From the IMG/VR virus record IMGVR_UViG_3300046463_000383, positions 1 through 42,340 of that record: a stretch of DNA of 42,340 nucleotides. One strand, given 5' to 3'. Under the pieces are notes generated by a model. It was not told where the DNA came from. It was given only the letters and a program-made list of their open reading frames with translations, and made no database searches. The stretch comes from a virus. The translations under genes were made by a program, and so were the position numbers. Shown here one piece after another: positions 1 through 42,340 of the stretch (position 1 is the stretch's first letter; every line of letters starts with the position of its first letter).

Positions 1-127
1 GCCGCAGCCAACCCAGCAGCAGCAGAACATCCTGACGCAACTGCGTGCGCTGTTGATGGGCAACACCCTTGGCGGCATGGCCCCAATGGGCGCCAACACC
101 CAGTTCGGCTCAACCATGGGGTTCCCT
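1..127. repeat. Terminal direct repeat (left copy), identical to the last 127 bases
   Basis: Bases 1-127 are identical to 42214-42340. Both copies lie inside one open reading frame that stays in frame across the join, so the window is a circle written out with a 127-base overlap. An exact 127-base overlap is what a de Bruijn assembler with k=127 leaves on a circular contig, so this is probably an assembly signature and not a biological terminal repeat. The true packaged ends cannot be read from the sequence. Confidence 0.95.
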
Positions 128-508
128 AGCCTCTACGGGGCAAGCCCCGGCTTAGGGGGCTTCGGCGGCTCACCTGCCTCGCCAGGACCTACCCAAGGCG
201 CGAGCCCGACCGGCGGTCCTGGGGCGGGAATATCCGGGAATACCACGGGCGCCGCCCCAAGCCTGTCCCAGGCTAGTACGGGGTTAGCTGGTCAGGTTGC
301 GAACGCCCAGACCCTCGCCAACCAGGCCCTCGCCCAGCAATCCCAGTTGCGGGGGATGACGGCCAACGCTTCGCCGACGATGCAGGGGATGACGGCGGCT
401 CCGGCCCCAACCCAGACCATATCTCCGACCGTCTTGGCGGGCCTTGCCTCGCTCGCCGGCGGCGGATACTCCGTGCCCCAGGTGACCGGATCAGGCCGGT
501 ATTCGTGA
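1..508 (+). CDS. Low-complexity virion protein, C-terminal part (continues from 41561)
   Basis: This is the C-terminal part of a protein that starts at 41561. Joining 41561-42213 to 1-508 gives 386 residues. The part here is rich in Gly, Ala, Pro, Gln and Thr, with a Met-rich stretch and many PSP/AGG turns, and has no recognisable enzyme motif. It is the last gene after the large ejection protein and directly precedes the ATP-grasp gene, with a GTGA overlap at 505-508. Position and composition fit a small internal virion or tail-associated protein; the function is unknown. It appears broken only because of where the circle was cut. Confidence 0.8.
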   Translation, partial: PQPTQQQQNILTQLRALLMGNTLGGMAPMGANTQFGSTMGFPSLYGASPGLGGFGGSPASPGPTQGASPTGGPGAGISGNTTGAAPSLSQASTGLAGQVANAQTLANQALAQQSQLRGMTANASPTMQGMTAAPAPTQTISPTVLAGLASLAGGGYSVPQVTGSGRYS

Positions 509-1836
509 CGAAGCTCCTCATCCTCGATCCGAACGGCAACGCCTTGGATCTTGCGGTTCGAGCCAAGCAGCATGGCCACGACGTTCGCCACTTCATCAAG
601 GACAGCCCGAAGTGCAAGTGGATCGGCGACGGCTTGGTTCAGGTGGTGCGGGACTATGAGCCGTTCCTAAAATGGGCGGACCTGATCTTCCTCGCCGATA
701 ACGTCAAATATGACGCGCCCAAGTTCGACAGCTACCGTCCCTTTCTCAAGGCCCATATCGTCGGGGGAACCCGCGAGATGGCGCAATGGGAACTCGACCG
801 CAGCATCGGCATGGATGTGCTGAAGAAGCACGGGATCAAGGTCCCGGTCAGCCAGGAGTTCAATAGCTACGACAAGGCGATCGCGTTCGTTAGGGCCAAT
901 CCGGTGCGCTGGGTCAGTAAGCCGTCCGGGGATGCGGACAAGGCCCTCTCCTATTGCTCAAACACCCCGGCCGACATGATCTACATGCTGGAGCGCTGGA
1001 AGAAGAAAGGGCAGCAGCGTGATTTTATCTTGCAGGAATTTATTCCCGGCTGCGAAATGGCGGTGGGGGGATGGTACGGTCCCTCTGGGTGGGCTACCGC
1101 CTGGTGCGAGAATTTTGAGTTCAAAAAACTCATGGATGGTGACATGGGAGTTGCCACGGGAGAACAAGGAACCGTCCTACGTTACGTTTCTCGTTCCCGA
1201 CTCGCCAAGATGGTTCTGGAGCCTCTGACCGAGACGCTGGAGGATGCCGGCTATTGCGGCTACATCGATGTCAACTGTATCATCGATGACGAAGGCAATC
1301 CCTGGCCGCTGGAGTTCACCATGCGACCGGGGTGGCCGACGTGGAACATCCAGCAGGAATTGCATCCAGGAGATCCGGTCCAATGGCTCGTAAAGCTCGC
1401 CCAAGGGCAGACGCCGCCGGTGACGGAGGACCTGATCGCAATCGGGGTGGTGTTGTCAATCCCGGACTACCCGTACAGCCACCTGACCCGCAAGGAGGTC
1501 TGCGGGTGCCCAGTGTATGGCCTGACTACCGCGCTATTGTCACACACGCATTTCTGCGAGGTGATGTTGTGCGAGTGCCCCGCGGACAAGGAGGGGAGCA
1601 TCGTAAAAACCCGGATGCCGTCCACGGCGGGCGACTACGTTCTGGTGATGAGCGCGGCCGGCGAGACGGTGTATCAGGCGAAGCAGACGGCGTATCGGAG
1701 GCTGAAGCGGCTGACGTTGCCAAACTCTCCGATGTATCGGACAGACATTGGCGACAGGCTCTCGAAGCAGCTTCCGAAGATGCAAAGGCACGGCTTCGCG
1801 ATGGGGATGGAGTTTTCGACCGCAGCGCAGCTCTAG
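505..1836 (+). CDS. ATP-grasp ligase resembling phosphoribosylamine-glycine ligase (PurD-like)
   Basis: The 443-residue product begins with a Rossmann-like strand (LLILDPNGNALDLA), as in the N domain of PurD. ATP-grasp features follow: SKPSGDADKALSYC (about 137-150), LQEFIPGCEMAVGGW, and the metal/ATP-binding region GYIDVNCIIDDEGNPWPLEF followed by TMRPGWP, which corresponds to the EFNxRxGDPE region of glycinamide ribonucleotide synthetase. The C terminus has the PurD_C-like MYRTDIGDR. ATP-grasp enzymes join a carboxylate to an amine through an acyl phosphate. The GTG start overlaps the preceding stop (GTGA). No other purine gene is present and the gene sits at the end of the virion operon, so the substrate may not be phosphoribosylamine. 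The fold assignment is firm; the substrate is unknown. Confidence 0.8.
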   Translation: MTKLLILDPNGNALDLAVRAKQHGHDVRHFIKDSPKCKWIGDGLVQVVRDYEPFLKWADLIFLADNVKYDAPKFDSYRPFLKAHIVGGTREMAQWELDRSIGMDVLKKHGIKVPVSQEFNSYDKAIAFVRANPVRWVSKPSGDADKALSYCSNTPADMIYMLERWKKKGQQRDFILQEFIPGCEMAVGGWYGPSGWATAWCENFEFKKLMDGDMGVATGEQGTVLRYVSRSRLAKMVLEPLTETLEDAGYCGYIDVNCIIDDEGNPWPLEFTMRPGWPTWNIQQELHPGDPVQWLVKLAQGQTPPVTEDLIAIGVVLSIPDYPYSHLTRKEVCGCPVYGLTTALLSHTHFCEVMLCECPADKEGSIVKTRMPSTAGDYVLVMSAAGETVYQAKQTAYRRLKRLTLPNSPMYRTDIGDRLSKQLPKMQRHGFAMGMEFSTAAQL

Positions 1837-1856
1837 AGGCCTGCACCGACAAGAGC

Positions 1857-2111
1857 CTGGAGGTCGGCTACCAGCTCCTCCACCTTCCCCTGATCGGCCT
1901 CGACGCCAAGGATATCGTCAGAGTCGGGACGCTGAAAAAGGAAGTGATGAAGACCATGCTGCACACTCAGGTTCAGGTGGACGACCAGCGGCTGAAGCGG
2001 AAGGGGACGGATCTGTTGCCGGAGATTCTGAGACGGATGGAGGAGCAGAAGAAGCGTCTGGAACTCGACGGATTAATGGAACAGGTGGTAATGCCTCATG
2101 CAGGGGGGTGA
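1857..2111 (+). CDS. Hypothetical protein with uncertain start, end of late operon
   Basis: The frame reads as natural coding sequence from soon after the ATP-grasp stop (LEVGYQLLHLPLIGLDAKDIVRVG) to a charged helical C terminus (ILRRMEEQKKRLELDGLMEQ). However, there is no ATG, GTG or TTG in this frame between the ATP-grasp stop and 1944. Possible starts are CTG at 1857 (used here), GTG at 1944, or ATG at 1947, which has AAGGA 4-5 bases upstream. The last would give only 54 residues. Translation could also enter by a frameshift from the ATP-grasp gene. It converges on the leftward gene ending at 2139. Function unknown. Confidence 0.45.
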   Translation: MEVGYQLLHLPLIGLDAKDIVRVGTLKKEVMKTMLHTQVQVDDQRLKRKGTDLLPEILRRMEEQKKRLELDGLMEQVVMPHAGG

Positions 2112-2138
2112 GGGGTAGAGGCACGCGAGTCCACTTGG

Positions 2139-2375
2139 TCATTGCCTCGTCTGGCTCGGCGGCCAGGCCTCCTGGTTTGGTAGATGGCTTTCAACCCCCG
2201 GCGGCACTAGGGCGATGAAGGCGATTGTGTCATGCGGGACGTAGACCGATCCGTTGAAGTAGTATCCCTTGGACCTCACGTCCTGGACGAAGGAGTCGAG
2301 ACTGAACCCATCCGGGACCTGGGTGTCAAATACGGCTCCGTAGCGGGACCCGACGCGCAGGGTGTAAGGTGTCAT
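2139..2375 (-). CDS. Hypothetical protein, last gene of leftward early operon
   Basis: The 78-residue product has a folded-looking, aromatic-rich sequence (GSRYGAVFDTQVPDGF, SKGYYFNGSVYVPHDTIAFIALV) and no recognised domain. The ATG at 2375 overlaps the upstream stop (ATGA), as in most genes of this operon, so it is likely translated by coupling. It converges with the end of the late operon at 2111, leaving only 27 bases between. I see a weak inverted repeat in the gap but no convincing terminator. Confidence 0.65.
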   Translation of the reverse strand: MTPYTLRVGSRYGAVFDTQVPDGFSLDSFVQDVRSKGYYFNGSVYVPHDTIAFIALVPPGVESHLPNQEAWPPSQTRQ

Positions 2376-2518
2376 GGCTTCTTGCCCGCCTTCTCTTTCT
2401 TCTTCTCACTCAGCATGATCGCGATCGCCTGCTTGCGGTTCTTGACCAGGGGACCCTTCTTCGACCCGCTGTGAAGCTTGCCCGTCTTGTATTTGTGCAT
2501 GACTTCCTTACTGGGCAT
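2372..2518 (-). CDS. DUF6496-like small basic protein
   Basis: The 48-residue, strongly basic product starts MPSKEVMHKYKTGKLHSGSK and continues with VKNRKQAIAIMLSEKK. I recognise this pattern as the small DUF6496-type protein common in proteobacteria and their phages; its function is unknown. I chose the start at 2518 because AGGAGAT stands 8 bases upstream; an upstream in-frame codon at 2557 would add residues that do not belong to the pattern. The gene lies between the HNH gene and a 78-residue gene, overlapping both slightly. The lysine-rich composition would fit nucleic-acid binding, but that is inference. Confidence 0.75.
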   Translation of the reverse strand: MPSKEVMHKYKTGKLHSGSKKGPLVKNRKQAIAIMLSEKKKEKAGKKP

Positions 2519-2816
2519 CTTTAAATCTCCTGGCGATCTCGCTCTCACCCTTGGCAACCGGCAACCGGGCCTTTAGCTTGGCCTTGCGATCGGCAGCGTT
2601 CATGCCGGCAAAGTCGTGGTCCATGCTTGCCGCCAGATGGCAGCGGACGCATAGGACGCGGGCATTGGCCAGCGTATCGTCGCCGCCCTTCCATTGTGGG
2701 ACGACGTGATGAACCTCGAACCGGCCGGGCTTCAGTTGGCCGCCGCATTCCTCGCACTGGCCCTGGGCGCGGGCCAACGCCTCGTCCTGGGTCTTGGCTG
2801 AGAAACCGTGTTTCAT
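2508..2816 (-). CDS. HNH endonuclease
   Basis: The 102-residue protein has the HNH fold signature: CEECGGQLKPG (first Cys pair), FEVHHVVPQWKGGDDTLANARVL (catalytic HH and the Asn after GGDDT), then CVRCHLAA (second Cys pair and His). HNH enzymes nick or cut DNA with one metal ion at the HH motif, while the four cysteines hold a structural zinc. In phages such enzymes serve packaging, homing or host DNA degradation. This one lies in the leftward recombination operon, not next to terminase, so a recombination or early nuclease role is more likely than packaging. ATGA overlap with the upstream gene supports the start at 2816. Confidence 0.88.
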   Translation of the reverse strand: MKHGFSAKTQDEALARAQGQCEECGGQLKPGRFEVHHVVPQWKGGDDTLANARVLCVRCHLAASMDHDFAGMNAADRKAKLKARLPVAKGESEIARRFKDAQ

Positions 2817-3082
2817 TTGCTGTACCTATCGAAGTTCTCTTCCAAGGCTAAACGGTCCTCCCCCCACCACTTGCGGGCGACCATGCATGCGGTCTTAAAG
2901 GACTTAACTTTCTGTACATAACGCTTCCGGCTGACGCCTGCCCGCCGAAACCACCAGAAGACCTCCCAGTTCTTGCCCTTTTTGCGGATGACAGGCTTGG
3001 TCGTCGCTGGCGTGCATGACGCGGTATAGCTATGCGAGTACGCCTCGGCGTCTTCCAGCCACTCTCTGCGCTCGCGTTTCAT
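2813..3082 (-). CDS. Hypothetical basic protein
   Basis: The 89-residue product is rich in Arg, Lys and Trp (KGKNWEVFWWFRRAGVSRKRYVQKVKSF, ARKWWGEDRL) and resembles no family I can name. The basic, aromatic character could fit DNA binding. I chose ATG at 3082, which shares a base with the upstream stop (TGATG) and has GGAG 8 bases upstream, over a GTG two codons earlier. It is part of the leftward operon, between the 66-residue protein and the HNH endonuclease. Confidence 0.65.
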   Translation of the reverse strand: MKRERREWLEDAEAYSHSYTASCTPATTKPVIRKKGKNWEVFWWFRRAGVSRKRYVQKVKSFKTACMVARKWWGEDRLALEENFDRYSK

Positions 3083-3282
3083 CACCACGGCTCCAATTTC
3101 GGCTGCGGCACTGTGGGGAGTTTGGGTCCGTAGCGAATGGCCTCTAACTGGTCCTCGATTCGCGCCAGAGATTGGACGACGGCGAGCCGAAACTGCCGTT
3201 CCAGTTCCTCTTTTTTGGCCTCTCCCTCTGCGACGATCTGATGCAGCTCGTCCAGGGTTTTGGTTTTCATGTCGTCGGTCAT
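3082..3282 (-). CDS. Hypothetical coiled-coil protein
   Basis: The 66-residue product has one long predicted amphipathic helix (about residues 5-48: TLDELHQIVAEGEAKKEELE, then RQFRLAVVQSLARIEDQLEA) and a proline-rich tail. No family recognised. I placed the start at 3282 because GGAGG stands 5 bases upstream and the ATG overlaps the stop of ninB (ATGA); a more distant start at 3321 would lie inside ninB. It could be a small oligomerising partner of the recombination proteins, but this is only positional inference. Confidence 0.65.
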   Translation of the reverse strand: MTDDMKTKTLDELHQIVAEGEAKKEELERQFRLAVVQSLARIEDQLEAIRYGPKLPTVPQPKLEPW

Positions 3283-3662
3283 GCTGCCTCCGAGAAGGAT
3301 ACGTCGTGTTCCGCGCCCCATGCCAGGATGAACTCGATCAGTTCGCTCATTTCCGCCTTGCTAAGGTCGGAGGACGACAGCCCGATCGGCAGGAAGGTCT
3401 TGCCGTCGAGGGCGGGAAGGAACTGGATCTCCCGGCCCATAGCATGGAGGAACAGCGACTTCCATGCATCCGCGTCGTACTTCCGGCCGCAATGCTCGAC
3501 CTGACGGGAGACATCGGTCAGGAGCGCCCACATTTTGGCGTTCTGCTCCAGCGTCCGCCGCGGGGCCTTGAACTCGACCCTGGTGCCGTCTTTCATTCGC
3601 CCAAGCCAGTCGGCCGCGCGGGCGCGGGTGGAGGGGCCGAGGATGAGGACGGCGCGGCTCAT
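3279..3662 (-). CDS. ninB: NinB-family recombination protein
   Basis: The 127-residue product matches NinB, the lambda Orf family. The diagnostic stretch is RRTLEQNAKMWALLTDVSRQ (about residues 35-54) followed by VEHCGRKYDADAWKSLFLHAM, and the length is close to the family's usual length. In lambda this protein binds single-stranded DNA and the host SSB and replaces RecFOR functions in recombination. Here it shares an operon with an ERF annealing protein and a YqaJ exonuclease, so the three probably form a complete exonuclease-annealing-mediator set. The start at 3662 overlaps the upstream stop (ATGA). Confidence 0.88.
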   Translation of the reverse strand: MSRAVLILGPSTRARAADWLGRMKDGTRVEFKAPRRTLEQNAKMWALLTDVSRQVEHCGRKYDADAWKSLFLHAMGREIQFLPALDGKTFLPIGLSSSDLSKAEMSELIEFILAWGAEHDVSFSEAA

Positions 3663-4012
3663 TGCTTTTCGTTGCGGTGGAGCACGTCGAGCATGAAGTT
3701 CAGTTCGCCCTTGTGCTTATCGAGTTCGATGTAGTGCTCATCGAAGTCCTTGATCTGGTCTGGGGTGCGCAGATCGGTTTCCAGCGGCGCTTCCCGCGGC
3801 TCCGGATGGGTGGGGGCCTCGGCCTTCGGCTGGGTGACGATCTCGACGTAGTAGGATCGATCCTGCGGGGCCTGGACGGGGGCGGGGGCCGCAACTCCGC
3901 ACCGCTGGGGCCACGGGTACCTCCAGGTGTGATACCGATGGCAGGCGTCGGCCGGCTGGATCGAGAACAGCGCGGCGCCGAGGGCCAGGGCAGGGATAGA
4001 GAACCGGATCAC
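3659..4012 (-). CDS. Exported hypothetical protein
   Basis: The 117-residue product has a typical signal peptide: basic start (MIR), hydrophobic core IPALALGAALF and a likely cleavage site after ADA (about residue 23). The mature part is short, with His/Trp/Arg near the start, a proline-rich linker (APAPVQAPQ) and an acidic C-terminal helix. It therefore probably acts in the periplasm, which is odd in the middle of a DNA recombination operon. Overlaps with both neighbours (ATGA at 4009-4012 and 3659-3662) show it is co-translated with them. A superinfection or envelope role is possible; no family recognised. Confidence 0.7.
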   Translation of the reverse strand: MIRFSIPALALGAALFSIQPADACHRYHTWRYPWPQRCGVAAPAPVQAPQDRSYYVEIVTQPKAEAPTHPEPREAPLETDLRTPDQIKDFDEHYIELDKHKGELNFMLDVLHRNEKQ

Positions 4013-4776
4013 GGCGTCTCTCCATACTGCTGGCGCAAATCTTTCAGTTTGATCTCAATCTCTTCGAGGAAGGTTATGACCCCTATCCTCAACTCTTGGG
4101 CGAGGCCTTGGTCCCAAGTGATCTTCTGGACATACATCTGCATCGAGGGAGGGAAATCTGGGTGGTAGCTGACGAAGTGCGCCCAGCGCCGTTCCGCACA
4201 TTCCATCTGCCACTGGATTTGTATGTAATAGTCAGGATCTATGCTGCACTTCAGGAGCGTGTCGAGATGCGCGGCATGTTCCGGGCATTTGATTTCGAGC
4301 ACGCAGTCATCGCCTACGAACCCGTCCGGGGAGGCGTGGGTCCATTGGATGCTTGGATGCTTGACGATGCCGGTCTCTGTGACCGCAACCCCATACTTCA
4401 GCTCATAGGCCGCCCGCGCCATCGGCTCCTTCTGTAGGCCCTCCAGCATGGCCTGGGACTGGAATGTCCTGACCGGCCTTCCCGTGAGCCGCTCGGCCAC
4501 CTTCCTGGCCATCAGGGAGGCCCTCGTGGCGGCTGGAGAGCCGTTCTTGAGCCTGCGGGTGGCGTCGGCGATCTCGGAGGCCCCGACGCTGCCGCAGCGG
4601 TCCAGCCGCCATTGCTCGGTGTCCTGGGGGGCGGGAGGAATTTTCCAACCCTTGGTTTGGATCTGCTCAAGTTCGTTCGGAGTTTCCCGAGGAACTTGCA
4701 TCGCGGTTTGCTGAACAATCTGTGCCATCGTAAGTGTCCGTTCCAGTTTGCAATGCTCCCAAGGGGGGAAGGTCAT
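4009..4776 (-). CDS. YqaJ-like / lambda-type alkaline exonuclease
   Basis: The 255-residue product carries the PD-(D/E)XK exonuclease motifs of the YqaJ viral recombinase family: RCGSVGASEIADA, GLQKEPMARAAYE, the active-site stretch ASPDGFVGDDCVLEIKCP (catalytic Asp, Glu and Lys in the SPDG...LEIK pattern) and YYIQIQWQMECAE. Enzymes of this family digest one strand from DNA ends to make single-stranded tails that the annealing partner uses. The neighbouring ERF gene is that partner. I chose ATG at 4776 because it overlaps the ERF stop (ATGA) and AAGGGA lies about 7 bases upstream; an internal ATG at 4728 is an alternative start. Confidence 0.88.
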   Translation of the reverse strand: MTFPPWEHCKLERTLTMAQIVQQTAMQVPRETPNELEQIQTKGWKIPPAPQDTEQWRLDRCGSVGASEIADATRRLKNGSPAATRASLMARKVAERLTGRPVRTFQSQAMLEGLQKEPMARAAYELKYGVAVTETGIVKHPSIQWTHASPDGFVGDDCVLEIKCPEHAAHLDTLLKCSIDPDYYIQIQWQMECAERRWAHFVSYHPDFPPSMQMYVQKITWDQGLAQELRIGVITFLEEIEIKLKDLRQQYGETP

Positions 4777-5441
4777 TGCGGTTTCCCTTCAAGGGTCTTC
4801 AGCCGCTCGGTGACCAATCCAAGCAGCGCCTTGGTTTGCTCGGCGGTGAACAGGTCGCGGCGCATCGTGGCCTCTTGGCTCCAGCGCCCCCGGATCGCGG
4901 CGGGATCGGAAGAGTTGGTGACAAAAACCTCCCAGTCCTGCCGGTATCGGTCTGCCGACATCGAGCCATTGCCGCCGCGCTTCTCCGATGCTGCGTTGCC
5001 GTCGTCGTCGTCGTCGGCGCCAGAGATCCCGACCATGCCGAACAGGCTGTAGCGGCGGGCGTAGGTCAGGGCGGACCCCATCTGCTGGGGGGTGAGCTTC
5101 TCGAAAGCCCCGACCGGCCATTCGCTCTCGATGCTATCGCCCGAGACGGCGTGGATGAGGGCGGTGGTGAGGTACAGGACCCCGCCGTCGACGCGGGTGG
5201 TCTGGACATAGGCGATCCCGTGCTTGGACAGGGCCTCGCGGATGGCTATGATCCCGTCCGCGAGGTTGGCGTACTTGCTCTTGAAGTGGGGGTTCTCGGC
5301 GTTCCTGGCGGGATTGCGGATCTCGCCCTGCGCCCGTGCCAGAGCCTCGGCGATCCTGCCGAACTTGCCGTAGTCCTGTTTATGTTCGTCGATAAGATGT
5401 TGTTGGTGGTATTGTATCGAAGCGGCCGCTGAATCGGTCAT
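4773..5441 (-). CDS. erf: ERF-family single-strand annealing protein
   Basis: The 222-residue product matches the ERF superfamily (P22 Erf): FGRIAEALARAQGEIRN, NPHFKSKYANLADGIIAIRE, LSKHGIAYVQ, and the core MGSALTYARRYSLFGMVGIS followed by an acidic DDDDDG run. It anneals complementary single strands, probably after resection by the adjacent exonuclease, to repair, circularise or recombine phage DNA. I chose ATG at 5441, with AAGAGG 8 bases upstream and an overlap with the preceding stop; a GTG at 5465 and an ATG at 5447 are alternatives. The C-terminal third is variable, as is usual in the family. Confidence 0.88.
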   Translation of the reverse strand: MTDSAAASIQYHQQHLIDEHKQDYGKFGRIAEALARAQGEIRNPARNAENPHFKSKYANLADGIIAIREALSKHGIAYVQTTRVDGGVLYLTTALIHAVSGDSIESEWPVGAFEKLTPQQMGSALTYARRYSLFGMVGISGADDDDDGNAASEKRGGNGSMSADRYRQDWEVFVTNSSDPAAIRGRWSQEATMRRDLFTAEQTKALLGLVTERLKTLEGKPQ

Positions 5442-5692
5442 CGCCATGTCCTCTTGATGATCCACTTGGTTGTGGTGTCCGGGTCTGGGAAGACCCCGAA
5501 TTTCCAGTAGGAGCCTGCGAAGGTCTCATTGAAATAGGCGGTCGTGGCGATCGCTGAGCCAAGCTGGGCGAACGGGCCGGTGTAGAACTCCCACTCGGGT
5601 TCTTCCTCCTCCGGTTCCGGTTCAGGCGTCCGGCCAAAGCGTTCATCTTCGTCGCGGTCGCTGCGGGTACGCCAGGAATCATAGCTGCTCAT
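5438..5692 (-). CDS. Hypothetical acidic protein, first gene of leftward early operon
   Basis: The 84-residue product has a charged, acidic N-terminal half (RSDRDEDERFGRTPEPEPEE) and an aromatic C-terminal half ending in a basic tail. No family recognised. The start at 5692 is marked by a strong AAGGAGG a few bases upstream; a longer frame reaching 6055 would run through the divergent promoter region and the facing gene, so I reject it. As the first gene of the leftward operon it would be made early and strongly. Its acidic run recalls DNA-mimic proteins, but there is no firm evidence for that. Confidence 0.7.
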   Translation of the reverse strand: MSSYDSWRTRSDRDEDERFGRTPEPEPEEEEPEWEFYTGPFAQLGSAIATTAYFNETFAGSYWKFGVFPDPDTTTKWIIKRTWR

Positions 5693-5788
5693 TTGCCATC
5701 CTCCTTCAGTCCCCGCCAACATGCGTAAACGACAATCCAATGTCAAGAGCCAATTGACATATGGCGAAAATAATGTTCGTATACGACC
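5693..5788. promoter_or_regulatory. Divergent early promoter/operator region
   Basis: Two consensus -35 boxes stand back to back: TTGACA on the minus strand at 5746-5741 and TTGACA on the plus strand at 5754-5759, forming a symmetric TGTCAA-N7-TTGACA inverted repeat (5741-5759). The -10 boxes are weak (CATGTT at 5723-5718 on the minus strand; none convincing on the plus strand). Flanking it are two similar motifs, GCGTAAACGACAA (5723-5735) and TCGTATACGACCA (5777-5789), the latter containing the perfect palindrome TCGTATACGA (5777-5786). This looks like a lambda-type early switch bound by the HTH regulator encoded at 5789. Confidence 0.65.
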
Positions 5789-6163
5789 ATGAGGATTGAC
5801 GACTACCTTGAGGAGCACGGCCTCAACGCCAACGTCTTGGCGATCGCCGCCGGGTTGCCCTATTCCACCGTGTACAAGATCCTGCGCGGGACGCATCAGC
5901 CCCGGCTCCCGACCATGCAGGCAATTTCTCGCGCCACCAACGGCAAGGTCAGCACGATCGAGGATTTCAGCATGGCGAACCGCAAGAAGACCAAGGCCGA
6001 GGTCAACTACACGTCCAGCGCCAGCATGCGCATGCTGTCGGAGGAAAGCAGGCACTTACGCGAGCGCTGCGACGGCTGCCGTTACTTCCTCAAACCGTCC
6101 GGATGCACCTTGGTCGAGGGATCGATCGCCCCGGGCGGCTGGTGCAAGCTGTTCGAGCGATGA
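5789..6163 (+). CDS. HTH regulator with C-terminal HiPIP-like four-cysteine motif
   Basis: The 124-residue product has an N-terminal helix-turn-helix (about residues 5-58: YLEEHGLNANVLAIAAGLPY then STVYKILRGTHQPRLPTMQ), like XRE/Cro proteins. A basic linker leads to a C-terminal module with C94, C97, C106 and C119 in the order C-x2-C-x8-C-x12-C ending GGWCKLF. That spacing resembles high-potential iron-sulfur proteins and the similar cysteine boxes seen in some phage proteins. It may bind the divergent region just upstream and so control both early operons. Whether the cysteines bind a cluster or zinc is unknown; an iron or redox-sensing switch is an inference. Confidence 0.75.
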   Translation: MRIDDYLEEHGLNANVLAIAAGLPYSTVYKILRGTHQPRLPTMQAISRATNGKVSTIEDFSMANRKKTKAEVNYTSSASMRMLSEESRHLRERCDGCRYFLKPSGCTLVEGSIAPGGWCKLFER

Positions 6164-6279
6164 ACGCCGCCACGCTATTGGCGATGGCCGTCTCCATTCC
6201 CGCTTCGGCCCTCTGCGCCACCATTATCATGTACGGAATCATGCCCCTTCTTGACAGGTTATTCGGTGATGATTCCTGA
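6160..6279 (+). CDS. Small membrane protein (39 residues)
   Basis: The ATG at 6160 overlaps the stop of the HTH gene (ATGA) and the frame ends at 6279 inside the start of the VRR-NUC gene. The product has one long hydrophobic segment (LLAMAVSIPASALCATIIMY) and a short charged tail LDRLFGDDS, so it is probably a single-pass inner-membrane protein. Its tight packing between two overlapping genes supports it being real. Function unknown. Confidence 0.55.
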   Translation: MNAATLLAMAVSIPASALCATIIMYGIMPLLDRLFGDDS

Positions 6280-6634
6280 CCGCAACGCCGAGGCTAAGCG
6301 CCAAGCGGCGATCGTGGCCTATGTCCGCTGGACTTGCCCGCAAGTCATCATCTTCGCGGTGCCCAATGGGGGCCTCCGCACCAAAGCGGAAGCCGCTCGG
6401 CTCAAATGGACCGGCGTCCTCGCCGGGGTCTATGACTTGGTCCTCGTGCTGCCGCGGGGTCGGACGGCGTTCTGGGAGACCAAGACCGACCGTGGCCGGC
6501 TTTCTGCGGATCAGCAAGCCTTTCGCGATCGTCTCGTCCTTCTCGGCCACCAGCATGCGGTGGTGTGCAGCATCGATGACGCCCGGCGGGAACTGATCCG
6601 GCTTGGCGTCGAGACTCGGGAGGCGGTGGCGTGA
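6269..6634 (+). CDS. VRR-NUC domain nuclease
   Basis: The 121-residue product has the VRR-NUC (virus-type replication-repair nuclease) pattern: VPNGGLRTKAEAARLKWTGV, GVYDLVLVLP with the first catalytic Asp, and FWETKTDRGRLSADQQAF with the ExK pair, then a C-terminal helix IDDARRELIRLG. These small PD-(D/E)XK enzymes cut branched DNA such as Holliday junctions or flaps. A role in resolving recombination or replication intermediates for packaging fits its place in the early operon. I chose the ATG at 6269, inside the end of the small membrane gene; an upstream start at 6251 adds six residues. The stop overlaps the GTG of the GcrA-like gene. Confidence 0.85.
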   Translation: MIPDRNAEAKRQAAIVAYVRWTCPQVIIFAVPNGGLRTKAEAARLKWTGVLAGVYDLVLVLPRGRTAFWETKTDRGRLSADQQAFRDRLVLLGHQHAVVCSIDDARRELIRLGVETREAVA

Positions 6635-7038
6635 CCTGGACCGAGGAGCTGATCCGCCAACTACGGAATCTAGCCGCCGCCGGCAAGACATCGGGTCAGA
6701 TTGCTACCGCCCTCGGGCTCACCAGGGGCGCTGTGATAGGCAAGATGAGCCGCGAGGGCATTCCCCTCGCCCGATTGCCCTTTTGGGGCTCCAGGGCCGC
6801 TCCAAAAAAGAACCAATCCCCCCTCCGGGGGCCTCCCGCCAAACCACGGGTCCCTCCGTTGCAGGGCCGCATGGGAGCTGGTCCGGCGATCATGGCGGTC
6901 ATGCCCTATCATTGCGAATGGCCTTTCGGCGACCCTGCGAGCGAGGATTTCCATTTCTGTTCGGAACCCAGAGATCCCTATGTCGAGCCGCCCTATTGCC
7001 CCAAGCATGCGGAGATCGCGGTCGTCAGGAGGCGTTGA
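6631..7038 (+). CDS. gcrA: GcrA-family cell-cycle regulator homologue
   Basis: The 135-residue product matches GcrA. The N-terminal HTH (1-45) reads MTWTEELIRQLRNLAAAGKT, SGQIATALGLTRGAVIGKMS, like the GcrA pattern of W..E....L..L...G.S...IA..LG.TRNAVIGK. The C-terminal zinc-like box has CEWPFGDP (C95), FHFC (C110) and PYCPKHA (C123, H126). In Caulobacter GcrA binds sigma70 RNA polymerase and methylated GANTC promoters to drive S-phase genes. This family is confined to Alphaproteobacteria, so the host is probably from that class. The GTG start overlaps the VRR-NUC stop. A phage copy could redirect host polymerase or mimic the cell-cycle state; that is inference. Confidence 0.88.
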   Translation: MTWTEELIRQLRNLAAAGKTSGQIATALGLTRGAVIGKMSREGIPLARLPFWGSRAAPKKNQSPLRGPPAKPRVPPLQGRMGAGPAIMAVMPYHCEWPFGDPASEDFHFCSEPRDPYVEPPYCPKHAEIAVVRRR

Positions 7039-7247
7039 TGGATGACGCAAGCGTGATGCGGCGCGACCTCATCCTCCGGTTTTGCTGGTACACGCTCGGC
7101 AATCTGATGGACCTGTTGTCCGACGACGATCCTGTCATGGAACTCTTGCAGAGCGCCCGTGAGAAGATGTTCATGGAGCGCACCAAGCTACCCCGATATA
7201 GCCCTGACGAATGGACCAAAGTCGGGAAAAAAGGCTTGTGGTCATAA
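7038..7247 (+). CDS. Hypothetical protein
   Basis: The 69-residue product (start MDDASVMRRDLILRFCWYTL) has a helical N-terminal half with an acidic patch LLSDDDPVMELL and a basic C-terminal end. No domain recognised. Its ATG at 7038 shares a base with the GcrA stop (TGATG) and its TAA overlaps the ATG of the next small gene, so it is embedded in a coupled early operon. A GcrA-accessory role is possible only by position. Confidence 0.6.
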   Translation: MDDASVMRRDLILRFCWYTLGNLMDLLSDDDPVMELLQSAREKMFMERTKLPRYSPDEWTKVGKKGLWS

Positions 7248-7381
7248 TGCACGTGCACATCGTTCAGCCGCCATCGACGGAGATGGCCTGGACCGCGCTG
7301 CTGATCTTTGTGCTTGTCGTCGCTTGGTATGGGATCGGCGCCTATGAGCGCTGGGCTAGACATAAACGAGGCGGCAAATGA
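7247..7381 (+). CDS. Small membrane protein (44 residues)
   Basis: The product reads MHVHIVQPPSTEMAWTALLI then FVLVVAWYGIGAYERWARHK, with one transmembrane segment (about residues 13-31) and a basic C-terminal tail that should stay in the cytoplasm. The start overlaps the preceding TAA and the stop overlaps the next ATG (ATGA). It resembles many short phage membrane proteins of unknown role. Confidence 0.55.
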   Translation: MHVHIVQPPSTEMAWTALLIFVLVVAWYGIGAYERWARHKRGGK

Positions 7382-7554
7382 ACGTGGTGGTTTCAACCCC
7401 AAACCCAAACACGGTGCGAATATCCGAAGGGGACCGGTCGATCGACATGCCCGCAGATGCGGCGGCCGCAATGGCGAGGATGATTCTGGTCCTTACAGAA
7501 ACAAAACCGCCGCCGAGAGGGGACGCATCCCGGCGGCGGCGATTGACCCCCTAG
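7378..7554 (+). CDS. Hypothetical small protein
   Basis: A 58-residue frame from ATG 7378 (ATGA overlap with the previous gene) to TAG 7554. The N-terminal half has alternating hydrophobic residues (MNVVVSTPNPNTVRISEGDR), followed by an Ala/Met-rich helix and a very basic C terminus (SRRRR). No family recognised. About 78 bases without a gene follow before the DnaA-like gene. Confidence 0.45.
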   Translation: MNVVVSTPNPNTVRISEGDRSIDMPADAAAAMARMILVLTETKPPPRGDASRRRRLTP

Positions 7555-7632
7555 CCTGACAGGACTAGGATCGGGACGCGACGGCGAGGTTGCTGCCCTC
7601 CCGCCGCAAAGCCATCGAACCGACCAAAGCCG

Positions 7633-8187
7633 ATGACCGACCACGAAAATAACAAAAGGCCACAACCATTTCAAGCCCTTGTTCGGTACGGGAACGAACC
7701 TACAACCCTCGAAGAGATGCAGTCGGCCTGGAAAGCGCGCCAGGCGCGTTATGCGGTAGCCGCCGAGTCGGCGCGGCAAGACGCAATCCGGCTGATTCCG
7801 CCTCCACCTCCAGAACCTCCTCCTGCCCCGGTCATGGGGGTTCTAGGCTCTGCTCTACCGCCTTGGACCGCCCCTCCTCCTCTGGCTGTCCTGTTCCCCA
7901 TTCCGCCGCGGGTCGAGGTCATACAGACGATGGTGTGCCGCCATTTCGGGATCGGGCGGCTTGACATGCTATCCCACCGCCGGTCGTCCGACATGGTGCT
8001 GCCGCGGCATCTGGCAATTTATCTGTGCAAGGTGTTAACCTACCGCTCTCTGTGTGAGCTTGGCCGATTGTTTCGGCGCGACCATTCGACAATCATGCAC
8101 GCCGTGGATCACATCAAGCGCCAGATGAAAAGCGACGAGGCGCTCGAAGCATCGGTCATGATGCTCACGGATCAGCTACGCCCATGA
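7633..8187 (+). CDS. DnaA domain IV (DNA-binding) protein without AAA+ domain
   Basis: The 184-residue product has a variable N terminus, a proline-rich linker (about 55-92) and a C-terminal domain (93-165) that matches DnaA domain IV: VCRHFGIGRLDMLSHRRSSD, VLPRHLAIYLCKVLT, and the DnaA signature CELGRLFRRDHSTIMHA. In DnaA this helix-turn-helix recognises DnaA boxes. The AAA+ and DnaB-loading parts are absent, so it cannot act as a full initiator. It may bind DnaA boxes on host or phage DNA and block or help initiation. Its stop overlaps the next gene, which looks like a phage replication organiser with repeated sites, so a joint replication role is likely. Confidence 0.88.
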   Translation: MTDHENNKRPQPFQALVRYGNEPTTLEEMQSAWKARQARYAVAAESARQDAIRLIPPPPPEPPPAPVMGVLGSALPPWTAPPPLAVLFPIPPRVEVIQTMVCRHFGIGRLDMLSHRRSSDMVLPRHLAIYLCKVLTYRSLCELGRLFRRDHSTIMHAVDHIKRQMKSDEALEASVMMLTDQLRP

Positions 8188-8720
8188 CCTTGGCCGACGT
8201 GATCGTAGCGATGCGCGCTGTTGGCTGTTCAGCGGAGCAGATCATTGCGGTCACGGAAGCACTTGACCTACGGTCGGTGGGGGCCAAGCGTCAGGCCCGA
8301 TACCGGGAGAGAAAGCGTAACGAAAGCGTAACAGAGCGTAACGCGTTACGAAAACGTGACGCCCACAGAGATACAACGCAGGTCGATTTCATCCAATCAG
8401 TGGTGGCGCAGTGGAACGATACCGCGGCCTACTACCGTCTCCCCCAGGTCAAGGACATCACCGTCCCCCGCCAAGCGGCGATAATGGCCCGCGCGAAGGA
8501 TCTCACGGAAACCTATGATTTCCCTGACCCTTCCGCAGGTTTCGTGGTTCTGTTCAATCACGTTAAGGGTTCCCCCTTTCTCCGTGGCGAGGCCAATGGC
8601 TTCCGTTGCGACCTCGACTTCTGCATAAGATCGTCGTCTTTCACCAAAATCATGGAGGGCAGATATGAAAGCCAAGGAAACCCAACGGCAAGAACGCCTT
8701 ACCGAGGATCGCGTGCGTGA
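8184..8720 (+). CDS. Replication organiser-like protein
   Basis: The 178-residue product starts with a helical region (MTLADVIVAMRAVGCSAEQI), then a basic Arg/Asn-rich stretch (QARYRERKRNESVTERNA), and a C-terminal domain with WNDTAAYYRLPQV, TVPRQAAIMARAKDL, FNHVKGSPFLRGEANGFRCD and SSFTKIMEGRYE. The SPFLRG...FD...KIMEGRY pattern is typical of the C-terminal part of many phage replication/helicase-loader proteins. It would recruit the host replisome to the phage origin. The basic stretch is encoded by iteron-like repeats, as in lambda gene O, where the origin lies inside the gene. It overlaps the DnaA-like gene (ATGA). Confidence 0.7.
   Translation: MTLADVIVAMRAVGCSAEQIIAVTEALDLRSVGAKRQARYRERKRNESVTERNALRKRDAHRDTTQVDFIQSVVAQWNDTAAYYRLPQVKDITVPRQAAIMARAKDLTETYDFPDPSAGFVVLFNHVKGSPFLRGEANGFRCDLDFCIRSSSFTKIMEGRYESQGNPTARTPYRGSRA
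8311..8360. repeat. Iteron-like repeats, candidate replication origin
   Basis: Three copies of GCGTAAC occur at 8315-8321, 8326-8332 and 8336-8342, the first two within identical 11-base units GAAAGCGTAAC. The third is part of a perfect 14-base palindrome CGTAACGCGTTACG (8337-8350), followed by a degenerate AAAACGTGAC. Spacing of 10-11 bases places all sites on one face of the helix. They lie inside the replication-organiser-like gene, which is where lambdoid phages keep their origin. They also encode an Arg/Asn repeat in the protein, so a purely protein-level origin of the repeat cannot be excluded. Confidence 0.5.
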
Positions 8721-8922
8721 GTTGGCGGGCGATGTTCTCTCCGAGCAGGAGATCCAGGTGTGCGTCGCCTCGATAAAACTGACCGAGGCTGAGATCATTA
8801 TGGCCGCCAGGTACAAGGCCAGGCGAGCGAAAGAGGAGATGGAGCGGCTGAGAAACCGCACTGATCCCTTGATGCAGGAGCGGATTAACGTGCTTTTCCG
8901 CGGTCTTGCGAGTTCAATTTGA
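8665..8922 (+). CDS. Hypothetical helical protein
   Basis: The 85-residue, highly charged product is mostly helical (RQERLTEDRVRELAGDVLSE, ARYKARRAKEEMERLRNRTD). No family recognised. GGAGGG stands a few bases before the ATG at 8665, inside the end of the replication gene, so a 56-base overlap exists. It ends the first rightward early block. Confidence 0.65.
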   Translation: MKAKETQRQERLTEDRVRELAGDVLSEQEIQVCVASIKLTEAEIIMAARYKARRAKEEMERLRNRTDPLMQERINVLFRGLASSI

Positions 8923-9365
8923 CTTTGGCGAATTTTGGGGAGAAAAAGATTGGGCGAGGCCCTCTCCGTAAGGACCCCGCCCAGATCGATGTTCCCTTGC
9001 AAAGTTCGACACCGACCGCGCCACTAAAATACCACCCGGCGCATTAGGTTTCAACCCCCCGCAGCGACATTCGATCCGGAAGCCAACATAATGGCCGTAT
9101 CCGGCTGGCATTCCCGCCGTTGGCGCGTGGAGCATGTTCGAGTCTCGGCACGCGGGTTGATTTGTTGTGAGACGCTGTATCCGCGAGGGCAGCCGGGTTT
9201 AAGCGACGGCCGACCGACGGTTCATTGCTTTTGCCTGACATGTTCCCCACCCTGTTCATGGACTTTGTCTGTGAGGGGTAAGGGGAGCATGTCCGGGCCT
9301 CGCTCGGGCCTCTCTCTGGTTCATCTGGATAGGAAGATAGATAGTTTAGTGCATCCGGAGGCAAC
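8923..9365. other. 443-base gap without a convincing gene
   Basis: No frame here has a credible start, ribosome site and coding character; leftward frames covering 9044-9469 and 8914-9135 look like non-coding shadows. What can be seen: a hairpin that fits a leftward terminator (8951-8983), the motif GCATTAGGT at 9041-9049 that also occurs in the late promoter palindrome near 15856, and a clear GGAGG before the gene at 9366. The right part probably carries the promoter of the 9366-13575 block, but I cannot point to convincing -35 and -10 boxes. Confidence 0.5.
8951..8983 (-). terminator. Hairpin with U-tract, leftward
   Basis: TGGGCG (8951-8956) pairs with CGCCCA (8978-8983), and inside it TCC-GTAA-GGA forms a second small stem with a GNRA-type loop. 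Read on the minus strand the hairpin is followed directly by ATCTTTTTC, as expected for an intrinsic terminator. On the plus strand there is no T tract. No leftward gene is recognised upstream of it, so it may block antisense transcription into the replication operon. Confidence 0.45.
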
Positions 9366-9617
9366 ATGACCGAATGGAAGGGACCTTTTCTCCTCAAAAA
9401 AAACAAAGGCAGACGGCGTTGCGTGCATCTATGGACCGGAACGGACACGGTATGTCGAATGTGGTCCACTGGGGGAATGAAGGCTACCCGGAAGTTTGCA
9501 GTTCAAGATCACAATGACGGCCTACCAACTTGCGCCATGTGTGCGGGGGTTTTCAGTCACAGTAGAAACAGGCTCCAATCGCCACCGTCACAAAATCGTG
9601 CTAGCGTCGTTCCATGA
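9366..9617 (+). CDS. Hypothetical cysteine-containing protein
   Basis: The 83-residue product has a basic N terminus and the pattern CVHLWTGTDTVCRMWSTGGM, FAVQDHNDGLPTCAMCAGVF. The spaced cysteines (C-x11-C and a C-x2-C pair) suggest a small metal-binding fold; short phage proteins with a similar DTxCRMxST...CxMC pattern are familiar, with no known role. GGAGG lies 5 bases before the ATG. The stop overlaps the lipoprotein start (ATGA). The C-terminal 30 residues after CAMC look less ordered and overlap the conserved 29-base element. Confidence 0.65.
   Translation: MTEWKGPFLLKKNKGRRRCVHLWTGTDTVCRMWSTGGMKATRKFAVQDHNDGLPTCAMCAGVFSHSRNRLQSPPSQNRASVVP
9576..9604 (+). promoter_or_regulatory. Conserved 29-base element, copy A
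   Basis: This stretch (core ACCGTCACAAAA, end GTGCTAG) matches 11162-11190 at 24 of 29 positions with no gaps. It ends 9 bases before the ATG of the lipoprotein gene; the other copy ends 10 bases before the ATG of the gene at 11201. Length and placement would suit a promoter, an operator or a translation-control site. I cannot assign -35 and -10 boxes with confidence. Confidence 0.5.
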
Positions 9618-10306
9618 CGGCAGCGGCGCGGTGTCTTTCCGTAGTTGCGATGGCTTCTCTTCTGTCGGCCTGCGGCTCCGGGGGAAACGACACCCCTGCC
9701 CCGTTCCCGACTCCGTTCCCCATGCCTGTCTCGTCAGGCTGGCAGTGCCGCTATTGCACCGGCGGCTCGGTGACGGGAGCCGGGGTCGTCACTCTTCCGA
9801 TCGGAGGCAGTTGCCCTGCTCCTAGAGCCGGGAACAATCCCCAGGACCCCAGCTTCAACGTCTCGGCCTGCCGCCATGTGGATTACGTCACCCGCGGCCC
9901 GATGCCGCTCAACGGATCGATCACGCTCGACTACACGGTCTCGGGGAACAACCCGGTGTTCGGCTACACGACCGCCGCCGGCAACACCGCCGGGGCTCCA
10001 CCCCAACTCACGCTGATGATCGAGCATGCGAACGACCAGACCCTCAGCAACGGCCTATGGCGTTGGGACAGCAACACGCGAATCCCTATCTCGCTTGGAC
10101 ATCAGCGTGTCACCGTCCCACTCAGCTTCTCGAATTGGGCCGCGGTGGCCGGATCGTCACCCGGAACGCAGGCGCAATTCAACGACGTGCTCGCCAACCT
10201 CGGCGCAGTCGGCTTCGTCCTCGGCGGCGGGGACTCGGCCGGACATGGCCTCTATCTGACTTCAGGATCGGCGGTCCTGACCGTAAACAGCTTCACCAGC
10301 CCATGA
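9614..10306 (+). CDS. Putative lipoprotein
   Basis: The 230-residue product has a lipoprotein signal: hydrophobic VVAMAS then lipobox LLSAC with the lipidated C20. The mature part starts with a Gly/Pro/Thr linker and then a beta-rich domain (ITLDYTVSGNNPVFGYTT, TLMIEHANDQTLSNGLWRWD, GHQRVTVPLSFSNWAAV, VGFVLGGGDSAGHGLYL) resembling a carbohydrate-binding-module-like jelly roll. It probably sits on the periplasmic side of the outer membrane. Phage lipoproteins often block receptors or DNA injection by related phages, so superinfection exclusion is a reasonable inference. Its stop overlaps the DpdA-like start. Confidence 0.75.
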   Translation: MTAAARCLSVVAMASLLSACGSGGNDTPAPFPTPFPMPVSSGWQCRYCTGGSVTGAGVVTLPIGGSCPAPRAGNNPQDPSFNVSACRHVDYVTRGPMPLNGSITLDYTVSGNNPVFGYTTAAGNTAGAPPQLTLMIEHANDQTLSNGLWRWDSNTRIPISLGHQRVTVPLSFSNWAAVAGSSPGTQAQFNDVLANLGAVGFVLGGGDSAGHGLYLTSGSAVLTVNSFTSP

Positions 10307-11034
10307 TGTTCCTGACCGGAATGCATCATCCGTCCGATGCCGGGAAGGTCAGGGGAGCCTTCGTCAGCGCCCACGCCCTTGCAAACCGCAGATCCTGGTT
10401 TCCGGCTAACCGATGGGTCATGGACTCTGGCGCATTCTCAACCATTCAACGCCACGGCGGATACCCGGAACCGGTCGAGGCCTACGCCTCCCTGATCCGC
10501 CGTTTCGCCGGCTGTGGGACTCTGCTCGCCGCCGTGTCGCAGGACTACATGTGCGAACCCTTCATGCTCGCCAAGACGGGACTGACCATCAAGGACCATC
10601 AGCGGCTGACGATCGAAAGATACGACGACCTGCTTCGATGCGACACCGCCGGCGTCAGGATTATGCCGGTCTTGCAGGGGTACGACCCTGCCGATTATGT
10701 TGCTCATCTGCGCGCGTATGGCGATCGGTTGACGCCCCGCATGTGGGTCGGGGTCGGCTCCATTTGCAAGCGCAACAGCTCGCCAGTCGCAATCGAGAAT
10801 GTCCTGCGCGCCATCAAGCGCGAACGTCCTGACCTACGTCTGCACGGCTTTGGCGTCAAGCTGACAGCGCTAAACTCCTGGCTTGTTCGGAAGTGTCTGT
10901 TTTCCGCCGACAGCATGGCGTGGTCGTTTGCGGCGCGTCGGGAGGGTAGGAATCAGAACGATGCGGCCGAGGCCCAGAGCTATGCCAAAAAGGTCTCTAT
11001 TATCAATCCTGACCCAATGCTTTTGACGTGGTGA
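10303..11034 (+). CDS. dpdA: DpdA-like DNA-guanine transglycosylase (TGT family)
   Basis: The 243-residue product matches phage DpdA proteins, relatives of tRNA-guanine transglycosylase that exchange guanine in DNA for a 7-deazaguanine. Visible motifs: MDSGAFS (40-46, D41 corresponding to the DSGGFQ Asp), QDYMCEP (80-86), VLQGYDPADY (123-132), WVGVGSICKRN (148-158), LHGFGVK (180-186) and SADSMAWS (201-208), whose D203 aligns with the nucleophile position. No folE, queD, queE or queC homologue is in the genome, so the base must come from the host queuosine pathway. The modification would protect phage DNA from restriction. ATGA overlap with the lipoprotein gene supports the start. Confidence 0.85.
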   Translation: MMFLTGMHHPSDAGKVRGAFVSAHALANRRSWFPANRWVMDSGAFSTIQRHGGYPEPVEAYASLIRRFAGCGTLLAAVSQDYMCEPFMLAKTGLTIKDHQRLTIERYDDLLRCDTAGVRIMPVLQGYDPADYVAHLRAYGDRLTPRMWVGVGSICKRNSSPVAIENVLRAIKRERPDLRLHGFGVKLTALNSWLVRKCLFSADSMAWSFAARREGRNQNDAAEAQSYAKKVSIINPDPMLLTW

Positions 11035-11038
11035 CGCA

Positions 11039-11152
11039 ATGGTTGAGCACAGCGTCAACAGCCTCCCCGCTCTTTACGACCTTCTGGAGACGGCGGGAGT
11101 GTTCGGTGTCTTATTGATCCTGATGGTCTGGGGAATTTCCAAGTGTCGATAA
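11039..11152 (+). CDS. Small membrane protein (37 residues)
   Basis: ATG at 11039, four bases after the DpdA stop, opens a 37-residue frame: a polar start MVEHSVNSLPALYDLLETAG, one transmembrane helix VFGVLLILMVWGI, and a basic end SKCR. Single-pass with the C terminus probably inside. No family recognised; could be a lysis or exclusion accessory. Confidence 0.5.
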   Translation: MVEHSVNSLPALYDLLETAGVFGVLLILMVWGISKCR

Positions 11153-11161
11153 GAAACGGCC

Positions 11162-11190
11162 CATTCGTAACCGTCACAAAAATGTGCTAG
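11162..11190 (+). promoter_or_regulatory. Conserved 29-base element, copy B
   Basis: Second copy of the element found at 9576-9604, with the same core ACCGTCACAAAA and the same end GTGCTAG, and no insertions or deletions. It ends 10 bases upstream of the ATG at 11201; the bases that follow (GGGG) could double as a weak ribosome site. Two copies at equivalent places before different genes argue for a shared regulatory role. Confidence 0.5.
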
Positions 11191-11200
11191 GGGTGGTCTC

Positions 11201-11548
11201 ATGCGAAAGCCCTCTTGGCCCTGGGATCCCCCTCCCAGGCCCCCGGACATATCCACCCACTATCTCGCCCAATTGCTCGGGATGGTGCTCAAAAACCAGG
11301 ATAAGATCCTGGCGAACCAGGAGAAAATGATGGCCACCCTAGCTGACACCCTCGCCCTCGTAACCGCCGAAGACACCACGATCGACTCGGTTGTGGTCCT
11401 GATCCAGGGCCTCCGGGACCAGATCGCCTCCGCTGGCCTTTCCGCCGCTGACCAGGCCAAGGTCGATGCGATCTTCGCCCAGGCCACTGCGGACCAGGCC
11501 AAGCTCAACACGGCGCTCACGGCCAACGTGCCGGCGCCGACGCCCTGA
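11201..11548 (+). CDS. Hypothetical coiled-coil protein
   Basis: The 115-residue product has a proline-rich start (WPWDPPPRPPD), then long helices: HYLAQLLGMVLKNQDKILAN, QEKMMATLADTLALV, DTTIDSVVVLIQGLRDQIAS, and AKVDAIFAQATADQAKLNTAL. The pattern 'AEDTTIDSVVVLIQGL' followed by 'ADQAKVDAIF' is familiar from small phage proteins near lysis genes, without known role. No signal or membrane segment. It is followed by the structured 181-base gap before the holin. Confidence 0.65.
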   Translation: MRKPSWPWDPPPRPPDISTHYLAQLLGMVLKNQDKILANQEKMMATLADTLALVTAEDTTIDSVVVLIQGLRDQIASAGLSAADQAKVDAIFAQATADQAKLNTALTANVPAPTP

Positions 11549-11617
11549 CCCCGCCGGAGGCGTCTTTCACGGAATCCTGGCCGCCGACCAAAGCTCACCC
11601 GGAACGGCGGTTCGGAT

Positions 11618-11692
11618 ATAAGGCCCGGCCCCTGAAAGGGGGTTGGTCCTTATGGTGTCTCCTTGACTTACCGGGGCATAACTTCCCCGGTA
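11618..11692 (+). other. Two strong RNA hairpins before the holin gene
   Basis: Hairpin 1 (11618-11653): ATAAGG pairs with CCTTAT, one C/T mismatch follows, then CC/GG, two G-T wobbles and CCCC/GGGG, closing on a GAAA tetraloop at 11634-11637. Hairpin 2 (11669-11692): TACCGGGG pairs perfectly with CCCCGGTA around an 8-base loop. Neither has a real U-tract (hairpin 2 is followed by GCCTTTC). They fill the 182-base gap between 11548 and 11731. They could terminate early transcription, protect an mRNA end or control holin translation. Confidence 0.6.
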
Positions 11693-11730
11693 GCCTTTCA
11701 AAGGGCCACAATTACGGATAGAGCAGGGGT

Positions 11731-12006
11731 ATGACCCCGACCGGCGACCAGTTAACCGGAGCGCTCAGGACGATCCTCGCCGCCGCGGGCGGCTATGCAG
11801 TCGCCAGGGGATGGATCGACGCCGGAACCGCCACTACCCTCGCCGGCGGAATCGCAATTCTCATCACCGCCATATGGTCCTGGGTTTCCCATACCCGATC
11901 CGCGATGATCCATTCCGTCAACTCCGCCGACAACGGCGTCTCGGTCGTTTCTACCCTACAGGCTATAGCTTCAGGGGTTCCGACTGTCGATAAGCCGCTG
12001 AAATGA
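11731..12006 (+). CDS. Putative holin (Pam3-gp28-like)
   Basis: The 91-residue product has the layout of Pam3-gp28-type holins: TGDQLTGALRTILAAAGGYA, ARGWIDAGTATTLAGGIAIL, ITAIWSWVSHT. That is two hydrophobic segments (about residues 10-27 and 33-52) and a Trp-containing end of the second, then a soluble tail. Holins collect in the inner membrane and open lesions at a set time to release or activate the endolysin. It is followed by coupled tiny lipoprotein and membrane genes, as in a lysis cassette, but no endolysin is recognised nearby. Confidence 0.75.
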   Translation: MTPTGDQLTGALRTILAAAGGYAVARGWIDAGTATTLAGGIAILITAIWSWVSHTRSAMIHSVNSADNGVSVVSTLQAIASGVPTVDKPLK

Positions 12007-12137
12007 ACATGATTCGCCTCGCCCTCCTCCTCGCGGCTGCGATCTACCCCTTCGCCCTCATTGCGATCGTCGCCGCGGCCCTATCAGGCTGCGCGCACTG
12101 TATCGGCACGCCATGCTTGCCGGTCTTCTCGCCATGA
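12003..12137 (+). CDS. Small lipoprotein, possible outer-membrane spanin
   Basis: The 44-residue frame starts with ATG overlapping the holin stop (ATGA). It has a long hydrophobic leader (LALLLAAAIYPFALIAIVAA) and a lipobox ALSGC, leaving a mature part of about 15 residues with two more cysteines. Position directly after the holin fits an Rz1-type spanin, but the mature part is very short, so this is tentative. Confidence 0.5.
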   Translation: MNMIRLALLLAAAIYPFALIAIVAAALSGCAHCIGTPCLPVFSP

Positions 12138-12265
12138 GCGAGGCAATCTACACAGGTCTTCAGGCGGCGGCCTTCATCGCCTTCATGATTTGCGTTGCGA
12201 TGGCCGTGACGAGCTGCGCCGTTGTCTCATGCCTACAGAACACCAATGCGTGCGGCCTCAACTGA
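12134..12265 (+). CDS. Small membrane protein or lipoprotein (43 residues)
   Basis: The frame starts with ATG overlapping the preceding stop. The product has one hydrophobic helix (QAAAFIAFMICVAMAVTSC) followed by AVVSC and a short polar end with one more Cys. TSC/VSC could serve as a lipobox or the segment could be an uncleaved anchor. It belongs to the run of tiny envelope proteins after the holin. Confidence 0.45.
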   Translation: MSEAIYTGLQAAAFIAFMICVAMAVTSCAVVSCLQNTNACGLN

Positions 12266-12425
12266 GATTCCGTTCGGGATGACGATCCCCGTCGACAACA
12301 TCGAAGTGCGCGAGATCGAACTCGCCGCGCTGAAATACGAGCTGAGCCTGATCCTCGAGAAGGCAAAAAAGAAAACCGTGTTTCCGCCCGCCCATGACGC
12401 CGACTGGTGGGCGCGACGGCTATGA
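12246..12425 (+). CDS. Hypothetical protein
   Basis: The 59-residue product (from ATG 12246) has a central amphipathic helix DNIEVREIELAALKYELSLI followed by a Lys-rich stretch and a Trp-containing end. A second start, ATG 12279, would give 48 residues; no strong ribosome site separates the two. The soluble, helical character could pair with an inner-membrane partner, but nothing identifies it. Confidence 0.45.
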   Translation: MRAASTEIPFGMTIPVDNIEVREIELAALKYELSLILEKAKKKTVFPPAHDADWWARRL

Positions 12426-12790
12426 CCCATCTCTTCCATAGCGCCCTGATCATTTCGCTGCTCTGCACATATCCTGTTGCAGCGCAGCAATGCCGGCCGA
12501 TCGCGGACATGCTGAAGTTCGAGCATGACGCCTCCGGCGTGGAGGCTTCAATTACTCCCAACGAGTGGCAATTCCTTCGCGGAATCTACGCCATGAACCC
12601 GCAGACCCCGGCGGGATTGCCATTCGGAGACCATGCGGTGCTCGTCACCGTCCCGGCCTACGAGGGCGCAATCGTGTTTTTCCTCGACGGGGAACAGGCT
12701 TGCTTCCCGATGCGGGTGCCCGCGGTTCTGCTCAAGATGCTGGCCACGGTCAAGTCTGGCGAGATCACGCATGAAGGAGCCCCGATGTGA
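12422..12790 (+). CDS. Secreted hypothetical protein
   Basis: The 122-residue product has a signal peptide (MTHLFHSALIISLLCTYPVA, cleavage probably after VAAQ/A) and a mature periplasmic domain with alternating strands (HAVLVTVPAYEGAIVFFLDG, EQACFPMRVPAVLLKML) and two conserved-looking cysteines that could form a disulfide. I chose ATG 12422 because it overlaps the previous stop. No endolysin motif is visible. It may act at the envelope during lysis or exclusion. Confidence 0.6.
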   Translation: MTHLFHSALIISLLCTYPVAAQQCRPIADMLKFEHDASGVEASITPNEWQFLRGIYAMNPQTPAGLPFGDHAVLVTVPAYEGAIVFFLDGEQACFPMRVPAVLLKMLATVKSGEITHEGAPM

Positions 12791-12879
12791 TAGAGGGCTT
12801 TTCAGTCGGCCTTGTCACCGGAATTATGGTTTCCGTAATCGCTGCCGGCGTATGGATAGCCCTGAATTGGAGGCCATAA
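12787..12879 (+). CDS. Small membrane protein (30 residues)
   Basis: GTG at 12787 overlaps the preceding TGA, and the TAA at 12879 overlaps the next ATG. The product is one transmembrane helix (GFSVGLVTGIMVSVIAAGVW) with a short basic end. Size and coupling to a secreted protein and a lipoprotein suggest a membrane accessory. Too short for family assignment. Confidence 0.45.
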   Translation: MIEGFSVGLVTGIMVSVIAAGVWIALNWRP

Positions 12880-13196
12880 TGAGGATGATGATTCCGATTG
12901 TGCTCGCCGCTGGCCTCGCCGGATGCGCCAATGCGCCTGGAACCACTCCAGCTCCCTCTGTGTCGAGCGTCATCAACGCGGTCATCGCCGGCGCGCAGCA
13001 AGCCTGCCAAGTCAGCCCCGTGGCCGCTGACGTTGCCCTCCTCGTTCCGATCTACGGGGCGCAGGCCGCAACCATCATCACCGCGATCTGCCGCGCCGTG
13101 AATGCTCAGCCGATGACCACCGCAGTCAATCCGCTGTTTGGGGCGCCGGTCCATCCGCCAGTCGTGGTGCATGGCGTCACGGTTCACTTTCAGTAG
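12879..13196 (+). CDS. Putative lipoprotein
   Basis: The 105-residue product has a lipoprotein signal (MRMMIPIVLAAGLAGC, Cys at 16), a Pro/Thr linker and a mature domain made of two hydrophobic helices (VSSVINAVIAGAQQACQVSP, DVALLVPIYGAQAATIITAI) with two cysteines. The start overlaps the preceding TAA. Expected at the outer membrane, periplasmic face. Candidate spanin or exclusion protein; no family recognised. Confidence 0.6.
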   Translation: MRMMIPIVLAAGLAGCANAPGTTPAPSVSSVINAVIAGAQQACQVSPVAADVALLVPIYGAQAATIITAICRAVNAQPMTTAVNPLFGAPVHPPVVVHGVTVHFQ

Positions 13197-13206
13197 GATC
13201 TGACAC

Positions 13207-13575
13207 ATGGCAAGGATCGTCAGTATCAGCACGCATGACGCCGATGCGTCCTATGTGCTCACGGCGGAAGCCACCGGACCACAGACCGCCACCATCGCCG
13301 AGCGGAAAACCGACAAGGCTACCGGCGCCGTGACCAACGCCAGCTATGACATTTCGGATGCGACGGTCGTCAATGGCGTGCTGAACGGCGCCCTGCACCT
13401 TCCAGGCTTCCAGCATGAGACAATCGAACTGGACCTGGGCGATGGGATGGATGCGACGATTAGGACGGGAGGCTTATGGTTTGGCGTCGGGGCTCAGACG
13501 CTCGGCCCTTGGCCGCTGAGTTCCGCCGACGCCAGCGCCATCATCGGATGGCTAAATAATTTTCCGCACTCTTAA
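13207..13575 (+). CDS. Hypothetical protein
   Basis: The 122-residue product is beta-rich (MARIVSISTHDADASYVLTA, TGPQTATIAERKTDKATGAV, NGVLNGALHLPGFQHETIEL) with no signal peptide. No family recognised. It is the last rightward gene of this block and converges on a tiny leftward frame ending at 13572, sharing four bases. Confidence 0.6.
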   Translation: MARIVSISTHDADASYVLTAEATGPQTATIAERKTDKATGAVTNASYDISDATVVNGVLNGALHLPGFQHETIELDLGDGMDATIRTGGLWFGVGAQTLGPWPLSSADASAIIGWLNNFPHS

Positions 13576-13646
13576 TGGATGACCATGTAGACGCCATAGC
13601 CGAGGATTAGCAGCAAGGCGCATGTTTTCAGGATGGTTTGGGTCAT
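13572..13646 (-). CDS. Very small membrane protein (24 residues)
   Basis: The frame reads MTQTILKTCALLLILGYGVY MVIH, a single hydrophobic helix. Its ATG overlaps the stop of the leftward HTH gene (ATGA) and its stop overlaps the end of the facing gene. Coupling suggests it is translated, but at 24 codons the evidence is limited. Confidence 0.35.
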   Translation of the reverse strand: MTQTILKTCALLLILGYGVYMVIH

Positions 13647-13969
13647 CGCCGTTCCCTTTCCAGCTTGGCTCTTTCCTCGTCAATCATCCACCGGGGAGGC
13701 TTTATGGGGACTTTTTGCGATCTAGGGCTATCCGGCGATCCGACAGGAAACCCGTATTCGTCCCTGATCATGGTGGATAGCTTCGCCCGCCTAGCCGCCA
13801 CCATCAGCTCCACATCATGCTCGACGCCCATAGGCACCGGCCACGAGCCCGCCGACCAGCGCCGCACGCTCCGCGTGGAGCAACGCAGCGCCCTGGCCAT
13901 AGGGGCAATCCATCTGTCGCCCCATAAGGCCTCTCCAGCGGCCTTGAAGGCTTTGTCGGTCATGGACAC
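13643..13969 (-). CDS. HTH protein, putative regulator
   Basis: The 108-residue product has a helix-turn-helix region: EALWGDRWIAPMARALRCST followed by RSVRRWSAGSWPVPMGVEHD. The RSVRRW recognition-helix style is common in alphaproteobacterial phage regulators. The C-terminal part is basic and ends in an Arg/Glu-rich helix. I chose GTG at 13969 because GGAGG lies 8 bases upstream; ATG 13963 is the alternative. It is in the leftward block with the GP88-like gene and another HTH gene, facing the early-lysis block, so it could act as a repressor there. Confidence 0.7.
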   Translation of the reverse strand: MSMTDKAFKAAGEALWGDRWIAPMARALRCSTRSVRRWSAGSWPVPMGVEHDVELMVAARRAKLSTMIRDEYGFPVGSPDSPRSQKVPIKPPRWMIDEERAKLERERR

Positions 13970-14011
13970 CAGAAAATCCTCCAAAGCCACTCAGCGGCCC
14001 GCTATGGGCGA

Positions 14012-14806
14012 TTACGCCGCATCCCTCACTACAAACCCGGACCGGTCGTGCTTGGCCTTTGAACCTTTGGGCGATAGGCCGACCACGCAAGCGCCGCGAT
14101 TGTCCAAAAACCGCAAGTCGTGCTTGTCGCCGTCAATCACAACATGGCCAAGGTAGGTCTTTGGCTTTTCGCCATCGAACACCACGGCCACATTGCCGCC
14201 AGCCTCAAGAACGCGAACGCAATCCGCCTCGTTTGTTTCCGACCGTGAGAATGTCAGATGGTAGTTTTTGGGCATTTCTCCCCGAGCGTGGCGCAAGGCG
14301 CGCTTGACGCTCTTGGTATAGTCAACGAACTGGATGTTTGGATAGGCGGCAAACACATTCGGCATGGTCGCGCCCATAATGTGCTCGGCCCCTTTGATCG
14401 GAATACGCATACCTTCCCACGCGATATCCGTTGCGCCGTTCAAGCGAACGCAAAGCTTGAGGCCAAGGCGAGTCGCGCGCCTCTGAGCCGCATCTATGCC
14501 GCGGACCATATCCCGCATGAACGCCGGCCTATCGGCCATGAACAGCCGCGCCTTGCGTTGCCGTGAGGCGCGGACCGCGTTGATGCCTGTTTCGAGCTCG
14601 GCATTGCTGAGCATGGCGGCCTGGCCTGAGTACCAGCCAAGGCATAGCGCCAGGCAGCCAGGTGACGCGTGAGGACATAGGTTGCCTACGCCGGCGGTAT
14701 TAGCCGGGGCCATGTAATTGATCGCGTTCATGTACCCATATTCCCGCGCTTTGATCGCCTTAGCGCTATCCAACGAGAAAAATTGAGAGAATTGTCCCTT
14801 TGCCAT
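14012..14806 (-). CDS. GP88-like protein with CxnC motif
   Basis: The 264-residue product resembles the phage/plasmid GP88 (gene product 88) group. It has an N-terminal cysteine motif NLCPHASPGCLALCLGW (C44, C51, C55), the stretch CVRLNGATDIAWE, then NIQFVDYTKSVKRAL, YHLTFSRSETNE, NVAVVFDG, and an end with DLRFLDNRGACVVGLSPKG. Strand-helix alternation suggests an alpha/beta barrel. The function of the group is unknown; three cysteines near the N terminus could hold a metal or cluster. AGGAGG stands 7 bases before the ATG. It is the main gene of the leftward block and probably expressed with the two HTH genes. Confidence 0.7.
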   Translation of the reverse strand: MAKGQFSQFFSLDSAKAIKAREYGYMNAINYMAPANTAGVGNLCPHASPGCLALCLGWYSGQAAMLSNAELETGINAVRASRQRKARLFMADRPAFMRDMVRGIDAAQRRATRLGLKLCVRLNGATDIAWEGMRIPIKGAEHIMGATMPNVFAAYPNIQFVDYTKSVKRALRHARGEMPKNYHLTFSRSETNEADCVRVLEAGGNVAVVFDGEKPKTYLGHVVIDGDKHDLRFLDNRGACVVGLSPKGSKAKHDRSGFVVRDAA

Positions 14807-14876
14807 AACCGGCCTCCTGCCAGTTTCGAAGCTCGGCCCTATGCCAAGCTATCAGCCGCCCCATTGGCCGCCGCCG

Positions 14877-14900
14877 ATGCCCGCCGCCTTAGACGGGCAT
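14877..14900. other. Hairpin between leftward genes
   Basis: ATGCCCG (14877-14883) and CGGGCAT (14894-14900) form a perfect 7-base stem with a 10-base loop, just beyond the stop of the leftward gene at 14910. No T-tract follows on either strand, so it is not a typical terminator; it may stabilise or process the transcript in the 103-base gap before the GP88-like gene. Confidence 0.35.
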
Positions 14901-14909
14901 GAGCTGGGG

Positions 14910-15095
14910 TCAGTAGGGCAGGGTCTCGTACATGGCGCGCAATGCCTTCAGTTGGGCATATTCGTCCGGCCTAGTCAGGCGCAGCGTAACCCAGTCAAAA
15001 CCGAAAGGCTGATATCCGCTCTCCTGCCGCAAGCGACGGTAGATAGCTGCATATTGGCGATCTGCGCCGCGCTTTGATTTGGGAGCATTCGTCAT
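14910..15095 (-). CDS. Hypothetical small basic protein
   Basis: The 61-residue product (MTNAPKSKRGADRQYAAIYR) has a basic N terminus, a helix RQYAAIYRRLRQES and an aromatic middle GYQPFGFDWVTLRL. No family recognised. I prefer ATG 15095 with AGAGG 9 bases upstream; ATG 15101 would leave only 3 bases to it. It is co-oriented with the GP88-like gene. Confidence 0.5.
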   Translation of the reverse strand: MTNAPKSKRGADRQYAAIYRRLRQESGYQPFGFDWVTLRLTRPDEYAQLKALRAMYETLPY

Positions 15096-15101
15096 GGCCA
15101 T

Positions 15102-15213
15102 TTGCCTCTGTTTCGGTAGGGCCGATCTCCCTTACCTGTATTCGTTTTCGCACATTCCAACGCCCATGTCAACAAATAGTGACACGGCGATCGTTCACGA
15201 ATTGTTACAATGA
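15102..15213 (-). promoter_or_regulatory. Probable leftward promoter region with palindrome
   Basis: The minus strand has a consensus -35 TTGACA at 15172-15167, but the -10 at 17 bases (GAAAAC) is poor. A perfect 11-base palindrome ATTGTTACAAT is at 15201-15211, and GTGA...TCAC arms frame 15180-15199. The gap is unusually AT-rich for this genome. It would drive the leftward genes 14910 to 13572, possibly under control of the HTH protein encoded at 15214. Confidence 0.4.
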
Positions 15214-15591
15214 TTAGGGCTTCTTGCCCGTAACCGCTTGACTTTCCTGCACTAATCTCTTATAGTGCTCGTCCACTGGATTCACAGTCTTTCGCCTAGG
15301 ACGCCGTCGCTTCGGCCCTTCCTGTTTCGGAGGCCCTTCATCCATCCCCACAATCCCATAGTACCTCGCCATCCCCCACAACAGCCGCTCATGAAGCCCC
15401 AAAGGCCGCCAACACTCCCGCTCTACCCGAGATACCGTAGCCTGACACCACCCAAGCCATCTCCCCGCCTCACCCTGCCCCAATCCCTCAACCCTCCTCC
15501 ACACAACCAAGTCATCCGCCCCTAGACGCCCAACCATGCCCCAACTCGTCAATGCCTGATATTCCTGAGAGATAGGCCGGCTTTCATTCAT
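15214..15591 (-). CDS. XRE-like HTH regulator
   Basis: The 125-residue product has a helix-turn-helix in the middle (LVVWRRVEGLGQGEAGRWLG then WCQATVSRVERECWRPLGL), in the XRE style with a Ser/Arg recognition helix. A helix ERLLWGMARYYGIVG and a strongly basic tail KRRRPRRK follow. Upstream lies an 11-base palindrome AGGACAGTCCT (15593-15603) that overlaps its ribosome site (GAGG), a good place for self-repression. It faces the late operon across a 280-base control region, so it is a candidate regulator of the late switch. Confidence 0.7.
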   Translation of the reverse strand: MNESRPISQEYQALTSWGMVGRLGADDLVVWRRVEGLGQGEAGRWLGWCQATVSRVERECWRPLGLHERLLWGMARYYGIVGMDEGPPKQEGPKRRRPRRKTVNPVDEHYKRLVQESQAVTGKKP

Positions 15592-15754
15592 TAGGACAGT
15601 CCTCGGCCCTTATCTACGCGACATTGGGCCAGTCTGCCAAGCGATCGTGGACAAGAGCGTGGACAAGCACTGACCACCCGCAACTCATCACCAGCAACAT
15701 CAATGGCTTAGGACCTCGATGTGAGGGAGGACCAATCCTCGCCCAGGACCCTAA
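15592..15754. promoter_or_regulatory. Control region with repeated AGGACC motifs
   Basis: No gene is seen here. AGGACC occurs at 15710-15715, 15728-15733, 15745-15750 and again in the terminator loop at 15775-15780, spaced by 18, 17 and 30 bases. A related palindrome AGGACAGTCCT lies at 15593-15603, and GAGGA-CCAA-TCCTC (15727-15740) can form a small hairpin. The repeats could be binding sites of the HTH protein encoded at 15214. Confidence 0.45.
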
Positions 15755-15794
15755 CTCGGGGTACGGCCCTGGGGAGGACCCCCCGAGATTTTTT
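15755..15794 (+). terminator. Rho-independent terminator (rightward), no gene upstream
   Basis: CTCGGGG (15755-15761) pairs perfectly with CCCCGAG (15781-15787), followed by A and six T (15789-15794). This is the best intrinsic terminator in the window. There is no rightward gene between 15592 and 15755, so it must end a short non-coding transcript, or act as an early stop on the late transcript as tR' does in lambdoid phages. Confidence 0.75.
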
Positions 15795-15836
15795 AAACCG
15801 TCTCCCCTCCAAACCGCAAGGGGTTAGCGATTTTGG

Positions 15837-15869
15837 TTGACACGTTAAGCCTAACGCATTAGGTCTAAC
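15837..15869 (+). promoter_or_regulatory. Putative late promoter with operator-like palindrome
   Basis: A consensus -35 TTGACA lies at 15837-15842, with a poor -10 (TAGGTC at 15860-15865, spacing 17). From 15844 to 15869 runs an imperfect 26-base palindrome: left arm GTTAAGCCTAA, loop CGCA, right arm TTAGGTCTAAC, with two mismatched pairs. The palindrome covers the promoter spacer and -10, ideal for repression or activation of the late operon that starts at 15872. Part of it (GCATTAGGT) recurs at 9041-9049. Confidence 0.55.
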
Positions 15870-15871
15870 AC

Positions 15872-16180
15872 ATGGCAATACCGGCTCCCTACTGCAAGGT
15901 GTGTCAGGCTCGTCATTGGGGTGCGGAGGATCACGTATGGGCGGAGCGAGAAGAGTCGTCCGGTTTGGGTTCGGCTGCCCCTGGTGCGGGCATAATCTGC
16001 CCACCCGCGTCTTTGTCTACCCCCATGACCTCCTCCCCACCCTCACGGCCCATTGCGATCGGTGCGACAGAGCCGTCGGACCGGCCTGGGAAGTTCGACC
16101 GGAACGTTTACCACCGGGAATATATGAAGACGTACATGAGGAAGTGGCGGGCGAGGAGGAAGGGTGATGGCGGGGTATAG
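15872..16180 (+). CDS. Hypothetical protein, first gene of the late operon
   Basis: The 102-residue product starts MAIPAPYCKVCQARHWGAED with a C-x2-C and HW/H pattern that looks like a small zinc site, and ends with the basic helix RNVYHREYMKTYMRKWRARR, a pattern often seen in small phage proteins. The middle (about residues 30-72) is low-complexity Pro/Ser-rich and coincides with a second frame encoding a convincing zinc-ribbon (see 15937). Either both are translated or the middle frame alone is real there. Confidence 0.5.
   Translation: MAIPAPYCKVCQARHWGAEDHVWAEREESSGLGSAAPGAGIICPPASLSTPMTSSPPSRPIAIGATEPSDRPGKFDRNVYHREYMKTYMRKWRARRKGDGGV
15937..16167 (+). CDS. Zinc-ribbon-like protein nested in another frame
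   Basis: The 76-residue frame begins at ATG 15937 with GGAGG at 15925-15929, 7 bases upstream. The product has GFGCPWCGHNLPTRV and TAHCDRCDRAVGP, i.e. two C-x2-C pairs 24 residues apart, as in a zinc ribbon, then an acidic end. Across this segment the codons in this frame end mainly in G or C, as expected for the genome, while the frame of 15872 does not. Its stop overlaps the next gene's start (TGATG). I regard it as a likely real gene overlapping the one at 15872. Confidence 0.55.
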   Translation: MGGARRVVRFGFGCPWCGHNLPTRVFVYPHDLLPTLTAHCDRCDRAVGPAWEVRPERLPPGIYEDVHEEVAGEEEG

Positions 16181-16514
16181 CAAGGCTGAACTGGAGGAGA
16201 AGATGGCGACGGCGTTGCGGCATTTGGAGAAGGGCCGCGCTCTGTGGAATGGGCCTAGTCACCAGTGTGCTTCTGTGCTTCGCGAGGCCCTTGGGATGGG
16301 CGAGCAAAGCGCGCAAAACGCCGCCTCCCCTTGGCGTGAGCAGGCAAAGTTAGGCGCTATTACGGATACTGAAGTAATCTCCGCCCTCCGCGCCCAGAAC
16401 GCCGAGCTTGTGGCGGCGCTGGATGACATTGGTATGAACGCGGGCGGAGAAGCGTCAAGACGCGCCCTAGCCGCCCTCGCCGCCGCAGGGCATAAGCAAG
16501 AGGGCGGGAAATGA
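16167..16514 (+). CDS. Hypothetical helical protein (repeat-module gene 1)
   Basis: The 115-residue product is helical: KAELEEKMATALRHLEKGRA, then ALRAQNAELVAALDDIGMNA, ending RALAALAAAGHKQEGGK. GGAGG lies 7 bases before ATG 16167. The coding segment for AQNAELVA (16389-16416) is repeated exactly in the gene at 16978, and the 3' end with its ribosome site resembles those of the next genes, so these genes share duplicated parts. Function unknown. Confidence 0.6.
   Translation: MAGYSKAELEEKMATALRHLEKGRALWNGPSHQCASVLREALGMGEQSAQNAASPWREQAKLGAITDTEVISALRAQNAELVAALDDIGMNAGGEASRRALAALAAAGHKQEGGK
16389..16416 (+). repeat. 28-base direct repeat, copy 1
   Basis: These 28 bases are identical to 17107-17134 and encode RAQNAELVA in both genes. 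Identity at wobble positions shows recent duplication or exchange between the small genes and not only protein similarity. Confidence 0.8.
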
Positions 16515-16981
16515 GCGTCGTACACAGCAATAGACCGGCGACGCACGCGGAAACAGCCGCCGAAATGGATCGAAGAGGGATCGTCATCGAAAGGCTGGAA
16601 GCCCAGAACGACGATATTGTGATGGCGATGAAGAAGGTGGCCTCCCTCATCAAGACGCAAGCGCAGTATCGAGCGGACCACGGGAGCAGTTCTGACCCCC
16701 TGCCGTGGATTGCAGAGGCCTACCGCGTTATCGACGCCGCCCTCGCCGCCGCATGGTCCCAAGCAAGGGAGTTGAAAATGACCGAGCCGACTGTTGAGGA
16801 GATCGTGGCGAAAGCCGACCAATGCGGCAATCTGCACGGGCGAGAATTGCGCCGGCTCATCGCCTCCTGGCGGGAGCGGGGGGAGGCGCTGGAGGAATGC
16901 GCGAGCGACTTGGAGGCCGAGGCTCGCCGAGTCCGCGCCGCTCTCGCCGCCGCAGAGCATACGCAAGGAGGCGGGGAATGA
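16511..16981 (+). CDS. Hypothetical helical protein, apparent fusion of two modules
   Basis: The 156-residue product has two parts. Residues 1-89 (RPATHAETAAEMDRRGIVIE, then LEAQNDDIVMAMKKVASLIK) end in DAALAAAWSQARELK, the usual module end. A new Met (codon at 16778) then starts MTEPTVEEIVAKADQCGNLH, RRLIASWRERGEALEECASD and finishes RAALAAAEHTQGGGE. The junction DNA at about 16738-16780 resembles the gene ends at 16514 and 16981, including AAGCAAGGGAG, so two ancestral genes seem fused in frame, or an internal start at 16778 is still used. ATGA overlaps on both sides. Confidence 0.6.
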   Translation: MSVVHSNRPATHAETAAEMDRRGIVIERLEAQNDDIVMAMKKVASLIKTQAQYRADHGSSSDPLPWIAEAYRVIDAALAAAWSQARELKMTEPTVEEIVAKADQCGNLHGRELRRLIASWRERGEALEECASDLEAEARRVRAALAAAEHTQGGGE

Positions 16982-17235
16982 GCGAGCCAGATATCTATTA
17001 CCTCGTCCAGCTACGCGCTTCCGCCATCGAGCAAAGCAAGAAGGATGGCTACACGTGGATGTCGCCGGAACACGTCATCAGGCTGCTTGATGCTTTTGAG
17101 GAGAAGCGCGCCCAGAACGCCGAGCTTGTGGCGGAGCTTAAGCGGCTGCAAGCGCTCGCTGATGAACGCTCGCTGGTTCAGTCCATACGGATCGAGGGCC
17201 TCTCAGGGCCTAAGCAAGGGAGTGGGAATGGATGA
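16978..17235 (+). CDS. Hypothetical helical protein (repeat-module gene)
   Basis: The 85-residue product starts MSEPDIYYLVQLRASAIEQS, includes YTWMSPEHVIRLLDAFEEKR and the repeated AQNAELVAELKRLQALADE, and ends in a Gly/Ser-rich tail. It overlaps both neighbours: its ATG with the previous stop and its end with the terminase start (17228). A gene directly before the large terminase is often the small terminase subunit. Size and helical content would allow that, but I see no DNA-binding motif that proves it. Confidence 0.55.
   Translation: MSEPDIYYLVQLRASAIEQSKKDGYTWMSPEHVIRLLDAFEEKRAQNAELVAELKRLQALADERSLVQSIRIEGLSGPKQGSGNG
17107..17134 (+). repeat. 28-base direct repeat, copy 2
   Basis: Identical to 16389-16416; see there. 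It lies in the frame of the gene at 16978 and encodes the same residues, in a predicted coiled-coil segment. Confidence 0.8.
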
Positions 17236-19195
17236 CCGCGAACGTCTGATCGGGGAACTGGGGACGAACCCGGTCCTCGCCCATGCGGTGTTCTTCAACG
17301 CTCGACATAAGAACAAGGATGCGCCGTTCCATAGGAGAATGGAGACCGATTTTCATAGCCAGATTCCCAATGTGTTGTGGCTGGTGTTCCGGGGGAGTGG
17401 GAAGTCCACGAAGTTCGAGGAGGGGGCGGCGCTGGAGGTCGGGTGGCAGAAGGTCAAGAACCTGTTGATATTGGGGGAGAGCGAGACCCGGGCCGCGGAG
17501 AGATTGGCGGCGATCAAGCACATCATCGAATACGACGAGCACTTCCAGGCGCTGTTCGAATGCGAGCCGGGGTCCGTGTGGACCGACACCAGGGCGATCA
17601 CGTCTACGGGCGTGTACATGCAGGCCGCGGGACGAGGGCAGAGCCTTAGAGGGGTGAAACATCTGGATCACCGGCCGGACCTGATCCTGCTGGATGACAT
17701 CGAGGACAAGGAGAGCGGAAGTGTTGCGACACCGGAAGCACGGAAGAAAACTCGGAGCTGGCTCACCGGGACGGTCATACCGGCGATGGCCCCCGGAGGT
17801 AGAATGCGCATGGCGGCGACGCCAATCCATCCGGATGCTCTTGCGCCGACTCTGTCGCGCGCTGACCAGTCTTGGACTACCAGGGTCTACCCCGTCCTCT
17901 ATAAGGGCAGAAGTGGCGAGTGGCATAGCTCGTGGCCGGATCGATTCCCCGTAGACGACGTGATGAGGCAGTGGGAGTCCTACAAGGAAATCGGCCAGGA
18001 AGAGGACTTTGTACAGGAGTTCCTCTGCCAGGCCGTCGATCCGGCCTCACAGACGTTCACCGAGGGCATGTTCGTCATCGAACCCAGGGTGAGGTCCTGG
18101 CACCCGGTGTACGCGGTGTACGACCCCGCCAGGACCACTGCGAAGACCTCTTGGACCGCCACCACGGGAAAAGTGGTCGCGTCATGGGTCGGAAGCAAAT
18201 TGGTGGTGTGGGAGGCGGAAGCCAAAAAATGGATGCCGGACGAGATCGTGGATGATATCTTCAAGGTGAATGATATCTATTCCCCGATCTGCATTGGGGT
18301 TGAGGAGACGGGACTCAATGAATGGCTCCAGCAACCGATCAGGACCAGGCAGGCCCAAAGTGGCGTATTGGTTCCGCTGCGGGCGTTGCAAGCACCCAAA
18401 GGTAAGCTGGATTTCATCCGAGGACTCCAACCTTATTTCTCAGCTAGGGAAGTTATCTTTGCAAATGAAATGCCCGAACTGCGGAAACAACTTCTCGGAT
18501 TTCCAACTGGACACATCGATGCCCCCAATGCACTTGCCTACATGCTGAGAATGAAAATGGGACAGCCGATCTACGACAACTTCCGAGAGGAGATGATCGA
18601 TGAGGACGCAAGACTCAAACCGAAACAAACATCATGGATTCTTCTCAATTCAAACAACCAGATCACTACAGCCGTACTTGTTCAAATGCAGGCCGGCCGA
18701 ATGGTTGTACTCTGGGACGCCATCATGGACGGAGACCCTGGGACGGTCCTTGCAGATATCCTCGGATCCGCCGGAACCAAAATCGGAAAGGATCTGACCA
18801 ATGTTCGATTCCTCGCATCACAAAAACACTTTGATGAATTTTCTCTCTACGGACTCAAGGCAGGAGCCAAAAAACTGGGACTTGCGCTTGCTAGAGGCGG
18901 CGCAGTCGATATTGGAAGAGAGGAAATCCGCAGTCTTATGCGGAGAAGCGCTCACGGAAGAACAGCTATCGGCGTTCATCCCGATGCTTCGTGGACTGTC
19001 CGGGCGTTTGCCGGGGGATTCAATCGCGAGCCAGATCGAGTCCAGCCATCAGATAACGCCTACGCCGTCCTGATCGAGCCGCTGGAATCGTTCGCCTCAT
19101 GGTTGCGGATCGGAACTCCCGGCAACCTAGACGAGCGGCCCAATTTCGCCTATACCTCAGACGGTCGGAAATACGTCTCCGCCCTGCCGAGGTAG
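17228..19195 (+). CDS. terL: Terminase large subunit
   Basis: The 655-residue product has the packaging ATPase and nuclease layout. Walker A is FRGSGKST (54-61), Walker B LILLDDIED (152-160), followed by a coupling region MRMAATPIHPD. The RNase H-like nuclease domain starts near AVYDPARTTAKTS (first acidic residue) with CIGVEETGLNEW as the next acidic motif. The enzyme pumps DNA into proheads and cuts the concatemer. GGGAG stands 6 bases before ATG 17228; a longer frame to 17045 would overlap the preceding gene entirely. Codon style changes after about 18400, with many GGA, AGA and T/A-ending codons, which may reflect recombination or overlapping coding. Confidence 0.9.
   Translation: MDDRERLIGELGTNPVLAHAVFFNARHKNKDAPFHRRMETDFHSQIPNVLWLVFRGSGKSTKFEEGAALEVGWQKVKNLLILGESETRAAERLAAIKHIIEYDEHFQALFECEPGSVWTDTRAITSTGVYMQAAGRGQSLRGVKHLDHRPDLILLDDIEDKESGSVATPEARKKTRSWLTGTVIPAMAPGGRMRMAATPIHPDALAPTLSRADQSWTTRVYPVLYKGRSGEWHSSWPDRFPVDDVMRQWESYKEIGQEEDFVQEFLCQAVDPASQTFTEGMFVIEPRVRSWHPVYAVYDPARTTAKTSWTATTGKVVASWVGSKLVVWEAEAKKWMPDEIVDDIFKVNDIYSPICIGVEETGLNEWLQQPIRTRQAQSGVLVPLRALQAPKGKLDFIRGLQPYFSAREVIFANEMPELRKQLLGFPTGHIDAPNALAYMLRMKMGQPIYDNFREEMIDEDARLKPKQTSWILLNSNNQITTAVLVQMQAGRMVVLWDAIMDGDPGTVLADILGSAGTKIGKDLTNVRFLASQKHFDEFSLYGLKAGAKKLGLALARGGAVDIGREEIRSLMRRSAHGRTAIGVHPDASWTVRAFAGGFNREPDRVQPSDNAYAVLIEPLESFASWLRIGTPGNLDERPNFAYTSDGRKYVSALPR
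18801..19073 (+). CDS. Possible overlapping gene inside the terminase gene
   Basis: A 90-residue frame in the +1 phase to terL, with AAAGGA 8 bases before ATG 18801. The middle reads like a normal soluble helical protein: NWDLRLLEAAQSILEERKSA, LCGEALTEEQLSAFIPMLRG. In this stretch terL uses unusually few G/C-ending codons while this frame's third positions are more G/C. The ends are less convincing, and terL shows altered codon use from 18400 onward, before this frame begins, so overlap is only one explanation. Confidence 0.3.
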   Translation: MFDSSHHKNTLMNFLSTDSRQEPKNWDLRLLEAAQSILEERKSAVLCGEALTEEQLSAFIPMLRGLSGRLPGDSIASQIESSHQITPTPS

Positions 19196-19201
19196 GATAG
19201 A

Positions 19202-19984
19202 ATGAGAAGGCTGCTTGCCGCTTTAGCGCTCCTCCTGCTGGCGGCCTTCCCCGCCCATGCCCAAATGTCCGGGGTCAGAGTGGTCGCAACTTGCGGGACC
19301 CCATCCCCCTGGCCCGCCCTCGCCACCAGCCCATTGTCGCTCGCCTCCAGCGCATGGCTGACCGTCGATACCAACTACACCCTTTGCACCAGCGCCGTTA
19401 TCACCGGATCGATCACGGCCAACAGCTCGATCGTCAGTTGGGGCGGCGGCGTCCTCGGCGCCATGTCGAACTACGGCACCAGCCCCGGCGCAGTCCTCGT
19501 CCCGGGCGTCAACGCCTTCATCACCAACACCCCAGCTTTCAACCTGACCCAGGTCGCCAGCACCGCCCTCGGCGCGATCACCACCTACGGAACCTCGCCC
19601 GGCGCAGTCAACGTCCCAAGCGTCAACGCCTATGTGACCAACCTGGTCGGCCCAGGCGCCAATAGCGCATCGCTGGCGCCCACCGGGAAGACCGACACCA
19701 GCGCCATCACCGTCCTCTCAGCCAGCGGCGACGGCGCCCAGCACGAATATATGACCGGCATCCAGATTGGGCGAACAGACGCTGGCACAGCCGCAATCAC
19801 CGCAGCAGTCACCGACGGAACCCTGACCCTGACCTATGTCGTCCCGAACAACGGCGGCGGCGGCGGCAACAACGTAACCTTCGCCAAGCCGTTCCAATGG
19901 GCGCTGAACCACGCCGTCACCTGCGCCTCGTCAGGCAGCGTGACTACGTTCTACTGCTATGCCCAGGGATTCAACGCCCCGTGA
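19202..19984 (+). CDS. Secreted protein with internal repeats
   Basis: The 260-residue product has a clear signal peptide (MRRLLAALALLLLAAFPAHA, cleavage after AHA). The mature part is Ser/Thr/Ala-rich and beta-like, with an internal duplication: NYGTSPGAVLVPGVNAFITN and TYGTSPGAVNVPSVNAYVTN, about 40 residues apart. The C terminus has VVPNNGGGGGNNVTFAKPFQ and two cysteines. Genes for secreted proteins are unusual between terminase and portal. It could be a periplasmic or surface protein made late, or a virion decoration. No family recognised with certainty. Confidence 0.7.
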   Translation: MRRLLAALALLLLAAFPAHAQMSGVRVVATCGTPSPWPALATSPLSLASSAWLTVDTNYTLCTSAVITGSITANSSIVSWGGGVLGAMSNYGTSPGAVLVPGVNAFITNTPAFNLTQVASTALGAITTYGTSPGAVNVPSVNAYVTNLVGPGANSASLAPTGKTDTSAITVLSASGDGAQHEYMTGIQIGRTDAGTAAITAAVTDGTLTLTYVVPNNGGGGGNNVTFAKPFQWALNHAVTCASSGSVTTFYCYAQGFNAP

Positions 19985-21210
19985 AATGCCTCGCCTTAGC
20001 ATTCCTGGCTCTCGTCGGCCTTTCCACGCCGGCGATGGCGCAATCCGAACCCGTCCTCGGATCGGGCGTTTTCGAAGGGGGCGCAGTAGGTCATGGCGGC
20101 TGCGAAGGCCCAGGAGATGTCGTCGCCAACGCCAAGGCCTGGTACGGGCTCAGAGCCTATAGCAACGCTCAATGTTCGGGAACGGCAAAAGCGGTCAATC
20201 TGACCCGCCTCAGCGACAGCACCGCCTGCGACTTCGACATTGCCGTCACCGGGGACTTCGGCACGAGCGATTCCGGTTGCTCCCTCGGCGGCGGCCTGAC
20301 CGCATCCGCCTTCGCAACCCAGGACGCCACCGCCACCTGCACCATCTCGACCACCACGGCAACCTGCACCGGAGCGTCGAGCACCCCCCACCAATACAGC
20401 ACGATCACCGGGGCTGGGCTGACACAGCCCTGTTGGGCCGCAAGCGTCGGGACGTTTACCGGAGGGGCAGGGGCAGTCACCCTCGGAGGAACCGGCACAA
20501 GCCCGTGCGGCACGGTCGGGGTCGGCGAGACGCTGACGTTCACCTATGGCCTGACCGTCAGTACATTATACGATCAGAGCGGGGCGCTTTCCTGCACAGG
20601 ATCGACAACATGCGCCATGAATCAAAATGGGTCTGGCGTAACTGTTAAGCTATTGCCGTCATGCCTCAATGCCAAGCCGTGCATATATTTTGGTGGAGGG
20701 CAGTATTTAACAACGACGTCGCTCTCGGCTCTTAGTGGAACGACGTATCGATCCTTCAATATGGTGCTGGCGACACTCACATCTGCATCAAACCCGGCGC
20801 CATACACGAATGTTGATAATAGCAACACCAATTTAACTGGCTTTGTCATCTTTCATCTGGCGGCGCACACAATTGTCGCCGATGCATTCAACAATGCGTC
20901 TGGTAGCGGGACCGCCACATCGGCAACGCTCGCCAATGGCGTATGGGGAGTCCCAGGAGGTATTTTCGCATCGGCAATAAGCCGTACATCATACCTGGAC
21001 GCCGTCGCCGCCACGACGGACACCGGGAGCATTACGGTCGCAGCAACCAATGAAATCAGTATGGGAGGGTACCACAAGAACGGCGGTAATTTTAATATGC
21101 TGACCGGATACATGACGGAGGCGGGCCAGTGGGGAGTCCTCAGCGGAGCGAACATGACCTCTCTCTGCCACAATGACTATGTGTATTGGGGAACGGCAAC
21201 ATCATGCTGA
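19981..21210 (+). CDS. Secreted protein with arabinofuranosidase/lectin-like domain
   Basis: The 409-residue product has a signal peptide (MKCLALAFLALVGLSTPAMA). The mature part has SLRAY-like WYGLRAYSNAQCSGTAKAVN, a Cys-rich middle, then STLYDQSGALSCTG, LNAKPCIYFGGGQYLTTTSL and a concanavalin-type beta region ending NFNMLTGYMTEAGQWGVLSG. The TWYDQSG-like motif is typical of the alpha-L-arabinofuranosidase B-type domain found in many phage proteins. It could bind or cut surface glycans. The GTG start overlaps the preceding stop. The second half (from about 20550) is clearly richer in A/T than its neighbours, a sign of acquisition. Confidence 0.7.
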   Translation: MKCLALAFLALVGLSTPAMAQSEPVLGSGVFEGGAVGHGGCEGPGDVVANAKAWYGLRAYSNAQCSGTAKAVNLTRLSDSTACDFDIAVTGDFGTSDSGCSLGGGLTASAFATQDATATCTISTTTATCTGASSTPHQYSTITGAGLTQPCWAASVGTFTGGAGAVTLGGTGTSPCGTVGVGETLTFTYGLTVSTLYDQSGALSCTGSTTCAMNQNGSGVTVKLLPSCLNAKPCIYFGGGQYLTTTSLSALSGTTYRSFNMVLATLTSASNPAPYTNVDNSNTNLTGFVIFHLAAHTIVADAFNNASGSGTATSATLANGVWGVPGGIFASAISRTSYLDAVAATTDTGSITVAATNEISMGGYHKNGGNFNMLTGYMTEAGQWGVLSGANMTSLCHNDYVYWGTATSC

Positions 21211-21213
21211 TCC

Positions 21214-23379
21214 ATGTCTAAGGCGTCCAAGAAGGTCCGCTTCGACCCAGGGCAGATCCGGGAACTCTCGGAAGCCGAACAGGCGCTCGACCGCTCCGAG
21301 CAACTGATTGGAAAGGAGTCAGTCCGGGAAGCCCTGGAGGATATCTTCAACGATATCGAGAAGGGATTCGATCGCCAGTGCGACCGCTCCGACGACATCC
21401 TCGACTACTGGGATGTGTACAACTGCAAGATGGGGCCGAAGCAGGTCTACAACGGCAACAGCAACAATTTCGTCCCGATCGTCCATAGCGCGATCGAGGC
21501 CCGCAAGACCCGATACGTCAACCAGATCTTCCCACGGAACGGGAGATACGTGGACGCGATCTCCGAGGATGGCGAAGTGCCCTTTGCCGAGACCGCCCTG
21601 CTCGAACACTATATCCGCCGGGCCAAGATCAGGACCCAGGTCGCCCCCGCGCTGGTCAAGAACGGCGACATCGAAGGCCAATACACGGTCCAGGTGACCT
21701 GGGAAGAGTTCCGGCGACACGTCGCCCAAAGAGTCCAAACCCCAATCACCATCGACGACCTCGCCCAGGACGAGGAGCAGGAAGACATCGCCGAGGAGGA
21801 ACTGATCGAAGGTCGGCCCGCCGTCTCGGTCATCGCCGACTCGGATCTCCTCGTCCTCCCCTCGACCGCCAACTCGATCGAAGAGGCCCTACGAGACGGA
21901 GGATCCGTCACCACCATCTGCCGCTGGTCGCAGTCCCGCATCGAGTTCATGATCGACTCCAAGGAGATCGATCCCGCAATGGGCGAGGAACTCCTGTTCG
22001 AACTCCGCCAGGACGACAAGACCCGGCAGCGACGCGACAAGCCGAAGGAGATGGTCGATGCGGCAGGCATCAAGTCTGATGGTCGTGGTAAATATGCTCT
22101 TGTTTATCGTACTTGGGTGTATCTTACTATCAAGGGGGAACGGCGTTTATGTCTCGCTTATTATGGCGGGGTTAATCGTGTACTTGGTTGCAAAAGAAAT
22201 CCTTATTGGAGCGATCGTATTGATATTATCTCTTGTCCGGTGGACAAGGTCGACGGCTCATTCAAGGGAAGGTCAAAGCTAGAGTTCGGCATCGCCGACA
22301 TGCAGTACCAGGCCAACGACATCCTGAACGAGGGAATGGACTCTGCCGCCTACGCCCTGATGCCGATCGTGATGACCGACCCGGAGAAAAATCCCAAAAC
22401 CGGGCAAATGGTCCTGACCCTGGGCGCAGTGTGGGAGACTTCTCCACAGGATACCCAGTTCGTCAATTTTCCCCCGCTGTACAAGGAAGCGTTCGAGATC
22501 GTCGCGGCCGGAAAGACCGAGGTATTCCAAGCCCTCTCCGTCAACCCCGCCCAGATCACCGGGGCCATCAACCCCAACAAGAAACGCCCGACCCAGGCCG
22601 AAATGGCCAACGAGCAGCAAGTCGACATCCTCACCACCGCGGATGTCGTCACCGTCCTGGAGGACGAGATCTTCAGCCCGATGGTTACGTTCATGCTGGA
22701 ATTGGACCATCAATACCGGACCAAAGACATCCGGGTCCGGGAGTTCGGCCCGCTCGGCATGAAGCAGGAGATGAAGCAGATTCCGCCGATCCTGATGGAC
22801 AAGATGTATTCGTTCCGCTGGTTCGGGGTCGAGCAGGCCCGCAACGTCCAGGCGATGCAGCAGCAGATCGCCCTCATCAATGTCATCCGCGGCATCCCCC
22901 CGCAGATGTACGCCAAATACAAGCTCGACATGGGACCAGCCCTGGCGCAGGCGTTCGAGAACACCTTCGGCCCACGCCTGACCCCGATGATGCTGAAGAC
23001 TCAGGAGGACGAACTCTCGATCGATCCCGAACTGGAGAACCAGCTTATGGCCCAGGGCTTCACCGTCCCGGTCCACATGATGGACGACTTCAAGAAACAC
23101 ATGCAGGCGCACCAGCAGGCGCAGAAGCAGGGTGACCCCTCCGGCCGCATCCAGGTTCACATGATGGCCCACCTGAACGCCATGCAGGCCCAGCAACAGG
23201 CCATGCAGGCCCAGCAGCAGGGCGGCCCTCCCGGTGGCCCAGGAGGCGGCGGACCCCCAGGACAGGGTGGCCAGCCGGGAGCCCGCATGGGCGCGCAGGC
23301 CGGTCAGCCGAGAACCCAAGGTCCGCCAGGATCGATCCACCAGGACCAAATGGTTGATCCATCAAGGGCGCCGCGATAG
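21214..23379 (+). CDS. Portal (head-to-tail connector) protein
   Basis: The 721-residue product has the length and composition of podovirus portals: a helical N terminus (SVREALEDIFNDIEKGFDRQ), NGNSNNFVPIVHSAIEARKT, a wing domain with acidic insertions, GIADMQYQANDILNEGMDSA, NPKTGQMVLTLGAVWETSPQ and KTEVFQALSVNPAQITGAIN, and a Gln/Gly/Pro-rich tail (MQAQQQ repeats, PGGPGGGGPPG). Twelve copies would form the ring through which DNA passes. It follows terminase and precedes scaffold and capsid, as usual. Codons 288-341 (22075-22236) show a sharply bounded excess of T-ending codons, explained best by an overlapping gene at 22058. Confidence 0.85.
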   Translation: MSKASKKVRFDPGQIRELSEAEQALDRSEQLIGKESVREALEDIFNDIEKGFDRQCDRSDDILDYWDVYNCKMGPKQVYNGNSNNFVPIVHSAIEARKTRYVNQIFPRNGRYVDAISEDGEVPFAETALLEHYIRRAKIRTQVAPALVKNGDIEGQYTVQVTWEEFRRHVAQRVQTPITIDDLAQDEEQEDIAEEELIEGRPAVSVIADSDLLVLPSTANSIEEALRDGGSVTTICRWSQSRIEFMIDSKEIDPAMGEELLFELRQDDKTRQRRDKPKEMVDAAGIKSDGRGKYALVYRTWVYLTIKGERRLCLAYYGGVNRVLGCKRNPYWSDRIDIISCPVDKVDGSFKGRSKLEFGIADMQYQANDILNEGMDSAAYALMPIVMTDPEKNPKTGQMVLTLGAVWETSPQDTQFVNFPPLYKEAFEIVAAGKTEVFQALSVNPAQITGAINPNKKRPTQAEMANEQQVDILTTADVVTVLEDEIFSPMVTFMLELDHQYRTKDIRVREFGPLGMKQEMKQIPPILMDKMYSFRWFGVEQARNVQAMQQQIALINVIRGIPPQMYAKYKLDMGPALAQAFENTFGPRLTPMMLKTQEDELSIDPELENQLMAQGFTVPVHMMDDFKKHMQAHQQAQKQGDPSGRIQVHMMAHLNAMQAQQQAMQAQQQGGPPGGPGGGGPPGQGGQPGARMGAQAGQPRTQGPPGSIHQDQMVDPSRAPR
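22058..22282 (+). CDS. Overprinted membrane protein inside the portal gene (holin-like)
   Basis: A 74-residue frame in the +1 phase to the portal. AAGGAG at 22045-22050 stands exactly 7 bases before ATG 22058. The product is strongly hydrophobic with two to three membrane segments (LMVVVNMLLFIVLGCILL, YVSLIMAGLIVYLV, ILIGAIVLILSLV) separated by short SRGNG and AKE loops, and a polar basic tail. Within 22075-22236 about 35 of 54 portal codons end in T, a base that becomes the second position of codons here and so makes them hydrophobic; the portal codons on either side rarely do. This is the pattern expected of overprinting. The layout resembles a small holin or lysis protein. Confidence 0.6.
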   Translation: MRQASSLMVVVNMLLFIVLGCILLSRGNGVYVSLIMAGLIVYLVAKEILIGAIVLILSLVRWTRSTAHSREGQS

Positions 23380-23389
23380 GAGGCGAGCC

Positions 23390-23653
23390 ATGTGCGGATT
23401 CGGAATGGACCTGATCTTCAGGGTCGCAATCTTCATCATCGTCGTGCTGGTGGTCTTGGCGCTGCTCAGGGCGGCTTTCGGCGGATGGATGGCGGGCATC
23501 ACCTCCGCTCCCTACTGGAACATCATCCAGATCGTGATCGGCGGGATCATCGCCATCCTGATCCTCCTGTTCATCTGGCGATTGGCCGAATGCGCCAGGC
23601 TGGTCCAGAACGATTATCCGTCCCTGGTAATCACGTCCGAGGGCCTGGATTGA
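23390..23653 (+). CDS. Membrane protein with two transmembrane helices
   Basis: The 87-residue product has two hydrophobic segments: LIFRVAIFIIVVLVVLALL (about 8-26) and NIIQIVIGGIIAILILLFIW (about 44-63), then a charged end. AGGAGG stands 6 bases before ATG 23390. Such a two-helix protein directly before a protein with a C-terminal anchor, inside the late operon, recalls a lysis pair (holin plus regulator or spanin) or a membrane helper of head assembly. No family recognised. Confidence 0.65.
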   Translation: MCGFGMDLIFRVAIFIIVVLVVLALLRAAFGGWMAGITSAPYWNIIQIVIGGIIAILILLFIWRLAECARLVQNDYPSLVITSEGLD

Positions 23654-23662
23654 TGGCCCTCC

Positions 23663-24079
23663 ATGACCCCCGATGAGCGCCTCGACAAGATCGAAGAGAG
23701 CCTTCGCCTCCTTTCCGAGAAATACAGCGACGAACGCTTCAAACGTATCGGCGATCGGATCGACGCTCTCAGGACGTTGCTGGAGCAGCGGGCCGACGCC
23801 TCCGACATGGCCCTGACCGTCGCTAAGACCTCGCTCAATGAAATGCGCGGAATGGCGATGGATCAGCAGATTAATTTCCTCACCAAGGTCGAGTACAATC
23901 CAAAACACGAGAACATGATGCACCGGGTCGAGGCTACCGAAAAAGCCATCTATGGATTCAACAGCATGGCAAAGGGGGCGAACTGGGCGATGGTTGTGGT
24001 CGCCTCCGTTGTGTCCGCCGTGATATCGTGGGCGGTGGCGATCTACACCCACACCGCCGAGATCGTGCGGCTGCATTGA
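23663..24079 (+). CDS. Coiled-coil protein with C-terminal membrane anchor
   Basis: The 138-residue product has a long charged helical region (MTPDERLDKIEESLRLLSEK, RFKRIGDRIDALRTLLEQRA, VEYNPKHENMMHRVEATEKA) and a hydrophobic C-terminal helix (WAMVVVASVVSAVISWAVAI) followed by IYTHTAEIVRLH. The layout is that of a tail-anchored coiled coil. It could be a partner of the membrane protein just upstream. Its TGA forms part of the TTGACA promoter box for the scaffold gene. Confidence 0.6.
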   Translation: MTPDERLDKIEESLRLLSEKYSDERFKRIGDRIDALRTLLEQRADASDMALTVAKTSLNEMRGMAMDQQINFLTKVEYNPKHENMMHRVEATEKAIYGFNSMAKGANWAMVVVASVVSAVISWAVAIYTHTAEIVRLH

Positions 24080-24111
24080 CAACTTCTGGTTGCCAAAATA
24101 TAAATGCAACC
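24076..24111 (+). promoter_or_regulatory. Near-consensus sigma70 promoter for scaffold/capsid genes with inverted repeat
   Basis: TTGACA at 24076-24081 and TATAAA at 24099-24104 are separated by exactly 17 bases: six of six and five of six consensus positions. It is the best sigma70 promoter in the window. The -10 is framed symmetrically by GGTTGC (24088-24093) and GCAACC (24106-24111), an inverted repeat that could be an operator or, in RNA, a 5' hairpin. It lies 27 bases before the scaffold ATG at 24138. Confidence 0.8.
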
Positions 24112-24137
24112 ATGCGGAACTAAGGTGAACCTCCCTC

Positions 24138-24923
24138 ATGGCTGGAAGACCCAATGGCCCGGAAGAAGATGACGAAGACCTCGGGAACGACGAGGCCGGA
24201 GAAGAGTCACTTCGCCTTCAACCTGGGGACCAAGGGTCCCCCGGAGAATATGAAGAGGACTCCGCCTTCGGAGCCGAACAGGAAGGCGAGGAAGAACAAG
24301 AGGTAAAGTCCCCTCGGGATCGATCCCGCCGCGACTACCGCGACGAGGCCCGCGCGGCCCGCGAACACGCCGCCAAAGTCGAAGCCGAACTCCAACAGCT
24401 TCGCGCCCAGTTCCAGCAGGCCCAACAGCCACGCGAACCCACCGATCAGGAGTTCGAGGCCCAGATCCAGGTCCTCCCTGTCGAGGAGCAGTTCCGGGTC
24501 CGAACCTATCGGCAGGAGCAGAAGCTCCAGCGCGCCCTCGCCCAGAACACCCTGCAAACCAAAGACTATATCGACCGCTCCCAATACGAGAGCAAAGCCT
24601 CCTCCGACCCCGGCAGGAAGAAATACGCCGCCCAGGTCGAGCAGGTGCTCAATCAATGGCGATCCGCCGGCCTATGGCAGGCCAATCGCGAAGACGCTTA
24701 TCGGTGGATCAGAGGCGGAGACATGGAAAACAATCGCGATCGGGTCTCCGAGGCCCGCAGCCGCGGCCAGGACAATATCCGCAGGCAGCAGGCGCGCACC
24801 GCCGGCGGTCGATCCGACCAGGCCCCTGCGCCTCGCCAACGTCGTTTCGCCCCCGACGATAGATCGCCAGAGGCGGTAAGAGCCCGGCTACTCGGCCCGG
24901 ACGGCAACGGCGTCATCATCTGA
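24138..24923 (+). CDS. Scaffolding protein
   Basis: The 261-residue product has an acidic N terminus (PEEDDEDLGNDEAGEESLRL and EQEGEEEQEVK), a long Arg/Glu/Gln coiled coil (about 65-100: RDYRDEARAAREHAAKVEAE) and a basic C-terminal part. This layout and the position just before the major capsid gene are typical of podovirus scaffolds, which guide capsid assembly and leave before maturation. Primary sequence is not diagnostic, so the call rests on position and composition. Confidence 0.75.
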   Translation: MAGRPNGPEEDDEDLGNDEAGEESLRLQPGDQGSPGEYEEDSAFGAEQEGEEEQEVKSPRDRSRRDYRDEARAAREHAAKVEAELQQLRAQFQQAQQPREPTDQEFEAQIQVLPVEEQFRVRTYRQEQKLQRALAQNTLQTKDYIDRSQYESKASSDPGRKKYAAQVEQVLNQWRSAGLWQANREDAYRWIRGGDMENNRDRVSEARSRGQDNIRRQQARTAGGRSDQAPAPRQRRFAPDDRSPEAVRARLLGPDGNGVII

Positions 24924-24934
24924 GGTAAACCACA

Positions 24935-26296
24935 ATGGCCGGCATTAACTATAGCACCTCGTTCTCTTCGGACGTTGAAGCCTTTATCGCCAACGAGACC
25001 CTGCCCCTCGCCCAGAGGATGCTGGTCTCGTTCCAGTTCGGTGATCCCCTCACCCTCCCGAAAGGACGCGGCGTCACCTACCAGGCCGCCCGATGGAACC
25101 GGGTGCCCCTGCCCTACGCGCCATTGAGCGAAGGCGTTCCTCCGGTCGGCGAGAGCATGACGGTGACGATGGTCTCGGCAACCGCGCTCCAGTGGGGTGA
25201 CAAGATCACCCTCACCGACGTGACCGAGATGACGATCAAACATCCCGTTTTCAATATCGCCAAGGAACTCTGCACCCTGGCGGTCGCCGAGACCCTCGAA
25301 CGCAACACCTTCAACAACCTGATGGGCGGCACCCAGATCAACTACGTCAACAGCCGTGGGGCAAGGGCCTCGCTTCTGGTCGGCGACGTCCTCAACCTGC
25401 ACGAGATCAACCGGGCCTTCGGCGCCCTTCAGACCGGCGGGGCCTGGATGTTCATGGGCCCGAACGAAACCGACGTGAAGCAGAAGGCCGACGCCGGGGG
25501 CGTAGCTGGCCAGCGCGCCTCGGACAATCCCGCGGGCATGCCGCACTACACCGCCATCATCCATACCCTGGCGGCCCAGGACCTTCGCGAGAACAGCACC
25601 TTCGTCCTCGCCGCCTCCTACAGCGACATCAACCGGCTCTACAACTATGAGATCGGGGAATTGGGCGGGGTCCGGTTCTGCACCTCCAACATGGTGCCGA
25701 CCTTCACCGGCTACGCGCAGTCCGCCGGAACCGGGGGAACGGCCGGCTCTCTCGCAGGCCCGACCTACTACATCATCGTCACCGGCCAGGACACTCAGAA
25801 CCAGTACGAGTCCTATATCATGTCGGTCTCGGCTGCGATCTCGGTCACCGGGCCGAATGGATCGATCTCGCTGACCACCCCCAACGTCTCTGGTTACACC
25901 TTCAACGTCTATGTCGGAACGACCACCTCTCCGGTGAATCTGGGCCTCTCGGCTTCTGGACCGACCCAGGGACCGCTCGTCGGCCAAGCCACCCAGCTTC
26001 CGGCCAACACCGCAGTCGTCATCACCGGCGTCGGCCTGGCTCAGGTTCCGCCGGCTTATCCCGGCAACACCACCGGCATCACCGTCTATCCCACCTACAT
26101 CTTCGGCCGCGGCGCCTATGGGCAAGTAATGCTCGATGAAATCAAGTACACTTACTTGGATAAAGCCGACAAGTCGGACAGCTTGAATCAGCTTCGTGTC
26201 GTCGGCTGGAAGGTGATGTACGGGACGATTCTCCTGAACCAGCTGTTCTTCATGCGGATAGAAAGTACGTCAGCCTTCGCCGCAACCTATGGCTAA
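24935..26296 (+). CDS. Major capsid protein, N4-gp56 family, with Ig-like insertion
   Basis: The 453-residue product matches the N4-gp56 capsid family: GVPPVGESMTVTMVSATALQ then WGDKITLTDVTEMTIKHPVF, NIAKELCTLAVAETLERNTF, the region MPHYTAIIHTLAAQDLREN, and YEIGELGGVRFCTSNMVPTF. After that comes an inserted beta-rich domain of about 274-370 (TYYIIVTGQDTQNQYESYIM, NVSGYTFNVYVGTT) that looks like an Ig or fibronectin-type fold and may be displayed on the capsid surface. The family fold then resumes with YPTYIFGRGAYGQVML. HK97-like; forms the icosahedral shell. GAGGT precedes the ATG. Confidence 0.88.
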   Translation: MAGINYSTSFSSDVEAFIANETLPLAQRMLVSFQFGDPLTLPKGRGVTYQAARWNRVPLPYAPLSEGVPPVGESMTVTMVSATALQWGDKITLTDVTEMTIKHPVFNIAKELCTLAVAETLERNTFNNLMGGTQINYVNSRGARASLLVGDVLNLHEINRAFGALQTGGAWMFMGPNETDVKQKADAGGVAGQRASDNPAGMPHYTAIIHTLAAQDLRENSTFVLAASYSDINRLYNYEIGELGGVRFCTSNMVPTFTGYAQSAGTGGTAGSLAGPTYYIIVTGQDTQNQYESYIMSVSAAISVTGPNGSISLTTPNVSGYTFNVYVGTTTSPVNLGLSASGPTQGPLVGQATQLPANTAVVITGVGLAQVPPAYPGNTTGITVYPTYIFGRGAYGQVMLDEIKYTYLDKADKSDSLNQLRVVGWKVMYGTILLNQLFFMRIESTSAFAATYG

Positions 26297-26498
26297 TCCT
26301 GACGGGCATCGACTCTTCAACAAGGAGGAGGTCCTCCAGTGCTGGGACAGGTTCAACGCCACCCAGCGGCGTGACCTCCTCAATTGTTGCTACGACGAAG
26401 AACGTCAGTGGATCAAGGAACACGATGAATGGCGGCGGGAACACGGGCAACCGCAGTCCCCGTCTATGTCGGGCAACTGGTTCAGAACGGATCGATAA
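26289..26498 (+). CDS. Hypothetical small protein
   Basis: The 69-residue product (MANPDGHRLFNKEEVLQCWD) is charged and helical, with RRDLLNCCYDEERQWIKEHD. It overlaps the end of the capsid gene by 8 bases and the start of the next gene by 70. No family recognised. Possibly a small head-completion protein, on position only. Confidence 0.55.
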   Translation: MANPDGHRLFNKEEVLQCWDRFNATQRRDLLNCCYDEERQWIKEHDEWRREHGQPQSPSMSGNWFRTDR

Positions 26499-27025
26499 CC
26501 ACTCCGGTTCAGTTCTTCGACGTTGGCTTGCCGAGTGGATATTCGAGGTTCAACTTCTACTTCACAGGGCTTACAGTGACGGCGGCGGGAATGAGCACAG
26601 GAGACAACATCGCCGCGGCGCTCCAGCTCAATGGCGGCTTCGTCTGCGATAACATCAACAACGACAGCTACTACGATATGAACACGGCCGCGACGGCCTC
26701 CCTGATGACCCTGACCCCGCCGCAAACCGACATTGCTCATGGCCCCGATTTTCGCGCAGTCGGCCTGATCGACATCTACCCCGGAGACGTCAATAACTGG
26801 CCGCTGCTCACCGTGACCTATTCGTGGGCGCAGCCAAGCGGTGGCGTCCTGGTCCTTCAGGGGCTGACCGGATGGATCGTCGATCCGGGCTCCACGACCG
26901 GCCCCGCCGGCCCCGCGCCCGCCACCATGCTAAGAGTGCTGCCGCTGGGTCTTGGAGACTGCAACCCCCCGACCTCCGGGGAAACGATCAACACCGGCGA
27001 CTGGCGGCTATACGCCTTCAATTGA
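26429..27025 (+). CDS. Putative capsid-associated or decoration protein
   Basis: The 198-residue product is beta-rich (VPVYVGQLVQNGSITTPVQF, SRFNFYFTGLTVTAAGMSTG, GVLVLQGLTGWIVDPGSTTG) with few charges, and has no signal peptide. Position directly after the capsid gene suggests a head decoration or head-tail joining protein. AAGGA lies about 10 bases before ATG 26429. It overlaps the preceding small gene by 70 bases. No family recognised. Confidence 0.6.
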   Translation: MAAGTRATAVPVYVGQLVQNGSITTPVQFFDVGLPSGYSRFNFYFTGLTVTAAGMSTGDNIAAALQLNGGFVCDNINNDSYYDMNTAATASLMTLTPPQTDIAHGPDFRAVGLIDIYPGDVNNWPLLTVTYSWAQPSGGVLVLQGLTGWIVDPGSTTGPAGPAPATMLRVLPLGLGDCNPPTSGETINTGDWRLYAFN

Positions 27026-27037
27026 AAGAATAGCAAG

Positions 27038-27373
27038 ATGGCCCTTCTCACCGCCGGAACATCACTAACCACCACCCTGAACGCCCTGGTCCAGAACACC
27101 GATCTGACCATCGCCGATGGCGCGCTGATAAGGGCAGCCATCCTGTGGGACGGCGCTTACGTCAACGCCGCCTGGACCCGCATCCAGGCAGGCGCAATCT
27201 ACCCCGGCGCCTATGAGTTCCAGGGAGGGAGCGGGCTTCTCCATGTTCCTCGCCGCGGAACCCTGAAGGTCCTTGAAGGCGATTATGTCGCCGTTGACCC
27301 CAATGGCTGGCCGATCCTGATCTCCGGCTGGTCGATCAACGGGTCAGGCGCAACCGGCTGGACGCATTCGTAA
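27038..27373 (+). CDS. Hypothetical virion-region protein
   Basis: The 111-residue product is beta-rich (LTIADGALIRAAILWDGAYV, LLHVPRRGTLKVLEGDYVAV, NGWPILISGWSINGSGATGW). It resembles small head-tail joining or decoration proteins in shape, but I recognise no family. The stop shares a base with the next ATG (TAATG). Confidence 0.6.
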   Translation: MALLTAGTSLTTTLNALVQNTDLTIADGALIRAAILWDGAYVNAAWTRIQAGAIYPGAYEFQGGSGLLHVPRRGTLKVLEGDYVAVDPNGWPILISGWSINGSGATGWTHS

Positions 27374-27894
27374 TGGCAAAGCAACACACCCACCCAAAAC
27401 TCAGCCGGGCAATCCAGCAACCGGTCCAGGCTGATCCTCCTGACCCGGTTCGCATCCCCGACTTCAGTCTTCTCGATGAGGAGACCAAGGACCGGCTGCG
27501 ACTCGATGCCGCAGCCAAGATCGACGCGCGCGAGATCGCCAGGGCCGAACAGGCGTTCCTCGAAGCCGAGATCGAACGTCTCGACAAGGAACGCCACCCC
27601 GAAGTCCACGAGCCGGAGGAGGACATCGACCTCAACGGCCTCGCCCTCTATGCCGACCGGATCACCATCAACGGCAAGGCCTATGTGTTCGGCCGCTCGT
27701 ACCGCGTCAAAAAGTCGCTGGCCGACGTGTTCCGGGAGATCATGCAGCGCTCCCGCCGGCACGAGGCCGAGATCCAGTCCGGCGACAATTACACCACCTT
27801 CTACAACAAGCTGCGCAACGGCGACTGGGCAAGTAAACAGTTCGGCGTCGGCAAGCAGATCAGCGTGGCCAGCGGAGCGAGGACAGGGTTTTGA
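27373..27894 (+). CDS. Hypothetical virion-region protein
   Basis: The 173-residue product has a proline-rich start, a charged coiled-coil region (LDEETKDRLRLDAAAKIDAR, RAEQAFLEAEIERLDKERHP) and a compact C-terminal domain (IDLNGLALYADRITINGKAY, FREIMQRSRRHEAEIQSGDN). It is coupled to both neighbours by overlapping stops and starts. Probably a head or neck accessory; no family recognised. Confidence 0.6.
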   Translation: MAKQHTHPKLSRAIQQPVQADPPDPVRIPDFSLLDEETKDRLRLDAAAKIDAREIARAEQAFLEAEIERLDKERHPEVHEPEEDIDLNGLALYADRITINGKAYVFGRSYRVKKSLADVFREIMQRSRRHEAEIQSGDNYTTFYNKLRNGDWASKQFGVGKQISVASGARTGF

Positions 27895-28385
27895 ACGAGC
27901 ATTCCAAGACGCCCCCTGACCAGATCCCCGCCATCCGTATTTCGATGAGCCAGCGCTTTGACGACTATCGCGCGCTGACCTTCGACACCCATGTCATGGC
28001 CGACTGCGACGAGCAGGAGATCAACGAGCGCCTCGACAAGCTGCGCAACGCCGCCGAACGGCAGAAGGCAATCTCCCATTTGCCGACCGCGAAAGGCATC
28101 CTCCAGGACAAGAAAGACGGGCTCAAGCAGGAATCCGAAAAACTGTTCCAGCTTGAGGCCGAGTCCGGCATTCTCCATAGCCGATGGGCGCAGGCGCATG
28201 AAGCCTCCGGCCGCCGCGGCGATATGAAGATGGGGCCGCAGCAAAAAGCAGACATGATGCGACTTGAGGGCCAGCTCGCCACTTCGAGGCAAAGCCTCGT
28301 CACCCTGCAAAAAGACATCGTCGTCCACGAACGGCTGATCGCCGACATGGAAGAACTCATTGGGAAAAGGTCTGAGGAGGAATGA
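27891..28385 (+). CDS. Hypothetical coiled-coil protein
   Basis: The 164-residue product is largely helical and charged (RLDKLRNAAERQKAISHLPT, QDKKDGLKQESEKLFQLEAE, LATSRQSLVTLQKDIVVHER). It starts with TTG at 27891, overlapping the preceding TGA; no ATG is better placed until MSQRF. It directly precedes the neck protein. Possibly an assembly chaperone; no family recognised. Confidence 0.6.
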   Translation: MNEHSKTPPDQIPAIRISMSQRFDDYRALTFDTHVMADCDEQEINERLDKLRNAAERQKAISHLPTAKGILQDKKDGLKQESEKLFQLEAESGILHSRWAQAHEASGRRGDMKMGPQQKADMMRLEGQLATSRQSLVTLQKDIVVHERLIADMEELIGKRSEEE

Positions 28386-29132
28386 GTGCCTCAGACCGCC
28401 CAGCAACTGGTCTCTGACTCCTGCCTGGAGGCCAAGACCCCCGGCTACCTCGCCTTTGCCGGACGCAAGCTCAATATGATCCTGGCGGAACTCTGCTCCT
28501 ATGACATCGATGTCACCAGGGGCGTGACCCAGTTCGTCTTCAACCCAGGCGTGGCCGATCCCCTGAGTGTGGGCTCGACAGGTTCAGGCCCATACACTCT
28601 CCCGACCGATTGGCTGCGCTCCAACCGCGGCGACGTGTTCTACATCATCTCGGGCGTCAAATATGAGATGTACCCAATCTCGATCTCGGAATGGGACGCT
28701 TTGGTCTCTCAGGGGGGGCTGAACGCCTACCCTGAAAAATTTGCTGTGGATAACTCTCCGCAAAATGTTCAGGGCGCTCCCCTCATGTACGTGTGGCCGC
28801 CGCCGTCCGGGGCGTTCCCGGTGACGGCCCGCTACTTCCGCCAGATGCCCGACATCACCGCTCCGGAGACCTCGGCGACCGTCCCGTGGTTCCCGAACCA
28901 GCTTTATCTCAATCGCCGGCTGACCGGCGAGATGATGCTCTATAGCGGCGACGATCGGGCCTCGAACTATCTCAACGGCTCCAAAGGCTCGTTCCTCGGC
29001 GCGTCCGAGATCCTCCGCCGCTGGCTTCAGACCCAGGGCGACGATCAGGTGGTCAAGACGGTGGAGTTGGACAGGAGACGGTTCGGACCAAGGTTCCGGG
29101 ACATACCCAACACCAAAAACATCGGGTGGTAA
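28386..29132 (+). CDS. Head-tail adaptor / tail tubular protein A-like
   Basis: The 248-residue product has the pattern of podovirus neck adaptors: an N-terminal helix (KTPGYLAFAGRKLNMILAEL), LPTDWLRSNRGDVFYIISGV, EMYPISISEWDALVSQGG, and LMYVWPPPSGAFPVTARYFR, with a C-terminal helical part WLQTQGDDQVVKTVEL. Such proteins form the ring that joins the portal to the tail tube (T7 gp11 or P22 gp4 role). It starts with GTG right after the previous stop. The next gene fits the partner tubular protein B. Confidence 0.7.
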   Translation: MPQTAQQLVSDSCLEAKTPGYLAFAGRKLNMILAELCSYDIDVTRGVTQFVFNPGVADPLSVGSTGSGPYTLPTDWLRSNRGDVFYIISGVKYEMYPISISEWDALVSQGGLNAYPEKFAVDNSPQNVQGAPLMYVWPPPSGAFPVTARYFRQMPDITAPETSATVPWFPNQLYLNRRLTGEMMLYSGDDRASNYLNGSKGSFLGASEILRRWLQTQGDDQVVKTVELDRRRFGPRFRDIPNTKNIGW

Positions 29133-32078
29133 ATGGGGACCACCCTTCGCCAGACACGGGTGGTCCGGTTCTCGCCGGCCGGGACATCGGATTCGCTTGA
29201 CGAGACCGATGAGTTCCCCGGCGCTTGCTCGGTTCTCACCAACCTGGTCCCCGATCCATCGACCAGGAACGTCTGGACCAATCGACCCGCTTCGGTGTTC
29301 GAGACCGACTTCCCCGGCTTCTCCTCTCCCGGCTACATCAGCGTCTTCAAGGTCATCGGCGATTTCGTCTACGGGATGATCGCCTCCAGCCGGAACCCCG
29401 GCTTTGACGAGCCGTTCGCATACGATCTCACCAACCACGCCTTCCTCACCGTCGAGAACGTCCTCTCAAGCAACGTCCCGACCTCTCCCCCGACCACCGG
29501 CGACTGGACCCCGCCGACAATGGACCTGATGGGGATCTACCTCGCCGTCACCCATCCAGGCTTCAACGGAACCCAGGCCGCCCCCGGCAACGGCTTCTTC
29601 GGCTGGTTCGACCTCTCCAACCTCGAACAGCCGATCTGGATTTCCGGCAACCTCCAGGTCAACGGCTCGATCCAAGCCGTCGATACCGGCTCCCGCGGGT
29701 CTGGCTATACCACCGGCAGCTATACCCTCCCCCTAAGCGGAGGAAGCGGAAGCGGCGCGACCGCGCTGATCGTCGTTGAAGCCGGGGAGGTCCGCAAGAT
29801 CTATATCCTGGACTGGGGCAAGGACTACCTCAACACTGACGTCCTCTCAGCCTCCATCCCCGGAGGCTCGGGGTTCACCCTCTTGGTCGATCAGGTCGCG
29901 CTCAATGGCGCCATCCAGATGATCACCCCGCCGTCCTGGGTGGTGCAATTCAACCAACGCCTGTGGTTCGGGATCAACTCGACCCCGTTCACCTCGTCGC
30001 CGGGGGATGTCAGGCTCTATGTTCCCTCCGTCATCTTCACCGACATCCTCGAACTTAACTGCACCAACGCCAACCAGGCCCTCACCTTCGGCAACAACCT
30101 CCCCCTGGTGGCGGGGCACGGACTCGGCCTCTCCAATCAGCTCGGCGGAATCATCCAGTCGCTGATGGTGTTCCAGGACAACACCAATATCGTCCAAGTC
30201 ACCGGAGACGCCGCCCTCAATACCCTCGCCATCAACTCGCTCAATGTCGCAATCGGGACGGTCTCCCCGCGGTCGATCTGCTCGAGCCCGATCGGCATCA
30301 TGTTCCTGGCCCAAGACGGGATCAGGGTCATCGGCTTCGACGCCAACGTCACCCCGCCGATAGGCCTCTCAGGAACCGGGGTGGTGTTTCCGTTCGAGAA
30401 CTCGCTCTACCCGACCCGCATCAACGCCTCCTGCAACGGCACAGTGTTCCGGGCCAGCTTGCAGCGGGCCGACGTGCCCAACAACCCCTGGCAGGAGTTC
30501 TGGTACGATCTGACGAAAAAGGTGTGGTCTGGTCCCCATACCTTCCCCTCGACGATGATCGATGTTTACGAGGGAAATTTCCTTATCCAACCGGAAGGAG
30601 TGAATGGGGAACTGTTCACCTCGACCGTAATTCCCAACGTCAACAGCATCTATCGCGAGAACGGCAACCCCCTTGCCTGGGTCGCCCAGACGGTTTGCCT
30701 CGCCAACAACCAGGAGCAGGGCGTCTCGGAGATTCAGGAGTTCACCATCAATGTCGGCATCGTGCCCGGAGCGAACCAGTTCCAGGTCGTCGTCATGGAC
30801 GCCAACGGCATCCCCCTGCCCTACGGGACGGTGATTAGGACCATCAATCCGACCCTGAATAATCCCGCTCCCTACTGGATCGGCCCTGCGGCGCTCTTTC
30901 CCTACCGGATCGATTTCCCCGGCCCGGTAATCTATGTCCGCACCATCATCAATCTCTCCGGTACTTCATGCGCCGGCTTCAGGATCGGCGATATTTATTT
31001 TCGCCGCCGCGCCCTGAACTATCTCGACAACGTCATCGACAACAATGCCTCGGCCAACCTGCCGTGCGTCGCCTCCGGGTTGGGTCCGCCTCCTCCTCCT
31101 CCCCCACCTCCCCCTCCCCCACCCCCTGGCTGCACCATGTATGTTCTCTCGGCCGGAACGACGACATTTACCGTCCCGGCGGATTGGAACAATTCCGACA
31201 ACATCGTTCTGGGTATTGGAGGCGGTGCCGGCGGGGGAGCTAGCTACGGCGGCGGCGCCGGGGCTTATGCCGTCTTAACGAATATCACTCTGACTCCAGG
31301 CGCGACCATTCCGATCATCATCGGCGCAGGTGGGGTTGGAGACAATGTGTTCGGCGCCTCATCGAGCGGTCGTACCGGCACGGCAACCAACTTTAACTCG
31401 GGCCAGCTCATCGCGGATTATGGCGGTCGAGGATTGCCGGGGACCAACAAAGGCGGTCAAGCCAGCAATTGCATACCCATGTCCGGCGCACACTCCGGCG
31501 GCGATAGCCAAATTGTCTTTAGCCTGGGTCAGGGCGGCAGCGGCGGCGGCGGCGCGGGCGGCCCGAATGGAAATGGCGCAGTAGGAGGAAACCCTGCAAC
31601 CGTCCAGGGGGGAAGCGGCGGTGGTGGATCCGATGGAGGCAGCGTCGGCGCCAACTCCTCCGGCAACGATGGAGCAGCAGGAGGAGCAAGCGTGACGAGC
31701 GTTGCCGGTGGAACCGGCGGACTCACAACCGGCCCGACTGCCGGAGGGGATGGGAGCCAGGGTTCAGGCGGCGGCGGCGCGGCCACGAACGCGGGCGGAG
31801 GGTTTAAGGGCGGCGCAGGATCTACGTCTCATGACTGGCTCATCTCGGGGATTTGGTATGGCGCAGGTTCCGGCGGCGGCGGCGGCGGCGGGGATGGAGT
31901 GAGTCCCGGCGTAGGCGGCGCAGGAGGAGGGGCAGGAGGCGGAGGTGGAGGAGGCGGCTATTCCATACCCGGAGGTGTCGCCGCCGCCGGTGGAGATGGA
32001 CGACCGGGACTCATCATCGTCATCAACTGTGCATCCGGCGTAAGTTCAGGTATCTTCGGCGTGACGACATTCGGTTGA
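29133..32078 (+). CDS. Tail tubular protein B-like fused to glycine-rich adhesin
   Basis: The 981-residue product has three parts. Residues 1-650 look like the tail tube/nozzle protein of podoviruses (VLTNLVPDPSTRNVWTNRPA, FNQRLWFGINSTPF, DGIRVIGFDANVTPPIGLSG, NPWQEFWYDLTKKVWSGPHT). Fourteen prolines in a row (652-665) form a rigid hinge. Residues 669-965 are a glycine-rich domain that opens TMYVLSAGTTTFTVPADWNN and then has many GGGGG runs, ending GRPGLIIVIN. Such domains act as receptor-binding tips in phage adhesins (polyglycine sandwich type). The fusion suggests that the adhesin sits at the tail nozzle. Four bases after the stop region the next fibre gene begins. Confidence 0.75.
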   Translation: MGTTLRQTRVVRFSPAGTSDSLDETDEFPGACSVLTNLVPDPSTRNVWTNRPASVFETDFPGFSSPGYISVFKVIGDFVYGMIASSRNPGFDEPFAYDLTNHAFLTVENVLSSNVPTSPPTTGDWTPPTMDLMGIYLAVTHPGFNGTQAAPGNGFFGWFDLSNLEQPIWISGNLQVNGSIQAVDTGSRGSGYTTGSYTLPLSGGSGSGATALIVVEAGEVRKIYILDWGKDYLNTDVLSASIPGGSGFTLLVDQVALNGAIQMITPPSWVVQFNQRLWFGINSTPFTSSPGDVRLYVPSVIFTDILELNCTNANQALTFGNNLPLVAGHGLGLSNQLGGIIQSLMVFQDNTNIVQVTGDAALNTLAINSLNVAIGTVSPRSICSSPIGIMFLAQDGIRVIGFDANVTPPIGLSGTGVVFPFENSLYPTRINASCNGTVFRASLQRADVPNNPWQEFWYDLTKKVWSGPHTFPSTMIDVYEGNFLIQPEGVNGELFTSTVIPNVNSIYRENGNPLAWVAQTVCLANNQEQGVSEIQEFTINVGIVPGANQFQVVVMDANGIPLPYGTVIRTINPTLNNPAPYWIGPAALFPYRIDFPGPVIYVRTIINLSGTSCAGFRIGDIYFRRRALNYLDNVIDNNASANLPCVASGLGPPPPPPPPPPPPPPGCTMYVLSAGTTTFTVPADWNNSDNIVLGIGGGAGGGASYGGGAGAYAVLTNITLTPGATIPIIIGAGGVGDNVFGASSSGRTGTATNFNSGQLIADYGGRGLPGTNKGGQASNCIPMSGAHSGGDSQIVFSLGQGGSGGGGAGGPNGNGAVGGNPATVQGGSGGGGSDGGSVGANSSGNDGAAGGASVTSVAGGTGGLTTGPTAGGDGSQGSGGGGAATNAGGGFKGGAGSTSHDWLISGIWYGAGSGGGGGGGDGVSPGVGGAGGGAGGGGGGGGYSIPGGVAAAGGDGRPGLIIVINCASGVSSGIFGVTTFG

Positions 32079-32088
32079 GGCAAGAACA

Positions 32089-32673
32089 ATGACGCTCCCC
32101 GCTCTGCCCTATAGTTTTTCAGACGGCGGGACCATTTACGCCTCGCAGATGAATGCCAACAATACCCAGATCGTCGCCGACGCGGCGGCGGGCGGCGCCA
32201 ATGCCGACATCACGTCGCTCGTCGGAACCGGGGGAGGGGTCGAGCAACACGGCGTCGTCACCAACTCCAACGCGGCCGCGGGCTATGTAGGGCAATATAT
32301 CGAGTCCGACGTTCCGACCGGAAGCGCCGTCACCCTGACCAGCAGCGGAACCACCTACGATATCACCCATGTCTCCCTCACCGCAGGCGACTGGGATGTG
32401 TCCGGGGTCGTCCTGTCCAAGCCGGACGGGGGAACGACCACGAGCTGCTTCAGCGTTTGGACCTCCATCACCACCGCTGATTCGAGTCCCGACGAGACCG
32501 ATGGTCTCACCAATTATAGCTCGACCGGAACGGGGGTTCAGACCGGAGGCACGACAGGCACGGTGAGATATTCCCTAGCCTCCACCACCAGTGTCTACCT
32601 GTCATGCGTTGCGACGTTCGCCTCAAGCACGATGTCGGCGTTCGGTCTCATCCGCGCACGACGAGTCCGGTGA
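32089..32673 (+). CDS. Tail fibre-like protein
   Basis: The 194-residue product starts with a short attachment-like region (GGTIYASQMNANNTQIVADA), then the pattern GYVGQYIESDVPTGSAVTLT, YDITHVSLTAGDWDVSGVVL, which I recognise from many phage tail proteins, and ends with a beta strand SAFGLIRARRVR. It is probably a fibre or a fibre-tip subunit. It follows the tail hub gene with a short spacer. Confidence 0.7.
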   Translation: MTLPALPYSFSDGGTIYASQMNANNTQIVADAAAGGANADITSLVGTGGGVEQHGVVTNSNAAAGYVGQYIESDVPTGSAVTLTSSGTTYDITHVSLTAGDWDVSGVVLSKPDGGTTTSCFSVWTSITTADSSPDETDGLTNYSSTGTGVQTGGTTGTVRYSLASTTSVYLSCVATFASSTMSAFGLIRARRVR

Positions 32674-32734
32674 CGCCATTGCGTATCTTCCAGTTTAGTT
32701 GTACGAATAAACCAACACACGCAAGGGTTGAACA

Positions 32735-34327
32735 ATGCGCAAGCTCCTAGCACCTGTCGCCATTCTGGCCATTGTGTCTACCCCAGTTCTCGCAGCGTCA
32801 GTGCCCTTCTTCACCACCTGGGACCCGGGGAACCCCCTCGGTAGCCTGAACGCTTGGATTCAGCAGTCGCTCAACCCTAACGTCTCGGCGGCCGGAGGAT
32901 CAGCAGGACAGGCGGGCGCGGTCTCGCAGTTTCCAAAAAATCTCCTCGACAACGGTGCGATGTCCGTCAACCAAAGGGCCGTGACGGCTACGGCTGCGAC
33001 GACGGGGGGATGTGTCGAGACATCGTACAGCGCGGACAGATGGTGCGCCGACGTGAACATGACGACGGGGGCTGGACAGCTTGCAGTCGTGACCACGACC
33101 CCTCCGATCGGCTTCACTCAGGAATCGACGCTCGTCCGCGCTTCGGGAGCGCTCAGTCAGCCGGTCTGCGCATGGCAGGAACTACCGAACACCCGCGCGG
33201 TCTCGCTTGCCGGACAGACGGTAGACTTCAGCGTCTACATGAAAGCCCTTGCTGGCCTGTCGGCCGACAACGGCAACCTCGCCAATCTCTATGTGATTAC
33301 CGGAACGGATGTGTCGTCCGGCTCAGTCGGCGGAATGGGCGCGCTGCGCGGCGCGGTCGGCATGACGACCACCGTCAAGGCGTCTAGCTTCACCGTGTCG
33401 GCCACCACCGGACTCATCACCAACGCGAGCGCGGTGGTTGCAGGCCAGCCGGTCACGATCACTGCCGCGACCATGCCTGTCGGATGGGTGTCGGGAAGAA
33501 TATACTACGTCTCGTCGGCCCTACTAAATTCGGGCACGGCCTTCGCCATCGCCGACACCTACGCCGCGGCCATCGCAGGATCGGTGGACGTTCCGACCGG
33601 GACCGGCGGCACCAACGTCATCAACATTCCCTACATCACTCCGGTCTGGACTGGACTGGCTGTGCTTGGAGCGGGTCAGACAGGGCCAGGAACCAGCGCC
33701 AAGCAGGAATATGGCGCGGTGTTCTCCAACCCGTTCACGCTCTCGGCCTCGGCATGGGGACGCTTCCAGACTGGTGGAGTCGCCATTCCCGCCGGCACGA
33801 CCGAGGTCGCAGTCGCAGTCTGCTTCACGCCAAACGGAGGCTCGTCCGGCGGCGCGACGGACGGCATCGCCTTCACCGGCGCACAGCTCGAGGTTCTCGG
33901 AACCGGAATCAGCACCGCTTCGCCATTCGAGTTCCGCTCTCCGCAGTCGGAGCTTGCTGCGGCGCAGCGGTTCGCCGTGATCCTTGCCGAACCGGCCGCA
34001 TCCCTGCCTTGGGGCAGCTTCAACGGTACCTACACCGCAACAACCACTTGCGACATGCGTATGGCGATGCCGGTGACGATGGACATTGCGCCTCTCATCA
34101 CCTTCACCGGAACGGCGCTTTCCAACGCGACGGGCGCAATCATCGCTGACTCGGCGACCCCGATCGTGTTGGCGTCCACATACATCGTCCAGTCTGCGGT
34201 CGCGACCACCAACACCCCAGGCGTGGTCTCGATCACAACCACCACCGCGGGAAAGACGGCAGGCTTCAGTTGCATGCTGGTGGGCGCCGGCGGCGGCGCA
34301 ATCATTAATCTCGGAGCCGACTTCTGA
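32735..34327 (+). CDS. Tail fibre-like protein with signal peptide
   Basis: The 530-residue product begins with a typical signal peptide (MRKLLAPVAILAIVSTPVLA, cleavage after VLA or AAS). The mature part has the fibre pattern NLLDNGAMSVNQRAVT followed by YSADRWCADVNMTTGAGQLA (the NG...NQR...DRW pattern), VDFSVYMKALAGLSAD, and a receptor-type C terminus with SPQSELAAAQRFAVILAEP. A Sec signal on a fibre-like protein is odd because virion proteins are assembled in the cytoplasm. It might be secreted as a decoy or bound at the cell surface. Promoter-like boxes in the 61-base gap upstream are weak. Confidence 0.7.
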   Translation: MRKLLAPVAILAIVSTPVLAASVPFFTTWDPGNPLGSLNAWIQQSLNPNVSAAGGSAGQAGAVSQFPKNLLDNGAMSVNQRAVTATAATTGGCVETSYSADRWCADVNMTTGAGQLAVVTTTPPIGFTQESTLVRASGALSQPVCAWQELPNTRAVSLAGQTVDFSVYMKALAGLSADNGNLANLYVITGTDVSSGSVGGMGALRGAVGMTTTVKASSFTVSATTGLITNASAVVAGQPVTITAATMPVGWVSGRIYYVSSALLNSGTAFAIADTYAAAIAGSVDVPTGTGGTNVINIPYITPVWTGLAVLGAGQTGPGTSAKQEYGAVFSNPFTLSASAWGRFQTGGVAIPAGTTEVAVAVCFTPNGGSSGGATDGIAFTGAQLEVLGTGISTASPFEFRSPQSELAAAQRFAVILAEPAASLPWGSFNGTYTATTTCDMRMAMPVTMDIAPLITFTGTALSNATGAIIADSATPIVLASTYIVQSAVATTNTPGVVSITTTTAGKTAGFSCMLVGAGGGAIINLGADF

Positions 34328-34338
34328 GGAGGATGTAC

Positions 34339-34602
34339 ATGGGTGAAATTCTCGGTCTTGAGACCAGACTGGAGGCGCTCAAGGCTCGCGTGGACGCCAT
34401 CGAAGCCCACCTGACTCCGGAGGCGCTCGCCAAGTCTGCGACTGACCGCAGGGCGAAGGCAAAGGCGGATGCGAAAGCGAGGGCTGACGCCAAGGTGAAG
34501 GCTGACGCTGACGAGGCCGCTAAGGCCAAGGCTGACGCCGACGCTAAGGCGAAAGCCGACGCAGCCGCCGCGGCCGACGCCGCCAAAAAGGCCAAGTCAT
34601 GA
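34339..34602 (+). CDS. Ala/Lys/Asp-rich helical protein
   Basis: The 87-residue product starts with a coiled coil (MGEILGLETRLEALKARVDA) and then consists of near-repeats of KADA/AKAKADADAK, a highly helical, charged low-complexity tail. GGAGG lies 6 bases before ATG 34339; ATG 34333 would touch the ribosome site. It may be a fibre chaperone or DNA-associated internal protein; no family recognised. Confidence 0.6.
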   Translation: MGEILGLETRLEALKARVDAIEAHLTPEALAKSATDRRAKAKADAKARADAKVKADADEAAKAKADADAKAKADAAAAADAAKKAKS

Positions 34603-34721
34603 AAAAGAAAACGATGGCCAAGCGCCATAACCCACCGGTCCCTGACGCCTCTCGTCCTCCGATCGGGCGCAAGGCGTCCTCCGCCCACATGATGAAGGGC
34701 GGAAAGAAAGGCAAGAAGTGA
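34599..34721 (+). CDS. Small very basic protein (40 residues)
   Basis: The ATG overlaps the previous stop (ATGA). The product (MKKKTMAKRHNPPVPDASRP, then PIGRKASSAHMMKGGKKGKK) is strongly basic with no hydrophobic core. Such short Lys-rich peptides in late operons may be DNA-bound virion components. Its size prevents assignment. Confidence 0.5.
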   Translation: MKKKTMAKRHNPPVPDASRPPIGRKASSAHMMKGGKKGKK

Positions 34722-34879
34722 TCCTGCGGTTCCGGCGTAAACTGAGTCGCATGGGAGCGCAGTCCGCCGGACATTGCATGCGTGTTGTCGGGTGGGGCCT
34801 TGTGAGACAGAGGAAGTGGCGGCTGGAACGCAACCATTGGCGGGTCAAGCTGGCTCTATGGAGATCGATATATGGCTAA
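34718..34879 (+). CDS. Possible small basic protein (53 residues)
   Basis: GTG at 34718 overlaps the preceding stop (GTGA) and the frame ends at 34879, inside the start of the next gene. The product is rich in Arg and Trp (MILRFRRKLSRMGAQSAGHC, RQRKWRLERNHWRVKLALWR). It fills a 150-base gap that would otherwise be empty, which supports it, but the sequence is not like any known protein. Confidence 0.4.
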   Translation: MILRFRRKLSRMGAQSAGHCMRVVGWGLVRQRKWRLERNHWRVKLALWRSIYG

Positions 34880-35066
34880 GGAACACAAGCGCGGCGTTCA
34901 TGGAAACTCGGGCGGGTTCCACGCCGGCATGGAGCGCCACAATCCCCCCGAAAGCGATTCTTCCAGGGCTCCGATCGGGTCCAAGCACCCGTCCGTCGAT
35001 GAGGGAGCCAACCGAAGTGAAGTGGGTCAAGTCAACCCCCCAACCCTCGGCCCGCGTACCGCTTAG
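34872..35066 (+). CDS. Hypothetical small protein
   Basis: The 64-residue product (MAKEHKRGVHGNSGGFHAGM) is polar, rich in Gly, His and Pro, and lacks a clear core. It overlaps the GNAT-like gene start (34999) by 67 bases in a different frame. It begins with ATG GCT AAG, a common pattern for well-translated genes. No family recognised. Confidence 0.45.
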   Translation: MAKEHKRGVHGNSGGFHAGMERHNPPESDSSRAPIGSKHPSVDEGANRSEVGQVNPPTLGPRTA

Positions 35067-35544
35067 GTGTAAGTGGGAGCAGCCGTCCGCGATCGCCAAC
35101 GAGATCCTGGTCCTCGCCAAGCAGCAGCAGGCGGAGGTCGGCCAGGACTATGAGCCGTTCGATCCCGACTGGGAAAGGTGGCTGGCGATCGAACGGGCAG
35201 GGTCGCTCACCGCCTGGACCGCCCGCACTATGGGCGGGGTCCTGGTCGGCTATATCCTCTGGGTCCGCAGCCGCGGCCTGAACTGCGTCTCCACCGTCTT
35301 CGCCGAGGCAAGGCTGATCTATCTCCTGCCGCAATGGCGTGAAGGGTGGACCGGATACAAGTTCATCCGTAGCGCGATCGAGGCGATGCGGCTGGAGAAC
35401 GTCGACTTGATCCGGATCGAGACCAACGCGCTCTATGAGAATGACCGGCTCGGGCTTATCATGAAGCGACTGAAGTTCACCCGCGTCGGTTCGGTGTGGC
35501 GCTCGGAGATGAAAGACGCCTCCGGCGGGGAGATGAAGAGATGA
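34999..35544 (+). CDS. GNAT-fold acetyltransferase-like virion-region protein
   Basis: The 181-residue product has the GNAT layout: helix AIANEILVLAKQQQAEVGQD, strand GVLVGYILWV, strand AEARLIYLLPQWREG (motif A strand and pyrophosphate-binding region, here REGWTGYKFIRSAIEAMRLE), then strand VDLIRIETNALYENDRLGLI and MKRLKFTRVGSVWRSEM. Many podoviruses have a GNAT-like protein just before the ejection proteins, so it may be a virion component and not an enzyme. The acetyl-CoA loop is not a classical Q/RxxGxG/A (here REGWTGY), so activity is uncertain. ATG 34999 or GTG 35017 may be the start. Confidence 0.65.
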   Translation: MREPTEVKWVKSTPQPSARVPLRCKWEQPSAIANEILVLAKQQQAEVGQDYEPFDPDWERWLAIERAGSLTAWTARTMGGVLVGYILWVRSRGLNCVSTVFAEARLIYLLPQWREGWTGYKFIRSAIEAMRLENVDLIRIETNALYENDRLGLIMKRLKFTRVGSVWRSEMKDASGGEMKR

Positions 35545-36008
35545 GCGGCGGCGGAATGCCTCCTACTGAAGGAGGGTGGGGAACTCAGCCAGGGCAGATG
35601 CCTCCCGGCGGGGGCATCCCTGGGGGAGGCTGGGCAGGCCGGAGCGGCGGTGGTGGCGGGCAGTCAGATTGGGGCCAAAGCATGGGCCAAGGGGGAGGGC
35701 GGCCTTGGGGACAGATAACCCAGGGCGGCCCAGGTCCAGGTGGTCAATCAACCTGGGGACAGAGCATGGGACAGGGCGGCATGCGCCCCTGGGGCCAGCA
35801 GCCGGGACAGATGTCTCCTACGGGCCAAGGGGGTCAGCCAGGACAGATGCCCCCGCAATTGCCTCCTGCCCTTCAGCAGATCATTCAGCAGTGGCAGCAG
35901 GCGCATCAGGGGGGTCTCGGAGGGCAGGGCGGTAGTCCATTGAGCGGGTTCGACGGAAACGGCGGTGGTTTCGGTCAAGTCCTGATGAACCTGATGCGCG
36001 GAAGGTGA
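35541..36008 (+). CDS. Gly/Gln/Pro-rich repetitive protein
   Basis: The 155-residue product is low-complexity, with a repeated unit QSDWGQSMGQGGGRPWGQ and QSTWGQSMGQGGMRPWGQ (about residues 41-83) and then a short helix LPPALQQIIQQWQQAHQ. The ATG overlaps the stop of the GNAT-like gene. Disordered proteins of this kind sit among the ejection proteins of podoviruses. Likely internal virion; function unknown. Confidence 0.6.
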   Translation: MSGGGMPPTEGGWGTQPGQMPPGGGIPGGGWAGRSGGGGGQSDWGQSMGQGGGRPWGQITQGGPGPGGQSTWGQSMGQGGMRPWGQQPGQMSPTGQGGQPGQMPPQLPPALQQIIQQWQQAHQGGLGGQGGSPLSGFDGNGGGFGQVLMNLMRGR

Positions 36009-36012
36009 CGAC

Positions 36013-36837
36013 ATGAGCGGTGGCGGCGGAGCAAACCCGACTGGAGGCCAATTCCCTGCGCCGGTTGTCGCCGGCAATTTTGCCGCGGCGAACCAGGGAT
36101 TCCAGCCTTTCCCCTATCCCAACACGACGAACGCGGCCAACAACGCCTTCGGGCAGATCGGCTCCGGCTTTACCAACAATCTCGGGACAGACAACTGGAA
36201 CCCCTGGAATCAGGGATGGTCAGGGCAGGGCGCCCTTAACGCCGGCAACCAGTTCACCCAGACCGCACAAGGCCTGCAGAACCAGGTCAACCCCTTCATC
36301 ACCCAAACGCTGAACACCGGCTTCGACCCGCAGCAGAATCTCTTCAACCAGTTGTTCAACCAGCAGCAGCAGCAGGGCCTCGCCGGCCAGGCCGCGGCAG
36401 GCGTGGCCAACACCCCCTATGGCGCGGGCCTGAGCGAGCAGGGCAACCAGAACTTTGATATAGCTTGGCAGAACGCCCAGTTGGCGCGGCAGGGACAGGC
36501 GGCGCAGAACGCCCAAGCTCTGGAGGGCATTCCTGGGATCGCCGCCAACACCGCTAGCCAGATGCTTGGCACGGGCGCAAACCTCGGCCTCGGCGCCGGG
36601 AACTTCCTCAACAACATCAACCAGCAGCAGATCCAGGATTATCTCAGCTACCTCGGACTGAACACCCAGAACTCCGCGCAACTGATGAATGCGATCAACC
36701 AGTCCCTGAACGCCGGGACGAGCCTGTTCGGGACACAGACCACCGCCAACCAGAACTTAACCAACGCCAATAACGCGGCTCTTGGCGGCCTGGGATCGCT
36801 TGCCGGCGAATTGGGCACCGTCGCCCTCCTCGCTTAA
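36013..36837 (+). CDS. Gln/Asn-rich internal virion protein
   Basis: The 274-residue product is rich in Asn, Gln, Gly and Ala, with helices of the type NQFTQTAQGLQNQVNPFITQ, QQNLFNQLFNQQQQQGLAGQ and FLNNINQQQIQDYLSYLGLN. No charge clusters, no signal. This composition and position just before the large ejection proteins fit an internal (ejection) protein similar in role to T7 gp14. No sequence family recognised. Confidence 0.6.
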   Translation: MSGGGGANPTGGQFPAPVVAGNFAAANQGFQPFPYPNTTNAANNAFGQIGSGFTNNLGTDNWNPWNQGWSGQGALNAGNQFTQTAQGLQNQVNPFITQTLNTGFDPQQNLFNQLFNQQQQQGLAGQAAAGVANTPYGAGLSEQGNQNFDIAWQNAQLARQGQAAQNAQALEGIPGIAANTASQMLGTGANLGLGAGNFLNNINQQQIQDYLSYLGLNTQNSAQLMNAINQSLNAGTSLFGTQTTANQNLTNANNAALGGLGSLAGELGTVALLA

Positions 36838-36850
36838 GGGAGAGTATGGT

Positions 36851-38056
36851 ATGGCTTTCCTCGGCGGACTTAGCGGGATTGGATCTCTTGCAGGAGGGGT
36901 CGGGACAGGCATTGGCCAGGGAGTGGCCCTCAACCAGTATCTCCAGCAACAGCAAGCCCAGAATCTCGCCGGCAATATCATGCAAGCCTACAGCGGTGGA
37001 CAGCCGACTTCCGGCGGCGGCCTGTTGTCGGGTTTGAGCAGTCTGTTTGGAGGCGGGCAGCAGGCCAGCGCCGCTCCTATGGCCCAGCCCATGATGGGTG
37101 GACTTAGCGCGGGCGCCGGCGCGCAGCCGGTCTCGCAGGCCCCTGTTCCTGGCGCTGATCCGGGCCAACCCGGCACGGCGAATCCGTTGAGCAACCTGTT
37201 CGGCGGCGGGCAGCAGGCGGCTGCTGCTGGGTCGCCAGGCGCGCAGGCGCAGCCGCCTCAGTCCGGCTCGCAGCCGCAACTTCAGCCGGCTCAGTCGCAG
37301 CCGGCTCCCTTCGACGCATCGCAGCGAATGGGCGGAGCGGGCGGCCAGCAGCAAATGACCCTGCCCCAGTTCATTCAGATGGCTCGTCGGGTCAACCCGA
37401 ACGCCAACGGAGGGCAAATCTATCGGGCCGCGACCGAGCTGGCGAAGGGGGGTCTGATCGGCTACGGCGCGATGACCCCCTATCAGTCCGCGCAGTTGGC
37501 CAGGGAAGCAAATATGGATCAATGGCATATCCAAGAGATCCAGAGCATGACCAAAAGGAGGGACGAAGAGACGAGGATCCAAGAGGAGGGACGAACAGAC
37601 GCCAGAACGAGGGAAGCCGACACCCAGGCCGATAAGGGCGTGACTGAATCTCTGTCAGCAGTGAACTCAGCCAAATCCGAGCTTGCGGAAAATCGACGCT
37701 CTCAGGACGATCAGCGGAGAAACCTCGCCATGTTGGCGGGCCAACCATCGTCAAGTCAGTCCACGCCTCAGTGGCAAGCCACCTACAACGACGCCCGTGA
37801 GACGCTGGCGAATCTACAGGGCGAGGAGAAGAACCTTCGCACCAACCTGGAGGCGGCTCAGAAGGCCCATGCCGACTCCGTGAAGCAACGTCAAGAGGGC
37901 GCGGCGAAGGCCGCGAAGTCCTATGGAGGCAGCGGCAGCGGCAGCGGCAGCGGCGGTGGACAGCCTGACTATGCCAACACGCCGGACGGCAAGATGATGC
38001 ACTACAAGGGTAGCGGCAGCCGCGACGACGCGAGCAACTGGGAAGAAGTTCAGTGA
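36851..38056 (+). CDS. Internal virion protein (ejection protein)
   Basis: The 401-residue product has an N-terminal Gly-rich hydrophobic stretch (MAFLGGLSGIGSLAGGVGTG), a long Gln/Ala/Pro-rich region, and a charged coiled coil from about 210 (RDEETRIQEEGRTDARTREA, ARETLANLQGEEKNLRTNLE), then a (GS)n linker and an acidic end. GGAGA lies upstream of ATG 36851. It resembles ejection proteins of the T7 gp15 kind in place and layout. It is followed directly by the 1,167-residue lytic ejection protein. Confidence 0.65.
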   Translation: MAFLGGLSGIGSLAGGVGTGIGQGVALNQYLQQQQAQNLAGNIMQAYSGGQPTSGGGLLSGLSSLFGGGQQASAAPMAQPMMGGLSAGAGAQPVSQAPVPGADPGQPGTANPLSNLFGGGQQAAAAGSPGAQAQPPQSGSQPQLQPAQSQPAPFDASQRMGGAGGQQQMTLPQFIQMARRVNPNANGGQIYRAATELAKGGLIGYGAMTPYQSAQLAREANMDQWHIQEIQSMTKRRDEETRIQEEGRTDARTREADTQADKGVTESLSAVNSAKSELAENRRSQDDQRRNLAMLAGQPSSSQSTPQWQATYNDARETLANLQGEEKNLRTNLEAAQKAHADSVKQRQEGAAKAAKSYGGSGSGSGSGGGQPDYANTPDGKMMHYKGSGSRDDASNWEEVQ

Positions 38057-38057
38057 C

Positions 38058-41000
38058 ATGGCCGATCTCCCGGAAGGATGGACCAATGTCAGCGATGACC
38101 CCAGGCTGAAAGACATCCATCAGCGGGAAAGCGGCAACAAGAATTTGCCGCCCCAAGCGAATGTCAATTACCGACTGCAAGGCCCACTGCATTCCTCCGC
38201 CAGCGGCGTCGACCAGATGCAGCCAGGCACATATCGGGACTGGTCGAGACAGTTCGGCATCGGAAAGCAATACTCGGAAGCCTATCAGGCCCCTCCGAAT
38301 ACCCAAGACGCGCTGGCGCTGATGGCCTACCAGAAGTGGGGACCGAACGCCTCCAACACCTGGGCGGCCTCTGGGCCTTACAAAGACCTGCGACAACAGA
38401 ACCAACAGCAGCAGCAACAGCCGACCCTTCCGAAGGGATGGAAGCAAGCTGCTCCGCCGTCCGCGTCATCCTTCCCGAAAGGATGGAGCGCAGCTAAGAA
38501 GCCGCCGGAGTTCACCGGCCCGTTGCACGATCAGAACCTCGGCAAGTTACCCCCGCCGCAGGCCCCTTGGCGCGTCGATCCGAAGTTTGAAGGCCCGAGG
38601 TCCAACGTGCGGGCCGGGATCGAAGACCCTTCGATCACCGCGCATCAGCCGGATCAGGGCATATCCGCCAAGGTCGCCGGGGCAGTCCAGTGGATCAAGA
38701 AGAACTATCCCGACCTTCAACTCGCCGACATGATGGGGGACCTGACCAAGTGGGCGGCCGGGAAAGGCCAGGACGCCTTGGAGTCGGCGTTCACCAAAGC
38801 CGGTGTTCCCAATGCGGGGCGTGCGGCGCGCGACCTGACCCAGTATGCGGTCGAGTTTGCCCCATTCCAAGGCGGTCTCGGCATAAAGGGATTCAAGCCG
38901 CCAGGTGTTTCCGGCGCAGCAGAGGCAGGCGGCAAAGCTATCGGAGAACCCGGCACGGGCGTTCCCCGCATCCCAGGTGAAGCGGACTTGTATCCCGGAG
39001 GGTTGCGGGTCGCAGTAAGGATGCCGGACGGAGAAGTACGGATAGGCAAGCCTGGGCAGCTTCATTCTGACCTTTTGTCGGAGTCGGAGATGGACCGCAT
39101 AAGGATGGACGACCAAGGGTTTGCGGATAGCAAGGGACGCTTCCTAACCCGTCAGCAAGGGCATGATGTTATCGCGCAAGAAAACACAAGTGCGGCGACG
39201 GCGCCGGACAGAGGCTTCGCATCTGTCGGAGCCGCCGCGACCCCTCTGCATGAGATCGCCGCCGATAACGTCCGCCGCTGGGAAGCGGAACAGAAGGCTA
39301 ATGATCCGGGCTTTCTTGGCAAGCTGAAGGATGCAGGCAAGACCCTGCAACTATGGGCGGCCCCGGAGAAGTCTGCCCTCGGCCAAGAGACCCACGGCGT
39401 CATCCGCGCCCGCCTCGGTGAGAACGCCCGCATGGCGGAGCAGGAGCAGCATGCCTTTCAGAAATTCAACAACTTCGTCGGCTCGCTGGAGACTACGCAA
39501 CAACTCGAACTCATCAAATGGGCGCAGAGTCCGGGAACGAGAGGCCGCGCCGGGCCACTGAATATGTCGCCGGAAGCCCAAGGCGTGCTCAAGACCTTCG
39601 GCAAGGCGATGAACCGCTACGAGACCGCGATCCGCGGCCTGGACAAAACCGCTGAGATGGAGTTCCGCAACAATTACGTCTCGCAACTCTGGAAGACCAA
39701 GAATCGCACCAATGCCCGCTGGCAGGAGTCCGGGGCAAAGCAGGGTTCCGGCTACTTCACCAAGAAGCATTTCTACGAGGACTACGAAGAGGGAATTCGC
39801 AACGGCGAGGTCCCGACCACCACCAACCTCCTGGAGATCGGCTCGCTCTATATGGAGAACGCCTCCCGCTTCCTCGCCCGCAACGAGGTGTTTGATGACC
39901 TACAAGGGCAAGGACACGTTAAATATTTCTCCGATGCGGACCCGGATAAACCGGAAGGCTGGGTTCCTCTTTCCGGGGGAGAAAAGGTCGCTCCAATTAA
40001 AGGGCAGGGGGGCATGATTATCCGCCCCTACGCGCCGCCAGAAGTGGCCCAGGTCTATAATCGTTTCGTCTCCAGGCCGATCTCAGGCCCCGTCGGCGGC
40101 GTGTTCGGAATGATGACCAGAGCCGCGAATCTCTCCACGTCTTTCAAGCTGGCGCTCAATGCCCGCCACGCCTTCCTGACGGCGGCCGAGAGTATCGGAT
40201 CAGGTCTCGCCGACGCAATCGACAAGGGAGTTAGCGGTCATCCGGTGAAGGGATTGATCGCCGCAGCCAAAGCGCCTTTCAAACCGATCACCAGCGTTGC
40301 GCGCGGACGACAGGTGCAGAACACTTGGCTGACCGGCGAAGGCAATGCCGAGATGATGCGGATCGTCCAGGCGATGCAGGACGCCAACTACAGCCCGACC
40401 GGGGTCAAGGGCCGTGTCGCCGACGAATACCGTCTGAGCCGGATGCCCGGTGTGATGGAGTCGTTCGGCAAGGGGCTGTTGAAGGGGCAGATGCAGGCTC
40501 ACATGATGGGCCTGAAGGGCGGAGCATGGTCAGGATTGCGTGAAGTCTGGACGCTTACCGGCCGGGCTCTCCAGACCTTGAGCGAGCCGATCTTCCGCTA
40601 CTATGTGCCGATGGTGAAGAACGGCATGGCGGCGGACATGCTCTCGACGTGGCTAGAGGCGCGTCCCCAGGCGACGAGAACCGAGTTTGCGGCCTATGCG
40701 AGACAGGTCTCCGACTCGATCGACAATCGGTTCGGTGAAGTGAATCACGACAACATCGTTTGGAATCAGGCAACCAAGCAGGGAGCCCAAGCCGCGGCCC
40801 TCAGCTTCTCCTATGTCTACGGCAACTTCATTCGGCTGGGTCTGGGGACCGCTGCCGACCTAGCCAAGTTTGCGGCCGGGAAGGGGCCGTGGACGCACAG
40901 GATGAGCTATGCGGTCGCCTTGCCGGTTGCTGCTTCCTTGATCGGCAACACCATCCAGGCCGTGATGGTCGGGATCAACCAGAAGAAAATATCCAAGGAT

Positions 41001-41561
41001 CAGTTGCCGGTCAATTGGTCGGATTGGTGGGGCCTCAGCCCTCGGACAGGAAACATTGACCCCGTGACCGGCCAACCGGATCGCATCGGCGTCCCCAGCG
41101 TGATGAACCAGTGGGTGCATTTCTTTGCCGATCCGAAAACCGAACTCTACAACAAAGCCAACCAGCTGTGGAAGACGGCCTACGAGATCGTGGTCAACAG
41201 CGATTTCAAGCGCGATCCGATCTATGACGAATACGACCCGACCATCAGGGCCATGACCGACAAACTGAAATACGCCGCAAGCCAAGCCTTCACCCCGATC
41301 GGCATTCAGCAAGTCGAGTTCGGCAGAGGGGTGGCCGGTATGATAGGGTTCCCGCAGGCGTCGAAGTCGGCGCGTGATCCGGAGGGGATGGAGCAGGGCA
41401 AGCAATATGGGTTTGCCGAGAGGATGTGGAACAAGCATCGGCACGACATCAATCAGGACCGGAACGACCGCGGCTTGCCAAACGCCACCTTCGGGCAGAA
41501 GGAAAAGCGGGGGTGGATTGACGAATGGATCGCCTCGCACCACTACAAAGGAGCGCAATAA
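38058..41561 (+). CDS. Large internal virion protein with lytic transglycosylase-like N terminus
   Basis: The 1,167-residue product starts with a lysozyme/transglycosylase-like region (about 18-115): HQRESGNKNLPPQ with the candidate catalytic Glu, then YRLQGPLHSSASGVDQMQPG, TYRDWSRQFGI, which follows the G-x-MQ-x-xPxT pattern of SLT domains. A long helical body follows, with hydrophobic stretches (FGMMTRAANLSTSFKLALNA, AVALPVAASLIGNTIQAVMV) that may enter the membrane. In T7, gp16 has this design: it opens the peptidoglycan and forms part of the DNA channel during ejection. It is the only cell-wall hydrolase candidate that I found. Confidence 0.8.
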   Translation: MADLPEGWTNVSDDPRLKDIHQRESGNKNLPPQANVNYRLQGPLHSSASGVDQMQPGTYRDWSRQFGIGKQYSEAYQAPPNTQDALALMAYQKWGPNASNTWAASGPYKDLRQQNQQQQQQPTLPKGWKQAAPPSASSFPKGWSAAKKPPEFTGPLHDQNLGKLPPPQAPWRVDPKFEGPRSNVRAGIEDPSITAHQPDQGISAKVAGAVQWIKKNYPDLQLADMMGDLTKWAAGKGQDALESAFTKAGVPNAGRAARDLTQYAVEFAPFQGGLGIKGFKPPGVSGAAEAGGKAIGEPGTGVPRIPGEADLYPGGLRVAVRMPDGEVRIGKPGQLHSDLLSESEMDRIRMDDQGFADSKGRFLTRQQGHDVIAQENTSAATAPDRGFASVGAAATPLHEIAADNVRRWEAEQKANDPGFLGKLKDAGKTLQLWAAPEKSALGQETHGVIRARLGENARMAEQEQHAFQKFNNFVGSLETTQQLELIKWAQSPGTRGRAGPLNMSPEAQGVLKTFGKAMNRYETAIRGLDKTAEMEFRNNYVSQLWKTKNRTNARWQESGAKQGSGYFTKKHFYEDYEEGIRNGEVPTTTNLLEIGSLYMENASRFLARNEVFDDLQGQGHVKYFSDADPDKPEGWVPLSGGEKVAPIKGQGGMIIRPYAPPEVAQVYNRFVSRPISGPVGGVFGMMTRAANLSTSFKLALNARHAFLTAAESIGSGLADAIDKGVSGHPVKGLIAAAKAPFKPITSVARGRQVQNTWLTGEGNAEMMRIVQAMQDANYSPTGVKGRVADEYRLSRMPGVMESFGKGLLKGQMQAHMMGLKGGAWSGLREVWTLTGRALQTLSEPIFRYYVPMVKNGMAADMLSTWLEARPQATRTEFAAYARQVSDSIDNRFGEVNHDNIVWNQATKQGAQAAALSFSYVYGNFIRLGLGTAADLAKFAAGKGPWTHRMSYAVALPVAASLIGNTIQAVMVGINQKKISKDQLPVNWSDWWGLSPRTGNIDPVTGQPDRIGVPSVMNQWVHFFADPKTELYNKANQLWKTAYEIVVNSDFKRDPIYDEYDPTIRAMTDKLKYAASQAFTPIGIQQVEFGRGVAGMIGFPQASKSARDPEGMEQGKQYGFAERMWNKHRHDINQDRNDRGLPNATFGQKEKRGWIDEWIASHHYKGAQ

Positions 41562-42340
41562 TGGCTGGCGGCAGCGGAAGCGGTAGTGGGGCAGGCGGTG
41601 ACTCCACAAGTGGCACTAGTTCTACAGCAACCAGCCCTGGCGGCCTCGGCATTGGTGATCCGTCAGGTGCGCCAACAGGCACGAGCACAAACTCGAGCTC
41701 ATTAGGGGGGTTGTTTGGCCCTGCCGGCCAAACATCTGTTGCCCTCGGAGGCCAAGTCGGTCCCGCTACCGGGTTGAGCGGCTTCTCGGTTCAAGGGGTC
41801 AATGCTCCGGGTCCGGCTCCTGCTCCTGGTCCTGGCGGATATGGAACGGCGACGGCGCCTCAAGGCGGCGTCAGCACGGCGGCGACGGTTGGCCCCAGCG
41901 GAGGTACGACGGCAGGTCCGGGCCCAGGCTCGACAGGCGGCGGCAGTAGCGGCGGTCAGGGCGGGTCGGCGGCTAGCGGTCTGGCAGCCCAAGTCGCACA
42001 GTCAACGGCGCTCGCCAATGCCGCGGCCGAGCTTGGCGTCCATGAGAGTGCGTTGAATGTGCTCATTAACGCCATGCACTCAAGCCAAGTCACCCCTCTG
42101 TTTAATACGGGTATGCTTGGCATTGCCAATGGCATGGGGACCAATGCGCTCGCAGGAGTCAATAGGGGCACTACCTCTCCGTTTGGTCAACCAGCGATGG
42201 CCCCGGCGCCCCAGCCGCAGCCAACCCAGCAGCAGCAGAACATCCTGACGCAACTGCGTGCGCTGTTGATGGGCAACACCCTTGGCGGCATGGCCCCAAT
42301 GGGCGCCAACACCCAGTTCGGCTCAACCATGGGGTTCCCT
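41561..42340 (+). CDS. Low-complexity virion protein, N-terminal part (continues at base 1)
   Basis: ATG 41561 shares a base with the stop of the ejection protein gene (TAATG). The frame is open to the end of the window and continues from base 128 to 508 across the circle join, for 386 residues. The N-terminal part is Gly/Ser/Thr/Pro-rich (MAGGSGSGSGAGGDSTSGTS); a helical segment LAAQVAQSTALANAAAELGV then follows, before a Pro/Gln-rich stretch. Disordered composition fits a small virion protein; no family recognised. Confidence 0.75.
   Translation, partial: MAGGSGSGSGAGGDSTSGTSSTATSPGGLGIGDPSGAPTGTSTNSSSLGGLFGPAGQTSVALGGQVGPATGLSGFSVQGVNAPGPAPAPGPGGYGTATAPQGGVSTAATVGPSGGTTAGPGPGSTGGGSSGGQGGSAASGLAAQVAQSTALANAAAELGVHESALNVLINAMHSSQVTPLFNTGMLGIANGMGTNALAGVNRGTTSPFGQPAMAPAPQPQPTQQQQNILTQLRALLMGNTLGGMAPMGANTQFGSTMGFP
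42214..42340. repeat. Terminal direct repeat (right copy)
   Basis: Identical to bases 1-127. Removing one copy gives a 42,213-base circle in which the gene starting at 41561 is intact. Confidence 0.95.

Follow-up and report, generated by a model that had tools for sequence, protein, structure and literature searches.

A phage that encodes an enzyme resembling the DNA-modifying protein DpdA, but none of the genes that make a base for it, raises three questions: whether the enzyme is a DpdA, where its substrate comes from, and whether the phage DNA is thereby protected. The window considered here, the whole stretch of viral DNA that was analyzed, is 42,340 nucleotides long (IMG/VR record IMGVR_UViG_3300046463_000383) and begins and ends with the same exact 127-bp repeat; this indicates that the genome is circular and complete, with a length of about 42.2 kb. 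A profile search finds a dpdA-type gene at a single locus in this genome, with the following layout:

9584–9604, plus strand: first copy of ACCGTCACAAAANNGTGCTAG, a 21-bp repeat and candidate promoter/operator; the ATG of the lipoprotein gene follows after 9 nt
9614–10306, plus strand: putative lipoprotein of 230 amino acids, lipobox LLSAC in the translation; its stop overlaps the dpdA start
10303–11034, plus strand: stand-alone dpdA gene, encoding a 243-residue TGT-fold enzyme of the DpdA family (PF23859, 133 bits; phrog_1279; AlphaFold2 model; Foldseek match 7ui4)
11039–11152, plus strand: peptide of 37 amino acids with one hydrophobic, probably membrane-spanning, stretch, from a reading of its sequence
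11170–11190, plus strand: second copy of ACCGTCACAAAANNGTGCTAG, 21 bp, 10 nt before the ATG (11201) of the next ORF

The dpdA frame runs from an ATG to a TGA, and its 243-residue translation contains every motif quoted in the first-pass annotation (MDSGAFS, VLQGYDPADY, VGVGSICKRN, HGFGVK, and SADSMAWS). An alternative in-frame ATG at 10057 would give 325 amino acids and overlap the upstream gene; the start at 10303 forms an ATGA overlap with the upstream stop and lies at the same position as in relatives. IMG/VR holds 31 relatives of the protein with 52–71% identity, and their alignment has about 50 invariant columns. In pairwise comparisons of the gene with five relatives, pS is about 0.7 against a pN of 0.23–0.30, which indicates purifying selection on the protein; synonymous sites are near saturation in these pairs, so that no precise pN/pS ratio is claimed. 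The frame is not a chance one, because it is matched by PF23859 and phrog_1279, has 31 relatives in IMG/VR, and shows the synonymous excess.

Family membership is supported by both sequence and structure, although the two are not equally discriminating. The Pfam family PF23859 ("DpdA") matches the protein with 133.2 bits (E = 1.2e-38), exceeding its curated cut-off of 27 bits, and the PHROG family phrog_1279 ("queuine tRNA-ribosyltransferase") matches with E = 2.3e-60, while PADLOC and NCBIfam hold no model that matches it. The AlphaFold2 model, computed from 31 sequences (the window protein and relatives), has a pLDDT of 93.2 and a pTM of 0.90. A sequence search of the PDB returned no homologue and the fold search alone gave matches: Foldseek ranks 7ui4, a DNA preQ0 insertase DpdA, first (E 1.9e-6), followed by tRNA TGTs. 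This bacterial DpdA has the same TGT fold, but its structure comprises 413 residues against 243 here, with 16–18% identity. VIA-align superposes the model on 7ui4 with a Z of 17.5 and an rmsd of 3.5 over 228 residues, yet the whole TGT-fold group scores a Z of 17–19 over about 229 residues, and the fold alone therefore cannot tell a DpdA from a TGT. Sequence profiles, unlike the fold, do separate the protein and place it on the DpdA side rather than with tRNA TGT. In hhalign comparisons, the family profile reaches 91% (E 9e-7) with the DpdAs of phages 9g and CAjan taken as a pair, and 0.4% with tRNA TGTs from four host genomes. The residues that bear on catalysis fall in four motifs:

10420–10437, plus strand: MDSGAF with Asp41, aligned by hhalign with Asp72 of 9g DpdA, at the DSGGF position of tRNA TGTs
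10540–10557, plus strand: QDYMCE with Asp81; Asp81 and YMCE are invariant in the 31 relatives
10843–10854, plus strand: HGFG with His181, by alignment the equivalent of the DpdA-specific His196 of phage 9g; invariant in 31 sequences
10903–10926, plus strand: SADSMAWS with Asp203, aligned by hhalign with Asp215 of 9g DpdA; putative nucleophile

Residues D41, S42, A44, and F45 of the first motif and D203, S204, W207, and S208 of the last are invariant in the 31 relatives, so that both aspartates aligned with 9g D72 and D215 are retained. Asp81 would, by motif order, correspond to the DEC aspartate of TGTs, although hhalign does not align it. Histidine 196 of 9g DpdA, which has been named as characteristic of DpdA (PMC6884629), is the H of its HGFG and aligns with His181 of the window protein. 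This histidine sets the protein apart from DpdA2, which is defined by the missing His196; PF23859 and the profile made in this analysis both fail to match the nt-1 record. Assignment as a tRNA-modifying TGT (PF01702) was likewise rejected, as the window has no PF01702 match, the hhalign similarity to host TGTs is negligible, and the protein is too short C-terminally, D203 being followed by 40 residues and the equivalent aspartate of host TGTs by about 100. Thus, the annotation of a DpdA-like TGT-family enzyme is borne out by PF23859, the 9g/CAjan profile match, the fold, His181, and the aspartates, and membership in the DpdA family is close to certain.

Within the family, the protein belongs to a subfamily that is distant from the validated DpdAs, since in HMMER searches the 9g, CAjan, 7-11, Dp-1, and nt-1 proteins are missed by PF23859 and by the profile made in this analysis alike. 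The Rosebush-type protein of Hedgerow is barely touched by either, while hhalign shows clear motif-level homology of the subfamily to the 9g and Hedgerow proteins. Because PF23859 misses the validated DpdAs of 9g, CAjan, and Dp-1, an annotation with this family is no proof of DNA modification. The validated 9g and CAjan enzymes (dG+ and dPreQ0) have in common with the window protein a TGT-type core, DSGAF, the His196 of HGFG/HAFG, and the aspartate of DSSSW/DSMAW, but they are longer (306–317 residues against 243) and beyond the reach of HMMER, and their phages make their own preQ0, for which the window phage has no genes. Like the window phage, Pantoea phage MED16 and Salmonella phage 7-11 carry dpdA without preQ0 synthesis genes, and a host precursor has been proposed for both (PMC8306585, PMC6884629). 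The 7-11 DpdA is missed by the profiles of the window subfamily, and that of MED16 has been grouped with proteobacterial homologues (PMC8306585).

Nearly all phage records with a relative of the window DpdA (390 of 399) are mycobacteriophages, and among the relatives the Orion-type proteins of mycobacteriophage clusters B1 and K are the best studied. The subfamily profile matches the proteins of Fang and MacnCheese with E values of 1e-53 to 1e-57; Fang gp20 (cluster B1) and MacnCheese gp42 (cluster K) have the same motifs and 35–41% identity to the window protein. Phage Orion is in the genus Pegunavirus, as is Fang, in which, as in the window, QueD and QueF were not found. Unlike the likely alphaproteobacterial host of the window phage, the host of Fang and MacnCheese is Mycobacterium, reported to lack a preQ0 pathway (PMC6884629). 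Two phages with alphaproteobacterial hosts, Sinorhizobium phage phiLM21 (gp25) and Rhizobium phage RHph_TM3_3_3 (EVB37_081), encode proteins with 51–53% identity to the window DpdA. Both have dpdA without preQ0 genes, and QueC is absent from the phiLM21 record; they are otherwise unrelated to the window phage, and the neighbors of dpdA differ (DNA methyltransferase, PAPS reductase).

Six-frame searches of the window for QueC, QueD (PTPS), QueF, and TGT detected none of them, although positive controls were found, and none of the 52 window ORFs scanned against Pfam matched a preQ0-pathway family. The absence of folE, queD, queE, and queC stated in the first-pass annotation therefore holds. QueC is also missing from all 30 related IMG/VR viral records searched, whereas the control phages 9g, CAjan, Dp-1, and nt-1 were all matched (4/4). 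A phage with the full preQ0/G+ pathway (groups 1–2 of Hutinet et al.) was rejected, as the folE, queD, queE, and queC set is not in the window; the genome, which its terminal repeat indicates to be complete and which has dpdA without preQ0/G+ synthesis genes, fits the DpdA-only group 3 of these authors. Searches of the window for Rfam families and tRNAs found none. The identity of the host bears on whether a precursor could be borrowed, and here one further gene is informative:

6631–7038, plus strand: phage-encoded GcrA cell-cycle regulator

A protein with a DnaA C-terminal domain is encoded near it (7633–8187). The GcrA gene and the rhizobial relatives point to a host that is probably alphaproteobacterial. 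A related dpdA occurs in four cellular genomes (one acidobacterial and three rhizobial assemblies), three of which have both QueC and QueD and all of which have TGT. As a prophage gene in the host class, related dpdA exceeded the cut-off in 1 of 385 genomes, which was the centre genome itself. A strong, full-length QueC is present in 53 of 142 sampled alphaproteobacterial genomes; many candidate hosts could thus supply preQ0, though not all of them. The proposal that the base comes from the host pathway is accordingly plausible for this phage, given how common QueC is in the likely host class, but it is not new, having been published in 2019. Nor can host preQ0 explain the subfamily as a whole, because the mycobacteriophages that dominate it infect a genus reported to be without the preQ0 pathway (PMC6884629).

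The dpdA gene is not part of the inherited core of this phage. Eight records belong to the same lineage (portal 52–63% identical; five of 40–44 kb and three fragments of 13–30 kb), and none of them has dpdA (0/8), although the profile used does recover the gene of the window. Conversely, the ten phages with the nearest dpdA relatives have almost no other gene in common with the window. Across 37 dpdA loci, no recurrent gene partner was found, the top family occurring at 6 of 37 (dpdA and its overlapping frames excluded). Judged by this distribution, dpdA is a mobile accessory gene. Two other genes of the window were considered as partners:

14012–14806, minus strand: GP88 family protein (PF17338, 5.5e-42) with the cysteine cluster CPHASPGCLALC
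505–1836, plus strand: PurD-like ATP-grasp protein of 443 amino acids with weak Pfam GARS_A and GARS_C matches

GP88 occurs in 4 of 20 phage records with dpdA and in 0 of the 8 lineage records without it, numbers too small to mark it as a partner. The ATP-grasp gene was rejected as a partner: it is present in 6 lineage records that lack dpdA and missing from 19 other dpdA phages, and is thus independent. It is a core gene of the window lineage (61–66% identity in six relatives) and lies beside structural genes. In two lineage relatives, G425 (25257–26585) and G426 (18821–20149), the matching frame contains one in-frame TAG, which may reflect a pseudogene, a sequencing error, or readthrough.

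The immediate surroundings of dpdA are as the first-pass annotation described them, the gene lying directly after that for a putative lipoprotein (LLSAC) and before that for a 37-residue hydrophobic peptide. The ATGA overlap of the lipoprotein stop with the dpdA start suggests translational coupling, and from the gene overlap it is likely that the lipoprotein, DpdA, and membrane peptide are expressed jointly. The two copies of ACCGTCACAAAANNGTGCTAG bracket this operon as a direct repeat, which has 2 matches in the window and 0 in 100 shuffles; with one further match among all IMG/VR contigs, it is essentially private to the window genome. The constant distance to a start codon suggests a promoter/operator rather than an insertion scar. 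The further claim of a host-takeover and protection cassette fares poorly, as the 37 loci share no recurrent neighbor and the lipoprotein has hardly any kin: no Pfam family matches it, and IMG/VR yields one weak, partial relative.

DpdA-only phages have precedents. Hutinet et al. (2019) listed 76 of them, Orion included, proposed host preQ0 as the source for the class, and raised the question of whether singleton DpdAs have diverged (PMC6884629). In the DNA of phage 7-11, dADG amounts to 0.02% of G, and in that of Orion, which is the tested phage nearest to the window subfamily and whose host has no preQ0, there is no 7-deazaguanine (PMC6884629). In MED16, dADG reaches 0.13% of G, and the restriction enzymes tested were unhindered (PMC8306585). 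CAjan, which makes its own preQ0, differs: modification requires its DpdA, and the modified DNA is protected from restriction enzymes (PMC6884629). The step from modified DNA to blocked restriction is therefore weak for phages of the window type; the first-pass reading is in essence the published idea, the protective part of which is so far unconfirmed for DpdA-only phages. The composition of the window does not settle the matter. Its 6-bp palindromes (e.g., CCATGG, GGGCCC, and CTGCAG) are under-represented, with an observed/expected ratio of 0.62, more strongly than in four lineage relatives. However, reading such avoidance as a sign of unprotected DNA was rejected, since validated modified phages avoid sites as strongly (observed/expected for G-rich 6-mers of 0.58 in 9g, 0.49 in CAjan, 0.58 in Hedgerow, and 0.61 in the window).

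The best explanation, and a fairly probable one, is that the window DpdA inserts a host-derived 7-deazaguanine into DNA. What the analysis shows directly is that the protein belongs to this family, has the TGT fold with its conserved residues, and is maintained by selection, and that the gene is an accessory one in a genome without preQ0 genes; the mechanism built on these results is conditional. One member of a lineage otherwise without dpdA would have gained a DpdA-only gene horizontally. The enzyme very likely retains TGT-type base-exchange chemistry, in which D203 would act as the covalent aspartate that displaces guanine, while D41 and H181 would aid binding and activation of the incoming 7-deazaguanine. 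The substrate is most likely DNA. As the phage has no preQ0 synthesis genes of its own, the base would be preQ0 or preQ1 that the host makes or salvages. By analogy with the other DpdA-only phages that have been measured, the level of modification is probably low.

The strongest competitor, unlikely but deserving of attention, is an active enzyme of a functionally diverged subfamily with a substrate unlike that of 9g-type DpdA, either another purine analogue or RNA. The mycobacteriophage majority with its reportedly preQ0-less hosts, the unmodified DNA of Orion, the distance of the subfamily from validated DpdAs, and the question raised by Hutinet et al. about singletons all speak for divergence, and the PVLQG of the window protein is closer to IVQGG of tRNA TGTs than to CFHAG/CFHFG of 9g/CAjan. 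However, the profile likeness is to DpdA and not to tRNA TGT, the C-terminal part of the latter is absent, and the DpdA histidine is invariant. It is improbable that dpdA is a passenger gene of negligible activity in this phage, kept through recent transfer and not benefit: although its absence from the rest of the lineage, the lack of a conserved gene partner, and the at most 0.13% of G modified in measured DpdA-only phages would fit, the purifying selection across relatives with their invariant columns and the intact operon with its own bracketing repeat do not. Heavy modification that blocks restriction, combined with a cassette formed with the lipoprotein and the membrane peptide, is very improbable, for despite the protection seen in CAjan and the co-expression suggested by the gene overlap and bracketing repeat, measured DpdA-only phages have traces of modification or none, the dADG of MED16 did not stop the enzymes, and dpdA elsewhere is linked to neither gene.

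Insertion of a host-derived base thus remains the preferred reading; DpdA-only phages have been known since 2019, when the idea that they borrow host preQ0 was also put forward (PMC6884629). Taken singly, the window dpdA is one more example and introduces no new principle. Its interest lies in the setting, as dpdA without partner genes is carried by hundreds of phages, and this genome, which is probably complete and whose host is likely to be an alphaproteobacterium, contrasts with the mycobacteriophages of the same subfamily: many alphaproteobacteria make preQ0, while the hosts of the mycobacteriophages are reported to make none. It is conceivable, if doubtful, that this compact subfamily, found mostly in phages of preQ0-less hosts, uses a substrate other than preQ0, be it some different modified purine or a target in RNA. 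If so, what Pfam calls DpdA would be a branch with a function of its own.
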